A stretch of 64,000 bases of DNA. It comes from Fusarium oxysporum f. sp. lycopersici 4287 (taxonomy: Eukaryota > Ascomycota > Sordariomycetes > Hypocreales > Nectriaceae). Shown here one piece after another: positions 1 to 64,000 of this stretch. Under the pieces are notes generated by a model, which had not been told where the DNA came from, searched no databases, and saw only the letters and a program-made list of their open reading frames with translations. Both the position numbers and the translations under genes were made by a program. Positions within the stretch are counted from its first letter, which is position 1. The number at the start of each line of letters is the position of its first letter. The stretch covers positions 5,338,853-5,402,852 of the forward strand of contig NC_030987.1 of NCBI RefSeq assembly GCF_000149955.1, read 5' to 3'.

Positions 1-1860
1 CTGCAGCCTATAGAAGGCCATTCTTATATATTAATTACAGAAGATAGCCTAGATCCTCTGGCTAATTCCCCCTCTAATTCCCTATCTCTATCGGCTATGG
101 CCGACGCCGGTAAGTCTAGTATTACTTTATATCCTTTCCTAGGCCTAGATAGCAGGACTAGGCCATATCGTAATTACTATCCCCTAAAGAAGTACCTCTA
201 TAAAAAGAATAAAAAGTTATATTTATACTTAAGTCCTTAAGTGTTTCCTATATTTTAAAGACATAACCTAACTATGTAGTTTGACCCTTTCCCTGCTATT
301 CTGGCCTCTTTTTATATATATACTCTCCTGTATCTCTTTTAGTTCGCTCTGTTATTACCTTTTTTATAATATCCTACTGCTTTACATCTACTAAATGATT
401 TAATCTATATAGTTATTCTATATACCGCTTAACATATGCCTCCAACTTCCGCCTTATATACCGCCCTAGCATCTAGCCTCTCTTCTCGGATAACTTGCTG
501 CAACTAGGTTTTGCATTTAACCCTCTTATATATACTATTACCAATAACCTCTATATAAGGATCTCTCGTTTTGTAAAGATAGGACTTTAGTGTTTGCAGA
601 ACGGTTATAATAGGCGATCTGCAACTAACCTAAAACATTAGATACTGCGCAACAACTGGCCTCGTGCTCTTACATAAAGGGCAATATTACACGCCGATAA
701 TAGTCGGCAAAGGGAGATTCTTAACGACCTTTGGATACGCGGTAATTAGGCTCTTTAGCACTAGATTATTAAAACTTAGCCCCTCGGCTGCCTTATTGCA
801 AAAAAACTAGAGCCGAACTAGGCATGCTGCTATATTTACAATAAGTAATAGTCTGCAGATTCTAAAAGTCTGGCTATTATTAAATAAACTAAATATAAAT
901 CTTCTTATTATAAGCTTTTAAAGGGATTTATCTTTCTGAGGGTCCTGCTTTAAGAATCCTGCTTTATATAGGGTCGATTTAGAGTTTATAGGGCATATTT
1001 CACAAGGACCTAATGTAACCACTACCTAACATGGTGTGATCGGCGGTAACTTGAATACAGCAAAAAGCTAGTTTCCTATTAATATTGCATATATATAGCT
1101 TCTAGTTATCCGCTGAGAATTATATCCCCTGCCTAATTTTTATCTTCAAATTCGTTCCTCAAGGCTCTTTCTGGGCAACCCGCTTGCGGGTTGCGTCGCC
1201 TGTTTATTTCTCACGTGTTTGTTTATCTCCCGTCTATTCCCGCATGACCATACTATGGTGACTTATGTTTTCTCATTTCGATCGACAGTCTGCAGGCGCA
1301 TTACTTACGCGTGTTTATACGTGTAAACGCGTACTTCATCTTTCTTATATCATCTACTCTCTTTGCTGTAATTTCAATTCAAGATTTCCTCCAACGATCT
1401 TTAAAAGCTCGTACCATCGAAAGGCTAGTAGACTATGAAAGACTTTCACTATAGAACTTAAAGATCTCTTTTACTATGATCCTTCTTGGCGTATCATTGT
1501 TTGCAAACAGTATGGCGTTGTACTGCAAACCAATATCGCCCGGCATATCCGACGGCACCACAACGCGACGCGTGCCTTTAAGGTTGCTTCCATCAAGCTA
1601 TTTGAGCGAAGTTTGGACCATCTACCTCCCATACGAGTTAGGTGTTCCGCTGGCCCACGGAGCTCTTTAGTACAAGCCACGTTAACGATTTGTTCAACAT
1701 GTCAAACTGCCACCCGGCGCTAACGCGCCTTAGAGAATTGCCTGAGTAGTCCTGTCAAGAGAGTCGAGTGTACAATGCGGGTTCGACACAGTGCTAGTTC
1801 ACGAGGCATTGGGGAGATAAGTAGGCGCCCACTGCAGTCCGTCCAACCCTGACTTCACGC
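1..1860. other. AT-rich, gene-free stretch
   Basis: Positions 1 to about 1160 are AT-rich with frequent TAG/TAA/TATA in all frames, the look of RIP-mutated repeat DNA. From about 1160 to 1860 the base composition is more balanced, but I see only short overlapping frames without recognisable motifs. I could not assign the underlying element. No gene is supported. Confidence 0.5.
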
Positions 1861-2450
1861 CAAGAAAGGGGAGGTTTCCTTTCATGCCTTGCCGCATGAC
1901 TTCACCCCCTGTCTCCCATTTTGTGCATCCAGGGTGGCGATCAATTCAATCTGGGATGTCGATTGTGTTGAAACAGGGTGGCACGGTGAGTTATATGGGA
2001 CGTGCACGCTCGCACGGTTCACTGGTTGATCTTTTGTCCACCAGATGTGTGATTGAATTGAATTGATCGCCAGCCCGTGTGCTACGGAACAGGAAATGCT
2101 CCATCGTCTCTGGTGCGCGCCCGCACTCACACTTGTCCGACTCTGCGACCCCTATGTATCTTGCTCAGATAACCGTTGATCCTCGCCATTCCCGCACGAA
2201 GCTGCGACAACACGTCAGCTGCTCGCCTCTTCAAGCTATCGTATAGCGGTTTCATGTGCTTGGAGTAGCCGCCTACTTTGTCGGGTACTCTCCATTGCTG
2301 GCGTAGCTGCGCTGCCACTAGCCTGGTCCGAATAGAGCGAACCTGGTATGGCAGCACTTGCAGTGTGCATTCTGCTCTGGTTGCTCTCTGGGCTTGTCTT
2401 TTTGCTTCGCGGCCCAGCCCATCACCGTCGACACCCGGGGGCACCAACTG
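1860..2450 (-). pseudogene. 3' end of a Tad-like LINE (RNase H / C-terminal zinc region relic)
   Basis: On the minus strand the frame around 2210-2165 reads QLRAGMARINGYL. This is the stretch that follows the RNase H domain in fungal Tad-type LINE ORF2 proteins. A frameshift near 2155 then gives CECGRAPETMEHFLF (about 2145-2090), the conserved Cys/His tail of the same proteins. The stretch to about 1860 still resembles the ORF2 C-terminus (METGGEV-like, then a Gly/Lys-rich segment). The same C-terminal signature recurs at 18.7 kb and 45.3 kb in this window. No endonuclease or reverse transcriptase part precedes it, so this is a truncated, frameshifted copy. Recognition is by motif only. Confidence 0.7.
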
Positions 2451-3689
2451 TTAGCCAAACCAATATTCCAAGGCAGTGCGTATGTAACGTGTGTCACGAG
2501 CGTGTTAAACGAGGCAGGTCCGAGCGCAACACACTAGCGGCAGGAGGATGCGAGGCGGCCGACTTTTTGGGATCAAAACAAAAGACGTTATGCAGGCTTA
2601 CACATGGAGTACAGTAGCGTTCAGGTTCAGTGACACCAGTGTCAAAGTCCAAAAAACTTTCCGTGAAACCGCGCTAACAGCGGGGGTGGAGACAGACAGG
2701 TAGCCTCTTCGTAAGTCGGTAATGGCCCATCATGCAATCGTGGACTCAATCGCGCCATATGGCCGGCTGGCCAGTATCTCAGACCATAGTCCCTACGGAC
2801 ACCACTATGCGACACCATTGCGCCCGTTAAAAAGGACCTCAAGCACTCGTGGTTAACTTATACTGGCTCAAGTGAGCAAACGACTGTTAAGGGACTACGT
2901 GCTTTCTACTCCGCTCTCTGGTTCCCAAACAGGAAGACGGCTAAAAATAGCGCTTTTAGGTAAAACAGACAGAGCAGAAGAGTCACTGAACCTGCACGCC
3001 ATTGTATTAGGGCGAAACACTTGCAAGAGTCATGTGTATATCATATGTTGGTTGTGCATCGAGCCGCTATTTAAAGGTTCGCTTATGATCCTGATGCCAC
3101 CGTTCCCTGCCCGCATACTTATTTCTATAGATATAGTAGATTTGTGGGTAAGTGATGGCCTGAATCCGAGCTCACCTAATTTCTGCAAAACCTCGCCTGC
3201 AGTGCTTCAAACGAACCGACTCCGACTTACCATTGAATAGCTCGCAACAGACAGCCTCGCGCGTCGATTCGGATGGCTTGCGACCAGAGTTTCGACGACT
3301 TGCTTCGCTGCGACTTAACAAAACCGGACGTAACGACCCGACTGAAGGGGTTAACATCAAAGAATGCTGCGCTATGTGTCGAGGTACATCATCTTCTAGA
3401 GGAGCTTAAAAGGCTCAGGGCTCTTCTTTCAACCCATACAGCGCATAAGGACTGCTGCACAGTCAACTCGCCTACTAAGGAGCCTGAGTTGAAGGTACGC
3501 GAGCAAATACCTGTCTAGAGTTCACAGGCTTATTGCAGAAGGCAACTATCTATTGTGATAATGACTGATTCTCTTGCATTTGCAAGCTCGAGCTTGGCCA
3601 CGAGGAGATTCTGGAATTTAAGGTGTGATTCCATAAAGGACCAATAGAGCTCCCGGCGCGTATTGATCATGTGGACGATTGTCGGAGCG
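2451..3689. other. No supported gene
   Basis: Several frames of 60-120 codons exist (for example about 2872-3240 and 3273-3518 on the plus strand). They overlap frames on the other strand, lack recognisable domains, and show no intron or start context that favours one of them. The 3273-3518 frame has a short Leu/Glu-rich heptad-like stretch but nothing diagnostic. I leave it unannotated. Confidence 0.4.
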
Positions 3690-3805
3690 CTAAATTCGGA
3701 TTTTTAATCATCATGAGTAGCGGCTTCTGGCTCGTAGAACATACGATCGTGAAGTATGGCCTTAGGTCTACTCAATTTAGTACTTTGACAATCTGGCTTA
3801 AAATT
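3690..3805 (+). pseudogene. Small relic of a pogo/Fot1-type transposase
   Basis: The plus-strand frame reads TIVKYGLRS and is followed by bases matching the codons for an YNFDETG-like block. This closely parallels TIAKYGIRSDDI...NFDETG in the larger pogo pseudogene that starts about 200 bp downstream. In pogo/Fot1 transposases this segment precedes the first catalytic Asp of the DDE domain. Only about 40 residues are recognisable, so this is probably a second, nearly erased copy. Low certainty because the match is short. Confidence 0.35.
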
Positions 3806-3990
3806 GGGATTAACGTACCCCACAAGTGCGTGTCACACCCATGTGAGTGTCACAACAATCCCTCACCTTACATCATTTCTATCTGATCAATTAATTTTCA
3901 ACCACCTCGGATGTCACCAGATAATAAAGAGTCTCGAATTATTCTAGCTCTTCAAGCCCTCCAAAATGACCCAAAACTAAGGCCGCGACG

Positions 3991-3998
3991 CGCCGCAG
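3991..3998. repeat. Left 8-bp target-site duplication of the hAT element
   Basis: CGCCGCAG immediately precedes the left terminal inverted repeat and is repeated exactly at 4582-4589. Removing the element plus one copy restores the transposase reading frame across the site. Confidence 0.9.
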
Positions 3999-4581
3999 CA
4001 GGGTTGCAAACAAATAAATCAAATCCAAATCTATTCAAATCAAATCAAACCAAATCGAGCTAAAATTTATCCAAATCAAATCAAATCCGGACGTCCGATT
4101 TATTTGGATATTTGAATTCATTTGGATAACGTATTGTCCAATCAGCGCTCGTGCCAGACGTGCCAGTAGCCCCACTTTTGCGCTGAGACCCTGCCTATTT
4201 TGGTAACTGGGCCCCTACCTCCCAATTTAACTGCCATAGTTTTTGGCTTTGATGCCGCCCATTGCAAGGTGAAGACTCCAGGAAATGGTCAAATATCCAC
4301 GTCTGTCACGAGTGGCGATTGACCTCTTTTCAATTCATTGCGACATCTTCCGAGGCAAAGCGAATATTCAGTCTCGCAGGGCAGATGGTTAGAGCTCAGA
4401 GACCGACTCCAGGCGGACAGAGAAGCAGATCAATGCATCTCATTGTAGGAGAAAGGTGGGGCTATCCAAATAATCAAATCGATCCAAATCAAATCAAATC
4501 AAATCAAATCGATCATTTTTGTATCCAAATCAAATCAAATTAAATGCCCGATTTGATTTGATTTATTTGTTTGCAACCCTG
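3999..4581 (+). mobile_element. Non-autonomous hAT element nested in the pogo transposase
   Basis: The element begins CAGGGTTGCAAACAAATAAA (3999) and ends with the inverted copy TTTATTTGTTTGCAACCCTG (to 4581), terminal inverted repeats of about 26 bp. It is flanked by an exact 8-bp duplication, the hallmark of hAT transposition. Both subterminal zones are packed with AAATC/GATTT motifs, probable transposase-binding repeats. Inside, the frame at 4262-4480 reads SSEAKRIFSLAGQMV, the start of the hAT C-terminal dimerisation domain, so the element is an internal-deletion derivative of an autonomous hAT and not an unrelated MITE. It encodes no complete transposase. Confidence 0.9.
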
Positions 4582-4589
4582 CGCCGCAG
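4582..4589. repeat. Right 8-bp target-site duplication of the hAT element
   Basis: CGCCGCAG immediately follows the right terminal inverted repeat; identical to 3991-3998. Confidence 0.9.
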
Positions 4590-6139
4590 AGATCTATAAT
4601 GTTCACTACCGTACCTTATATCGCCGACAGAAGGGTACACAGTCTCGGAGCGACTGCATCCCCAAGTCACGCCGACTATCTAATCTAGAGGAACAGATAA
4701 TAGTTGAGCATATCCTTGACCTAGATTCACGAGGATGTCCTCCCCGACTGCGTGATGTTGAAGAAAATAGCCAATCAATTGCTTGCCGACCGGCAAGCGC
4801 AACCTGTTAGCAAGAACTGGGCTTCAAACTATATCAAGCGACAGCCAGAGCTTAAGACGCGATTCCAGCGGAGGTATGACTATCAGAGGGCCAGATGTGA
4901 AGATCCGATCGTTATTCGCAATTGGTTCAGGCTCATACAGAATACAATCGCGAAGTATGGTATTCGATCAGATGATATCTAAAACTTTGATGAGACCGGC
5001 TTTGCGATGGGCATGATTGGAAGCGGTGTAGTTATCACACGCGCAGAAAGATATGGACGATCTAAAAAAGTATAGCCTGGAAATCGGGAATGGGTTACCG
5101 TTATCCAAGCGATCAATGCGGAAGGCTGGGCGGCCCAGCCATTTATCGTGTTTGCAGGCCAAAATCACCTTGCCAATTGATATCGAGAAAGCAACCTCCC
5201 GGGCGACTGGGTTATCACGACAACCCAAAATGGCTGGACAGATAGCCAGACGGGCCTTGGCTGGTTAAAGAATTTTGACCGATGTACAGCCAATCGATCA
5301 GTTGGTTCCTATCGTCTCCTAATCATTGATGGTCACGAAAGTCACCAATCCTTCAATTTCGAGAGATATTGCAAGCAGAACAACATAATTCCACTCTATA
5401 TGCCGCCTCATTCATCTCATCTACTTCAGTCACTAGATGTTAGGTGCTTTAGGCCACTGAAAAAGGCCTATGGTCGAGAAATAGAGCATCTGATCAGAAG
5501 GTCTATCACCCACGTTTCTAAGACCGAGTTCCTTCCGGCCTTTTATGCTGTTTTTCAGGCTGATATGACCGAGAAGAATATTAAGGGAGGTTTTAAGGGC
5601 GCTGGGCTTGTTCCCCTTGACCCAGAAAGTGTAATCTCAAAGCTTGATGTGCAGCAACGGACTCCGACACCTGCTGAGGTGCTTGCTGAACCCTCGACCC
5701 CTTGGGTATCAAAGACTCCAAAGACTGCACTTGACGCTCAATCTTAGTCTGAATGCCTTAAGAGACGAATATAAGGCATCAAAGCAGCTCTCCAGAGTCA
5801 ATTTTAGAGGCGCTTAAATCTCTTTTAAAAGGAACAAAGGCAGTTATGCATAAGATGGCTTTAATAAGGGCCGAGATCAAAGATCTTCGACAGGCAAATG
5901 AGATACTTAGTCGGCGGCGTAGGGCAAAAAGAACCCGCCTGCAGAATAGAGGGAAGATGACTATAGAGGAAGATAGGGATCTAATTGATCAGATGGATAT
6001 AGATATGCAAATAGCAGCTGAATTGTTAAAAAGTGGTGGTGAAGGAAGGTCGGCGCGACCAGGGGTTAGGCGATGTGGAATATGCTGCAAGACCGGGCAT
6101 AATGCAAGGACCTGTCAGGAGGGTATTAAGGCTTCTTAG

Positions 6140-7621
6140 AATAAGTATAATAACTAAATTTAATTAGTTAGATAGTGTGTTATGTTTTTATTGTGATATT
6201 TATTTAAAAGGTTAAGATTTTTGTTTTGCATGCTTATTATGTATGTTATATAAGACTTTTCTAAAAATCTAAAAAATTTAATATAGCTTATTTTCAGACT
6301 TATATATAAACTATTAAAATTATAGCTATTTTAAGCTTAATTTGGATTTTTAAAGATTTTTTTAAAAACCCGATTTAAGGTAGAAATAAGGGTAGTTAGC
6401 TGTTGAACGGATCGCGTGCGACTTGGTGTCCTTAATTGAATGTGTATTCTCCCAACTCCATCCCCCGCCTTCCTCGGAGAGGGGTCTATTCCTGAGTTAG
6501 AGGTTTTCCGTATCCCGACTGTCTTTCGCAAATTCTTTTTGGCTTTCACCTATACCCTGGATCAAGTTACCGACAGTTGGGATCAGGCCAGACATAGGAT
6601 ATGACTCAAGTTTGCACGCCACGAGCGACACTTCCGCCGGAACTCCTCTCAACAACATCATGCAAGGGAGCTGAGCTTTCCTAATTAAGTGATGTTGGAT
6701 ATACGATGGCGCGATGCCTTGTTTTTTTCCAACTCTTATTAATTTAGGTTCTCCCACCAAGCACGCCAGCAGGGATGACTTGGCGTTGATTTAAGAGCAT
6801 CCGCATCACATGTGACATGAATGTCCCAAAAGACAAAAAAGGTAACCTTGTCTCAGACTTCGCTGATATAATACTTGGAGCCTAATTTCCACTTCTAGCA
6901 CAGCTCCCTTTCCACCTGATGAAGGCGACCGTCGCCCTGTTTATGACTTCGTTAGTGCGGGAAGGTTGGGTGGCTGCAGAGCATTGGGGGCTGGCCGATC
7001 CGATTTCATAACGAATCAAATATAGGCACTTTAAGATTCGTCAGTAGAGATGATATATACACCAATATGTCTTTGCCATACCCAAGAGTTGCCGTTCTGC
7101 GCGAATCCTGTCTCAAGAAGTGCTTACCCTGCAGCAAAAACACAATGACATTTCGCATCTATACACGTCCGTCGCAGAGTGAGAATACCGTCTGGGATGG
7201 CCCTAAGACTACTCCTGGATGTTCTTATAGACCAATTCTTATTATAAGAAAACAAGTGGTGGCTGCAAAACAGTATTGGAATAATCTGGATCAAGTCAGA
7301 TGCTATCAGCACGTTATAACCAGGCCTTGCAGGTACCGCATCCAAATTGTCTGCCTCTTTGTATTTCCTAGACTGTTATCTCCTTCCACAGATGCGGTGG
7401 CGGATGTGGCATAGTATAGAAAAGAGTTCATCCTGATGTTCGTCTTCGCAGACTTGACAGGGAACTCTTGGACTCAAATCAACACGACAGCACCACGCAG
7501 TGATCAGCAGGTCAAAGAGTATGAACACACTGTCACAGATCACAGAATACGTAATGAAACCAAGATCATAGGCAGAAGTCAATCATACGCTGGCATTACT
7601 TTCGTTCAATCACATATAACA
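6140..7621. other. No supported gene
   Basis: 6140-6400 is AT-rich sequence downstream of the pogo relic. From 6400 to 7621 the composition is moderate, with only overlapping short frames on both strands, none with a recognisable domain. The last part probably holds the 3' untranslated region of the minus-strand gene that ends at 7622. Confidence 0.4.
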
Positions 7622-9131
7622 TCACACATCCCCCCCTTCAAGCCCAGGAATACCCAAGATATCCTCTTTATACGCCGGCCAAAACTCATCTTCAATCCAC
7701 TTTCTCAAACACTGCAACGACACCAAGAGCTTAAAAATCCCAAGCTTACTCTCCGTGTCCCCAATAGCAACTTCACTAAATAACTTGGCCCTTCCCAATC
7801 GATATATCGTCGCGACAAACATCCACTTGTGGCCCTGCACAATGATGCCCGGCAGAAACGTAATCTTGGACAATGAAACGTCGTTCCCGTCAATGTTAAA
7901 GCATAGGCTCCGCCACTGCGCAGCGTGCCAGATGCCCATCTGGTGGATGGCTTTCGTCCAGTTCTCGCCGTGCTTCTTGGTTTCAATAGAGATAGCAATC
8001 GGGTCCTTAGCCAGATTGCCCCAGTCAGTGTGGTTGATAGTTTTATCAGGACGGAAGGCGCATATTTCTTCGATGGCGTCTGCTTCGGGGGTTTCTTCTT
8101 GTGGGCGGGCTATAATGCAAAAGTCAACCATTTGAGATGGGGCGTTCTTGGGCTTGAACTCTGGGACGATTGTGGCTGATGGACTGGACATGAGGCGTTA
8201 GTTGGATTATGGAGAGGAAAGGGATGGGTTAGAGATCTGACTTACCAATAACGGACCTGGCAGAGGTTGGATTGACGGAATGGAAAGACCCATTTGAGGA
8301 TAGGCGCATGGATCTCCATGTTCCAGGAAGACTCTCCTTCATTTTCGGAAAGGCAAACTGCTGCACGATCCAGAATCTCATCGACAAAGTAAGCATCTGG
8401 ATATCGCCATGCAGTCTTTGATGTTGTAGTCTCGGCCGTGTCAAAGAAAACAGCATCACCAACACTGCAGTCCGCAACCTAAGGCTGGTGAGAAAATGGT
8501 CCATTTATATACATCACCAGACTTGGCTCACCTGGTCCTTCAACTCCATCGGTATCAACTTCTCCCCATTATTAATCTGCTCGAGCTTCTTCTTCAATCG
8601 CTTCAACGGCTCAGGTTGCCAGTCCGGGTTTTGCACAAAGGTATAATGCTTATACCCCGTCGACAACAGCGCCGCATTACGTTGTTGTTTCGTCGGCGAC
8701 GATGCATTCGATATAGACGATCGCGATACTGAGGAGGTGCGAGAAGGAGAGCTGGGCGGGAAAGCGTCCTGATATTGCCGAAGACGCTGTCGGAAACTTG
8801 GTGCTCGGGGAGTCTCGTCAAGATCTTGGTCCCAAAATTGTGATTCGTCGTCTTCGTCGCTGGGTCGTGGACGCTTGTTCGGCGACTGTGACATATCGGT
8901 ATCGTGCAAGGGCGGTGTTGGGAGACGCGTGACAGAAACAGGTTGGTCTTGGTCGAGTTTGATACGCTTTGCTCTGTGCTGAGATGAGACGAGCGGGCTA
9001 GATGAGGTTTGGCTGGGAAGGGTATCGAGCCACGTAAAGATGTTATCGATTCCCATGTCGTGGTACTGTGTTGTGGTGTTTGTGGTGGTTGCGAAGCGGT
9101 TATTGTGGTCACTCGATTGATGCTGAAGCAA
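7622..9131 (-). CDS. PD-(D/E)XK nuclease-like domain protein (three exons)
   Basis: Exons on the minus strand are 9131-8532, 8478-8246 and 8183-7622, with introns 8531-8479 (GTGAGC...TTAG) and 8245-8184 (GTAAGT...CAG). Splicing keeps one frame throughout. The likely start is the Met at 9056-9054, because the protein then begins MGIDNIFTWLDTLP, the usual opening of this family; an earlier in-frame Met lies at 9131. The N-terminus is Ser/Pro-rich and disordered, with basic patches. The C-terminal domain carries INHTDWGNL, AISIETKKHGENW (the E-x-K of the PD-(D/E)XK fold), GIWHAAQW and LPGIIVQGHKW. These are hallmarks of a large fungal family of predicted nuclease-like proteins of unknown cellular role. 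No premature stops or RIP signs. One of the few intact genes here. Confidence 0.85.
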
Positions 9132-9806
9132 TTATGCTCTGTCCCAAAATTAATCGTCGAGTAAACAAACTGTTGCTTGTTCTGCAGGCTAGTGGTTGGC
9201 GGGGTAATACTTGTCGCTGACTAATGGCATTGTGATTATCAATTTACCAAATGGATTCATTGATAAAAAAGTGTATGTCACCCCACTGATTATCGCGTAA
9301 TGAATGAGTTCAGGTGATTTATTTAGTATCTCTCGTTATGGCTATGCTGGAGATAAATATTATGATATTCTCATTTGAGTGAGAGAATCTCTTTTTCTTT
9401 TTCCCCGTCTGGATAGATAAGCTATTAAACCTAAAATACACCTTACCAGGAGATTCCAGCTAATGGTGTATCACAGCCCTATTTTAATTTAGTATAAACC
9501 TTGCTAGATTAGAGATATGTAGTTAGATGAAAACCTTAAACGGGGGCCCTAGTAGTCAGTGACAAAATCAATTGTAGTAGATTTGATTTATTTGCCCCAC
9601 AGTACAGGGAGTAGATTTGATTTTTGTCAGCCAATCAAAACCCGTTAGGACTCCTTACTAAAACACGCGACGCGGTTATCGCGTAAAGTACCTTAGACTT
9701 AGTCTCTAGCTCCACTACATATCCTCTAAGCCTTACCATTGAATTCGGTTTACTACTCATCAAGACAGAGCTAGGCCCTTTCTCGTACCTCAACACTTAT
9801 CGAGTC
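9132..9806. other. Intergenic, upstream of the PD-(D/E)XK gene
   Basis: Moderately AT-rich. It contains a duplicated AGTAGATTTGATTT motif (about 9578 and 9610) separated by about 18 bp, reminiscent of the AAATC-rich ends of the hAT element at 4 kb but without clear inverted termini. Nothing else recognised. Confidence 0.35.
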
Positions 9807-9829
9807 TTGGTGTGTCAAACATGTCGCTA

Positions 9830-10199
9830 CGCTTGTGTATCGGATGAGGTACCCACTCAATTACGCAGCAAGCGTAAGGATATGACGCCAGCTGCGCGAT
9901 GCCAAGTAGCAGAAGCTGTTAGTGAGAATCCTGGAATCATCAAAAATCAATCACAACTAGCCGCTGAGTTCCGGTTTCCGCAACCTACTATACCCCCAAT
10001 CTCAGAGCTTGACCCTCCGCAACCAGACGGACGAGCGTGCCGCCAGTGTCGATTCGTTTCTTGGCACGACCAACAAATTCAACAGCACTGCGCCACCTGT
10101 CAAAAATGGACTAACCCCCAAGTTCGCGGGAGACCGAGGTCGAATAATGCTCAAGCGCATCTGCAGAAACCGTGGAGAGAGGATGTTATGTGGGAACGG
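9830..10199 (+). pseudogene. Possible N-terminal helix-turn-helix fragment of a DDE transposase
   Basis: The plus-strand frame reads MTPAARCQVAEAVSEN and then NQSQLAAEFRF. This resembles the N-terminal helix-turn-helix of pogo/Tc1-type transposases (a 'TPA-R-Q' opening, then a helix pair). The frame then passes through a Cys-containing stretch and is cut at 10200 by the terminal repeat of the next hAT element. No catalytic domain is visible on either side. Could also be a chance frame. Confidence 0.3.
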
Positions 10200-12892
10200 T
10201 TCTTCAAGGGTGTGCTCAACTCAACGTATTTCAATATGTTGAATGGATTGACGATTAACGTCAACTCAACATCAATCAATATCGAATACGGATTACATAA
10301 ACATCAATTCATTTTGAGTTATTATTGATTGAATGGAGTCTACATCGCCCTCCACGAACGACGTTGACGTGTTATCTTCCGCAACACTTGCAGTGGCTTC
10401 TTTAGCGATGCCAGCTCCCAGCCTGCAAGAGGAAACACCACATGAAGAAGTAGAATATCAGTACCTCTGGCGTTGCTTCCCGGATTACGTGTGGTCCTAA
10501 CGCGTCCGAGATATGCCATCGTGGGTATAGGGTTTCGGGTATAATATTGAAGATTCTTCTGGTAGTCGGCGGTAGGTCTGCAGGCGCTGCATCCAGAATA
10601 AGAATCCTAAACCTAGAAGCTTCGCGGAGAAGGGAATCTAGAATGCGAATGCCTATTGATTCAAGGGCCTTGGAATATGCGCTCCCCCTAATAAGATGAA
10701 ATTAGCCGCCGAGAAAAAAGCTAAGAAACTAAAGGCCAAGGATCAGAGGTCTATTACTGAAGTAATAAAGCTTGATATGCGACTCCTGCGCGAATAAGAT
10801 ATTGCGAATAGTCTGGCTAAGGGTTTTAACTGCAAGCATTTCTAGCGCCTCCTTCTCGAATAGATTATCAAGGAAAACTACGTATTTAGCATCTGTAAGT
10901 AAGGAAGACTACGCCAGATATTCGAATACCTTAACCTATTTATTAAGATTACAGATGCCAATATTACCAGGATAACTATCTGCCGCAAAGTTCTCTTAGC
11001 CTATGAAATGTATAAGGATAAGGTCATTACAGCGCTAAAGCAGTTATGCGGCCTGATTTACATCTCCTTTGACGAATGGAAGTTAGGCAATAGGCACAGC
11101 TTATATAGGATTGCTTGTTTTTTTCGGGATAAGAATAGCCAGCCATGCAAGCTGGTGCTTGGTGTACTGGAATTAAGAACTTGCTATTTTAGATATAATA
11201 TTGCGGCTAAAATACTAGATGTCCTTAATGCCTATAGCATCTAGGATAAGATTAGGTACTTTACACTGGATAACGCGGAAAGCAATAATAAGGCTATGGA
11301 GGTAATTAGTGGCAAGCTTGGGTTTATCGGGTCGACGAGGCGTGGGCGCTGCTTTGGCTATATGCTAAATCTCTCGGCTAAAGCACTGCTGTTTAGCCAC
11401 AATGTCGAGGCTTTCGAAGAGTAGTTGTCAGGGGAAGCTGCTCTATCTGAGGCAGAGCATACACTTTGGCGGCGTAAAGGACCTGTCGGAAAGCTGTATA
11501 ACCTGGTGGTTGACGTCTGAAGGTCGGACTAGCTTACTTATTTGCTGCGGAGTATATAATGCTCCGAATTCGATTTATCCTCGGACCCTAGGATTAAAGC
11601 AAGGCAGCCGGTTGATTTAATTATTAATAATGATACCTGGTGGCTTTCTTAACTATATATAATTAGATGCGCTATTATTCTTCGACTATTTATTGAATAA
11701 CTGGTCTTAAAGTATTGTTAATAGTGGGAGCAGGATAATAGATTAAAGAGGATAGGAAATCTTAGAAAGTCTGCAAGGGAGCCCTGGATTTGCTTAGAGG
11801 AAAATCAGCTTACGGTTAATGACTAGGTAGTCCTGGAACACCTAGCTAAGCTTCTTGGATTCTATGAGGATGCCGTGAAGACTCTGGAAGGCGATGGCTA
11901 ATAATGCAAGCGGAAAGGAGGGTGGGTTGGCTTGTACGGGAATGTATAGGAGGTTATCTAGGGATTTGAGTTCTTGTTGGAAGTGCTCGAGGACTATAAG
12001 CAGCTTGCTTCTGAGATACCTGATGCGGAGTACTTCCGAATTAATGTTAATCTGGGTTGGGAAAAACTTAAAAAGTACTATAGCAGGCTAGATAAGATAC
12101 TAATCTATTATACGGCCTTAGCGCTGCACCTGGCTTTCCGGTGGGGGTATTTCGAGAATGAGTGGAAGGATAATACGAAATGGGTGATGAAGGCGAAGCA
12201 GATGGTCTGAGAAGTGTGGGAATCGAACTATTGTTACCTGCAGGTGGTCTGGAGTCCTGTGGATGACGAACTGGTTGCTAAGCGGCAGCGAAAGTACTAT
12301 AACCCTTTTTAAGCGTACTATAAGTATATACAGCTAGTTCTTGGATACGGTTTGGTAAAAGAGGAAGCGACTTTATCTGATGATATTAATAAAGATATAA
12401 ACGAGCTCGAATTATGGCAGTCGTTATAGGAGGATGGAGATAACGATGTTAGAGATCTAATATCATACTGGCATAAGCGCAAACGTCGGTATCCTTGTCT
12501 TTCACGAGAGGATGTTTGCGGCGGCAGGGCGGATGGTGATGCTACTATAAAATCGGTTAGATACGGATATTATAGGAATATATTAAGTGTTGCGATTGTG
12601 GTTACGGGCTGGGGTGATTAATGACCTGGATGTATTACTACTTCCTACCGAGAATGGTAGTGATAATAGGGCGGAAGAAGGATCCTAGGTAGAGGTAGGA
12701 TATAAAGAAAAGGGGATAGGGGAGTAGGAGTGAAATAGCTCGGCTTGGAGATTAACGACTTTAACCAGTGTCTATTTAACTCAATTTGACGGATAATTGA
12801 TTAACGCCACTGGAGAGAGTAGTTAACCAGATCAACTTACCGCTACTGAGCCATTTAGTTGATTGAATTGAGTGGTGCATACCCTTGAAGAA
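10200..12892 (+). mobile_element. RIP-damaged autonomous hAT transposon
   Basis: The ends match as imperfect inverted repeats. The left end reads TTCTTCAAGGGTGTGCTCAA (from 10200) and the inverted right end reads TTCTTCAAGGGTATGCACCA (to 12892). The internal region encodes a hAT transposase in the plus direction. I could not find a convincing 8-bp target duplication next to these ends, so the exact boundaries are uncertain by several bases or the duplication has mutated. Total length about 2.7 kb, usual for fungal hAT elements. Confidence 0.75.
10333..12670 (+). pseudogene. hAT transposase pseudogene
   Basis: The ATG at 10333 starts a frame reading MESTSPSTNDVDVL. The BED-like N-terminal zinc region is seen as VCRRCIQNKNPKPRSFAEKG (about 10575-10635). 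The catalytic core is recognisable at 11008-11240 (ISFDEWKLGNRHSLY, ACFFRDKN, KLVLGV) and after it (FTLDNAESNN, then RRGRCFGYMLNLSAKALLF near 11335-11400). Further downstream come WGYFENEWKD (about 12145) and a C-terminal dimerisation region to about 12650. Many TAG/TAA codons sit where CAG or TGG would be expected, and the frame shifts several times, so it cannot make a functional protein. The damage fits RIP. Confidence 0.85.
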
Positions 12893-13341
12893 ATGTATGA
12901 TGAAATGGGCGGGGTTGATTCCTCTGGCCCTCCAAGTCACTTAATGTACCTCCGCCAAAGCGGGGGTTATGTGGGGCTTGGTACGGAAGTGTAGGCTTAT
13001 GACACTTAAAGAGATGGGTGTTAAGAATGTAATATAGCTTTATGTAGACTTGGCAATTGCTGGGACCTTTGGCATAACTAAAGTTAGGTGGGGATAAATG
13101 TACCTTTGATTTAATGCATTTTTATTGGCTAACCCCGCTGCTAGGTATGGAAGTGGAGGCTTATGACAGTCAAAGGGATAATAAGGCTAAGTTAGTGACG
13201 TAACTAATCATTACTACTTCCTCCCTTAGATGACATCATAGATTACATGTAGCAACTCTCAAGGTACTTATAAACTCTATAGCCATAATATCAGACTACA
13301 GTTCTCTTGAACAGCCCCTTATAGGGAAGAAAAAAGCGATC
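12893..13341. promoter_or_regulatory. Upstream region of the 13.3-kb gene, with an imperfect direct repeat
   Basis: Two copies of a unit of about 36 bp share GGAAGTG-AGGCTTATGACA, one near 12981-13015 and one near 13147-13180, about 165 bp apart. A TATA-like CTTATAAAC lies at about 13269, some 70 bp before the ATG at 13342. The region between 13180 and 13341 has the CT/TC-rich look of a fungal 5' untranslated region. Promoter function is inferred from position only. Confidence 0.35.
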
Positions 13342-14220
13342 ATGGCTCCACCTAAACGTTCAAAAAAGTCAACATCGTCTGCCATCTCGTCTTCGCACGC
13401 ACCAAATTCTCCTTCCAAGCATCGTACTGATCTGTCTTCTCAAATATCCAACCAAGATCAGGAGTCCCAGAACATAACTATCAGCAATGGAAACAACGCA
13501 AACGCGGTTAACAGCACGGTGTCTGCTGATCCTGCCCTCCTCGACGAAGAGGTAAACACAGGGGGTGACAGGACACTCCCGCTCGGCCCATCTGACCGGG
13601 CGTACACAGCGGGTGGAGGATACGATGCGCTCAAGTCGTTCAATGGCCAGATCTATTCTGGCATGGCCGTTGGTGGATCCCACACTTGGAACTATGATCA
13701 AGGCGTGTGGCACGAGGTGAAGGAAGAGCCGGATTTGTGGAAGATTGACTATAAGGCAAACAAAAGGAGGGCGAGAGCGGCTCCCAAAGGGAGTGGCGCA
13801 CCTGTAGGAACCGAGTACCACTGGCTGATTGTCGCACACCAGGTGAGCTATTAATACCCTTGAGCATGAAAAAATCGGCATCGTGCTTATTCTTTTCTCT
13901 GCATATAGTATGTCAAGAAGATTGACGCGAACACATATGAGACGAACCTCACTGGATCCAAGTACAAGCTCGCACACAAGGCAGCCACCTCCAATTCGTG
14001 GTCAACCAATACGGTCAAGGGCCAGCGAGACCGCGAGATTGAACTTCTTGAAGATGCTAGACGGCGTGTTGAAGGGTTGCCACCGGTGCTAGCCAGCGAG
14101 AAGATAAAAGTCGTCAAGCAGGAAAAAGGGCAGCAGAAACTTGAGGATCTGTTTGCGAAGGCGGGAGGAAATAAAGGCACAGATATTGCTGATGCGAGAA
14201 AAAGGAAGAGGGAGGAGTGA
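13342..14220 (+). CDS. Conserved hypothetical fungal protein (two exons, 270 aa)
   Basis: Exon 1 is 13342-13842 and exon 2 is 13909-14220. The intron 13843-13908 has GTGAGC and TATAG ends, and both exons join at a codon boundary. The ATG context is GATCATGG. The N-terminus (about residues 1-75) is Ser/Asn-rich and begins MAPPKRSKKS, basic and nuclear-like. A central globular part (about 85-215) contains YDALKSFNGQIYSGMAVGG, HTWNYDQGVW and YHWLIVAHQYVKKID. The C-terminus is Lys/Glu-rich and charged and ends with ARKRKREE, a possible nuclear localisation signal. I do not recognise the domain and assign no function. The frame is free of stops, has normal fungal codon use and shows no RIP damage. 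Confidence 0.8.
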
Positions 14221-15271
14221 GGTCTTGAAAGGCTTGCCAGGGAGCATTGCGAGATGCTGCCCTATTGCAAAGTTATTAGCACCCTTATAATCTCCTTGAG
14301 TTATAGTAGCTCTTTTTTAATCGTCTTATTACAGTGTAATAGCTCTTAGGCAGCCTAGCCACGGCTTCATTTACTTTTGAGCTGTGCCATATCGTTGGTG
14401 TTACGTTTGCGATCAACTCAGTCTTAAAATGCAGTTCCGGGGTCACTTAGCCGCATCCCTCATGGCTCGGGAGTTTTTCAACCGACAAGATTCATTCACC
14501 TGCAAGGAAGTTCTTTTGCGGAAAAATCGCCGCGGTCCGTGCTTCATTTTATAGGTGCCCCCCATAGTTATTGCAGCGTGAACAACCACAGACATAGTAC
14601 AGCGAAGCTCAAACGCTCAGAATATTCCACTCAGAATCGTAGATATGCCCCCATGAACCCAGAAACAACCAAGTCGCGACGTTATAGACCTAGCTGAGAG
14701 TATTGGGGCTTGCATAATAGACGTTAAACGGCGTCGGCTGCCAGTTTGCATGGATTTACCAGGCCGGCATCCTACTGGTATTAGATGGGCGGGCTGCTGG
14801 GATCCCCCCCCTACCCTGCCCGATCGGGATGCTGCCAAACCTGGCTTCGTAGGCAGCGCTCCCGCAACTACTTATGCCTTACCTAAGTATTATATATTAT
14901 ATAGATCTTTTTATATTCTAAAACTTCTTTTATAATTACCTAAGGTATATAATAATATCTTAGCGAAAAGCCTGTCGAGGTTTTTATTGGATGGTACGAG
15001 GGAGGCAACCCCATCTGGGATTGCGCAAAGTGCCTTGAGAAACCAAAGGTTTGAGGCTGGAGGTGATATATTGATGGCGTTGAGTAGCCGAGCGGATGGT
15101 CAAAATTTGGGTACTCCTCACCTGGAAGGAGTATTTTATAGTGGCCGCAGAACTGATTGAGACTTTCTTTTCGTAAATTATCACCCGCTCAGTTCGATAT
15201 TGTGTCCATACATCTGATTTGAAATCTCATCACCTAAATCAGGCCGAGCATGGCTTATCGAGGCGCCAGCC
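14221..15271. other. Intergenic; no gene seen
   Basis: Downstream of the previous gene's stop. It holds a likely 3' untranslated region, a moderately GC-rich stretch (14400-14870) and a short AT-rich patch (14880-14960). Frames on both strands are under 75 codons and unconvincing. Confidence 0.4.
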
Positions 15272-15912
15272 CTAGTATGAGTACCACCGGCCGACATCCT
15301 TCTCCACCAAGTTCAACGCTTTAATGGTAATTTTTTGGGTGCCTGAGCGGGTGTCAGCATTGTTCCTGTAGAAGTATTAAACGCAGTCGAGTACCTTGCT
15401 TGACACGGAAGGTTCCAAAGAAGCCTCCATGAGTAATGGATATGTAAGGCGCGCCAGCACCAGTGCCAGCCTTGAGATTGGAGCCAAAGATGTGGCGTGG
15501 GTTGAACTTCTCCTCGCCCTGTAGAGTCAACGGCCCGTGTGTCCTTCCAAGCTCCTGGCCATCGGCATAAATGGAAAACTGTTCGCAGGTGTGCCATGTG
15601 TCAGCAATCGAGAAAAGAACGTCGGAAGACTCCGTGTATTGCCCGACATTGAAATCCTTAGTGATTTCTTCTTGGAATGGTGGGTGCGCGACCTGTTCCC
15701 AATCCTTTATCTGGCTACCGACGCAGGGAGTAAACTCTGTGCAAGCCCCATAGAACGTGTACTTGGTTGACCCTTTGCCGACGACTTCCACATCCGTGTC
15801 TAACGTGCCTGGCGAATAATCAGTTTGATGCCGACACCACCTTTTCTATTTCACCAGCAGGAGTACTTACCGGCAGGTATAAAGAAGTTGCCCCCTCCAT
15901 AATTGTAGTGAT
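15272..15912 (-). pseudogene. 5'-truncated fungal gene of unknown function, possibly secreted
   Basis: Three minus-strand exons splice in one frame: up to 15871 (reading GGGNFFIPA), 15799-15395, and 15342-15272. The introns are 15870-15800 (GTAAGTA...TTAG) and 15394-15343 (GTACTCG...CAG). The central exon reads TKYTFYGACTEFTPCVG, then DVLFSIADTWHTCEQFSIYADGQELG. The last exon ends QGTQKITIKALNLVEKDVGRW. The Cys pairs and the ADGQELG block match a recurrent fungal family of small hypothetical, probably extracellular, proteins. I infer this from pattern memory, not from a search. No start codon or signal peptide remains, because sequence beyond about 15912 turns abruptly into AT-rich RIP DNA. 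The gene is therefore truncated at its 5' end. Confidence 0.6.
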
Positions 15913-15989
15913 GCAATTTCTTATACACGTACGTATATATGTACTATATTTTAGCTGCTATATATATATATAACTTTATTATATATACA

Positions 15990-18240
15990 AATATATACCA
16001 TATAAATTTCCCCCTTCCTTTTTAGGTAATACTAGGTAACTTGGTAGGCTTCTTATAGTCCTCGTCTTCTGCCATTTTGGCCTTAAACCTCTAATTCTAC
16101 CTCAGTGCTAACCTCTAATATATTACCTATTAACTATAATATACCTTCCTACTTAAAATCTCTACTAGTAGAGGCTATTATACTATTTATCTAGACCTTC
16201 TTGCCCTATATATTTATAAATAACTTAAAATATAAATCTTTAAGTTCTAGCTAGCCCTTCTCCTTAAGACCTGCCTAGCGCTTTTTATAGGTATACTACT
16301 AATCCTTAAGGCGATCTAATATATAGTTATTTATAAAAATAAAGGCCTGCATATTAGTATATATAGGTATAAGGTGATTTTAAGCTTTTATATATATAAA
16401 ACTAATAGCAGAGAAACTTTGTTTTAAGGGCATAGAGTTTATAAGTATATTTATTACCTTTAAGGCTATTCTAGCTAGAATTAAGCCCTGGTTAAGGAGG
16501 CATTACTATGCTATTACTGGCTTAAAGCTATTATTATATATAGCACTATACTTATTAAATAAGCTATTTAGGCCGCCTATATATATTTAAAAGTATATAA
16601 ATTTAGAAAGGGCATAGTAATATTTATTATTATTTTTAGCTATTTCTATAAATACTCTTATATATATATAAAGATACTAGGCAGTAGTTTTAAATTTAGA
16701 CCTATTATATTAGGCCAGAGGGCATTAGCAATCTAATATATATTATATATTTACTTATTAAGCCAGGCTTTAAATATAGTATTAATATTATCCTATAGAA
16801 TATTAAGAAACTAATTAGCCTCTCCTATCTCAAACTATTTGCTTTTAATTTGCAGCTAGTAATTTATAATATATATAATTCCTACTCTATTAGCCTTAAA
16901 AGCATATTAAAATTTGTTTACAGGTTTTAGCATAGTAATTATAGCCTCTAGTTTTAGCCAGAAGCTGTTATCTTTAATAATTCAAACTGCTTTAGGCAGA
17001 ACAGGGCAATCTTAAGATTGCAGCTTATCCTATATGTTATTTCAAATAGACCAGTCTCTAGCAGGGACTTAAGAACAGAGGAGGGAGAAGAAAGAATTAT
17101 ATTAAGAACCCTAGTATATAATTATACTATTTAAAATAAGTAAGTTAATATATTAATTTCTTAATTATAGCTAATAATTTACTAGTACCTTCTAATTAGT
17201 ATGTAAGTTACTTTATTTTACCTTATATATTAGGATATTCTTAATCTTTATAATTATAATTTAAACTATAAGAAGAACTTAAGAAGGGTGCTAATATTAC
17301 TATAAAGATCCTTAAAGAATAGAAGAAGAAGGATATCTTTAATTAGAAGCTAAAGGCTATAAGAATTACATAAAGAGAAGTTAATATATAAAAGCTCTAG
17401 GAATCTCCTTAGTAAGTTATATATAGAGTGTATTATGTTTTTAGTATTTATATAGATAGAATTAATTCTAGAGAGATTACCGCTGCATAGTTACTATATT
17501 TCTCCTTATATTAGCTTTACCTAGTTCTCTGCTATACTATTTATCTCCTATATTAAATGTTTTCTAGTAGAAGGCTAGGCCATTTAATAGCTATACTAAG
17601 ATATTAATAATTCTATAACCTGATATATAATTAGAAGTATTAAATATAATATTAAACTATTTTAAGCTAGTAATATATTTAAAAACCTTATTATAGAGTT
17701 CTTAATAAAAGTCAGGAAGAATTCTTATAATAGTAGTATAGCTAGGAGGCTTTTAGCCAGGCTTAATGCAAGTAAAGAAATAACACCAGCGGCAGCTCTT
17801 AAAGAGGCTAAAGGGCCAACCGCCAGCAATTATAATAGCAGCGGCATTATAGGTATAACTATAACTCTTATTCTGCAAGATATATTAAATTCTAACCTTA
17901 GTTATCTTCTTTTATATAGCTTCTAAATATAAGGGAAGATAGCTAGTATTATCTTAAGCTTAATACTCTTATTACTGCTTAGCTTGCTATTTCTTATATA
18001 CAGTAAGATGCTCTTTCGGCCTTCTAACAGAGGTTACTGTAAAATCCTTTTGGCAGTAAGGGCATCTTTATCGCTTACTTTTCTTGGAGTTAGAGCGGCC
18101 GAGGTCAATAAACTATTGCCAAATGAAAACAGCGTTAGCTTGGGTGGGTGCTATCTTTTTGGCGATACCTTTAATCGGGAGAGAATGGCAGAGTGTGTTA
18201 AGCTGCTTAGCCAACGGAGTTTTTATATAATATAATATAA
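15990..18240 (-). pseudogene. Heavily RIP-mutated hAT-like element
   Basis: The sequence is AT-rich with dense stops in every frame. On the minus strand the start (about 18060-17985) reads RCPYCQKDFTVTSVRRPKEHL, a BED-type zinc finger as found at the N-terminus of hAT transposases. Further on (about 16960-16880) WLKLEAIITMLKPVN resembles the hAT block before the RNase H-like insertion. Between these only hydrophobic, AT-driven translations remain. Ends and target duplications were not identified. 17700-17880 is less degraded than the rest. Confidence 0.55.
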
Positions 18241-18419
18241 TACAATTTATTACGCCCGGCGGCCTGTTCTGACCGAAAGGGCACTAGTCCCTAATGCTTA
18301 TATACAACGCCTGCTTTTCGTCCTCGTTTCCCCAAGTCCATGCTATACTACACATTGCTTAATTTGTGTCCGCATTTTCCTAAAGCCCATACTAAACCTT
18401 GGTTTTACACTATTAATTT

Positions 18420-18715
18420 GAAATTCGCATCCTCAAGCCCATAAAGCGCCTGCATCGACAATTTTCTTGGGCGTGAGGTTGGGTATATCTGATAAATGTT
18501 TCGCGAGAAGCCCGTTAAGCACAGTCTGCCCAACGGAGCCGAAAATGGCCTCACCGAGTTGCTGTGCGAAGAAGGTGATCGAGATTCCGATGGGGATATC
18601 CTCCTTGGGGAGTGTTGCTTGGACAGCAAGGCCAGAAGTCTGCATTCCAAGGCCCAAACCAAAACCAACAAGGAATTGATAGGCAATCCAGTGCGATCAA
18701 GTCGTCCTGTGGCTA
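18420..18715 (-). pseudogene. C-terminal fragment of an MFS drug:H+ antiporter-like transporter
   Basis: The minus-strand frame (18657-18433) reads MGLGMQTSGLAVQATLPKED, then IPIGISITFFAQQLGEAIF and SVGQTVLNGLLAKHLSDIPN. This is the segment spanning the last transmembrane helices of DHA14-type major facilitator transporters (the Q-Q-LG-A-F and VGQ-V-N motifs are typical). Just upstream on the same strand the reading passes directly into the C-terminal tail of a LINE, so the rest of the transporter is missing here. Downstream the frame ends at a TAG. Confidence 0.7.
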
Positions 18716-19688
18716 TTAGAAATCGTATAGTTGCGTAGACTGCCTGCATATTTGGCGTCTACTTGGCGTTATCCGATGGTGACTTTCCTCCTAGGTAGAA
18801 CGAGAGGTTCCCTCTCAATGTCTCGGTGCACTGCAGCATCTTAGTCCTATATGCTATCTATTTCATACATCGAAAGAGTCCCCACGCGTAAGGTAAGTCT
18901 CACTCATGATGTATACATCTTTTCACATCGGACACAAGGAACCATTGGAACTATAAATTTTAATCTGGCCATGCCTATCCTAAGCTGTAATAGCACGCTG
19001 GCTTCTCTCTGCAACAAGCCATCATAGAGGAATCAAGTATGCTTGCCCAGGAGTGCAGCATTAACCTTCTTTGAAAATTTCCCAACATTGTCTGGTAGCC
19101 GTTTGCTTACACGCTGACTCGATCAGGCTATATTCAGGGTCGTCGATCGCATTCGGGGAAACTTCCAAGCCGGGACGGCACCGTCTTGGCTCGCACTTCG
19201 CGCCTCTTTTCTTAGCCATTTTCAGGAGCCTGTATTTAGCACTGGTGGGCATCTATATAACAGCCACCATGTTTCCTTTGACCCTTAATATATTGATGGG
19301 ATTATATATGCATTTAATATACTCTTAACTAGACTGCTGGCGAGGGTTTCGGACCATAAGCACGGCGGCTTTGTTGCTCGCCAATAGTGCCACGCTTCGA
19401 TACTCAAGGTCGGGTAAGTGTCTTAACGCATAAGCCATCGCTGCTAGTTATCCGGAAAATGGGTTCTGCTCCGTCCTTATGCCGAGCGTGAAGGAAAAGT
19501 GCTCAAGCTTCGGTCCTCCTCGCACCGAGGCAGGGATCTCGATGACCCCGCCGACTCCAACTACCCCATTCCGCGCCGAACTGCTCACTGCAGCCCGTAC
19601 CGCCCATCCTAGATTTGCTTGTGTCATTACCGAATTGTCCCCATCATCCACTATAGTCTGCACTCGTTCTACCCAAGGTGCCAATGTA
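18716..19688 (-). pseudogene. 5'-truncated Tad-like LINE: RNase H domain and C-terminal tail
   Basis: The minus-strand reading from 19688 gives APWVERVQTIVDD, then NGVVGVGGVIEIPASVRGG and TEQNPFSG. This is the RNase H domain of Tad-type LINE ORF2. After a TAG it continues LAAMAYALRHLP, SNKAAVLMVRNP and MPTSAKYRLLKMAKK (about 19250). It ends near 18720 with TPNMQAVYATIRFLIATGRLD, matching the C-terminus of the LINE at 45.4 kb. Endonuclease and reverse transcriptase parts are absent because a Fot1 element lies at the upstream edge. Stops and a frameshift make it non-functional. Confidence 0.75.
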
Positions 19689-19690
19689 TA

Positions 19691-21905
19691 CCATGCAGTA
19701 CCCACCTGCCGGTCATACCCACCTACCGGTCAGCGAAAAAAAGATTCCCCTATATATAATACACTTTTTTAAACCTTATAGGAAAAACTTAATAAAAATA
19801 GTAAAAATAAGTTTATCTCTAGAAATTAGATTAAAATTAAATCTATTTTAATATTTTCTAGGTCTTTTAACCTTATGCCCTATGCAGGTATATATAATAC
19901 CTAATTCTTCCTTCCCTGAATTTAACCTCTTATCCTTTTCTATCCCTCCTACCTTAATTACATCCTTAATAATATCCGCCCCTTTAATTACTTTATTTGG
20001 CTCTAAAATAGTATTACCAGCTGCTAGAGCCTCTGCCAGCGAGATAAATTTCTTATTAGGATTTAGTATTGCCTTTCTCTTCTTGCCTCTGCTTAACCGG
20101 CTAACTTCCTCCTCTAGGCTAGCTATTCTAGTGCTTAAAGAGGTGATCTTAGACTCTTAGGCTTTAAACCCTTTTAATATTATAGAATACCGCCTTCTGG
20201 TAGAGGGGCTCTTATTCTTCCCTAGGTCTCTGATGTAATAGCTGGTCTTTGGCGTATTATTAGAGTTGACTTACCTATCTCTGTGGCTATCTAATCTAGG
20301 CGTTGTTTCCTTCTTATTTGGCTGAATCTTAGGATATATAAGCGCTTTCTGTTATAAGATTAGCCAGTTTCTAGTTACTTTCTAGCCTGAAAGGATGTTT
20401 TTCTTTGTTATACCTACTTCCCTGGCTTTGGCATAAGCCTTGATGAAGTTGGCCTTATCTATAGGCGCAGAATCGGTCAGGCTTATCAGTTTTTGGAGTT
20501 CTTTTCGATATATAGCCTTAGATGCATTAAAAACACTATTATCCAGTGGCTATAGGCCATAAGAGCAATATGCAGGCAGGTAACAGCAATATATGTTATT
20601 TAAAAAACACATGGCTATCTACTTATCCTGGAATTTCAGTTAGCAGTATTTCTAATTAAGAACAGGTAAACACCTATAGATATATGGCTTTTATAGCCAT
20701 CTAATATAATAAGCCTTATATTAGACTTATCTGCTAGCTAGGTTTAGGGCAGATAAACCTCTTTAAGCTAATTAACTATAATATAGTTATCTATCTAGCT
20801 GTTATTAGATATAATATAATACTAGTTAGTAATCTTATTAAACTTATTAATAAACCACTGCTTCTAAAGTTCTTTGCCCTTAAAGATAATTCCTGGCTTT
20901 AGAAGACGGCTATTTGCAGTAATGGCTTTAATAAAACTAGTCTAAGTGCAGGACTATAAGCCTTTAAGGAAGGCCTTCCTCCTGGGGTTACTACTGCTAA
21001 TTACCAAGGAATCTAAACCTAGATTTATAATTTATTAGTAAGTCTTATATTAGAAATAGTTAGTACTTACTAAATCTAGCTATAATACTGCCCTTATTAA
21101 TATTAACTATATTCTTAGGCTTAATCTAACTATATTTGCTCTCCTGGATATTAAAGTACTAATTAACAGCCATTAGGGTAAAAGAATTAAACCTTACAGC
21201 TTCCTGGCGTTTTCCTACCTTCGTCTCGATATTAGGATGGCGTTTAATGAACCTGGCTAGCCAGTATATACTGATATGCCTTTCCTGGCCTTGCTGTCTT
21301 AAGAGGGCAGCGACGGTGGCGCGAACTTAATTGTAGGAAGGAGCATAGCCTAAGGCCTCTTATCGAAGTATCCAGGTGACTAATCTGGTCTCCTGCGATG
21401 TAGATAAAAGCTGAGCAGGTTAGGTGATCTCGGATCTTGACGGTAGGCCTCTTAACCTGTCAGAGAGAGTGGTTTGAGGCACGCCATTCTTCTGGGCAGC
21501 CTGGTTCTGGGAGAGGCCATTATCTATGACATCCAGCATAGCCTGGATAATTTCCTCCTCCATATAAGATAATTAAGGCATGTTAGAGGCGATGAAGGAA
21601 AGATAGGAAAGAGAAAATTCTAAATAAAGCTTCAGGGAGGCTGGTTGATAAGGGGGCCATTTTAAGACATTTCACATTAGTGCTATGCAACTATGCCGCA
21701 TGCATCACTGAAGAAGCAATGTTATAATATTTAATTCCATGCAATAATTAAGATAACAGGCATGCTCTTATGAAAATATCTTTTCTTTTAATAAAGTACT
21801 GTATAAATAAAACTAGGCATTTTGTATAAGGAAATATTTTTTTTGCTTACCGGTTGGTGGGTATTACCGGTAGGTGGGTATTACCGGTAGGTAGGTACTG
21901 CATGG
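19691..21905 (-). mobile_element. Fot1/pogo-type DNA transposon with tandem-repeat termini
   Basis: The element is bounded by TA on both sides (19689-19690 and 21906-21907), the target choice of Tc1/pogo elements. Its ends read CCATGCAGTACC and the inverted GGTACTGCATGG. Inside each end lie 17-bp units of the type ACCGGTAGGTGGGTATT: two copies on the left (19697-19730) and three on the right (21849-21899), in inverted orientation relative to each other. Length is about 2.2 kb, usual for Fot1/Pot2 elements. The encoded transposase (minus strand) is RIP-damaged. Confidence 0.8.
19890..21565 (-). pseudogene. Fot1/pogo transposase pseudogene
   Basis: The minus-strand reading from about 21560 gives MEEEIIQAMLDVIDNGLSQN, then QAAQKNGVPQTTLSDRLRG, a psq/CENP-B-type helix-turn-helix. 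This is followed by WLARFIKRHPNIETKVGKRQ, the usual bridge into the DDE domain. The catalytic part (about 21100-20350) is riddled with TAG/TAA. The C-terminus (about 20160-19890) reads SRLSRGKKRKAILNPNKKF, then SLAEALAAG, typical of these transposases. Non-functional; the pattern fits RIP. Confidence 0.8.
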
Positions 21906-21907
21906 TA

Positions 21908-22600
21908 CCCTTTTCATTGGTCTTGTTGATGGCCGGAAAGCTGTAGAACTTGCATCAGAGGGTGATAGAGCCAAGATGCATAATAGTCATTTAGGACTTA
22001 CCGAAGGATTCTTATATAATGCCAGCCATCTTTAGTGTAATCGGTAAGAGACCCCTCAGGCACACCAAGGCCCAGCTCAGTAAGTTTAAGGAGAATCTCG
22101 CCATTTTTACCAAGGCTATTTATATAGCGCTCCATAGGGTTCTTTATCTCATAGTCCGGCCAAGGGCAGCATCTATGGCAAGGCCACTTCGCAACCACCC
22201 TAGGCTTATTAAGTTTAAGATCCTTAGTAACAGTAAAGATCTCACTATAATCGGCAATACTATCAGTTAACTCTTTACCACTGGCAATATATCTAGAGTA
22301 AGTCTAACTATTAATATAGGCAGCCTTTTGCATATACGGCTTGCTGAAAAAGCGCTTACTGGTAAGGTTAGCAGCCTTATATAAGCCCTGCTGCTCTGGC
22401 TTTATAGCAATCTGCAAGATCCTATCTTTCTTCCAGGCATTAACAATAGCTTTTCTAAGCTTCTTATCTTCTTTACTGCCAGAGACTTCCTTAGGCAAGA
22501 TAAAGGTCTGGAGTTTTCTAGTTGTGGCAAGATACCCAGGAGGAATATCAGAGGCCTTTTTAAGGCCCTAAGGATAAGGCTGAGTAGCTGCAGTAGCCAT
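21908..22600 (-). pseudogene. N-terminal half of a 2-oxoglutarate/Fe(II) dioxygenase-like gene, cut by Fot1
   Basis: The minus-strand ATG at 22600-22598 starts MATAATQPYP and then meets a TAG. The reading continues LQTFILPKEVSG, IVNAWKKDRILQIAIKPEQQ, YIASGKELTD and VVAKWPCHRCCPWPDY, then SLTDYTKDGWHYIRILR. This is the DIOX_N region of fungal isopenicillin-N-synthase-like oxygenases. An intron from about 22007 (GTAAGT) to an acceptor TACAG lets the reading continue FPAINKTNEKG, where the Fot1 element begins. The catalytic HxD...H half is absent from the other side of Fot1. At least two TAG codons also interrupt it. Confidence 0.75.
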
Positions 22601-23059
22601 GCTGCAGGCCGCGGTAAGAATAAAGGCAGTAAAAGGCAAAGAAATAACTTTTATAACAGCTAGGGAAGCATTCAGAAGGCTTATGATAATTAGCGGCAGT
22701 TAATATATAAGGCTAGTGGTGTTTATAAAATTCTGTAAGTTATTTAGAGTGGTGATATTTTGGCCTTAAAAGCTTAGGCCATGCTAGGGATTTTATACTT
22801 AATTAGAGAATGTTATTCTGCAGTTGCTATTATCTTAATTTATCCGGATACTATTAGTCCTTAGGCGCTAAGGCACCTTACCGTTTACATAAGTTTTCTT
22901 TCGAGTATTAATATGCAATAACACCCTTTAGTGCATACGTTAAGCTGTTGCTCTTATCTCATAAACCTTAATAAGCTGAAATCTGGTGACATTAATATAC
23001 CATCTTTCTTTGACAGACGCTTTAGATGGCTTACTCTCTTATATTAATTCTACCTTTAA
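22601..23059. other. AT-rich spacer
   Basis: RIP-like, stop-rich sequence between the oxygenase and bZIP relics. It presumably includes both former promoters. Nothing recognisable. Confidence 0.4.
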
Positions 23060-23645
23060 CCTAACTTAGGACCAGGGGTCTTATTTTACCATCTTCGAAC
23101 ATCAGCATGTGGAAATGATAGCTTACAGAATGTTGACGCTTCTAGCGGAAATCCCGGAATCGCTTATAGGCGGTTTAATGTATTCCAGGACCGGCGCAAG
23201 ATGTATACGGATCTATGGACAAGCTCACATATTTCTACCAGTCCATTCGTCGATAACGAGAATGATGCTCTGCGAGTGCTAGGAATGGCATCGCTACCAG
23301 TTCTGAGGTTGCCATAGTAAACTGTTGCTGTTATTGTTAATGATAAGAACTTGTCAGGAAATAAAAGTTATCCTGCAGTTGTGCCTGGTTCATAGGAAGA
23401 TAACGAGGCCCTTGGCGCGTCCATGACCTCTTTGAGTCGAACCAATTCTATCTTTATAGCCGTATTACGGCGTAATAAATCTTGGATGGTCTGATCACGG
23501 CTTTGGTTGCTCTTCAGCTCCGCTAGCTCGCGTTCTAGTCGCTCTATATGCTCTTGTGCGGATGTGTATCGCCCTCTGGCCTCTCGATCGTTGGCTCTCT
23601 TGCGAGCGAGCTGTTCAGGAGTAAGGGAAGAAACCCTTCTGGTTG
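23060..23645 (-). pseudogene. bZIP transcription factor fragment
   Basis: The minus-strand reading from about 23640 gives SLTPEQLARKRANDREARGR and EHIERLERELAELKSNQSRD, then IQDLLRRNTAIKIELVRLKE. This is a basic region (N-x7-R type) running into a leucine zipper, as in the fungal bZIP proteins that carry a DUF3425 domain after the zipper. Downstream it stops at TAG (about 23388) and only scattered similarity to the C-terminal domain remains (to about 23060). The part before the basic region is missing beyond an AT-rich boundary near 23660. Loss of function is likely. Confidence 0.65.
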
Positions 23646-23650
23646 CTAAC

Positions 23651-25569
23651 CAATACTATATTAGTATGATAATAATAAACTATCCTGCTTCCCTTCGCTT
23701 GATTTCTGTAAATACAATCTATCGGAGATCCATAGCATCAGGCTGAAAAACAAATAAAAAGAAGATAAAACTTACTCTTTCGCTTGGGTTTTGTGGGCTC
23801 TTTTGCTAATGATTGTATTATACTTATTATATATAAAGAGGCAGAAAGTCGACTAAAAGTAATAGCAGGCAGAGCCAGCAGTCTTAAATATCTTATTTCT
23901 TTTTGTTCTGTCTTTATGAAATTATATTTCTCTTCTCTCCTAAACTTATAAAGCCACCTGCATAGTAATAGTAGATAAGTAATGTCCTTTATATTCTTAG
24001 CCGATCTGTTGCAATTTTGGCCAACTAGGGTTAAGACTAGCTTTAATGAGATCTGCACTTTAAAAAATTAATATCTTAAGTCGAGAACCGAGAATATATA
24101 TCAGACCTGTAGAAATGGCGATAGGTATATCATATTTTGTCTAGCTAACGCATCGTTATAAACCAGGATGCCTATAGATAATAGCATAAGACAGATAGGC
24201 ACTAATTTTCGTAGTCTCGGCATAACTCGGAAATAACCAATCAGACTACTCCTGTAACAGGCTCCGCATATAAAGTATAGGCCATACCTATTCAAAAATA
24301 GGAGCTTATAGACTACAAGGGTCAGAAATATATAAATATTATTCTATACTTTACAACTAAAGAGGGAAAGGGTCCCTATTTCTGGTTATTCTAATGTGTT
24401 ACTAAGGTCTTATATAACTCGGTGGCCTAATCTTTATGCATTAAGTTTCTCTACCAGCTTACTTTAGATATTGCATATAAATAACCATATTTAGACTAGA
24501 GCAATGCCGTCTAGACACAGAGAACCACATCCTAGCAAATAACTACTTCTATTTAACCTATATTAATGCTGCTTACTCCCTACGCTAAGCCAGCCCCAGG
24601 CTCTCCAGACTTACCCTACACCTCCACTAACTGGCTGGTATACTACACAGCCAAATAACTTATATTATTCTTGCTTTTAGAAACCGTTTTCACTAGTAAC
24701 CAGGGATACGATATAGGAACCAGCTAATCAGAGCAAACTATTCGCTTAATACCCACAGCGCTGCCTTAAGCTATTAGGAAATCATAGTTAACATTAAAGA
24801 AGGAAAGCTTATTATTGCAGCAGCTAACCCAAGGACGCCGCCGGCCATAGAAATTAAGCACTATAGAACCAACGCATAGGCAGGCTTGCAGGTAAGGCCT
24901 TATAAGCGCCAAGTAACCATATGTCTTATTTTTAGATATATCCTATTTATTGCAAATTTTCAGCATTATTAAAAGCAACAGCACTCCATAGTAGGAGAGT
25001 CACGCAGTTAATTATATAGGCATAAGACTTATAGATATTACCTTAGTAGATAAATAAGAACAGTTAAGGAATGCCTAGTTATTTTTATTTTAATCTATAA
25101 TAAAGAATTAGCCTTAAATAGTTTAAAAACTTATCCCTAATATTAAGATTAATAATTAATACTATATTATTACTTAGTAATATCTATTAAGAAAAATATT
25201 TAGTTATAATATATCTCTAAAACCCTTTAGAAGCCCAAAGTATCAGGTAAAAAGAGAAAAAAACAAGATAATACTAATTAATAGCCTTAACCGAGAATTA
25301 CTACCGACTAAAATACAGGTTTATACTCTAGAAATATCAATATAATAAGCAACGGTTTGCATCTCATTAGATAAGCTACTCCACTCTTTTACATAAAGAG
25401 TCTTTAAGATGGCAGAGTTAGGCTCCAGCGCACTTAATAGGTACAGAACGTATCTTTAATGCTATAATAGGTCTGCAGCATATCGGGGATCCAGGCTCTT
25501 AGGTCACTAGGGTCCTCCACATTTTCCTCCACTAATACGCTAATAAGTAATAAGTGACGTACTCCATTA
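23651..25569. other. AT-rich, RIP-like stretch
   Basis: Dense stop codons in all frames. The minus-strand frames at 23738-24058 and 24101-24295 are rich in hydrophobic residues and may be debris of a membrane-protein gene, but I cannot name it. 24540-24900 is a little less degraded and reads a Pro/Ser/Asn-rich stretch on the plus strand, unidentified. Confidence 0.35.
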
Positions 25570-25669
25570 NNNNNNNNNNNNNNNNNNNNNNNNNNNNNNN
25601 NNNNNNNNNNNNNNNNNNNNNNNNNNNNNNNNNNNNNNNNNNNNNNNNNNNNNNNNNNNNNNNNNNNNN
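25570..25669. other. Assembly gap (100 N)
   Basis: Exactly 100 N, the conventional length for a gap of unknown size. Flanks are both AT-rich. Confidence 0.98.
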
Positions 25670-26179
25670 GATATTTATCCTAGTATCCCCCTTAATCTCA
25701 CATCCTTTCCGATTCTTATACATTCCTTAGGGCACTAGTTACCATACACCAACTCATAGTCATAACCATTTTTAGGATTAATTGCTTCTATATAACTATC
25801 AGAGTTTAACCACTAGTATATTAACCTTTTTACTATCTACTGCAACAGCTTTAGCAGCTTCTTGGCCAGACTATTAACTTAGCAAGTTGCAGGGAAGCAT
25901 CCAGTAAGACACTATTTTCTAATTTCTATTTAAGTTTATTAGCTGCTAAATAAGCCAGGTTATTAAGAACGTATCGCCGCTAATATATCTCTTGCTAGAT
26001 CACCTCCCGGCGACTACACTAAAAGTAATTCACTTTTCAGCAGCCAAGCCACACAGAAGAGCAGATTCACCTTGCAATCTCCTGGCCGCATAGTTCTAGA
26101 CATTTCGTCAGACCAACAAACCATATAAGACTTAACTATTACAACCCCTACATAAAGCCAACTTTTATAATCTGGAAAT
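25670..26179. other. AT-rich, RIP-like stretch
   Basis: No recognisable coding sequence; stops in every frame. Confidence 0.4.
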
Positions 26180-28050
26180 TATATATAACTTGCTGTCGCT
26201 AGTCCATAAAGACAAGCTGTTTAAGATCAAGGTTTATAGGCTGCCCTAAAAGAAAAAGAGAGAGCTTAAAACTATACTAAGAGACCTTGCCGCAGATCAC
26301 GATAGGTCTCCAAAGGGGTCATCATCGCAAAAAAGGAAAAGGTTATCTACCCACAATAGCAATCATATATATTCTAAATCTAGAGTTTAGCGCAGCCCTG
26401 CTCTCTCCTCTATAGGTTTTAGCCTCTGGCCAGCTAACTCTGCCTATGCCTCTATATCAGCCGGTGGCAAGTCTTCAAGAACGCCGTTTTACCTCCCCAT
26501 CCTGCCTTCAACTAAATCATCAAAGGGCAAGGTCAAGGATTATCTACGAGATATTCCTAATAGGCTATACCTACAGCATATAATCATAATAGACAAGGAG
26601 CAAAAGAGTCTTATTATTCATCGCCTTAAATAGTTCTTTATAGGCAGAAGTAATAGTACTAATATCTTAAAATTATTGCCTCTGCGCCTAGGTGGCAGCT
26701 TTATTATGGCATGCATTATAGCAGATACATAGATAGCAGGCTTATTATCTGCCTACCAACCAACAACTTATAAAACTAAGCCTATCTAGGAAGCCAGATT
26801 CCTCCCTCTAGAATAATAATCTTGCACTTAGGAATATTAGTGCCATTTAAGTGACTATAGATTGGCCTCTAACCCCAAAAAGAATAACATAGAGGCAGAA
26901 GGCAATAATAAAGGCTCAGTCTTATCTACCAAGCCGTTTCCCCTATTCCAGCTTCTTCCAAAACAGCAAGCAACGCGACCTTATAATCTAGACCCTAATC
27001 ATGCTCAGATTCTATCTAAGAATATAAACTATATCTAATATTTAGACCTACTATCTCCTAATATACTGCCTAGACAGCAGAGTATCTAAGATATCTACCT
27101 AGACCCTAAAGGCTAGGTATCTCTAAACCTACTATATAATTTGGCCTAGCTCTACTTAATTAATATAACTCCTAACTTTATTCACTCTACTATATTAGAA
27201 ATCAGCACTAAGTTTTAACTATCTACTAATAGATATAAAATCTAATAGTAAGGCAGATCTAAGGATACTAAATATAATAGCTATATTGCTATCTATAATT
27301 TGCCAAAAAGTCCTCCGGTTAATAATATTAATAGTTTAAAAAAGATATATAAGCATTAGAATATAAGCCTATTTATTAATAATAAATCCCAATTTAGAGG
27401 CTTAAATAAAAATATATCTATATTTAACCTGTAATTTTATACTTAAGTTAAAAGTTTTTATTATAAGCTACTATTTATTTAGGAGGGATTATCAGATGCA
27501 AATACTTCATAGGATATATTAGTTTACTTACTTATAGCTATAGATAATAATAATCCTGGCGAGTCGGACTTAGGCTTAAATTACTCTAGAGGGTCAGCTG
27601 GCAAATTGCAATGCCGCAAAGGTGCTATAATATACTACAGCGATATACCTTTCTGCACTGATTTATCAGGTAATCCAGTTGATATTTCACCAACCATTCG
27701 CACGTCCTTAAGTAGCTAAAACCGGAAGGATTCTCAGCAGTTATTAGACTCAGTTCATCCGCATCGACAAATAACATCTGGGTCTTCCATCAGTTATAGG
27801 CCATTAATAGATCGAGGCCAGGGTCTACGTTAGCTGACTTCTTCTATGCACGAGGGTGACCATAGAGACTCGGGTCTGATAAACAATGACTGTAAATAAG
27901 CCAGCGATATCGAGCTGGATTTGATTTGGAACGACGATCAGTAGCAATGCGTATCGCAACAGCAGCCTTTAGAAGCCTGCGGACTTGGCGGCGTTCTCCC
28001 CGATAATCACTTTATCATAGTTATCGATATAAAGCGGCCTAAATAAGATA
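26180..28050 (+). pseudogene. Long unidentified RIP-degraded reading frame
   Basis: One plus-strand frame of over 600 codons is interrupted almost only by TAG and TAA, with few frame changes. The positions fit CAG/CAA or TGG hit by C-to-T or G-to-A change. Readable stretches include LRDLAADHDRSPKGSSSQKR (about 26280), LPILPSTKSSKGKVKDYLRD (about 26500), KRKRLSTHNSNHIY and GLGGVLPDNHF (about 27975). Ser/Asn/Gln-rich zones suggest a disordered protein. I do not recognise the family; it could be a transposon gag-like or cargo protein or a host gene. It ends into further AT-rich sequence. Confidence 0.4.
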
Positions 28051-28900
28051 TCCTCCCACAGGCCTCTAAGCCTTAGATTAGGAGACCTAAAGAAGGCATA
28101 AAAGGGACGATTAATCAAAGGGCAGCGACGTTAACCTTATATCCTATCCCTGGCAGCTTAGAAACAAAGGTAACTAAGTAATTACTATTTATTAAGATTA
28201 AGTATCTATTAGGGCATATTAAGAGATTAATACCAGTCCTACTACTAGCACCTATTATATTCTTTCTGCCGGTTAGCATTAATAATTCTATATCTAGCAA
28301 ATATAATAAGCTATTTATAGATAGAGATAACACTAGATTATTAGAAGAGGATATAAGCTAATAATATTAACTTATTCTAAGAGCTAAAGTATAGTCTATT
28401 AAATTAAGGTAGCTAAATTTTACAGTAAGGTGCACCTTTAGCGCCAGTAAGCTATTAATCTAAATTTACTAAAAGCAGCCAAAAGTAGTTTAACTATAGC
28501 TATTACACAATACATAATTAGTAGGGTCACCGCCCCCTGTCCAAGTCCAGGCTCTAAATAAGAGGATTAAGCGGCTATATAAGGCAAAAGCCAGTTAGGA
28601 AATTAGGAAGTTGGATGCAAGGCGTTTCCCGATAACCAAGTTCTACTGACCTTAGAGTGTTATTATATATGATTTAGTTTATATTATCGAAAAGATATTA
28701 ATGTTAATCGAATAAATCTTAATACTAGCTGAGCGGAGTATGTAACAGAGACAAGGCCATGGGGAGATTAAGAGGGCATATATTTATATTCTCTATGTGT
28801 AGGCATAAGCATTAAAAGAGGGCGCTGCGTTAAAACTCCTATAGAAGGGTGCATTAAGTAGGGTCTAGGGATGCGAAATTTGCACTTAGGCTAATATTAA
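28051..28900. other. AT-rich stretch before LINE copy A
   Basis: Stop-rich. Plus-strand pieces around 28550-28880 remain partly readable (Lys/Arg-rich) but unassigned. May include the 5' region of the LINE. Confidence 0.35.
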
Positions 28901-29169
28901 GATCAAGCTAATGCATTACCAACCACTACCTCCGGCTCATGCAGGCCCTGAAAACTCATTTCATTCCTCGCTCTGTCTGGTTGACGCCTGTTCTGGTTAC
29001 GGAATGTCTATACCCTTGCTCTTAGAGCAAAAAACCCGGAGAGGAAGTGGGACTAGGGCCGGGTATCTAGCAAAGCGTTCTGGGCTTACCCGGCAGACGA
29101 TGCGAAGTGTACCGACCGAAGAACAGATTGACCGACTGACCGAAACCCGAAGGAGTAGCGGTAGCAGAA

Positions 29170-30210
29170 ACAACAGCAGATATAGCGAAATAGAAGGGCA
29201 ATGCTGCAGAAGGCGCTGGATTTCCTGGTAGAGTCTCGCAGAGAGACCAAACGGTTGCAGGAAGTGCTAAAGGAACAGATAAAGATAACAAGAGAACTCA
29301 CAGAAGTCGTTGCAAAACAGGAACTAACAGTGCATAAGATAGGCAAGCAGATAGTCAAGATTAAGAAAAACATAGCTAAGAAACTATAACAAGTCCGTAA
29401 GCAGATTAAGACTATCATGTTAAATACAGCAGAAGAACCCCAACGGTTATACCCTGGCATTATATAACTGTTACGCACTTAACCGACAGCCATTCAAGAA
29501 CTATGCCTGCTCTTACGACCGCCGCAGATATACTCTACTGCATAATTAACGCTTCGAGAATAGAAGATAAGGCTACGGCCTCGGCTAGGATGATCCAAGT
29601 AATAATAGAGAATAAAGTCCGCCTCGAGCTAGATAATCCGACGTGGCAATGCCATGCAGTAACGAGGATCCAAAGAATACCTATTATGTTAGGATCACCT
29701 GTCAGAACGAGAGTAACCACGAGGTAGTAAAACGCATAACAGAAGCAAAATTAGCGCTAGGTGCCCACATCCTGCGAGATAACCTGTACCCTATCAGAGT
29801 CGATAACGTTAGTTGTATTGCAGTATTAGATAAGAGAAATAAAGTTCAAGCAGAGGCAACTTAGACCTTAGGTCGAGAGAATAATACCGAAGTCGCAAAA
29901 ATAGCATAGCTTAGCAGGAGAGATGTCCCCAAAGCGCACGGCTCGATAGTCGTATACCTTAAGAAATATTCTAAAGCCAGACGATTTATCAGCAAAGGGT
30001 TTTTCGTGGCTAGAGAGGAATTCGGTACCATAAAAGTGTTTAAGCGTCGTAACTAACCAAAACAGTGCTACAATTCCCAGCAGATCACGAACCATAAAGC
30101 CTACCAGTGCAACCAACCGCAAGTTTGCCGCAGGTATGCGCGAGAGGGTCATTACCATAGCAGATACGCAGAAATGATCCTAAGATGCTTCCCATGTAGG
30201 GGTCCTCATG
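29170..30210 (+). pseudogene. LINE ORF1 (gag-like nucleic-acid-binding protein), broken
   Basis: The plus frame from about 29200 reads MLQKALDFLVESRRETKRLQ followed by a Lys/Glu-rich coiled coil. After stops, PTWQCHAVT, DPKNTYYVRITCQNESNHE, ILRDNLYPIRVDNV and DVPKAHGSIVVYLKK appear. Near 30060-30180 a degraded zinc-knuckle pair is visible (CYNSQQI, HKAYQC, QVCRRYARG); a Cys has become Ser and spacing is disturbed. This order is that of Tad-type LINE ORF1 proteins, which bind the element RNA. Several TAG codons and frame changes abolish function. Confidence 0.75.
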
Positions 30211-30249
30211 GGACGTTCAGCAGAAACTATCAGAAGCTCTATCTATCAC

Positions 30250-32395
30250 ATCATGAATAGCGTATATCGACTGTTACAACTAAACGTGGGGAAGCAAGGG
30301 CCGGTACATAAGAGCTTAATAAACGACAAAGACATTCAAGATGCAACCGTGCTGGCCATCCAAGAACCCCATGCGCGAAGGTTCCAGGGGAAACTATTGA
30401 CCACGCTGATAGGGCATTACAGATAGGTCAAAATAGTACCGACGGCCGAGAGAGAAGGTAGATGGGTGATATAGAGTATGCTTTAGGTGATCAGAGAGGT
30501 AAAAGCGGAGCAAGTGCCAATAGAGTCCCTAGATATGATGGCAGCGGTTATCCGACTGCCAGATAGTCTGGTTTTCACGGCGTCTATATATGTACCGGGG
30601 GGAGATGCCCAAGCTCTACAGGACATATGCAGTAAGCTTGGCAGGGCCATCACGGAGGTAAGGCAGAGGTCAGGAAGAACGGTGGATATGGTAATTACCG
30701 GCGACTTTAACGCGCACGGCCAGATGTGGGGAGGGGATAATACTTCGCCGGCAAGACAGGGCAAAGCCGATCCGATCATTGACCTGATAAACGACTTTAT
30801 GCTCAGGAGCCTCCTCTGCAGAGGCACAAAGACATGGCAGGGCAGAAATTATAAAACAACTATCGACTTGGTTCTAGCCTCCGAAGAGCTTGCAGATGCA
30901 ACCATCAGATGCATAATACATAGTACAGAGCATAGGCCAGATCATCGCACGATAGAGGCGACATTCGAAAGTTCGGTCCTTGCACCGAAACAGGAAGAGA
31001 AACTATTATTTAAGAATACCCCCTGGAAGGAGATCAAAGGGAAAATTATAGACACGTTGAGGGATAAGCCGAGGGGAAACACAGTGCAGCAGAAAATGGA
31101 TAGGTTGATGATAGCCGTTCTAGAAGCGGTACAGGCTCTAACACCCAGAACCAAACTATCACCATATGCGAAACGATGGTGGACCAATGACCCTACATAA
31201 CTGCGGCATATCTATACGTATTAGAGGAACCATGCTTAAGCCGCAAGACATGCTAGGCAGAGCTCTGCTGTCCTTGAAAACACGGTAAATACTTTAGCAA
31301 AGCGGTACTATAATGCCATCCTATAACGCAAGAATAGCCACTGGAAGGAGTTTCTAGCGGATAATAATAATATCTAGAAAGCAGCTAAGTATATAAAGTC
31401 TAGGGATAATGCAGCTTTTAGGAAGGTACCCTAACTTAGTAGGGCAGATAGAATAAAAACAATAAATTATTAAGAGCAAGCTGAAAAGCTTCTTGCTAAG
31501 TTCTTCCTGCCACTACCAGATAACATCAAAGACGAAGGGCTGCAGCATCAGAGAGCCCCTGTAATAATACTAGACCTGACTTTAGAGGAAGTAGAGCATC
31601 AGCTATAGGCAATAAAGTCATAGAAGGCGCCAGGGGAAGACAGATTACTAGTAATTATCTAGAAGCAAATCTGGCTATTAATTAAATATAATATTCTTAA
31701 TATCTTTTAAATATTACTAAAAGAAGGCATTATACTAAGATAATAGAAATATACTTAAATTATCTTACTTAAGAAGCTAGGCAAAGATAATTATATAATT
31801 ATAAAAGCCTAGAGACTAATCTTACTTCTTGCCATGCTAGGTAAGGTGCTAGAGTTAGTTATTACCGAGAGGATCTCCTATGTAATTAAGACTTATAGAC
31901 TTCTTCTGACTAATTATTTCAGTGCATATAAGCAGTAGTTAGCAGAGCAGGCACTTATACTTCTATAGGAGCATATCTTCTCGATATGGCACTTATATCA
32001 CGTTATAAGTCTTATTAGCTTTAATATAAAGGGCGCATATAACAGTGTATATAAGGAGAGATTATTACAGCAGATAAAAGCAAGAGGGATCCCTGAAGTG
32101 ATTTTACGCTGGGAGGATGCATTTTGCTCTGAGCGAATCGCGACTATTATAATTAATGGACAAAGTTCCGAGAGCAGGCCTCTACCGCAAGCCGGACTTC
32201 TGCAAGGATCGCCCTTGCCACCGATATTGTTTCTATTCTTCAATGCGGATCTAGTGCAGACCTAAATCGACAGGAATAGCGGAGCCATCGTATTTGTTGA
32301 CGACTACACTGCGTGGGTGTCTGGGCCCACAGCCCAGAGCAACCGGAGAGGAATACAAGCAATAATCGATAAGGTCCTGGACTGTGAGAACGCTG
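30250..32395 (+). pseudogene. LINE ORF2: APE-type endonuclease and reverse transcriptase, broken
   Basis: The reading starts MNSVYRLLQLNVGKQGPVHK (about 30253) with AIQEPHARRF, the N-terminus of the AP-endonuclease-like domain. After a few TAGs, an open stretch of 237 codons (30487-31200) contains VITGDFNAHGQMWGGD, DLVLASEELAD and PDHRTIEATF, the catalytic Asp/His signatures of that nuclease. Reverse transcriptase is recognisable at APGEDRLL (about 31635), ISFNIKGAYNSV (about 32020), QAGLLQGSPLPPILFLFFN (about 32200) and IVFVDDYTAWV (about 32290, the catalytic DD). TAG/TAA codons are frequent between 31200 and 32000. Truncated before RNase H. Confidence 0.85.
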
Positions 32396-32498
32396 CTGAA
32401 GTTATTGAGGATCGATCTGAACTTCGATGTTTACGAAGAATCGATGGCAAGTGCATTCTGGTGTTGAATATGCTAAGTCGTATTATACCTATGCTTAA

Positions 32499-35199
32499 TT
32501 AGAATTTTCTAGGACTGGTAGGATGAGCATCCGAGCTATGGCTCTCGAGCGTCCTACAGCAATCTTTCCTGAATGAGGCTGCNNNNNNNNNNNNNNNNNN
32601 NNNNNNNNNNNNNNNNNNNNNNNNNNNNNNNNNNNNNNNNNNNNNNNNNNNNNNNNNNNNNNNNNNNNNNNNNNNNNNNNNNNNNNNNNNNNNNNNNNNN
32701 NNNNNNNNNNNNNNNNNNNNNNNNNNNNNNNNNNNNNNNNNNNNNNNNNNNNNNNNNNNNNNNNNNNNNNNNNNNNNNNNNNNNNNNNNNNNNNNNNNNN
32801 NNNNNNNNNNNNNNNNNNNNNNNNNNNNNNNNNNACCTACACAGTTCCGCATGAGGGCTAGAGCGTCTCCAGTCCGACCACTGACTTTCCAGGTAATGGC
32901 TAGATTATGCATACTCGTTAGTGTATCAGGATGCTCCTCTCCCAGCGTCCTCTTTCTCGTCTCTAGTACTTCTACCTCTAGCTCTTCTGCCTCCTTCTGT
33001 CGCCCCTGGCGCCAGTATATTGATGCTAGGCTAGCCATGCTCGTCAGCGTATCGGGATGCTCTTCTCCCAGCATTCTCTTCCTCATCCTTATTACTCCTA
33101 TTAAGAGCTCTTCTGCCTCCTTATATCGCCCCTGGTGCCAATATGTCCATGCCAGATTAGCCATACTCGTCAGCGTATCGGAATGTTCCTCTCCTAGCAT
33201 TTTAGTCCTTGTTTTCACTGCCTTCTTGCTTAAACTTTCTGCAATCCTATACTTGCCGCTAGTCGACATATACTCTGCGCAATTTGTCAGCAAATGGGCC
33301 CAGTCTAGCAACCCTTCAGCTGGTGGTTCCTCCCTAAACGTCGGCTCAATGTGAGGAAGTAAGACCTGACAGGTAGGCCAGGTCTCGAACGTGCCATCTG
33401 GAAAGTGTGTGGACATAGAGTGCAGAAACAGCTGCCTCCATCGTCCTTCGTTACCCATCGTAGATATCCAAACTCGTGTGCAGAATTATACCAGAGCATG
33501 CATCTCATATGTATCCCCTGTTGCTGTTACAGACACAAGCGAGTAGCCGCGAAGTATATCAAGATCATCTTCAAAATCGGCACTCACGGTATCTCTGTTA
33601 GCGTGGTCCGTCAGGTCGGTGACATAGTCATGAAGCATAAATTCAGGGATGCCCTGTGGATTGAAGAAGCTTATAAAAGAAAGCAGTTTCGCTGCAGATG
33701 GTCTCTCACGGCGTATCTGCTCAAATGTGACCTGCCATGTTACCACGACTGAATTAGAGACTGTTTCATCTCGTCGAAGATCTCCTGCATCTCTGTTGAG
33801 GAGGTTGCCCTTTTTCTTGTTGCTCTCCTGAAAGGTATCCAGATATGTCTTTACTGATACGCAGGGAGCGCGGCGGTTGATGTAGGCTGCTGCTTGAGTG
33901 ATGGCCAGCGGAATATAATTTAGAGCCCAAAGAACATCAGTAGCAGCATCCCTGTCGAAGTCACCATTAAGCTTGTTCTGGAAAAGCTGAAGGCCTTGGG
34001 CGTCATCCATGGTTGGGACACTGTAGATAGCTTTATGGCTTCCTGTTAACCTTTCAGCAGCGTGTATGCTACGCGATGTAATGAGAATAGTTCTATTGCG
34101 GCGCTTCGGTAGATATGCCGCCAGTGGCTGCTAATCGGTCCTTGTAATAGTGTTTTCGTTTGCAAATCCGGTTACTGCCTTATCTCTGCTGTTATAGATG
34201 GGATAAAAGAGGTTGACGTTATCGGCATTATCTAAGATCATCAGCCAAGAGCCAGCTTCCTCTGTCTGCAGCCAGTCACGAATGAGCCTGAGTACGTCGA
34301 TATCAGGATCATTTCGCCTTAGCAACTGTAGCCTCTCTGCAATGGCCTGGTATGCCTCCTCAAATCTCGGCTTCGAACTTGCGTGCACCTAGTAGACGCT
34401 GGTCTGGGGTGACTCGCCGTGGATGTGATAGGCAAACTGGATAGCAGCCTGTGATTTGCTTTAATCTGTTAGCAAAGGCAATCTATGAAACTGGATTATG
34501 TTTGCCATAGGCCATACCCAAATCCACCCATGCCTATAAGCGCTATGCGACTGGCGGAGCCTGTGTATTGACTCTGAAGCTATGTAGTAATATCTGGTTG
34601 ATCGACGAAGTCGGGGTCTTGGTCGAATGGGACGTTGAAGCAGGGTATGCGGGCGATTGGTCTATCTCTGCAGGATTGGAGCGAGACACCGTCGAACTTT
34701 TGTTGGATGTTAAATAAGATTGTACTGCGATGGCGTCAGTTGGTTCTGTCGATGTTCTGGGCGGTATGCTGATGCATGTTTGGTCGATTTGCAGACTTAA
34801 CATAATGGTCTGCTTGTAGTGTTCTAAGTTGGCAATGATTCTGCTAACCTCTTTGCTATCGAATGGCTACTTAAGAGCACGGAGTCCGAGTCGATGCATC
34901 GTCTTACGGGCTTTACCTGGATCCAGCCTGTTCTGCATTTGGACTAACTCTGACTTACAGCCATCAAGAGAGTCGATCAATTCTCGTGATATCGTAAGCG
35001 CTTGATTATTTGGACTGTATAAAACACGATGGACTCCTCGGAGGCATGTATCTAGGTCATTCAAACGGCTCTGGAGGTGTGCGATGTCTGCCCTGGCGTT
35101 TCCGACTGCGGTCGAGTATTGGAAGCAGAGCGTCGCGACTTTAGCGGATAAATCAATGATGGCGACGACACTTGCCGTGAGTCTAACCGCCTCGGCCAT
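32499..35199 (-). pseudogene. Fungal NLR-like (STAND) gene: N-terminal effector-like domain, NB-ARC, TPR repeats; broken
   Basis: The minus-strand Met at 35199 starts MAEAVRLTASVVAIIDLSAK, then an N-terminal domain of about 110 residues as found before NACHT/NB-ARC in fungal STAND proteins. After a disordered linker comes FNVPFDQDPDFVDQPDI and the P-loop IGMGGFG|KSQAAIQFAYHIHG, split by an intron 34517-34459. Then come SWLMILDNAD (Walker B-like), RNRTILITSRS and NYIPLAITQAAAYI, the NB-ARC order. TPR repeats follow with LGEEHPDTLTSM recurring about every 42 residues (33240-32840), kinesin-light-chain type. Premature TAGs stand at 34869-34867, 34582-34580, 34391-34389 and 34133-34131; at least three replace an expected Trp. 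Such proteins act in non-self recognition and programmed cell death. This copy is disabled by RIP-like changes. Confidence 0.85.
32583..32834. other. Assembly gap (252 N) inside the NLR relic
   Basis: 252 N, a size-estimated gap. It falls in or just after the TPR array of the minus-strand NLR-like gene, where near-identical repeats could have blocked assembly. Confidence 0.98.
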
Positions 35200-35289
35200 G
35201 GTAATCGGTGGTTTTTTGGGCGCTAGGGAGAGATGTTTTCGAATAAGCTTTCCTTCAAACCAGAAGCTCTTGGAGGGGGTTTTCAAAAG

Positions 35290-36240
35290 AGGAGGGGCTT
35301 CCGTCAGCAGGTGTCACGGTAGGACATTCCCGACAATGAACAAGCGGATAAACTAGCAAAGGCAGCGTCCTTACTACCAGAACCGGAAGGCGCTCAGCCG
35401 ACGCTAGCATACCTGCGAAAGGTCGCGAGGCAGAAACCAAAAGAAGCTTTCGAAACATGGTAGGCAACCTCCGTTCCCGAGCAATATAGGAGATTGAATC
35501 TCAAGGCGACTATACGCTGCCTACCGGAACTCTCGCTCCCTCGGGCTGCCCTGCACCATCTAGACCAAAAGTCACGCTGACCCTAAATCCAGGATTTGTC
35601 CCAGGCTACACTCAACACCTTGGCTCCATCACCAGCGACGGGGAGCTTCTTGCTCGTGCGGACGACGCAAAGCACCTGACCATGTCTTCTACTGCAGGAA
35701 AGTACCGCGGCGGTGTCGAATAAGGCTCTTCCCTTCGCCGACTGCGGCGGCCAACCTCGCAATAGGAAGGAACTTCGACAAGTATATCAAGTTAACCAAG
35801 TCAAGCGCCTTCTTCGAAAGGATATGCACTCGTTACTAGATGAGGCAGATCGGAGATGCATTTGTGTCTCCTCCTCTCCTTTTATCTTCCTTTCCCTTCT
35901 GTTTCTTTGTTTCTCTTCTTTATTCTCATGGGCTTGGCCGCCTCGTGCGGTCATGCCGCCGCCCTCTCCCCAGTCTCACTAAAGACTGACCGATATAGCG
36001 GCTACCGCTATGATAGCTGCACCTGGTTATCCCGCTGACGGGTAACAGGTTCGACAGGACGCGCTTTTGAGCCGATGATATGCTGGATAGTGGTCTGTTC
36101 TGTAATTTGCGAAAGCTTTACGTAGATTTTAGCATTAGAGGCTCTAGCTCAGCACGTCCTGTGCCCCAGTAGGGGACTTTACGGGCCTCACGGCCCCCGG
36201 ACGAAAAATATACATACATACATACATATATGGTGAGCGG
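35290..36240 (+). pseudogene. 3' end of a second Tad-like LINE type with ATAC-repeat tail
   Basis: The plus frame reads IPDNEQADKLAKAASLLPEP (about 35317), AQPTLAYLRKVARQKPKEAF, then YRRLNLKATIRCLPELSLPR. This is the end of the RNase H domain and the C-terminal region of a Tad-group LINE, different in sequence from copies A and B. Further on, LPFADCGGQPRNRKELRQVY and KRLLRKDMHSLLDEADRR are readable to about 35850 in shifted frames. The non-coding tail runs to GGGCCTCACGGCCCCCGGAC (36186-36205) followed by ATACATACATACATACATAT. Fungal LINEs often end in such simple-repeat tails. 5'-truncated, frameshifted. Confidence 0.75.
36208..36230. repeat. (ATAC)n microsatellite, LINE 3' tail
   Basis: About five ATAC/TACA units directly after the LINE 3' region. 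The position indicates that it was created by LINE target-primed reverse transcription. Confidence 0.75.
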
Positions 36241-36499
36241 AGGAGTGGCCTATGCGAGATATGATATTGAAGCGTATCAATGAGGGAGGCAGAACAATAT
36301 TTGAATTGTGATTTGGGTAGAGTACGGGTTTATGCCAGCCCTGTGCGGAACAAGAACAAACAAATCCTTACCGTAACGCTGAGATGCGTGTTAACAATAT
36401 CATGATTTCCCCAGCGTTTCAGAGCACTGTAGTGAAAAAGAAAGGTCGCAAAACTCTCTAAAAGGGACTCGTAGCATTTTAAACTCCATCTTCCCCTTT
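36241..36499. other. Spacer, no gene seen
   Basis: Between the LINE tail and the HP1 relic. May contain the 3' untranslated region of the HP1-like gene. Confidence 0.35.
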
Positions 36500-37460
36500 T
36501 CCCATGATTTTGATGTGGTTCTCGTAATACCTCAGCATCTGTTTTATGTTAGCATACTAACCGATAAGCTCATAATCGCGGTGGAAAAGTGACATACTTT
36601 CTGAGGACATTTCTCATAGATAACCTGCGTCCCATGCTTAGTTCTCCGGCCGTTCTTCTAAGCCAAATATACAATCAGATTTCCATCGTTGTCTCCTTGA
36701 CAATCATCAATCTCGATATATTCTTCCCACGAGCCTGGAGGAGGAGTCTAATGCTCCCCGGATATAGACAAAATCCTTCTCCTTGTCGACCGCCTTGTTC
36801 TTTTCGTTTTAGGAATCCTGCCAGGCCGTTTAAAATTTTAATCCTCTCCTCTAATTGTAGCATAATACTCGTCGAGAATTTGATTACCTGATATTCTTTA
36901 ACACATCGTTCAGAGAACTGCAGGACAGTATAATCGGTGAAGCCTAATAACGTACCTTAAGTTATTCTCGGGCTCCCATGTCTAATACTTCCTCTTTTTA
37001 TATCCTAGCCATTTAACCAGAAACTTGAGATCGCCCTAAGCGGCGTTAGTATTACCGATACATTACGCCATACGTTGTCAACGTGCTTACAGCTTTGTCG
37101 ACTTTGTGACCTCTTATCATTTTCACGACGGAACTAGATTTCGTGAGTGGTTTTAGAAACTCAGTAAAGGCTAACGGCTCACGTTTCGTCATCTGGATTA
37201 TCTCCAGATCCATCACTTCGCTTGTCCATGGTGGTGAATCTGGCGGTTTCCGCCTCGTTGCAATTGATGTCAAAGGATGACTTATCATCAGTCAACTCTA
37301 GGGTTTTTTCGACTTCGGGCCTTAGGTCGTATTTGATAAAATCAAGGGGGAAAAAAAAGTTGATTCGGGATAGTGACGGTGCATCCTCAAGGCAGTCCTT
37401 GACACGAAACTGGAGAAGGCAGCTGGAAGCTTTTGTTGACACAGCAACCGACAAGGACGT
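36500..37460 (-). pseudogene. HP1-like heterochromatin protein (chromodomain plus chromoshadow domain), RIP-broken
   Basis: On the minus strand, VVKMIRGHKVDKA (to 37091) is joined over an intron 37090-37036 (GTAAGC...CTAAC...TTAG) to GDLKFLVKWLGYKKRKY. A TAG follows, then TWEPENNL, a typical chromodomain with the aromatic-cage Trp residues in KW and TWEP. After another intron comes QILDEYYATIRGED, a Lys/Arg-rich hinge, and a chromoshadow domain: TPPPGSWEEYIEIDDCQGDN, GNLIVYLA, stop, KNGRRTKH, VIYEKCPQKV. HP1 proteins bind H3K9-methylated nucleosomes and mediate silencing. Here TAG replaces expected Trp at three sites and a TAA lies in the hinge, all compatible with RIP. Probably a duplicated copy that was inactivated. 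Outer exon limits are approximate. Confidence 0.75.
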
Positions 37461-37760
37461 GAGACTGGGTGGGTAATCGATAACGCTTGGCTGGGTCTCG
37501 GTTCACCTAAATCACGGCACGACCGAGCCAATCACATCTCAGTGTATCACACTAGTCCGACGATTACTCCTGCACTTTTCTTGGAACATAGTTAGTACAT
37601 TTGGCAATGTTACTGCTTAGTTTCCCATAATAAAGTTGAAAGGTCCCCATAAGTAGCTGCAAGCGCTAAAATGACTACTGCAATCACATTCATGGTCCAA
37701 TCTTTGGCCTCGATCTCTTTTGCCCTTCCTTACAGCCATAGAACTGAAATTCACAATCAT
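37461..37760. other. Spacer, no gene seen
   Basis: Former 5' side of the HP1-like gene. No recognisable features. Confidence 0.3.
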
Positions 37761-37769
37761 ATGGCAAGG

Positions 37770-38100
37770 TTGGGGCTCGGGATGACCGGCCGTTCAGGCG
37801 TAAGTTCTCTAATTCGTCGCGGCGGTACGTAATCCGAGCCAGGCGTCATTGTGCCACTCTCGGGATCGTCCGGATTTGCTTGTCTGGGGTAGTCCCGGAT
37901 TTCTAGAAGTTCTAGTCGATGAGGCCATCGGATACGGTCGCTCGGATCGATATACTGCCACAGGTCGTAGGCGTATGCCAGTTTCTTGAACTCATTAGAC
38001 CAGGAATCCCAATCCTCTGGAGACGCGTAGGTGATGGCCCTTTCAGCGTGTTTGAAGGTCGTATGTGTTTAGGTGCGCGGGTCGCTGAGATGCAATTGAG
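37770..38100 (-). pseudogene. Copia-type gag fragment
   Basis: The minus-strand frame reads AITYASPEDWDSWSNEFKKL and AYAYDLWQYIDPSDRIRWPH, then LELLEIRDYPRQA and a Pro-rich stretch with TPERPVIPSP. The 'DW--W---F---A----LW-YIDP' pattern opens Gag of fungal Ty1/copia elements (compare the other gag at 47.2 kb, REDWTNWINSIEDLIVRNDVWNYCDP). No pol or LTR was found next to it, so it is an isolated fragment. Confidence 0.6.
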
Positions 38101-38983
38101 ACTCTTAATTGTCAGGCATTATGTGTATTCGGTTCAATTATGCAGATTCGTGTATTCATGTTGTGTTATGTTGAATTCTGCCTTGGAGGCTTTAATGTTT
38201 ACGTGCGCAATCTTAGATGACCCCTGCTTGCACGTGACAACCGGCACATGTTCAACAACAATAATCTCTGCTAATCGATATAATCCCCCACAGTCGCGGC
38301 TTACAACAACCAGCCTAGGAAAACTAAAAAAGTAATGTACATATACTTTAAGCATTAAAGAAGCTATCTGGTAAGTTTTAGGGCTTTCAAAACTCGGAAG
38401 TGTGTTCCCTTGGTAGTTTAAGACGGTGCGTTTGCGAGAGTATGGACTTGGCAATACTTCTTCGCGGCCGCATTTGGCTTAGCCAACGAGCAAGGGCCCG
38501 ATACTGATGCCTGAGGTCACAAGGCTGCCAAACCTCATTTACTCCCAAAGAGGGGTGCCGTGCTCAGCCAATCACAGCGACATGATGGCTTTCTAAGATC
38601 CACGCATTTCGCTTCACTTTCCAGTCCTCTCCCTTGCATCTACCAACGTGGCTCAGCACAACACCACACCACGCATCCAAAGACTAGGTGAATTGCCGCT
38701 ACAGACCGTTATAAAATTCCGAATTGCACCCGTCGAACGAGCGCAGCGCAGCGCGTCTGTCTGCCTCCTTTGCCGGAACAACCGGGGACTGTAGAAGGGG
38801 CCTGGCTCAATTCTGCCAGCTATGTTCTGGAGGACTGACACTTGGTCTGCCAGCTCTGTTCTGGAGGCCAACGGGTCGCCTGTCGACGAAGCTATTGTCT
38901 TTGGTCTGCGTTGTGTCGTGTCGTAACGCGTCGCAGGTAAGTCTGCTGAACTCCCGTCTAGCTAATCGCGACATCGTCTAGAT
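38101..38983. promoter_or_regulatory. Region upstream of the 39-kb gene, with a 21-bp direct repeat
   Basis: 38101-38640 has no supported gene. Closer to the ATG at 38984 the sequence becomes GC-richer. A 21-bp unit CTGCCAGCTMTGTTCTGGAGG (M = A or C) occurs at 38813-38833 and 38847-38867, 34 bp apart. A possible 5'-UTR intron lies at about 38937-38961 (GTAAGT...CTAG), but its length is marginal. Promoter role is by position only. Confidence 0.35.
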
Positions 38984-40045
38984 ATGGCGGACATCAACAT
39001 CAACAATACCACGCCTGCTGTCATCGGATGGCAGTGGAATGATACGGCCTGCTCCTTGATTGAGCCCGATCCCAAGTTCAGCGACATCACCCTCACGACA
39101 CGCTTTGACGCGACATGCTCCCTCTTCGAGCTGAGCGTACCCATCAAGATCAAGGATATCAGGCTGAAGGATGACAAGGGCGGAGAAAACAGCATCTCAA
39201 CACTTCTTCTACGGATATGCCCTTCTACAGTCGACACGTTTTCGTTCGTCTCTACCACGACGGGTCCCGAATCGACACGACCCAAGTTCACATCTTATGT
39301 CACGCGCCTCGACTTTCGGCTAAACAAGAGCCTTGATGTGCTAGTTCCCACCAATGCCCAAGACCCTCTCATCCCAGCGCGTGCCTATTCAGGGGTCGTC
39401 CTTGATGCCATTCGCCAACTCTCCAATGCCACGTCCCTCTCCATCTATGTCCAAGATACGGTGCTGTCCAACAAGGGCTTGCAATGTCTCAGCGACGCAC
39501 TCAGCCAGGGTCTTTTCAAGTCAGTTCGCAGTAGCCAGTATGCCCTCGCCAGCCTCTACGGCGGCAACGGAGCCAAGATCATTCGTCTATCAGCCCAGAC
39601 TGGACAAAGTCCTCCACCGTATCGCGAGATCACACCTCCGCCGCCGAGTGCTCCCATCTACAATAAAAAACGACCTCGGCAGGATTCTCAGAACGAGCGT
39701 GACAACGACATCGCTCAGATTTGGGCTGTGCTCGCCAAGATCAAAGAGCGGGACACACGGAATGAGGCTCTGGAAAACGAAAACCGATGTCTGAGAAAGG
39801 AGATAGAGGAGCTACGAGAGCGGGTTGCTGTTCTCGAGAAGCAGAAAGACGACAATGAACATGTGGAGGCTCAGACCAATGATAACACCATGGCGCTGGT
39901 AGATGTTGATGTCGAGTTGGCCGATATGCGGGAGGACATTCGCGAGTTGAAGGCCAAGGCTGATTCTGTTGAAAGAGGCGAGTTAGCCGAGATGGTCAAG
40001 CATGATGTTCTTGAATACATGAGGGTACGTCTTTTCGATGACTGA
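38984..40045 (+). CDS. Hypothetical fungal protein with C-terminal coiled coil
   Basis: An uninterrupted frame of 353 codons from ATG 38984. The N-terminal half (about 1-200) is a globular, mixed alpha/beta-looking region (VIGWQWNDTACSLIEPDPKF, YVTRLDFRLNKSLDVLVPTN, ALASLYGGNGAKIIRL). It is followed by a Pro-rich linker (about 205-225, PPPYREITPPPPSAP) with a basic KKRPRQ motif, then a long coiled coil (about 240-345) rich in Glu, Leu, Lys and Arg. It resembles a widespread fungal family of unknown function built as domain, PPPY-linker, coiled coil; I assign no role. A GTACGT donor at 40025 and an acceptor CAG at 40136 could splice on a last exon of about 24 codons instead of ending at 40045. 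No RIP signs. Confidence 0.75.
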   Translation: MADININNTTPAVIGWQWNDTACSLIEPDPKFSDITLTTRFDATCSLFELSVPIKIKDIRLKDDKGGENSISTLLLRICPSTVDTFSFVSTTTGPESTRPKFTSYVTRLDFRLNKSLDVLVPTNAQDPLIPARAYSGVVLDAIRQLSNATSLSIYVQDTVLSNKGLQCLSDALSQGLFKSVRSSQYALASLYGGNGAKIIRLSAQTGQSPPPYREITPPPPSAPIYNKKRPRQDSQNERDNDIAQIWAVLAKIKERDTRNEALENENRCLRKEIEELRERVAVLEKQKDDNEHVEAQTNDNTMALVDVDVELADMREDIRELKAKADSVERGELAEMVKHDVLEYMRVRLFDD

Positions 40046-40476
40046 AGCGTGAAACCTTCGCCCTTTTCGTAAAACGTCCAGTCTGCCTACACTTTCCGTG
40101 GTCATTATAAGAATGATTAAATGTGAACACACTCAGTGCACGACGCCGTGTCAAGTGGTGCCAGATGTCGAGGCTCTTGGACCGAGGGCTCGCAGCCATC
40201 AACTGCAATAGGAAACTCGACGCGAGACGTTGCTCGCTTGTTCTCAATGCCATGCACACCAATCTCTGGCAATATCTATTGCAACGGCAAGCGGCTGTAC
40301 CACGCCCATCAAGGGTACAGATCAAGTTAGACATGGCTGCTTTTTTGTCTTGTATCCCCCTAGCTCACATGCAGATTGCCAGCATCCCCCCTCGTCCCAC
40401 ATCAGGTGGCATTCATTTCAGCAGCATTGCAGTGTCAGTCGCGTTTACAGTCTCGATAACTACTACCGCCTTCATC

Positions 40477-40849
40477 ATGTCCGACTGGAACACCGAGCAG
40501 GAGGGTTCAACCCATGGAAACACTGCCGATGACGATAGTTGGAACATCAGTGATAACGTCGCGTAAGTAGTCTCTCCAGAAAGATACAAAAACTCGAGAA
40601 AGTCTAACTGGCCTTTACAGCAACCGATCCGCCAACGGTGACGGTTTCGGTAGCACTGGGTTTGATAACGCCGAGGGCTTTGCGGATGGCCTGCCCGGCG
40701 GCGATGACAAATGTTCCGGCTGCGGCGAGACCGGGCAAGAGACAGATCCATTGAGGAGACAACACCGCCTAACACTTTGCATCGCCGCCGTGCCGAATGC
40801 CCCAGCGATATATATGGGAAGCAAGCAACTAAGAGCCTGCAAATGCTGA
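40477..40849 (+). CDS. Truncated zinc-knuckle protein gene
   Basis: Exon 1 (40477-40562) starts MSDWNTEQEGSTHGN. The intron 40563-40620 has GTAAGT and TTTACAG ends. Exon 2 runs to a TGA at 40847-40849. The spliced protein continues NRSANGDGFGSTGFDN, then DDKCSGCGETGQE, the first three ligands of a CCHC zinc knuckle. Fungal proteins with this N-terminus normally carry several knuckles (CxxCxxxGHxxxxC). Here the His is replaced by Gln and the sequence diverges at once, ending about 35 residues later. It is probably the surviving 5' end of a multi-knuckle gene broken after the first knuckle. Expression cannot be judged. Confidence 0.55.
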
Positions 40850-40939
40850 GTTTTTACAACCAGTGGCTAGGTGGCTTTGTCATTCAGATCGTCGCGGGGA
40901 TCAGGCAGGATTTGTAGTATCCGCCCTGACTGCGGTGTT

Positions 40940-41892
40940 TTATCATGGGGTCGCAAGATCTTGGGCAACAAAAATATAATTTAATTGCGTGTGTTTCGTT
41001 GAAGGGGGAGGTTGCTTAAATGTAGTCCTAGCCCGGGACAGGAAGGAATGAATTGGTGAGTCAACCGCTCTAGTCCTCCATAAAGTCCTTAGGGTAGACC
41101 TCGAGGGATCTAATGGCGACTTTGCTTTCGAATTCTGGAATGAAAATCGAACAATCCCCCCCTTAATCAAGACTTATTCTCAGGCAAAGTAATCTCAGAC
41201 CTTCTTTATCAATAGTCTCCTCACATTCAAGACAAGTTCCCTCGTCTTAGATATCATATATTCCATCATTCCTTAGAACCTTCGTTTTAGGGAGAAATAA
41301 CTCTAGAAGAAACTCCCAAGTGATCTCATCACACCGGACAAGTGCTTCTAGCCTATTATCTAGATCTTCGCATAAGTCCTCAAAGATCCTAATAAAGCAC
41401 CTAAAATGCTCCTTATCTAGTAATAAGGTTATTATATAGTCAGAGTAGATATCGCAGAACATCCTCAGTTGCATGCGCTTGTAGAATAACATCTTGAAAT
41501 TAACCTTGCAGTAGTTGTTAATTGTAACTATTACAAGATAGATTTACTTACCAAAGTAACAGGCTCCCTGAAGTCTGCGGTTTTAACGCCATAGAGCGCC
41601 TTTTCTATTATAAATTGGAGATTTAGGGATATCAGATCTATAATAACTGTTCTCTCCTAGGTCTTAGTGTCTGCTTTTGTCAGGTCTTCTTGTTAACCCC
41701 AGCTTCAACTAAGGACTTACTTATAGTATACCGGATAATAAATAAAGAAGAAAGCTGATGCTTCTCTGTATCTGCATTATTGGTTTCGTATTTGAAAGGC
41801 TTAATTTTCTTATAACAGCCACATTTATAATTAGATCTTGTAATATAGATATATTGCCCTTTTATAGTTACCTTTCTCCCACCAGTTTCCAC
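40940..41892 (-). pseudogene. Relic of a fungal AAA-ATPase-like gene (region before the ATPase domain)
   Basis: The minus-strand frame at 41492-41247 reads FEDLCEDLDNRLEALVRCDE and ITWEFLLELFLPKTKV. After stops come FIPEFESKVAIRSLEVYPKD and FMED (about 41150-41060). The 'ITWE-L--LF-P-T-V ... IPEF-G---I-SL-VYP' order matches the region N-terminal to the AAA domain in a large fungal family of AAA+ proteins of unknown role. No Walker motifs remain in the window. Stops and AT drift make it non-functional. Assignment by pattern only. Confidence 0.4.
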
Positions 41893-42299
41893 TAGGGACT
41901 GGATGCGATAAAGGGTTCAGTTTGCTCCGGTTTGAGCATGCCCCAGCCTGGATTTGATCCCATGGTGTCGTGGAGTTATGTCTGAGCGATCGATCTAAAT
42001 CCATGATTAACGTCCTCTTACCAGTGGGTGGTAATCGTCTCTTTATAGACTTTCAGGGCCTCGCCCAACCCATAAATCAGCCAGACCTGTGGATTATCCT
42101 TATTTCGGCTGGTATTCATGGTCTCAATCAGAACTAGCATTCCTTGCTTGCAACTTCTTGAGAGCCTACCTACAAGTCAGCAACGACCCAGCCCGGCTAG
42201 GTCGTAGAAAAAGTAGAGGGGGCAGAGTCGTAGACATTACAGTGCGTAAAATGTATAAAACCAGCATGCATTAATTCATTACAGCGCGGTATATAATTT
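41893..42299. other. Spacer, no gene seen
   Basis: Moderate composition. A 61-codon plus-strand frame at 42089-42274 has no recognisable motif. Confidence 0.35.
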
Positions 42300-45200
42300 T
42301 CCAGCATATCAATTAATTGGAACCAGACAAGATGTGGAGACTACGAGACAACCATTGACTTGGTTCTGGCTTCCGAGGAGCTTGCAGACGCAAACATCAA
42401 ATGCACGATACATGGTACGGAGCACGGCTCAGATCATTGCATAATAGAGACTGTATTTGACATTTCAGTCCCGGCGCCGAAACAGGAAGAAAGACTTCGG
42501 TTCAAGAATGCACCTTAGAAGGAGATTAATAGCAGGATTATAGACATGCTGAGAGTTAGGCCAGTAAAAAATACAGTGCAGCAGAAAACAGACAGGTTAG
42601 TGTCGGCTATGCTAGAAGCAGTCCAAGCACTAACACCCAGAGTTAAACTATTGCTATATATAAAGCAGCGGTAGACCTACGACCTTATATAGCTGCGGCA
42701 TATATATATATACTAGAGAAATCAAGCCTAAGCCTTAAGGCCGGTAAGATAGAATGCTAAAGATCTAGAAAACACAGTAAAGGTTATAGCAAAGTAGTAT
42801 TATAATACTATCTAATAATATAAGAATAGCTACTAGAAGAAGTTTTTAGTAGATAATAATTATATCTATAAAGCAGCTAAGTATATAAAGTATAGGAATA
42901 ATACAGCTTTTAGGAAAGTACTTTAATTTAATAAAGTAGATAAAATAAAAATAATAAATTATTAAGAATAAGCTAAAGAGCTTCTAGCTAAGTTCTTCCT
43001 GCTATTACTAAATAATATTAAGGATAAAGAACTATAATATTAGAGAGCCCTTATAATAATACCAGACCTAACTTTAGAGGAAATAAAGTATTAAATATAG
43101 GCAATAAAGTTATAGAAGGCGCCAGGAGAAGACAGATTATTAATAATTATCTAGAAGTAGATCTAGCTATTAGTTAAATATAATATCCTTAATATCTTTT
43201 AAATATTACTAAAAGAAGGCATTATACTAAGATAGTAGAAATATACTTAAATTATCTTACTTAAGAAGCTAGGTAAAAATAATTATATAATTATAAAAGC
43301 CTAGAGACTAATCTTACTTCTTACTATACTAGGTAAGGTATTAGAGTTAGTTATTACCGAGAGGATCTCCTATGCAGTTAAGACTTATAGGCTTCTTCTG
43401 ACTAACTACTTTAGTATATATAAGCAGTAGTTAGCAGAGCAGGCCCTTATACTTCTATAGGAATATATTTTCTTAATATAGCGCTTATATTATATTATAA
43501 GTCTTATTAGCTTTAATATATAGGGCATATATAATAGTATATTTAAGGAGAGATTATTATAGTAAATAAAAGCAAGAGGGATCCCTAAAGGGATTTTATA
43601 CTAGGTAGATATATTTTGCTTTAAGCGAACTGCAATTATTATAATTAATAAATAAAGTTCTAAGAGCAGGTCTTTTCTATAAGTAGGACTCCTATAAGGA
43701 TCACCCTTATTATTAATGCTATTCTTATTCTTTAATATAAATCTAGTATAGACTTAAATTAATAGGAATAGCAGAGCTATTATATTTATTAATAATTATA
43801 TAGTATAGGCATCTGGGCCTATAGCCTAGAGTAATTAGAGAGGAATATAAGTAATAATTAATAAGGCTCTGGACTAGGAGAAGCGCAGCAGTGTAATATT
43901 TAAAGCGGAAAAGATAGCAATTATATACTTTACTAGATATATAGGCAGAGTAAACTAGGAACTATTATTATTAAGGGCAAGAAAGTCTCTCCTAAAGACT
44001 AAGTTAAGGTCCTTAGGGTTATTATAGACTTATATCTGTATTATATATAGTATATAGCTAGGGCAGCGACTAGGGGCCTAGAAGCTATAATGGAACTAAA
44101 ATGCCTAAAGGGGATAGCTCTCTTAATAATAAGATAGCTCTTTATAGCTATAGTAGCTCTCGTGGTAGACTATGCCTTTAATATCTAGATATATATATAT
44201 ATATAAAATGATATTAGCATATGCTATTTATTAAGTATAAAGAGTAGGAGTATAAGCAGTTATAGGATTATTTATAAGCATGGCTATAGGGGTAGCTAAA
44301 GCAGAAGCTTATATAGCAACTATTTATAAATAGTTCTAGAGGAGAGTAAGTAAACTTTAGGTAGAGATTTATATACTGCTGTAAATTAATCTAATTAGAA
44401 ACCTCCTATAAAGGATTAAAGCTTTTTGGCGCTTTATATCTCCTCTAAGATGTATTATAGATATATGCAGAGAGCTACTAAGAAAAACTATAGAAGTTAT
44501 TTAGCTGTTTGCCCTTGTACTATAGGAGTTATATATATAAGCCGTGCTAAGCAGATAGGAAGGGGAAGACAAAGACTAGATTAAAGAACTAACTAAAGCA
44601 GAATAGGCGGTTAGAATAGTAATAAGCAGCTCTGAGAGGAATAATCTCGTTGGTATAGGAGGAACCGTTTGGATTCCTATATCTATGGCAAGGGCCAGTA
44701 AGATTATTAAGAACTTTTCGGTTATATTAGGCATAAGAGAAGAATATAACCCCTATGCAGCCGAATTAGTAGCTATTACCTATAGGCTTAACTATCTCCT
44801 AGAGATAAAGTATTAAGTTATTATAATCTTAATAAGTAATAGATTAGCAGCATAAGCTATAGGAAATCCTTGCTAATAATTAGGCCAAAGCCATATTCGG
44901 AGGATATATAATACTATAAGGAAGCTCCAAGAAGATGAAAATAGAGTTAATCTTATCTGGCTATTATCTGGTGGCGAACTTAAAATCCAGAAGATAGCTA
45001 AGATATTAGCCTGTTATGTAACCGAGCTATATATTATGCTAAGAAAAGGGGCAATTAAAGCAAAGTCTATAATTCTTAGTAGAATAAGGGCAGGCTTGCA
45101 GAATAAGAGAAAGCTACTAGAGGGAGTTAGTAGGCATTTAAAGAAGGCTGACCTAGCTCTACCTAGAAAACACACTAGGCTGCTCTCTAATCAGCTATTA

Positions 45201-45780
45201 TAGAAAGAAGCCAGCGTGTTAGCATAGCTTAGAACCGGAATGGCGCGACTAAATGGTTATCTCTATTAGATTAAAGCAGCACTAATAGATAAATATCTAT
45301 GCAGATAGGCAAAGGAAATAATAAAGCACTTTCTCTTTCGATGCATAAAATGGATAGTATAGCGCAAGGAGATAATATCCAAATGTGGAGAAGAAAAGCA
45401 TGGCAACCTAGGAGGCAAGGCAGTGTCGGATAGATAGAAATAGGCACCAAATATGGAAGCAATGCAAGCCATGATTAGATTTGTAATCGCTATAGGTCAC
45501 CTAGAGCAGATATAATAACACTACTTACTTATAAATTGCTAAAATATATCTACTAATAACAGCTACCCTCGTGTAACCAATAGCAAATACTGCTTTAGTC
45601 GCCGAAGATAGGAAACTAAATACTTGGAGGAATTAGGCTTTAAGTTAATCTGCTACTATTAACTAATACGGGGATCTAGAAGGAGAATAATAAAGAGACA
45701 AAGAAGAATAAGGCAGGAAACGTAGGGGCTCTGCGAGATTAAGGTATTAATTGGCGAAATGTATATATTTTAGTTTTAGA
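42300..45780 (+). mobile_element. Tad-like LINE, copy B (5'-truncated, heavily RIP-mutated)
   Basis: It begins within ORF2 at the endonuclease C-terminus (TTIDLVLASEELADANIKC near 42350) and parallels copy A at constant offset to about 43885. It then continues beyond copy A through the rest of reverse transcriptase and RNase H (VGIGGTVWIPISMARASKII near 44655, NPYAAELVAITYRLNYLLE near 44750) to the C-terminal tail (QLRTGMARLNGYL near 45230, HFLFRCIKW near 45330, NMEAMQAMIRFVIAIGHLEQ near 45460). A 3' untranslated part follows to about 45780. Almost every stop is TAG/TAA where copy A or the family has CAG, CAA or TGG. Confidence 0.85.
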
Positions 45781-45783
45781 GCC

Positions 45784-47209
45784 CTATGGGCGGTGGCCTA
45801 CCGGGCGTAATAGATCTGTCTGCCTGACTACTAGAGACTCTGAGATTGGTTGACGTTTTATAGCCAAGCAGTCGTCGATACGCCCATAGTCTCGACACGA
45901 TAGCAACGAGTGCAATAAAGACTCACACAAATGGTAANNNNNNNNNNNNNNNNNNNNNNNNNNNNNNNNNNNNNNNNNNNNNNNNNNNNNNNNNNNNNNN
46001 NNNNNNNNNNNNNNNNNNNNNNNNNNNNNNNNNNNNNNNNNNNNNNCCCCAAACCCCCCAAAAATCTTAAAATAGAAAGGTGCAGGGGCACGAAAAGTGG
46101 TATTGGATGCCATTACCAGTGGTATTTGGTACAGTAGGGTTTGTGCTCGAATATGAAGGTTGTGTTCGCTGTCTTTTCTGCTGGGGCTGGCTCTCCTCGT
46201 TTTGTGAGTCCCAGCCATAGTCACGCTTCCTATCTTGGAATGTGGCATGGGCTGCTCGTCCCCTAGTAGCTTCGGTGGTGCCATTGTTCTGAATTGCCTA
46301 ATACAGAATCCGATAAGTGATCTTCCTCTCGGAGAGGGTTAGGTTGAGCTTGCGGAAGGTCCTGAGAGCTCTGTTCGTTGTATTCTGAGCTTTCTGAACA
46401 ATAGTGGCATCATCATTTTGATCATTTTCGTCCTCTTCAGAATCAGCCGAGCTTGCAACGGTGATAGAGCCGTTACTGGCATGGTCAGGATTAATCTCGT
46501 TAAGCGCGGTGAGAAACACGTTTAAGATCTTCTTCATTATTTTTGCTGCCTCTTTAATGAGGTTCTTCTTGTTCTTAACCTGAGCTTCTTTGGACTTTAT
46601 ATAGTTGTAGAACGGTAGGTTGACTTTATGAGATGCTTTAATGAACGCATTACAAATCTGTGACTCACTGAGATTCTCGATCTTATAACGCTTGGCGTTG
46701 CTGACGAGAGCAGGCCAGCGGCTAAGCCATTTGTCAAGACTAGTGCTGCCAGGGCCTTTCTTAAGCGATTCGAACTCGGTCCTGATATTCTGGTTCTGAT
46801 CTTTCGCGATGGGTTAGATGCTATCAGCCAGCGCGATGAGTTTGCCGCGGATGTTATGGATTCCGAGGTAGTGTTGCTTGAACTCCTGACACACCGTGAG
46901 GTTGATGCGATTAGAGACCTTGTTATATTTCTTCTTCTTGCTCTCGTAGATAGCCTGGAGGCTGTGGTATTTCTGGATCGTATCCTTGCTCGCTGAGTCT
47001 GATAGTTTGGTCGCAGTAAAGACCAGGTTTTCGATCCCTTCTGGATCACAATAGTTCCAGACATCATTACGCACAATAAGGTCCTCGATAGAATTAATCC
47101 AGTTCGTCCAGTCTTCACGGGCGTTGAGCATATCGAGGTTATGGTCGTTGATCAACATCTTGTGTTTGACGTTTTTTTTTTTTTTCGGTAAAGGGAATGT
47201 TAACTTCAC
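45784..47209 (-). pseudogene. Ty1/copia-type gag, broken
   Basis: The minus frame from 47209 reads MKLTFPLPKKKKNVKHKMLI, then LNAREDWTNWINSIEDLIV and VWNYCDPEGIENLVFTATKL, the opening of a fungal Copia Gag. After a TAG near 46815 it continues TSLDKWLSRWPALVSNAKRY, LPFYNYIKSKEAQVKNKKNL and a Ser/Asp/Glu-rich stretch (SSADSEEDENDQND), up to a TAA near 46298. A further frame runs toward the N gap (45938-46046) and ends CLAIKRQPISESLVVRQTDL. A poly-A/T run of about 15 near the start encodes KKKKN. Protease, integrase and reverse transcriptase do not follow, so the element is incomplete here. Confidence 0.7.
45938..46046. other. Assembly gap (109 N)
   Basis: 109 N within the Copia gag relic. Confidence 0.98.
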
Positions 47210-47831
47210 TTTTTAATTGACTTCTATTTAATGCGTTAGCTTCCTTTTAATTGAAATCATTACGAAAATATCAGTGTTTCTGAGTCTTCTCTGTAAGATC
47301 TTGTTGCTGCTTTCGCGGCTGGTGATGAACCCCGCAGTAAGCATAATGCAACCGGTCCAACTTCGTTCCGGTTTCTCTGAAGAGAATTTCCTGTCAGAAG
47401 AAGGATTTCATTGCGTCCAGGTTGACAGGAAAGCTGGTAATGGTGATAAATATCGCGTGCGACGTAGCGGAAGAGTCTCCGGGCTCATAACTGTCGCACT
47501 GGATGTGCTTAAAATGGATTGAAGGTCGGGTCATTCATAATGAGCAGCAGTAGTGAGTTGATTTGTTTTATCTTCTGTGTGGGGTATTCCATCCCCCAGG
47601 TTTTACTTTAAATCATCCAGCTTGATTACTAAGGGCTGTTATTGCTGAGGATCATTGAGACCATGCCCGGCCTGCGACACGACACGTGCACGCGCGCCCA
47701 CGCTCAACGCTTAATTACGATCTCCCCCTCCACCTCGAACCCTCCTCGAAGAACTCTCGCCCACAATCGAGCACTCGATATTCGAGTACATGTGCTCTTG
47801 ATCGCTCACACACGAGTGCCGCGACGGCATC
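47210..47831. promoter_or_regulatory. Upstream region of the TOR gene; contains a patch of prokaryote-like sequence
   Basis: 47640-47831 is GC-rich and probably the TOR promoter/5' untranslated region; it holds ACACGTGC (about 47682), an E-box-like core. 47250-47520 carries an open frame reading MNPAVSIMQPVQLRSGFSEE and VDRKAGNGDKYRVRRSGRVS, then LITVALDVLKMD and stop. Its composition and codon use look unlike both the fungal genes and the RIP DNA around it. I do not recognise it. Confidence 0.3.
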
Positions 47832-49104
47832 ATGGCGCAGGCACAGCATGTCGCCTTGGAGCGACTGGAGCAAATCTCCCGCGGTCTTCGATCAAGGTCG
47901 GTTTCACCATGTGACGATTGGTAGGGCAAGGGGCCTAATATTTCCACAGAACAAGCGACGATTTGCGAAAACGATCCGCCGTACAGCTTCGCGAGCTTGT
48001 AGCTGTTTGTCATCGAGACCTTAGCCCTGAACAATTTCAGGTTTTCTACAACTCAGTCAACAACAAGATTACACAGCTCATTACACATGGGAGCGACTCG
48101 TCCGAGCGACTCGGAGGCATCTACGCCCTTGATGCGCTTATTGATTTCGAAGGCGTCGACGTCGGTGTCAAATACACGCGTTTCACACAGAATCTTAAGA
48201 CGATCCTTCGAGGCAAGGACATCAACCCTATGCAACCAGCTGCGATCGCGCTTGGAAAACTATGTCGACCTGGTGGATCAATGATCTCGGAAGTGGTGGA
48301 CTCGGAGGTCAACACAGCTCTCGAATGGCTACAGAATGAACGCGTGGAGGAGCGACGGTACAGCGCAGTCCTCGTCCTGCGCGAATTGGCCCGAAGCGCC
48401 CCGACACTGATGTATCAATACATCCCGACAATCTTCGACTGGATCTGGATAGGACTTCGAGACACTCGGCAGCTTATTCGGGCAACGTCGGCGGATACAG
48501 TTAGCGCCTGCTTCCGAATCCTTCGCGAACGAGGCCAGGAGATGAAGCAACTCTGGATGAGTAAGATTTACAACGAGTCGAAAGCAGGTCTCAAGGTCAA
48601 CACGGTCGAATCGATTCACGGTTCGTTGCTGGTTCTCAAGGAACTGCTCGAGCAGGGAGCTATGTACATGCAGGAACATTATCAAGAAGCATGTGAAATT
48701 GCCTTTAAGCACAAAGATCACAGAGATCCCACCATTCGAAAGACTGTGGTTCTTCTGATCCCAGATCTTGCCAGCTACTCACCAGCTGACTTTGCGCATA
48801 CTTGGCTACACAAATTCATGGTATATCTATCAGGCATGCTGAAGAAAGACAAGGAGCGAAATGATGCCTTCCTTGCAATTGGTAACATTGCCAATTCGGT
48901 CAAGAGCGCCATTGCTCCGTACCTCGATGGTGTCTTGATCTATGTGCGAGAAGGTCTCAGCGTTCAGTCTCGCAAGAGAGGTTCAGTCAACCCGGTATTT
49001 GACTGTATCAGTCGTCTTGCTGTAGCTGTCGGCCAGACGCTGAGCAAATACATGGAGGCACTTCTGGATCCCATCTTTGCGTGCGACCTCACCCCCAAGC
49101 TTAC
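47832..49104 (+). pseudogene. tor: TOR kinase, 5' part (N-terminal HEAT repeats); gene interrupted downstream
   Basis: Exon 1 (47832-47896) starts MAQAQHVALERLEQISRGLR. The intron 47897-47949 has GTCGGT and CACAG ends; exon 2 continues from 47950 to the N gap. The protein reads TSDDLRKRSAVQLRELVAVC, YALDALIDFEGVDVG, AAIALGKLCRPGGSM, VEERRYSAVLVLRELARSAP and so on to YMEALLDPIFACDLTPKL, the N-terminal HEAT array of fungal TOR. No stop or RIP change is visible in about 400 codons. TOR is the catalytic subunit of TORC1/TORC2, controlling growth with nutrients. The coding sequence resumes only at about 56080, after an N gap, AT-rich DNA and a Helitron, so this locus as assembled cannot give a contiguous TOR mRNA. 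Confidence 0.9.
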
Positions 49105-49673
49105 NNNNNNNNNNNNNNNNNNNNNNNNNNNNNNNNNNNNNNNNNNNNNNNNNNNNNNNNNNNNNNNNNNNNNNNNNNNNNNNNNNNNNNNNNNNNNNNN
49201 NNNNNNNNNNNNNNNNNNNNNNNNNNNNNNNNNNNNNNNNNNNNNNNNNNNNNNNNNNNNNNNNNNNNNNNNNNNNNNNNNNNNNNNNNNNNNNNNNNNN
49301 NNNNNNNNNNNNNNNNNNNNNNNNNNNNNNNNNNNNNNNNNNNNNNNNNNNNNNNNNNNNNNNNNNNNNNNNNNNNNNNNNNNNNNNNNNNNNNNNNNNN
49401 NNNNNNNNNNNNNNNNNNNNNNNNNNNNNNNNNNNNNNNNNNNNNNNNNNNNNNNNNNNNNNNNNNNNNNNNNNNNNNNNNNNNNNNNNNNNNNNNNNNN
49501 NNNNNNNNNNNNNNNNNNNNNNNNNNNNNNNNNNNNNNNNNNNNNNNNNNNNNNNNNNNNNNNNNNNNNNNNNNNNNNNNNNNNNNNNNNNNNNNNNNNN
49601 NNNNNNNNNNNNNNNNNNNNNNNNNNNNNNNNNNNNNNNNNNNNNNNNNNNNNNNNNNNNNNNNNNNNNNNNN
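49105..49673. other. Assembly gap (569 N) inside the TOR gene
   Basis: 569 N. From the known length of TOR HEAT arrays, roughly 200-250 residues are missing between the two TOR parts. The gap is about the size needed to hold most of that, but the AT-rich flank at 49674 must then begin after it. Confidence 0.98.
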
Positions 49674-49955
49674 AAAGTATTATATCTCTTAATAGTAGAT
49701 TTAATATATATTAGGCTTAATTAATATAAAGAAGTTTTATTAATAGCTAGTAAGCTAGAATTTATAAAAGTATAAATAAATATAATTTATATATTAAAGG
49801 TAATAACTATATAATTATAGTTATAATTATAATTTTTATAGTAAGATTAAAATTAAGGTTATAATCCTATATAGGTAATTATAATTAAGAGTATAATTAT
49901 ATTAAAGGTCTTTAGTAATAGGTTAAAGAATATAAGGTATATATAATATAACTGC
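49674..49955. other. AT-rich segment between gap and Helitron
   Basis: About 280 bp of extremely AT-rich sequence with stops in all frames, like the RIP-mutated repeats elsewhere. It is not TOR coding sequence and not like the GC-balanced Helitron. Either a fragment of another transposon inserted beside the Helitron or a misjoined contig end. Confidence 0.6.
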
Positions 49956-49965
49956 AGGGTTTATT

Positions 49966-49976
49966 CAGCCGAAGGC
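49966..49976 (+). repeat. Helitron 5' inverted repeat
   Basis: CAGCCGAAGGC, the exact reverse complement of 56021-56031. With the next bases (TG) it also forms a small self-hairpin CAGCC-GAA-GGCTG. Confidence 0.75.
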
Positions 49977-51047
49977 TGACTCTACATTAATTCATAAGTT
50001 TTCCCGAGTAATGAGGGTTTGGTGCAGACAGGGATAAATAAGTTTCTCGGAATCTGATTGGTCCAGATTTTGTATGGCCAGCCGCGAAAGAACGCGCAAC
50101 TGGCTGATGGCACCAAAAGAGTGGGGCCAATCGGTGCTGGCCCCTGAAAGGCTCACGCGGAGTGCCGGCAGCTTGCGTCCATTTGGAATTGTTTGTTTAC
50201 TCAGTACTGTGCCAGTACCACGCGTTCAATTCATCTCCCCAATTCGACAGGTCTCGATATGGCCTCGTTGATTGAGTAATGGATATCGGTCTCAACCCCG
50301 AAGAGCTCTCTACTGATTTACTCTTCGTTGTTTGTGCTCGTTGTGGGGAGGAGAGACCGGAGAGTGCCTTCAGAGCAAAGAGGCAGTCTGCTGGGCAAAC
50401 TAAGCAATGCATAGACTGCCGTAACCAGCGCGTTTCTCATGTAAGTTCTGCCTTCCTCGTCTATAAGTCTCTTAACCCTCATCAAATGAAGCATTCTAGA
50501 TCCAAAGTCGTGCTCCAGACGCTGCGGAACATTGCACTTCGTCCATCCTCACCTGGCAGACCTGCCACGAAGAGAACCGAAGGAGATGCTGGCCTATCGC
50601 CTCCCAACGAGAGATCCGGAACCCAGCCTACATCGCCAGAGAAGCTACGGCAACTTCATACAGCTAGGAGTTTATTCGGAGAGTCAATTAGCCAGCCGCA
50701 CGTAGTGCTAGGGACGCCAATTCCACCAACCCAACAAAGCTCGCGGCTCTTCCGGGCTCTAGCTCCGTCACCGCCTGTGCAGCCAACGACCCATCCACTC
50801 GTCTCACATTCTGATCCATCTACTCTTCGAAGCAGCACACCTGGTGTGGATTACCCTTACTTGGCCACCAGGTTCCACAAGGGGGGGAAGGACTCGCAAG
50901 ATGATTCCTTGAAGGCTGGGGCGAGGGCCAAGCTGGCTGTTATCCAGCGCGACCATCGTTCACGACGCCGTGCAGGGGAGACTGTGTCACTGACTCCCAC
51001 AATATCTCAACTTGGCTTCTTGGAAGATTTTGAGGGTCCTGGAGAAG

Positions 51048-51100
51048 GTATCCTTGTTCTGTGGCCCCAGTAGTTTGTTCAGGCTAACCACGGAACGTAG
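51048..51100 (+). other. Intron in the Helitron Rep/helicase gene
   Basis: 53 bp, donor GTATCC, branch-like GGCTAAC 13 nt before the acceptor GTAG. Removal joins ...GPGE to DGSQDQLRPSGF in frame. It contains the stops that separate the two reading frames. Confidence 0.8.
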
Positions 51101-54100
51101 ATGGGAGTCAAGATCAACTACGACCGAGTGGGTTTCTAGATGGGGATGGGATAATCAAGGAAGGGGATGACAGGGGACAGTTCTCTGAATCTGATATTGA
51201 CGCCGATGACTATTTCAACTTGCTGCTTTCACCTGATCGACCACGGAGGTACCTCAAACAATTAGGGGTAGAGTCTGATTCCGATCTAGGGGACGAAGAC
51301 GAGAACGACGATAATGATTGCGTGGATGGAAGCCCTCTTCGCCATCGCTTGCGGCAGCCTTCCGCACAGCTAAGGCGTGGTCGCCGTGGTCCTGCCCCTG
51401 GTACAGGAGGGCGGCCAAGAAAATCTCGAAGGCAAACTCGATCGTCGATGCCGCCACGGCGTATTCGGAGTCCAGTGATAATTCCACCTGAAGAATCGGC
51501 GGTCTTTCATGCGCAAGATCCGGTGTGGAATGGCGACCTTGAGGCTTGCGCCTTGACTGGTCGCGATAAGGCAATCCTCCGCGAGTTCTGGACAAAGCTG
51601 GACAATGACCAAATGCAGTTTTGCGGTCGATGCCGGGAGTGTTGGTTCCAGATGAAGATCGATTGCGATGGCATTTGTGCGCGTTGTTATCGAAAAGATG
51701 AGAAACGCCACCCCGACGAGCCGTACTTCTTCTCTGCGGATAATCAGCTCGACTTTGGCCCTGTACCGGCCCGGTTGCCCCAGCTTACGCCTACCGAAGA
51801 GTCTTTGATTGCTCGTGTTCACGTCCACGTGAACATTATGCTTGTGCGAGGGCAGCAGTACAAGTATCGGGGGCACGTAGTTCACTTTCTCCGTGAGGTT
51901 GGCTTAGTGTACAACCAGCTCCCGCTTCTGCCGCAGGAGTTGAACATTGTATTACTACGTCCTGCCAATACGTCGTCCCACGCAATTCTTAGTCGGCAAT
52001 TCACCCGCCAGTTCCGTGTCCGCCGCCAGCCGGTTGTCATATGGCTAGACTACCTCCGGCGCCATCATCCTGGGTATCGATGCGTCGTCATCGACGAAGA
52101 GAGGCTAAATCAATTGCCCCAAGATGGCAATGTCCTGGATGCCATCCCCCAGAGTCAGGTGGAGGCTGCGGATGTTGGACCCGAGGAAGATCAGGAGGCA
52201 GAGCCTGACCTGGAGGACGAGGCTGCAGTGCCAGACATGTTGGCAAAGGACACGGAGCTCGATGCTCTGCGGTCTATTCTCGCCGGAGAGTCGGAAGCTG
52301 ATTCAGAGCTTTCCACAAGCTTCCAGGCGCAGGCGCAACACGAGCTGCAGCTCCCGAATATACGACACACACCCATTAATGAGTTCAATCGCTCTCATGC
52401 CCTACTCTCCTTGGCGTTTCCCTGCCTCTTTCCTGACGGTAGAGCCGACTTTGTTGAACCTCGATTGCGCTCCATTGATTACAAGGATTACGTCGAGCAC
52501 GCGATGCGCTGGCACGACGGGCGTTTTGCACGCCACCCGACCTTCCGCTTCGTCGCCTTCAACACGCTAATGCGGTCACAAGCACGTTCGCGGTCCAGAT
52601 TCTTCGTGAAGCAACATGATGGGAGACAGCAGCCGCTGACGCGAGAGCAACTTATTCAGGCGCTGGAACACAGCGAGGACCCCGAGGCGCAGGCGCTGAT
52701 CAACTCGATCACAAGGCATGCGGTGTCTATTCGCGGTACGCGTCCATTCTGGAACAAAAAGAGGCAGGACCTCGAGGCCTATGCCTATAACCTTGGTTGT
52801 CCTGGTGCATTCATCACGTTTAGCCCGGCAGATTTACACTGGCGGAGTCTCTACCAGCACATGCCCCAGTATGACGACTGGCTAGCCGCCACCGAGCCGG
52901 AGAGGATGGCTCTATCGCGCCGCCTATTGCGGCAGAACCCTCACATTGCTGCTTTCCACTTCTACCGCCGATACACCCTCTTTCGGGATATCGTGCTAAG
53001 TAAGAAGTTCAGCATCACAGATTACTGGGATCGGTACGAATGGCAAGGCCGTGGTAGCCCACACAACCACGGCCTGTACTGGATGGATAATTGTCCAGGG
53101 GCCGACATGGAGGACGAAGCGGCTCGTGATGTATTTGCACGCACATGGGGATTCCACGTCACTGCCATTAACCCTGAGCCGAGTAGGACTATGCCTCAGG
53201 GTGAGGGTAATCCCCTGAGCGTGGATCCCCTGAGCGTGGATCCCCTGAGCATAGAGATGACATTCCTGCGGCTCTCACAAATCGTCAACCGCTGCCAGCG
53301 CCACAAGTGCAATACCACGTACTGCTTGCGCGTGAGGAAGAGAACCGGTGATCTGGCGAGGGACATGGAAGGTGCCGCTGCGGATATCGAGGCGGCAAAC
53401 GTTGCCAATCCAGAGAGGGAGTGTCGTTTTGACTTCCCTCGTGCCTTGCGGGAGCTGGCCGCAGTGATCAGGAAGGAAGGCAGGTCGTACTATGTCTTTG
53501 AGGCGGCCCGGAATGACAGCCTCATGAATAACTTCAATCCTGCGATTATCCTAGGCTGGCTAGCCAATATCGACATATCTCCTTGCACCAGCTTACAGGC
53601 GGTTATTACGTACGCTGCGAAGTATTGCAGTAAATCTGAGAAGAAGACCGAGTCTTTCGCCAGGCTTGCAGACCAGGTCTTGCCTCACACATCGCACGTT
53701 CAGCCCCTGTTGTCCTTCTCCTCTCGCCTGATGAACAAGCTGATTGCCGAGAGAGATTACTCGGCGCAGGAGATTTCCCATCTGCTGCTTAACATTCCGC
53801 TGCAAGAAGGCACCCGTATGGTTGTCACCGTGGACTGCCGTCCGTTGGAGCGACAGGCACGTTCGTATCGTGTGGACGGAGATGTCAACGAGGCCATCGG
53901 CAGCTACAGGAAATATCTAGAGAGAAAGGACCAGCATGAGGATATAACCTATCTCGAATACCTGCAATCGTACAATCTCAACACGTGGAGGAGACTCGCT
54001 GCTCACGCGAAGAAGAGAGTCCTGTCTTACTTCCCTCGATACAAGTCTATGGAGGCCTCTTCCCAGTTTAACGACTTCTGCCGTGTTAAATTGATGATGG

Positions 54101-56020
54101 TTCATCCACATCGCTCTCCAGAAGAGTTGCTCGTTGTGGGCGGGCAGCGGTTCGATTCCTTCACGGCTGCGTACATGCACTGCAGACAGCACCATGATAC
54201 CCATGCGGACGATCATTATGGGGAACCAGATACAGATGAATTGACGGCAGAGGAGGATGAATTTGAGCTTGAGATCCATGAGGAGCCCATCGCGGAGGAG
54301 GACTGGCATGAACTCGCCCGCATGCTACCTGACCGCCCACTGGAGGAAGAGGACATCGACATCCTCGGCCGCCGAGACATTGACATCAATTACGATTGGA
54401 CCCCTCGTGTTGGGCGGTATGCCGATGATGGCATTCTCAACAGCGACTACTGGAAGCAACGCAAAGCGGAAAACACCCTTGACCTTGATGTGGATGATCA
54501 GCCCTTGGAGGCTCGCGATTCCCTAAATCCAGAGCAGCGCATAGTATACGATACGGTGATGGGCCACTTCCTGACCCAGGATCCCTCTCAGTTGCTACTC
54601 CATGTGGATGGCGGAGGCGGCACTGGCAAGTCATACCTCATTAACCTGCTCTCCGCGCACCTCCAATCCGCGACAGGGGGGAGGGGGACACCTGTTTGGC
54701 GTGCTGCGCCAACGGGCGTCGCAGGAAACCAGATATCGGGCACTACCTTGCACTCCCTGTTACACCTCCCAATCAATAAGGACTTCAAGCCTCTATCTCC
54801 CGTTGATAAGACCCAGCTCCAGAAGAAGCTGAAGGATATCAAGTACCTCATCATCGATGAGAAGAGCATGCTAGGACTGCGTCAGCTATCGTGGATCGAT
54901 GACCGTCTCCGCGAGGCGTTCCCGAACAGGAATGAGGAGTTCTTTGGCGGCCTGAACATCCTCTTGGTTGGTGACTTCTTCCAGCTTCCCCCTGTGCTAC
55001 AGAAGCCGCTTTGTTACGACAAAGAGGTGCAGGGAGTAGAGATCAAGGGCAGGAACGCATATAGGCGCTTCGATAAATCAGTATTCTTGAAGGTTGTTCA
55101 GAGGCAGCGCGGCGACGACCAGGAGGCGTTTCGCACAGCTCTCGGGGAACTGCGGCTGCTCCAACTATCTATGGAGTCTTGGAAGCTCCTGTCCACCCGC
55201 GTGCAGGCAAAACTAGACGATCGAGAGGTCGCGAGGTTTTCCAGCGCCCTGCGAGTATACGCTACCAAAGATAGGGTGAACGAGTATAACCACTATCACC
55301 TCGACCGCCTCGGCCGGCCAGTCGTCCAGGTCAAAGCTAAGAACGTCGGCCCTGGTGCGGCTGCTGCCCCTGATGACAAGGCGGGCAACCTTGCGAAGCA
55401 GATCCCTATATGCATTGGCGCTCGTCTGATGCTGACGTCTAACCTTTGGCAGCCCGTTGGCCTCTGCAACGGCGCTCGCGGTACGGTTTACGACATCGGC
55501 TGGGCACCCGGGGCTGACCCCATCCAAGATCCTCCTTGTGTTATCATGATGGAGTTTGACAAGTACAACGGACCGGTGTTCCTGACCACCCCCCGATGGC
55601 AAAAAGATTGTCCCAATTCTCCCAGTTGAGAGAGACTTTCTCATCGGAGCCACTCTCTGCGCTCGCACGCAGTTTCCCCTGATCGTATGCTACGCTATTA
55701 CCGTGCACAAGTCACAAAGCATCACAGAAGATATGATCGTGACGGATCTCTCCTGCCGGGACTTTCAGACCGGTTTAAGCTACGTGGCTGTCTCTCGTGT
55801 AAAAACGCTTGAGGGTTTGATGTTAGATGCGCCATTTGATCGTAATCACCTGGTCTACGGGTCTCCCCCGGATGGCATGAAGATGAAGATGAGGGATCAG
55901 GAGCTTAGGAAACGACAGGTTCTTACACGGAGTCCTTACATGATATATAATACCAAGAATGGCCATGGCACTGGATCAGTACGTAGTAGTAGTAATAGCT
56001 TCCCGGCCCGCGGACACACG

Positions 56021-56031
56021 GCCTTCGGCTG
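56021..56031 (-). repeat. Helitron 3' subterminal inverted repeat
   Basis: GCCTTCGGCTG, the exact reverse complement of the 5' repeat. It overlaps the last codons of the helicase reading frame (stop at 56032). Confidence 0.75.
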
Positions 56032-56036
56032 AGGCT

Positions 56037-56075
56037 ACCCCATGCGCCCCATCGCCGCTCCAATGTGCATGGGGT
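56037..56075 (+). other. Helitron 3'-terminal hairpin
   Basis: Arms ACCCCATGC and GCATGGGGT pair perfectly over 9 bp with a 21-nt loop. A hairpin just before the 3' end is the replication terminator of rolling-circle transposons. Confidence 0.75.
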
Positions 56076-56078
56076 GGC

Positions 56079-59000
56079 GTAGTATTTTACAGAATGCGCA
56101 ATCACTTATCAAGCCATACGTTGAGCCCATGATCTCAGTCCTTCTCCCGAAGGCGAAGGACAACAACCCTTCGGTTGCCGCCACGATTCTCAAGGCCATT
56201 GGCGAGCTTGCTACCGTGGGTGGCGAGGATATGATGCCTTACAAGGACAAATTGATGCCAGTCGTTCTTGATGCGTTACAGGACCAAAGCTCCAACGTAA
56301 AAAGAGAGGCTGCTCTGCATGCTTTAGGACAACTCGCAAGTAATTCAGGATACGTTATCCAACCATACATCGAATATCCTCAACTGCTCGAAATTTTACA
56401 GAGTATCATCAGAACCGAAGGACAACGCGTGCCCTTGCGACAGGAGACCATCAAGCTGATAGGTATCCTGGGTGCACTCGACCCTTACAAACACCAGGTA
56501 AATCTTTCGAAATGGCGCAAATTGCTCCAGCTATTAACACCAACTCAGGCCGAAGAACGAACTCCCGATTCCCGACGAGGCGAGGCCAACCAATTGACCG
56601 ACATTTCTCTCATGATGACCGGACTGACACCCTCTAACAAAGAGTACTTCCCGACTGTTGTGATTAATGCTCTTCTCCAGATCTTGAAGGGCTTTTCATT
56701 GGTTCAGCACCACGCGGCTGTGATTGAAGCTATTATGAACATCTTCCGCACCCTGGGCTTGGAGTGTGTTTCGTTCCTTGATAGAATCATACCGGCATTC
56801 CTCCAGGTGATACGATCGGCCACTTCCACGAGACTCGAGTCTTACTTCAACCAACTGGCCACTCTCGTCAGCATCGTGCGGCAACATATAAGAAATTATC
56901 TTCCATTAATTGTCGAGATTTTGCAGGAGTACTGGCACACCTCGCCATCACTACAGACCACCATCTTGTCGCTTGTAGAGGCCATTTCGAGGTCGCTTGA
57001 GGGTGAATTCAAAATTTACCTCGCTGGTTTGCTACCCTTGATGCTTGGTGTCCTCGACAAGGATACTTCTGCCAAGCGAACACCGTCGGAGAGGGTGATG
57101 CACGCTTTTTTGGTGTTTGGTGCCAGTGCCGAGGAGTACATGCATCTCATCATCCCCGTCATTGTCAGGACGTTCGAGAAGCATGGCCAACCTACATTCG
57201 TCAGGAAGCAGGCTATCGATACAATCGGTAAGATTTCTCGCCAGGTGAATCTTAATGACTTCGCTGCGAAAATCATTCACCCTCTTACACGTGCTTTGGA
57301 CATGGGCGAACCTCTACTCCGTACTGCTGCTCTAGATTCGCTCTGTGCGCTCATCCAAAAGCTGGGCAAAGACTATCTACACTTTATGGGGGCTGTGAAC
57401 AAGGTCATCAATCAGCACCAGATTCAGCACTCCAACTACGAGCTGCTTGTGAGCAAGCTTCAGAAGGGGGAGGTTCTGCCACAAGATTTGAGCTCTGGTG
57501 CTGGCTTTGCCGATGGCGCAGACGAGCCTCCTTTTGCGGATCAAGGCACGAAGAAGTTGGAGATGAATGCTATCCATTTGAAGGCTGCCTGGGATACCAA
57601 AGGCAAATCTACAAAGGAGGATTGGCAAGAGTGGCTACGACGGTTCAGTATAACACTGCTTACCGAATCACCGAACCACGCACTTCGAGCTTGCGCCAGC
57701 CTCGCCAGTGTGTATTTACCTCTCGCTCGTGAGCTCTTCAACTCAGCGTTCGTGTCTTGCTGGAGCGAGCTTTATGAACAATTCCAGGACGAGCTCATCC
57801 AGAACATTGAGAGCGCTATAAAATCCGAGAGCGTCCCGCCCGATCTGCTTGGTCTCCTACTTAACCTCGCCGAGTTTATGGAGCATAATGACAAGGCTTT
57901 GCCGATCGATATTCGAGTTCTCGGTAAGGAGGCAGCTTGCTGTCACGCGTATGCAAAGGCCTTGCACTACAAGGAACTCGAGTTCCTGCAAGACCAGAGC
58001 AGCGGTGCAGTCGAAGCCCTGATCGTTATCAACAATCAGCTACAACAGTCCGATGCTGCCATTGGTATTCTCCGCAAAGCTCAGTTATATAAGGAAGGCA
58101 TCCAGCTGCGAGAAACCTGGTTTGAGAAGCTGGAGCGTTGGGAAGAGGCACTTGCGTTTTATAATAAGCGTGAGGAGGAGGTGCCTAAGGATCAAGCTAT
58201 ACCCGTTGATATTGTCATGGGTAAGATGCGATGTTTGCATGCTTTGGGAGAGTGGGAGGCTTTGGCTTCTTTGACCGGTAGTACTTGGGCCAACTCTACG
58301 CCTGAGGTTCAGAGAATGATTGCACCGCTTGCGACAGCCGCTGCGTGGGGTCTGAACAAGTGGGATTCCATGGACAACTATCTCTCATCGCTCAAGAGAT
58401 ACTCACCTAATCGATCATTCTTTGGTGCGATTTTGGCACTCCATCGCAACCAGTTCCGCGAGGCGATTGCCTGTGTTCAGCAAGCTCGCGAAGGCCTAGA
58501 TACCGAGTTAAGTGCATTGGTTAGTGAGTCATACAACCGGGCATACCAGGTCGTCGTTCGGGTGCAAATGCTTGCTGAGCTTGAAGAGCTCATCGTCTAC
58601 AAGCAATGTGACGAGAAGAAGCAGGCCATCATGAGACGCACCTGGGAGACACGACTGAAAGGTTGTCAGAGGAACGTCGAGGTTTGGCAGCGAATGCTCA
58701 GGTTACGTGCCATTGTGATCGCGCCGACCGAGAATATGCATATGTGGATCAAGTTTGCAAACCTTTGCCGCAAGTCTGGACGAATGGGACTGGCTGAGAA
58801 GTCACTAAAGCAACTTATTGGAACTGACGCTCCTTTGGTATCCACGATTCCCTACTGGAGTGAACAGCGACAGCCAGGACCTGGTCCAAGGAACGCACCA
58901 GCTGCACAGGTCATCTACGCTGTGCTCAAGTACCAGTGGGAACTCGGGCAGCAGTTGCCTGCTAACAAGAAGGCCAACATTCCCGAGAAGACACTGTATT

Positions 59001-61522
59001 GTCTGCGCAAGTTCACTAATGATGCTGCTCATCGTTTGGAGGTTGCTAAGACTCACCTGAATGCACAAGCTGGTAGTGAGGTCAACATCACTGGCGACTA
59101 TGGGTTCCAGAACCAGATGGACCCTACTCTCATGAGCCCACAGACTCAGCGAGCACTGTATGATCAGACGGTCCTGTTGGCCAAATGCTACTTGCGACAG
59201 GGAGAATGGCTAATTGCGCTCGACAAGGATGATTGGCAATATACTCAGGTTCAGGATATTCTCACATCGTATTCTCAGGCGACTAAGTATAATCCTCGCT
59301 GGTATAAAGCCTGGCACGCTTGGGCGTTGGCCAACTTTGAGATCGTTCAGACTCTCACAACTGGAAACGAAGGACACTTGCCAAGGACGGATCACAACAT
59401 GGTGATTGACCACGTTGTTCCGGCTGTCAAGGGCTTCTTCAAATCTATCGCACTCTCACAGGGAAGTTCGCTGCAGGATACTCTCCGACTGCTCACACTC
59501 TGGTTTACGCATGGTGGAAGCGCAGATGTCAACACAGCTGTTACAGAAGGCTTTGCTAATGTCAGCGTCGACACCTGGCTCGAAGTGATTCCTCAACTGA
59601 TCGCACGAATCAACCAGCCTAACAAGCGAGTTCAGCAGTCAGTGCATAACCTTCTTGCCGATGTTGGACGAGCTCATCCGCAGGCTTTGGTTTATCCCCT
59701 CACTGTCGCAATGAAATCTTGGCAGAACACACGCCGATCCCGCTCTGCAGCTCAAATTATGGATAGTATGCGGCAGCATAGCGCAAACCTGGTCGCCCAA
59801 GCTGACACGGTCAGTCATGAACTGATTCGTGTAGCTGTCTTGTGGCATGAACTCTGGCATGAGGGACTGGAAGAGGCTTCGCGTTTGTACTTTGGTGATC
59901 ACAATATTGAGGGTATGTTTGCAACACTCGAGCCTTTGCATGAGCTTCTTGAGCGCGGTCCTGAGACTCTTCGTGAGATCTCTTTCGCACAAGCGTTCGG
60001 CCGAGGCCTCAAGGAGGCGCAAGATTGGTGTCGACAGTACGAGACAAGTCAAGACATCAACGATCTGAACCAGGCGTGGGATCTGTATTATCAGGTATTC
60101 CGCAGAATAAGTAGGCAGCTACCTCAGGTTACCACCCTGGAGTTGATATACTGCTCGCCTAAGCTCCTCAACGCCAAGAACTTGAACCTGGCAGTTCCCG
60201 GAACATACAAGAGCGGACAGCCTATCATAAGGATAATGTCCTTCGATACGACGTCTAGTGTTATCAACTCTAAGCAGCGCCCACGAAAGCTCAACATCAA
60301 CGGTAGTGACGGAAAGTTGTACGCTTTTTTGCTAAAGGGCCATGAGGATATTCGCCAGGACGAACGAGTTATGCAGCTGTTCGGCCTATGCAATACCCTT
60401 CTGGCTTACGACTCTGAATGCTTCAAGCGCCATCTTAACATTCAGCGCTACCCTGCCATCCCTCTGTCGCAGAATAGCGGTCTGCTCGGGTGGTTTCCCA
60501 ACAGCGACACTCTTCACGTTCTTATTAGGGAGTATCGTGAGAGCCGCAAGATTCTGCTTAATATTGAACATCGCATCATGCTTCAGATGGCGCCTGACTA
60601 CGATAACCTGACCTTGATGCAGAAAGTCGAGGTGTTTGGTTATGCACTGGATAACACCACCGGACAAGACTTGTACCGTGTTCTCTGGCTCAAGTCAAAG
60701 TCTTCTGAGGCTTGGCTTGAAAGACGAACGAACTACACTCGCTCTCTGGGTGTCATGTCCATGGTGGGATATATTCTGGGTCTAGGTGATCGTCATCCTT
60801 CCAACTTGAAGCTTGATCGTGTCACTGGAAAGATCCTTCATGTCGATTTCGGTGATTGTTTCGAGGTGGCGATGAAGAGAGAAAAGTACCCCGAGAGGGT
60901 TCCTTTCCGTCTTACTCGCATGTTGACCTACGCTATGGGGGTCAGCAATATTGAGGGTAGCTTCAGAATTACATGCGAGAACGTAATGAGAGTTCTACGC
61001 GACAACAAAGAAAGCGTCATGGCTGTTCTCGAAGCAGTAAGTTTTCTCTCTATCTCCAAGCTGAAGATTCCATTCTAACAGTCACAGTTCATTCATGATC
61101 CCCTCCTTACATGGCGCTTAACGAATGCCGCATCCCCAACAGGCCCCAACTTCCGCTCCGACAGAGACGCAGCAATGCCTGTCCCCGGCGGTGTCCGCGC
61201 CCGCCGTGCCTCCATTCTCGACAGCGACGTAGCACCCTCCGAACTCCTCAATGCCCCCGAAGCATCAATCCAGATATGCGCACGCGCTCGCACAAACAGT
61301 TCAGCAGGCGAAGCCATGACAAACGGCGGCGCACCCGAAGTAGAAAGTCAGAACGCGCGAGCTGTGTAGGCGCTGGATCGTGTGCAGCAGAAGCTCACGG
61401 GTCGTGATTTTAAGAATAACGAGGAGCTGGATGTCACCGCGCAGGTTAACAAGTTGATCATGGAGGCTACTAAGCTGGAGAATCTGTGTCAGCACTATAT
61501 AGGATGGTGCAGCTTCTGGTAG
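56079..61522 (+). pseudogene. tor: TOR kinase, 3' part (HEAT, FAT, FRB, kinase, FATC) with one premature TAG
   Basis: Reading resumes as ILQNAQSLIKPYVEPM at 56079 and stays open to 61036. Then come an intron 61037-61087 (GTAAGT...CACAG) and a last exon to the TAG at 61520-61522, ending [11 protein letters not shown], the diagnostic FATC terminus. HEAT repeats run to about 57500 and FAT to about 59800. The FRB domain contains EEASRLYFGD (rapamycin-contact Ser at 59879) and QAWDLYYQVF. The kinase has LLKGHEDIRQDERVM, GLGDRHPSNLKLD (Asp 60788, Asn 60803) and HVDFGDCFE (Asp 60845). An in-frame TAG at 61367-61369 replaces a Gln codon in the '[13 protein letters not shown]' segment just before FATC, which is essential for TOR activity. 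Otherwise the part is undamaged. The ATG at 56042 lies in the Helitron hairpin and is not a genuine start. Confidence 0.9.
61037..61087 (+). other. Last TOR intron
   Basis: 51 bp, GTAAGT to CACAG with a CTAAC branch element (TTCTAACAG) about 10 nt upstream of the acceptor. Joins ...AVLEA to FIHDPLLTWRLTN at a codon boundary. Confidence 0.85.
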
Positions 61523-62199
61523 ATTCGCATAAGAAAGATGTTGCTAGCCGGGGCCTTTTTATGTATGTATTTGCTTCAAGTTTGCGGGAGTTGGGGGTGG
61601 GAAATGCGATATCAGGAAGTTTTTCGTTGTATGTTTGTCCATGTAATGTACAAGTACAAAGCCTAGATGAATCTTATTGTATTCTATCTCAATCAACATT
61701 GTTCCAATTCAACATTCTTTCCTCCGCTGTTTATAGCTCATCTCGATGTCTAGGCTTCTCGGGCTGACTTCCAACATCCCATCTCGAAAAGTCACAGGCA
61801 GCAGGCGTGCCAATTTCCATCCTTTAAACACACTTCTCACTCTCACTAACCCTACTCTTCTATTCCTAATTGTCGCATACCCCTGTCTACTTCTCAGGTG
61901 CTTAACTATCTCCGGTTTATTCCCATTTACTCCATAGCGACTAATTTGTCCTATTTCGATTGATAATCGGCGCGTTATATATGCGAGTAAACGTATACTT
62001 TAGCTTTTATAGCTTATCTACCCTAGGTATTATTTACAGATAATTCTACTATACTAATTACCCCTAGTATTAGGTCCTAATACATGAAATCATAGCCCCT
62101 GCGTTTATGCTTTATTAGGTTATTATTTAAGCTAGAGTAACCCTTAATATGGTAAGACTAATACTTCTAACTTTGCCTTAGGGGGACAAATAGGATAAT
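61523..62199. other. TOR 3' region, then AT-rich transition
   Basis: 61523-61950 is a plausible TOR 3' untranslated and intergenic region of normal composition. From about 61980 the sequence becomes AT-rich and RIP-like. No further gene. Confidence 0.4.
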
Positions 62200-62316
62200 A
62201 AGATAATAATAATATATTATACCCTATTGCTTTTTATTCTTATAAGATACACAGAGTAGAACTTAACTATCCTATCTATAACAAAGAATTCCTAGCTATT
62301 ATTAACTATTTAAAGA

Positions 62317-62416
62317 NNNNNNNNNNNNNNNNNNNNNNNNNNNNNNNNNNNNNNNNNNNNNNNNNNNNNNNNNNNNNNNNNNNNNNNNNNNNNNNNNNNN
62401 NNNNNNNNNNNNNNNN
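62317..62416. other. Assembly gap (100 N)
   Basis: Exactly 100 N, unknown size. It probably hides the left end of the inserted LTR. Confidence 0.98.
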
Positions 62417-62839
62417 TATGACCCTAGCAGTTATATCACGTGTACCCCATTATTTTTCTCAATCACAGGAACGGACCCACCACCTCACATTAGACCGACC
62501 TTCTAATACCTTCGGTCTAAAGATAAGATAAGGACCGACGACTTTCGTTTAACGGTCCTACAGACCGACGCATAAACCATATCGGTCCTAAAGGGACCGA
62601 CGCCAGTACACTATCAGTCCTCACAAAGACCTCTAGTATATATATATATTTATTTAGCAGTAGATAAAACTTAGCTTACTAGCTATTAATAAAGCATCTT
62701 TACATTAATAAGCCTAACACGCATTACTTGATCATTAAGAGACGTGACACTTCGCATTGCTTAGCATCACGCCCTATGTTATCTGCAAACATAAACCTAG
62801 TACGGACTAGTTTACCTGTTTGGAAACCCAACCGTCACA
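62417..62839. repeat. LTR-like insert (apparent solo LTR) inside the Gypsy relic
   Basis: This segment separates the Gypsy RNase H reading before the gap (…FLAIINYLK) from its direct continuation after 62843 (EFRYYLRGSKH). It ends AACCGTCACA, the CA-terminal form of an LTR. It is less RIP-damaged than the host element. It contains a cluster of alternating GACCGAC and CGGTC motifs (62491-62602) and a TATA-rich stretch (62636-62650). The left end is lost in the gap, so a TG start and target duplication could not be checked. Confidence 0.5.
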
Positions 62840-64000
62840 CTTTAAGGAATTTAGATACTATCTCAGAGGAAGTAAACATCTAGTGAAAGTGTTTACCGAT
62901 TATAAGAATATAGCTTACTTTGCAATAATATAAGAGCTAAACTGATAATAACTATACTACGCCGAATATCTATATAAATTTGACTTTACTATAGCACACT
63001 GCAAGGGAACTAATAATAGACGCGCAGACGCCATCAGCTGACGACCTGATTTCGATACAGGAACTATTAAAACCAAAGAATAACTCTTAGAAACTAACTC
63101 TAAAGGGGAATACCAGTTTACTTAACCAGTTAAGATAATCGCAAGAACAGTAAAAAGCCACAAGGAATGCAACCCTGTTAAGACCATCTATAGAACACAG
63201 AGAAGCAACGAATTTCAACAATGGATGAACCCCGATAATAAACTATGTAATTTATAAGAAATAAGATTTAACCACAAAGGAAAAAGAGTATAATAACTTT
63301 AATAGGTACTAAACGAATTAAGAGAATAACTAGTATAAGAAATATATAAATATCCCCTACATAGCCATCCAGGCATTATAAAAACACTAAAAAGAATATA
63401 AGAAAAATATAAAATAAAAGGAATAAAAGAAGTAGTAAAAAAGGTTATTTAATAATGCAACCTATGCCTAAGAACAAAGGCATAAAGACACAAACCTTAC
63501 AGATAACTATAACTACTCCTAGTAGTATAACAACCTTAGGACTTAATTACAATAAACTTTATCACAAAGTTACCCTTATTAGAAGAACCCTTAACTAGAA
63601 TCTTTTATAATAGTATTATAGTTATAGTTAACAGACTTACTAAGTTCTCCTATTACCTACCCTATAAAGAATCCATAGATATAAAAGAACTTTCTTATGT
63701 TTTTTATTAATATATTATTAGTATATATAGGTTACCTATAGAAATCCTTTTAGATAAAGGACCTATATTTGCAGTAATATTTTGGCAATTACTTATAGCA
63801 CAGCTCGGACTAAATTACCGACTTATAATAGCATTTAGACCATAAGTTAACAGATAAACTAAATAAATAAACCAAGTACTTAAATAGTACCTAAGGTATT
63901 ATATTAACTACAAATAAAATAATTAGGTTAAGAAACTATTAATAGCCTAACTTGCTTATAATACTATATATAATAAAAGCACGAAGTTTATACTAGCTTA

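Follow-up and report, generated by a model that had tools for sequence, protein, structure and literature searches.

The TOR genes FOXG_15946 (FoTOR2) and FOXG_18412 of Fusarium oxysporum f. sp. lycopersici 4287 (Fol 4287) have been placed on chromosomes 2 and 8, respectively (PMC8435236). In PMC6001611, the accessory, or lineage-specific (LS), TORs of F. oxysporum are reported to share on average 95.9% protein identity with the core TOR, six out of nine encode full-length proteins, and a Met-to-Lys change in the catalytic loop is common to all of them. FoTOR2 is described there as truncated by a transposon, the insertion being reported second-hand. No expression of the gene was seen in the RNA-seq of that study, which also quotes a 2010 paper in which the truncated gene was expressed at a very low level in rich medium. 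The extra TOR of strain 4287 has been proposed as a reason for its rapamycin tolerance (PMC6001611). According to PMC8435236, deletion of FoTOR2 had no effect on hyphal growth, and the mutant was as sensitive to rapamycin as the wild type.

The split TOR gene and its core paralogue

The window analysed here, a 64,000-nucleotide stretch of chromosome 2 of Fol 4287, contains a split TOR gene. It is FOXG_15946 (FoTOR2), the LS paralogue, and Fol 4287 entries are two of the best protein matches to it. The coding sequence is interrupted, unlike that of an uninterrupted TOR kinase, and the two parts lie in the correct order and, as the initial annotation had stated, in the same orientation. Its claim of a 5' part with start codon and intron also agrees with the comparison to chromosome 8, where exons 1 and 2 show 25 amino-acid differences over the 406 codons compared and no stop (Table 1). 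The TOR domains HEAT, FAT, FRB and PI3K-like kinase are present; in the 3' part a profile search gave 408 bits for FAT, 245 for PI3_PI4_kinase, 218 for mTOR_dom and 150 for FRB. Homology to the chromosome 8 gene begins at 47679, next to a repeat that makes up about the first 181 bases of the query and recurs at at least 38 other places with 90-96% identity (best 40 of 150 candidates scored). A scan for bacterial promoters and terminators at the TOR start, with models unsuited to a fungus, gave nothing.

A search of the genome for a second TOR, proposed as a check in the initial annotation, revealed the core gene on chromosome 8 (C8:496133-504053). It has about 87% DNA identity to the chromosome 2 copy, and protein identities of 95.6% (3' exon) and 93.8% (5' piece). 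The supposition that an intact paralogue exists elsewhere while this copy is dying was thus right as to the second gene, but in this assembly that gene has a broken frame close to the 5' end. The break is probably a base-calling fault, and calling the core TOR intact therefore relies on the core TORs of other strains and on publications. With a second TOR on chromosome 8 and a harmless published deletion of FoTOR2, the paradox of a broken essential gene is gone.

Table 1. Features of the split TOR locus (positions in the window)
Feature	Position	Strand	Basis or remark
High-copy repeat end	47500..47680		about 150 bp upstream of TOR start; left limit of chromosome 8 homology
TOR exon 1 with start codon	47832..47896	+	ATG and intron borders common to chromosome 8 copy
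TOR first intron	47897..47949	+	comparison with chromosome 8 copy
TOR exon 2, N-terminal HEAT region	47950..49104	+	open as far as the gap
Assembly gap, 569 N	49105..49673		sequence
AT-rich repeat-derived DNA, 291 bp	49674..49964		100% identical to C61:69352-69642
FoHeli1 Helitron, 6124 bp	49965..56088	+	terminal sequences, inverted repeat of 12 bp, comparison with 14 further full-length copies
FoHeli1 Rep-helicase frame (Helitron_like_N, PIF1)	51088..55629	+	copy comparison, profiles
First 82 codons of protein P0001 (Helitron helicase tail)	55733..55978	+	gene model
TOR 3' part, large exon (rest of HEAT, FAT, FRB, kinase)	56090..61036	+	1649 codons, no stop
Catalytic-loop Met-to-Lys	60809..60811	+	piece residue 1574; M2345 as numbered in the literature
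TOR last exon up to premature stop	61088..61366	+	follows intron after 61036
Premature stop TAG	61367..61369	+	sense codon in chromosome 8 copy; one consensus
FATC-domain coding remnant past premature stop	61370..61519	+	FATC 60.9 bits, E 9e-17
Repeats	61846..62316		mark right limit of TOR homology (61853)

FoHeli1, the gap and the AT-rich flank

The element between the TOR parts, initially annotated as a Helitron of about 6.1 kb, is indeed one, a copy of the Helitron2-like FoHeli1. It begins with TCAG, ends with ATTTT, and carries the 12-bp asymmetric terminal inverted repeat (49965-49976 and 56021-56032, 100%) as well as a 3' hairpin (arms 56034-56045 and 56067-56078, 92%). Profile searches gave 159 bits for Helitron_like_N and 98 bits for PIF1; towards its 3' end the helicase frame is broken by a length difference private to this copy and found in none of the 14 others. 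The last base of FoHeli1 directly adjoins TOR codons. Its terminus GTAGTATTTT is followed by A in 14 of 15 full-length copies, the one in TOR included. The target is TNAT|A: the A on the right is present, and the TTAT on the left belongs to the AT-rich flank, not to TOR. Against the majority of the 15 full-length copies, the copy in TOR has no substitutions and 16 indel columns, in agreement with the identity above 99% that characterises FoHeli1 copies. The lack of substitutions points to recent activity and supports, for the Helitron, the earlier claim of a recent interruption. The identity of single Helitron copies is less telling if repeat reads were shared between them.

Aligned with the chromosome 8 gene, the TOR halves leave exactly C8:501896-502622 (727 bp) unmatched. 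A location of this segment elsewhere was rejected, its three matches in the assembly being chromosome 8 itself and the two known edges on chromosome 2, and the 569-N gap most likely stands for most of it. Gap, AT-rich DNA and Helitron together measure 6984 bp versus 6851 expected from one insertion. The 727 bp differ from the gap by 158 and from gap plus AT-rich DNA (569+291) by 133, and these mismatches leave the reality of the AT-rich DNA undecided on grounds of size.

AT-rich DNA before the Helitron had been noted initially and is present, but it is probably foreign to the locus. Among 48 matches only contig C61 is 100% identical, the next near-whole-length match reaching 81%. C61 ends inside FoHeli1, has the same AT-rich/Helitron junction (TTAT|TCAG) base for base, and overlaps the contig after the gap for 1.5 kb at 99.6%. 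Because of this full identity to the end of C61, with an identical Helitron junction, the 291 bp are probably C61 sequence misjoined at the TOR locus. The suspicion of a chimeric assembly would accordingly hold for the AT-rich flank only, and not for the split of TOR. Two other FoHeli1 copies, on C7 and C10, are preceded by relatives of the AT-rich repeat (83-87%), which lie no more than about 0.7 kb away but with a different spacing, showing that such a repeat does genuinely occur near FoHeli1.

The kinase end and the annotated protein

The 3' part was initially described as reaching from HEAT to FATC, and both TOR parts as otherwise undamaged. The frame is open to the kinase, but in the one consensus the TAG at 61367 stops it ahead of FATC, which the domain profile search and frame comparison place beyond that codon and hence outside the open frame; the natural stop of TOR is at 61520. 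The description as undamaged is thereby contradicted. This TAG is also where the annotated protein P0001 ends, but P0001 probably derives from the same assembly. Repeat-induced point mutation (RIP) was rejected as a cause of the damage: TpA/ApT differs little between the chromosome 2 3' part (0.69) and chromosome 8 (0.58), and the nonsense codon arose by a transversion, which is not of the RIP type. At the altered catalytic-loop site, Met is found in the chromosome 8 copy and, in the alignment, in all 15 rows besides that of the chromosome 2 copy, which has the Lys that marks the LS TOR clade.

In the gene model of P0001, a predicted intron ending in TOR's own CAG separates the 82 Helitron residues from the TOR sequence to which they are fused. 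Domain drawings based on P0001 mislead, since the protein starts with Helitron residues. Three in-frame ATGs in the Helitron terminus, at 56042, 56063 and 56069, also read into TOR.

Interpretation, origin and comparison with described systems

We think it very probable that FoTOR2 is an accessory TOR pseudogene with a direct FoHeli1 insertion, a nonsense loss of FATC and a misjoined C61 flank. An old TOR copy, for the most part under strong purifying selection, would have been sitting on chromosome 2, in an island that holds only TOR and is bounded by repeats, when a recently active FoHeli1 jumped straight into its HEAT-repeat coding sequence, placing the Helitron 3' end against the A-CAG of TOR. 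We infer a single direct insertion, and likewise the left Helitron-TOR junction. A separate nonsense mutation would have taken away the FATC domain, and the 727 bp between the halves would lie mostly within the assembly gap. The 291 bp of AT-rich DNA would be the flank of another Helitron copy, drawn in from C61 owing to the near-identity of the 6.1-kb Helitrons. Judged by its sequence, the chromosome 2 copy has presumably lost its function, and growth would rely on the chromosome 8 TOR, the dispensability of FoTOR2 being taken from publications.

It is unlikely that the AT-rich 291 bp are real at this locus, whether FoHeli1 brought its 5' flank from a C61-like site, an AT-rich repeat inserted next to the Helitron, or duplication of a C61-like segment placed it there. 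The contig runs from the AT-rich DNA through the Helitron into TOR without a break (free of N from 49674 to 62316), additional 5' termini in some FoHeli1 copies have been published, with copy L022 showing one, and repeat relatives lie upstream of the C7 and C10 copies. The latter are found at other distances, however, and therefore do not indicate a shared carried flank. When the flanks of the 14 other copies were inspected by eye over approximately 30 bases, some proved rich in A and T, yet this flank recurred in none of them, and TTAT|TCAG, common to this locus and C61, is an ordinary FoHeli1 insertion site. The C61 overlap (1.5 kb at 99.6%) and the many nearly identical FoHeli1 copies could also mean that the TOR halves are not adjacent, Helitron recombination having linked C61 with the 3' half, next to which the 5' half was then placed in scaffolding. 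Ectopic recombination between FoHeli1 copies is discussed in PMC5148889. This is quite improbable, as order and orientation are kept, all of TOR except 727 bp is covered, and the spacing fits one insertion; moreover, the gap has an uneven length of 569, which suggests read-pair links, whereas of the five N runs that the window contains, two are exactly 100.

A working chimera, in which the Helitron gives a start to an N-truncated TOR, through the helicase-tail exon or start codons in the 3' terminus, would draw on the 82-residue fusion, the three in-frame ATGs and the very low rich-medium expression quoted in PMC6001611. We find it very hard to reconcile with FATC lying beyond the stop and Lys in the catalytic loop, with the published lack of RNA-seq expression (PMC6001611) and of a growth effect upon deletion (PMC8435236), or with the lack of two-hybrid contact with KOG1 or FKBP12 in the published accounts (PMC6001611, PMC8435236), and the Helitron-TOR fusion is itself a gene model. 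Hardly credible is a pure assembly artefact, with FoTOR2 whole and the Helitron elsewhere. FoHeli1 is known to disturb assemblies and the AT-rich flank is probably misjoined, but a chance join exactly at the last base of the Helitron, with the expected A, is unlikely, and a transposon insertion in FoTOR2 is in print, if second-hand.

Pairwise dN/dS between the chromosome 2 and chromosome 8 TORs is 0.04-0.06, so that purifying selection was strong while the chromosome 2 copy diverged. For the 3' part dS is 0.63 and dN 0.024 (ratio 0.038 over 1649 codons), and for the 5' part 0.545 and 0.032 (ratio 0.059 over 406 codons). In trees of 14 proteins, chosen among 120 listed of 1440 matches, plus the two genomic TOR copies, it branches outside the F. 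oxysporum and F. gaditjirri TOR clade; the rows are cluster representatives, and F. verticillioides and F. graminearum are consequently missing as named rows. An allodiploid or duplicated segment was rejected, as in a comparison of 84 kb of chromosome 2 with 40 kb of chromosome 8 the TOR block alone matches, apart from an 87-bp stretch at 77%, which makes it a single-gene island. The branching outside the F. oxysporum and F. gaditjirri clade makes a foreign origin of the accessory TORs a testable idea. Tentatively, their source might be external to the F. oxysporum / F. nisikadoi lineage, by horizontal transfer or introgression, and they might have long been kept by purifying selection despite Lys at the ATP pocket, acting not as a normal kinase but as a modifier or decoy, with strain 4287 now losing its copy through the Helitron and loss of FATC. 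We regard this as possible, though less probable than not.

The split itself is real and mostly published already, the broken copy having been known before. New or sharper are the premature TAG, the C61 identity of the AT-rich DNA, the Helitron start of the annotated protein, and the divergence under purifying selection with its branching. The split, the lack of FATC in the open frame and the altered catalytic loop are in line with the deletion study (PMC8435236) and bear on the disagreement in the literature over the proposed role in rapamycin tolerance (PMC6001611). Compared with FoHeli1 in PMC5148889, the termini, 12-bp inverted repeat, length of about 6 kb, right-hand target A and near-identical copies are alike, whereas the copy studied here lies inside the coding sequence of a conserved gene and has a private length difference in its helicase frame. 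FoTOR2 as published (available portions of PMC6001611 and PMC8435236) agrees in its location on chromosome 2, closeness to core TOR, Met-to-Lys change and N-truncation by a transposon, and FATC is likewise reported as undetected. Beyond those portions, the transposon is here named FoHeli1, the 5' half survives past the gap, FATC is not absent but severed by a nonsense codon, and the gene model starts inside the Helitron. Published trees put the LS TORs of other strains (PMC6001611) in one paralogue clade with FoTOR2, and the full-length ones are, by description, free of such breakage.

Two TOR genes in the assembly

The window spans C2:5338853-5402852 in an assembly of 61.24 Mb and 71 contigs. 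Searching this assembly with the 432-residue kinase region of the TOR gene on chromosome 2 (contig C2) returned the gene itself (100%), one match on chromosome 8 (C8:497186-498481, 97%) and three distant matches (38, 29 and 28%). A published table likewise places the TOR genes of strain 4287 on chromosome 8 (FOXG_18412) and chromosome 2 (FOXG_15946) (PMC8435236). Among proteins, the 3' half of the chromosome 2 TOR is matched best by P0001 (1806 aa, 99%), taken here to be FOXG_15946, and P0006 (95%) matches it as well; both are titled TOR ('FKBP12-rapamycin complex-associated protein') of Fusarium oxysporum f. sp. lycopersici 4287. Besides the two TOR blocks (see table), 84 kb of C2 and 40 kb of C8 share only one 87-bp stretch, and TOR is therefore all that the two loci have in common here. 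The left repeat bounding the TOR block on chromosome 2 stops at about 47680, some 150 bp upstream of the start codon, and at the right boundary repeat matches begin from about 61846.

In this assembly the frame of the chromosome 8 TOR is interrupted near its 5' end (C8:502837-502846, match locus L007). This is probably a base-calling fault, since the frame runs through this site uninterrupted in core TORs from other strains of F. oxysporum (P0003, P0005, P0012). As annotated, the core protein P0006 has 1985 aa, begins downstream of the interruption and is without FATC, its model reading into the last intron.

Elsewhere in the window, two adjoining minus-strand frames at 32499-34130, with an assembly gap inside, contain tetratricopeptide-like repeats as judged by eye. 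They also have an NB-ARC-like look and are perhaps an NLR-like gene.

Coordinates of the TOR blocks, the Helitron and associated features
Feature	Window	Assembly	Length	Remarks
TOR 5' block	47679-49104	C8:504053-502623		87.5% DNA identity
TOR 3' block	56090-61853	C8:501895-496133		86.8% DNA identity
FoHeli1 Helitron	49965-56088		6124 bp	start TCAG, end ATTTT
FATC match in C2		C2:5400279-5400371
AT-rich repeat relatives upstream of FoHeli1		C7:4118389-4118508, C10:2705825-2706109		distances differ from the window's

The Helitron insert and the adjoining AT-rich stretch

The 5' half of the chromosome 2 TOR retains its ATG (47832), its first intron and a frame open as far as the assembly gap (49105-49673, 569 N), and the 3' half restarts at codon CAG (56090), its frame open to 61036. 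The insert between them carries a 12-bp inverted repeat and a 3'-end hairpin and encodes Helitron_like_N and PIF1 domains; these, together with the TCAG start and ATTTT end, match the published marks of FoHeli1 (PMC5148889). A genome search gave at least 39 matches (33 of 178 candidates scored), at least 15 of them full-length copies (L020-L034, window copy included). The left flank is TNAT in 14 of these 15, the exception (L030) having an altered start, and the terminus TATTTT is followed by A in 14, L027 being one T shorter. Compared with the 15-copy majority the window copy has no substitutions; it carries a 15-base length variant, present in 5/15 copies, as well as a single length difference of its own, which disrupts the long frame. 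The remaining copies show 0-9 substitutions, apart from L034 with 39. One copy, L022 (C14:1164733-1170861), has a doubled 5' terminus, such as has been published for strain 4287 (PMC5148889). In the repeat and Helitron searches, matches on C3 and C6, and on C15 and C71, are paired at near-constant offsets (about 1.77 Mb for C15 vs C71), which suggests that these contigs share large near-identical duplications or are redundant.

In the chromosome 8 copy, 727 bp separate the two TOR edges, and apart from that copy this piece was not found elsewhere in the assembly. A single insertion predicts a spacing of 727+6124 = 6851 bp, and the assembled one is 569+291+6124 = 6984 bp. This speaks for adjacency of the TOR halves; it does not tell real from misjoined AT-rich DNA.

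The AT-rich stretch between gap and Helitron (49674-49964) is 100% identical to C61:69352-69642, the next-best near-full-length match being 81%, on C58 (among at least 48 matches; 40 of 133 candidates scored). Contig C61 runs on into FoHeli1 and ends inside it at 70881, so that its right end (L040, C61:69352-70881) overlaps the post-gap contig of the window by 1.5 kb, with six differences, all within the Helitron. The same insertion border thus occurs twice and C61 stops inside a near-identical 6-kb repeat, for which reasons the AT-rich stretch at the TOR locus is probably a misjoin. In a survey of 12 genomes, 82% of partial FoHeli1 copies lay near contig borders or spanned whole contigs (PMC5148889). 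Alternatively, a recent true duplication would place the stretch truly at the TOR locus; FoHeli1 beside DNA of this kind is in any case nothing unusual, since relatives of the repeat lie within about 0.7 kb upstream of the copies on C7 (87%) and C10 (83%). The initial annotation of a TOR gene split by a Helitron is confirmed as to halves and insert, whereas its AT-rich piece, in view of the identity to the C61 end, was probably misjoined. Several members of the AT-rich family, among the matches listed, lie less than 5 kb from a contig start (C3, C9, C11, C12, C13, C20, C39, C65, C67), as would subtelomeric repeats.

Further damage and history of the chromosome 2 gene

The two TOR parts had been considered otherwise undamaged, a description that does not hold for the last exon, where a premature TAG (61367) replaces a sense codon of the chromosome 8 copy ahead of the natural stop at 61520. 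The FATC domain (60.9 bits) is encoded solely beyond this TAG, and the annotated P0001 terminates at the same place. This explains why FATC was undetected in FoTOR2, the accessory (lineage-specific, LS) TOR FOXG_15946, in print (PMC8435236). Moreover, a catalytic-loop methionine, present in all 15 other alignment rows, is lysine in the C2 copy. This change is reported as common to all LS TORs, the text giving lysine and a figure legend M2345L (PMC6001611).

Between the two copies, dS is 0.63 and dN 0.024 over 1649 codons (ratio 0.038, 73 amino-acid differences), and 0.545 and 0.032 over 406 codons (ratio 0.059, 25 differences); the last exon, with codons before and after the premature stop counted, has a ratio of 0.066 (144 codons). 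The two copies have thus been under constraint for most of their divergence. Protein trees were built from 16 rows, namely the C2 and C8 copies and 14 of the 120 proteins listed. Both pieces place C2 outside a clade that unites the core TORs of F. oxysporum with F. gaditjirri, a member of the F. nisikadoi complex (clade support 100/99). The 5' piece joins C2 to this clade to the exclusion of F. lateritium (97/94), and the 3' piece leaves the three as a polytomy. The single-site signal is mixed, F. lateritium sharing the C2 state at 15 and the C8 state at 7 of the 25 differences in the 5' piece, and at 16 and 47, respectively, of the 73 in the 3' piece. Compared with the core branch, that of C2 is longer in the 3' piece (0.036 vs about 0.015) and shorter in the 5' piece (0.019 vs about 0.043), hence there was no uniform speed-up. 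In 25 of the 73 differences of the 3' piece the C2 state is unique, in columns invariant among the other rows. As far as these alignments go, the C2 TOR fits a gene predating the F. oxysporum / F. nisikadoi split, by horizontal origin or by old duplication and loss.

Gene model and comparison with the published accessory TOR

The gene model of P0001 starts at 55733, and its N-terminal 82 residues come from the end of the Helitron helicase. A predicted intron, for which the CAG of TOR serves as the 3' end, links them to TOR at AATGCG; this Helitron-TOR join is a gene-model prediction. Provided that P0001 is FOXG_15946, what is published as an 'N-terminal truncation' would be a model starting in the transposon, with the true 5' half of TOR 8 kb upstream. 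The 3' terminus of FoHeli1 has three start codons, at 56042, 56063 and 56069, that share the TOR frame. Translation of an N-truncated host protein could therefore begin within a FoHeli1 inserted in like phase and orientation.

Main texts of PMC6001611 and PMC8435236 do not contain the word Helitron, and the passages of a review covering Helitron, 'target of rapamycin' and Fusarium draw no link between them. Our literature search, which covered neither subscription papers nor supplements, did not find the FOXG_15946 transposon named as FoHeli1. LS TORs occur in 7 of 12 strains, as nine paralogues of which six are full length, and both tested strains with an extra TOR showed greater rapamycin tolerance (PMC6001611). 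FOXG_15946 is described as truncated by a transposon and very lowly expressed in rich medium (PMC6001611, quoting Lopez-Berges et al. 2010), and was unexpressed in the RNA-seq of PMC6001611 itself. Deletion of FoTOR2 left hyphal growth and rapamycin response unaltered, FoTOR2 made no two-hybrid contact with KOG1 or FKBP12, and deletion of FoTOR1 may be lethal (PMC8435236). The chromosome 2 TOR is an already known accessory pseudogene, the causes of which are now better resolved.
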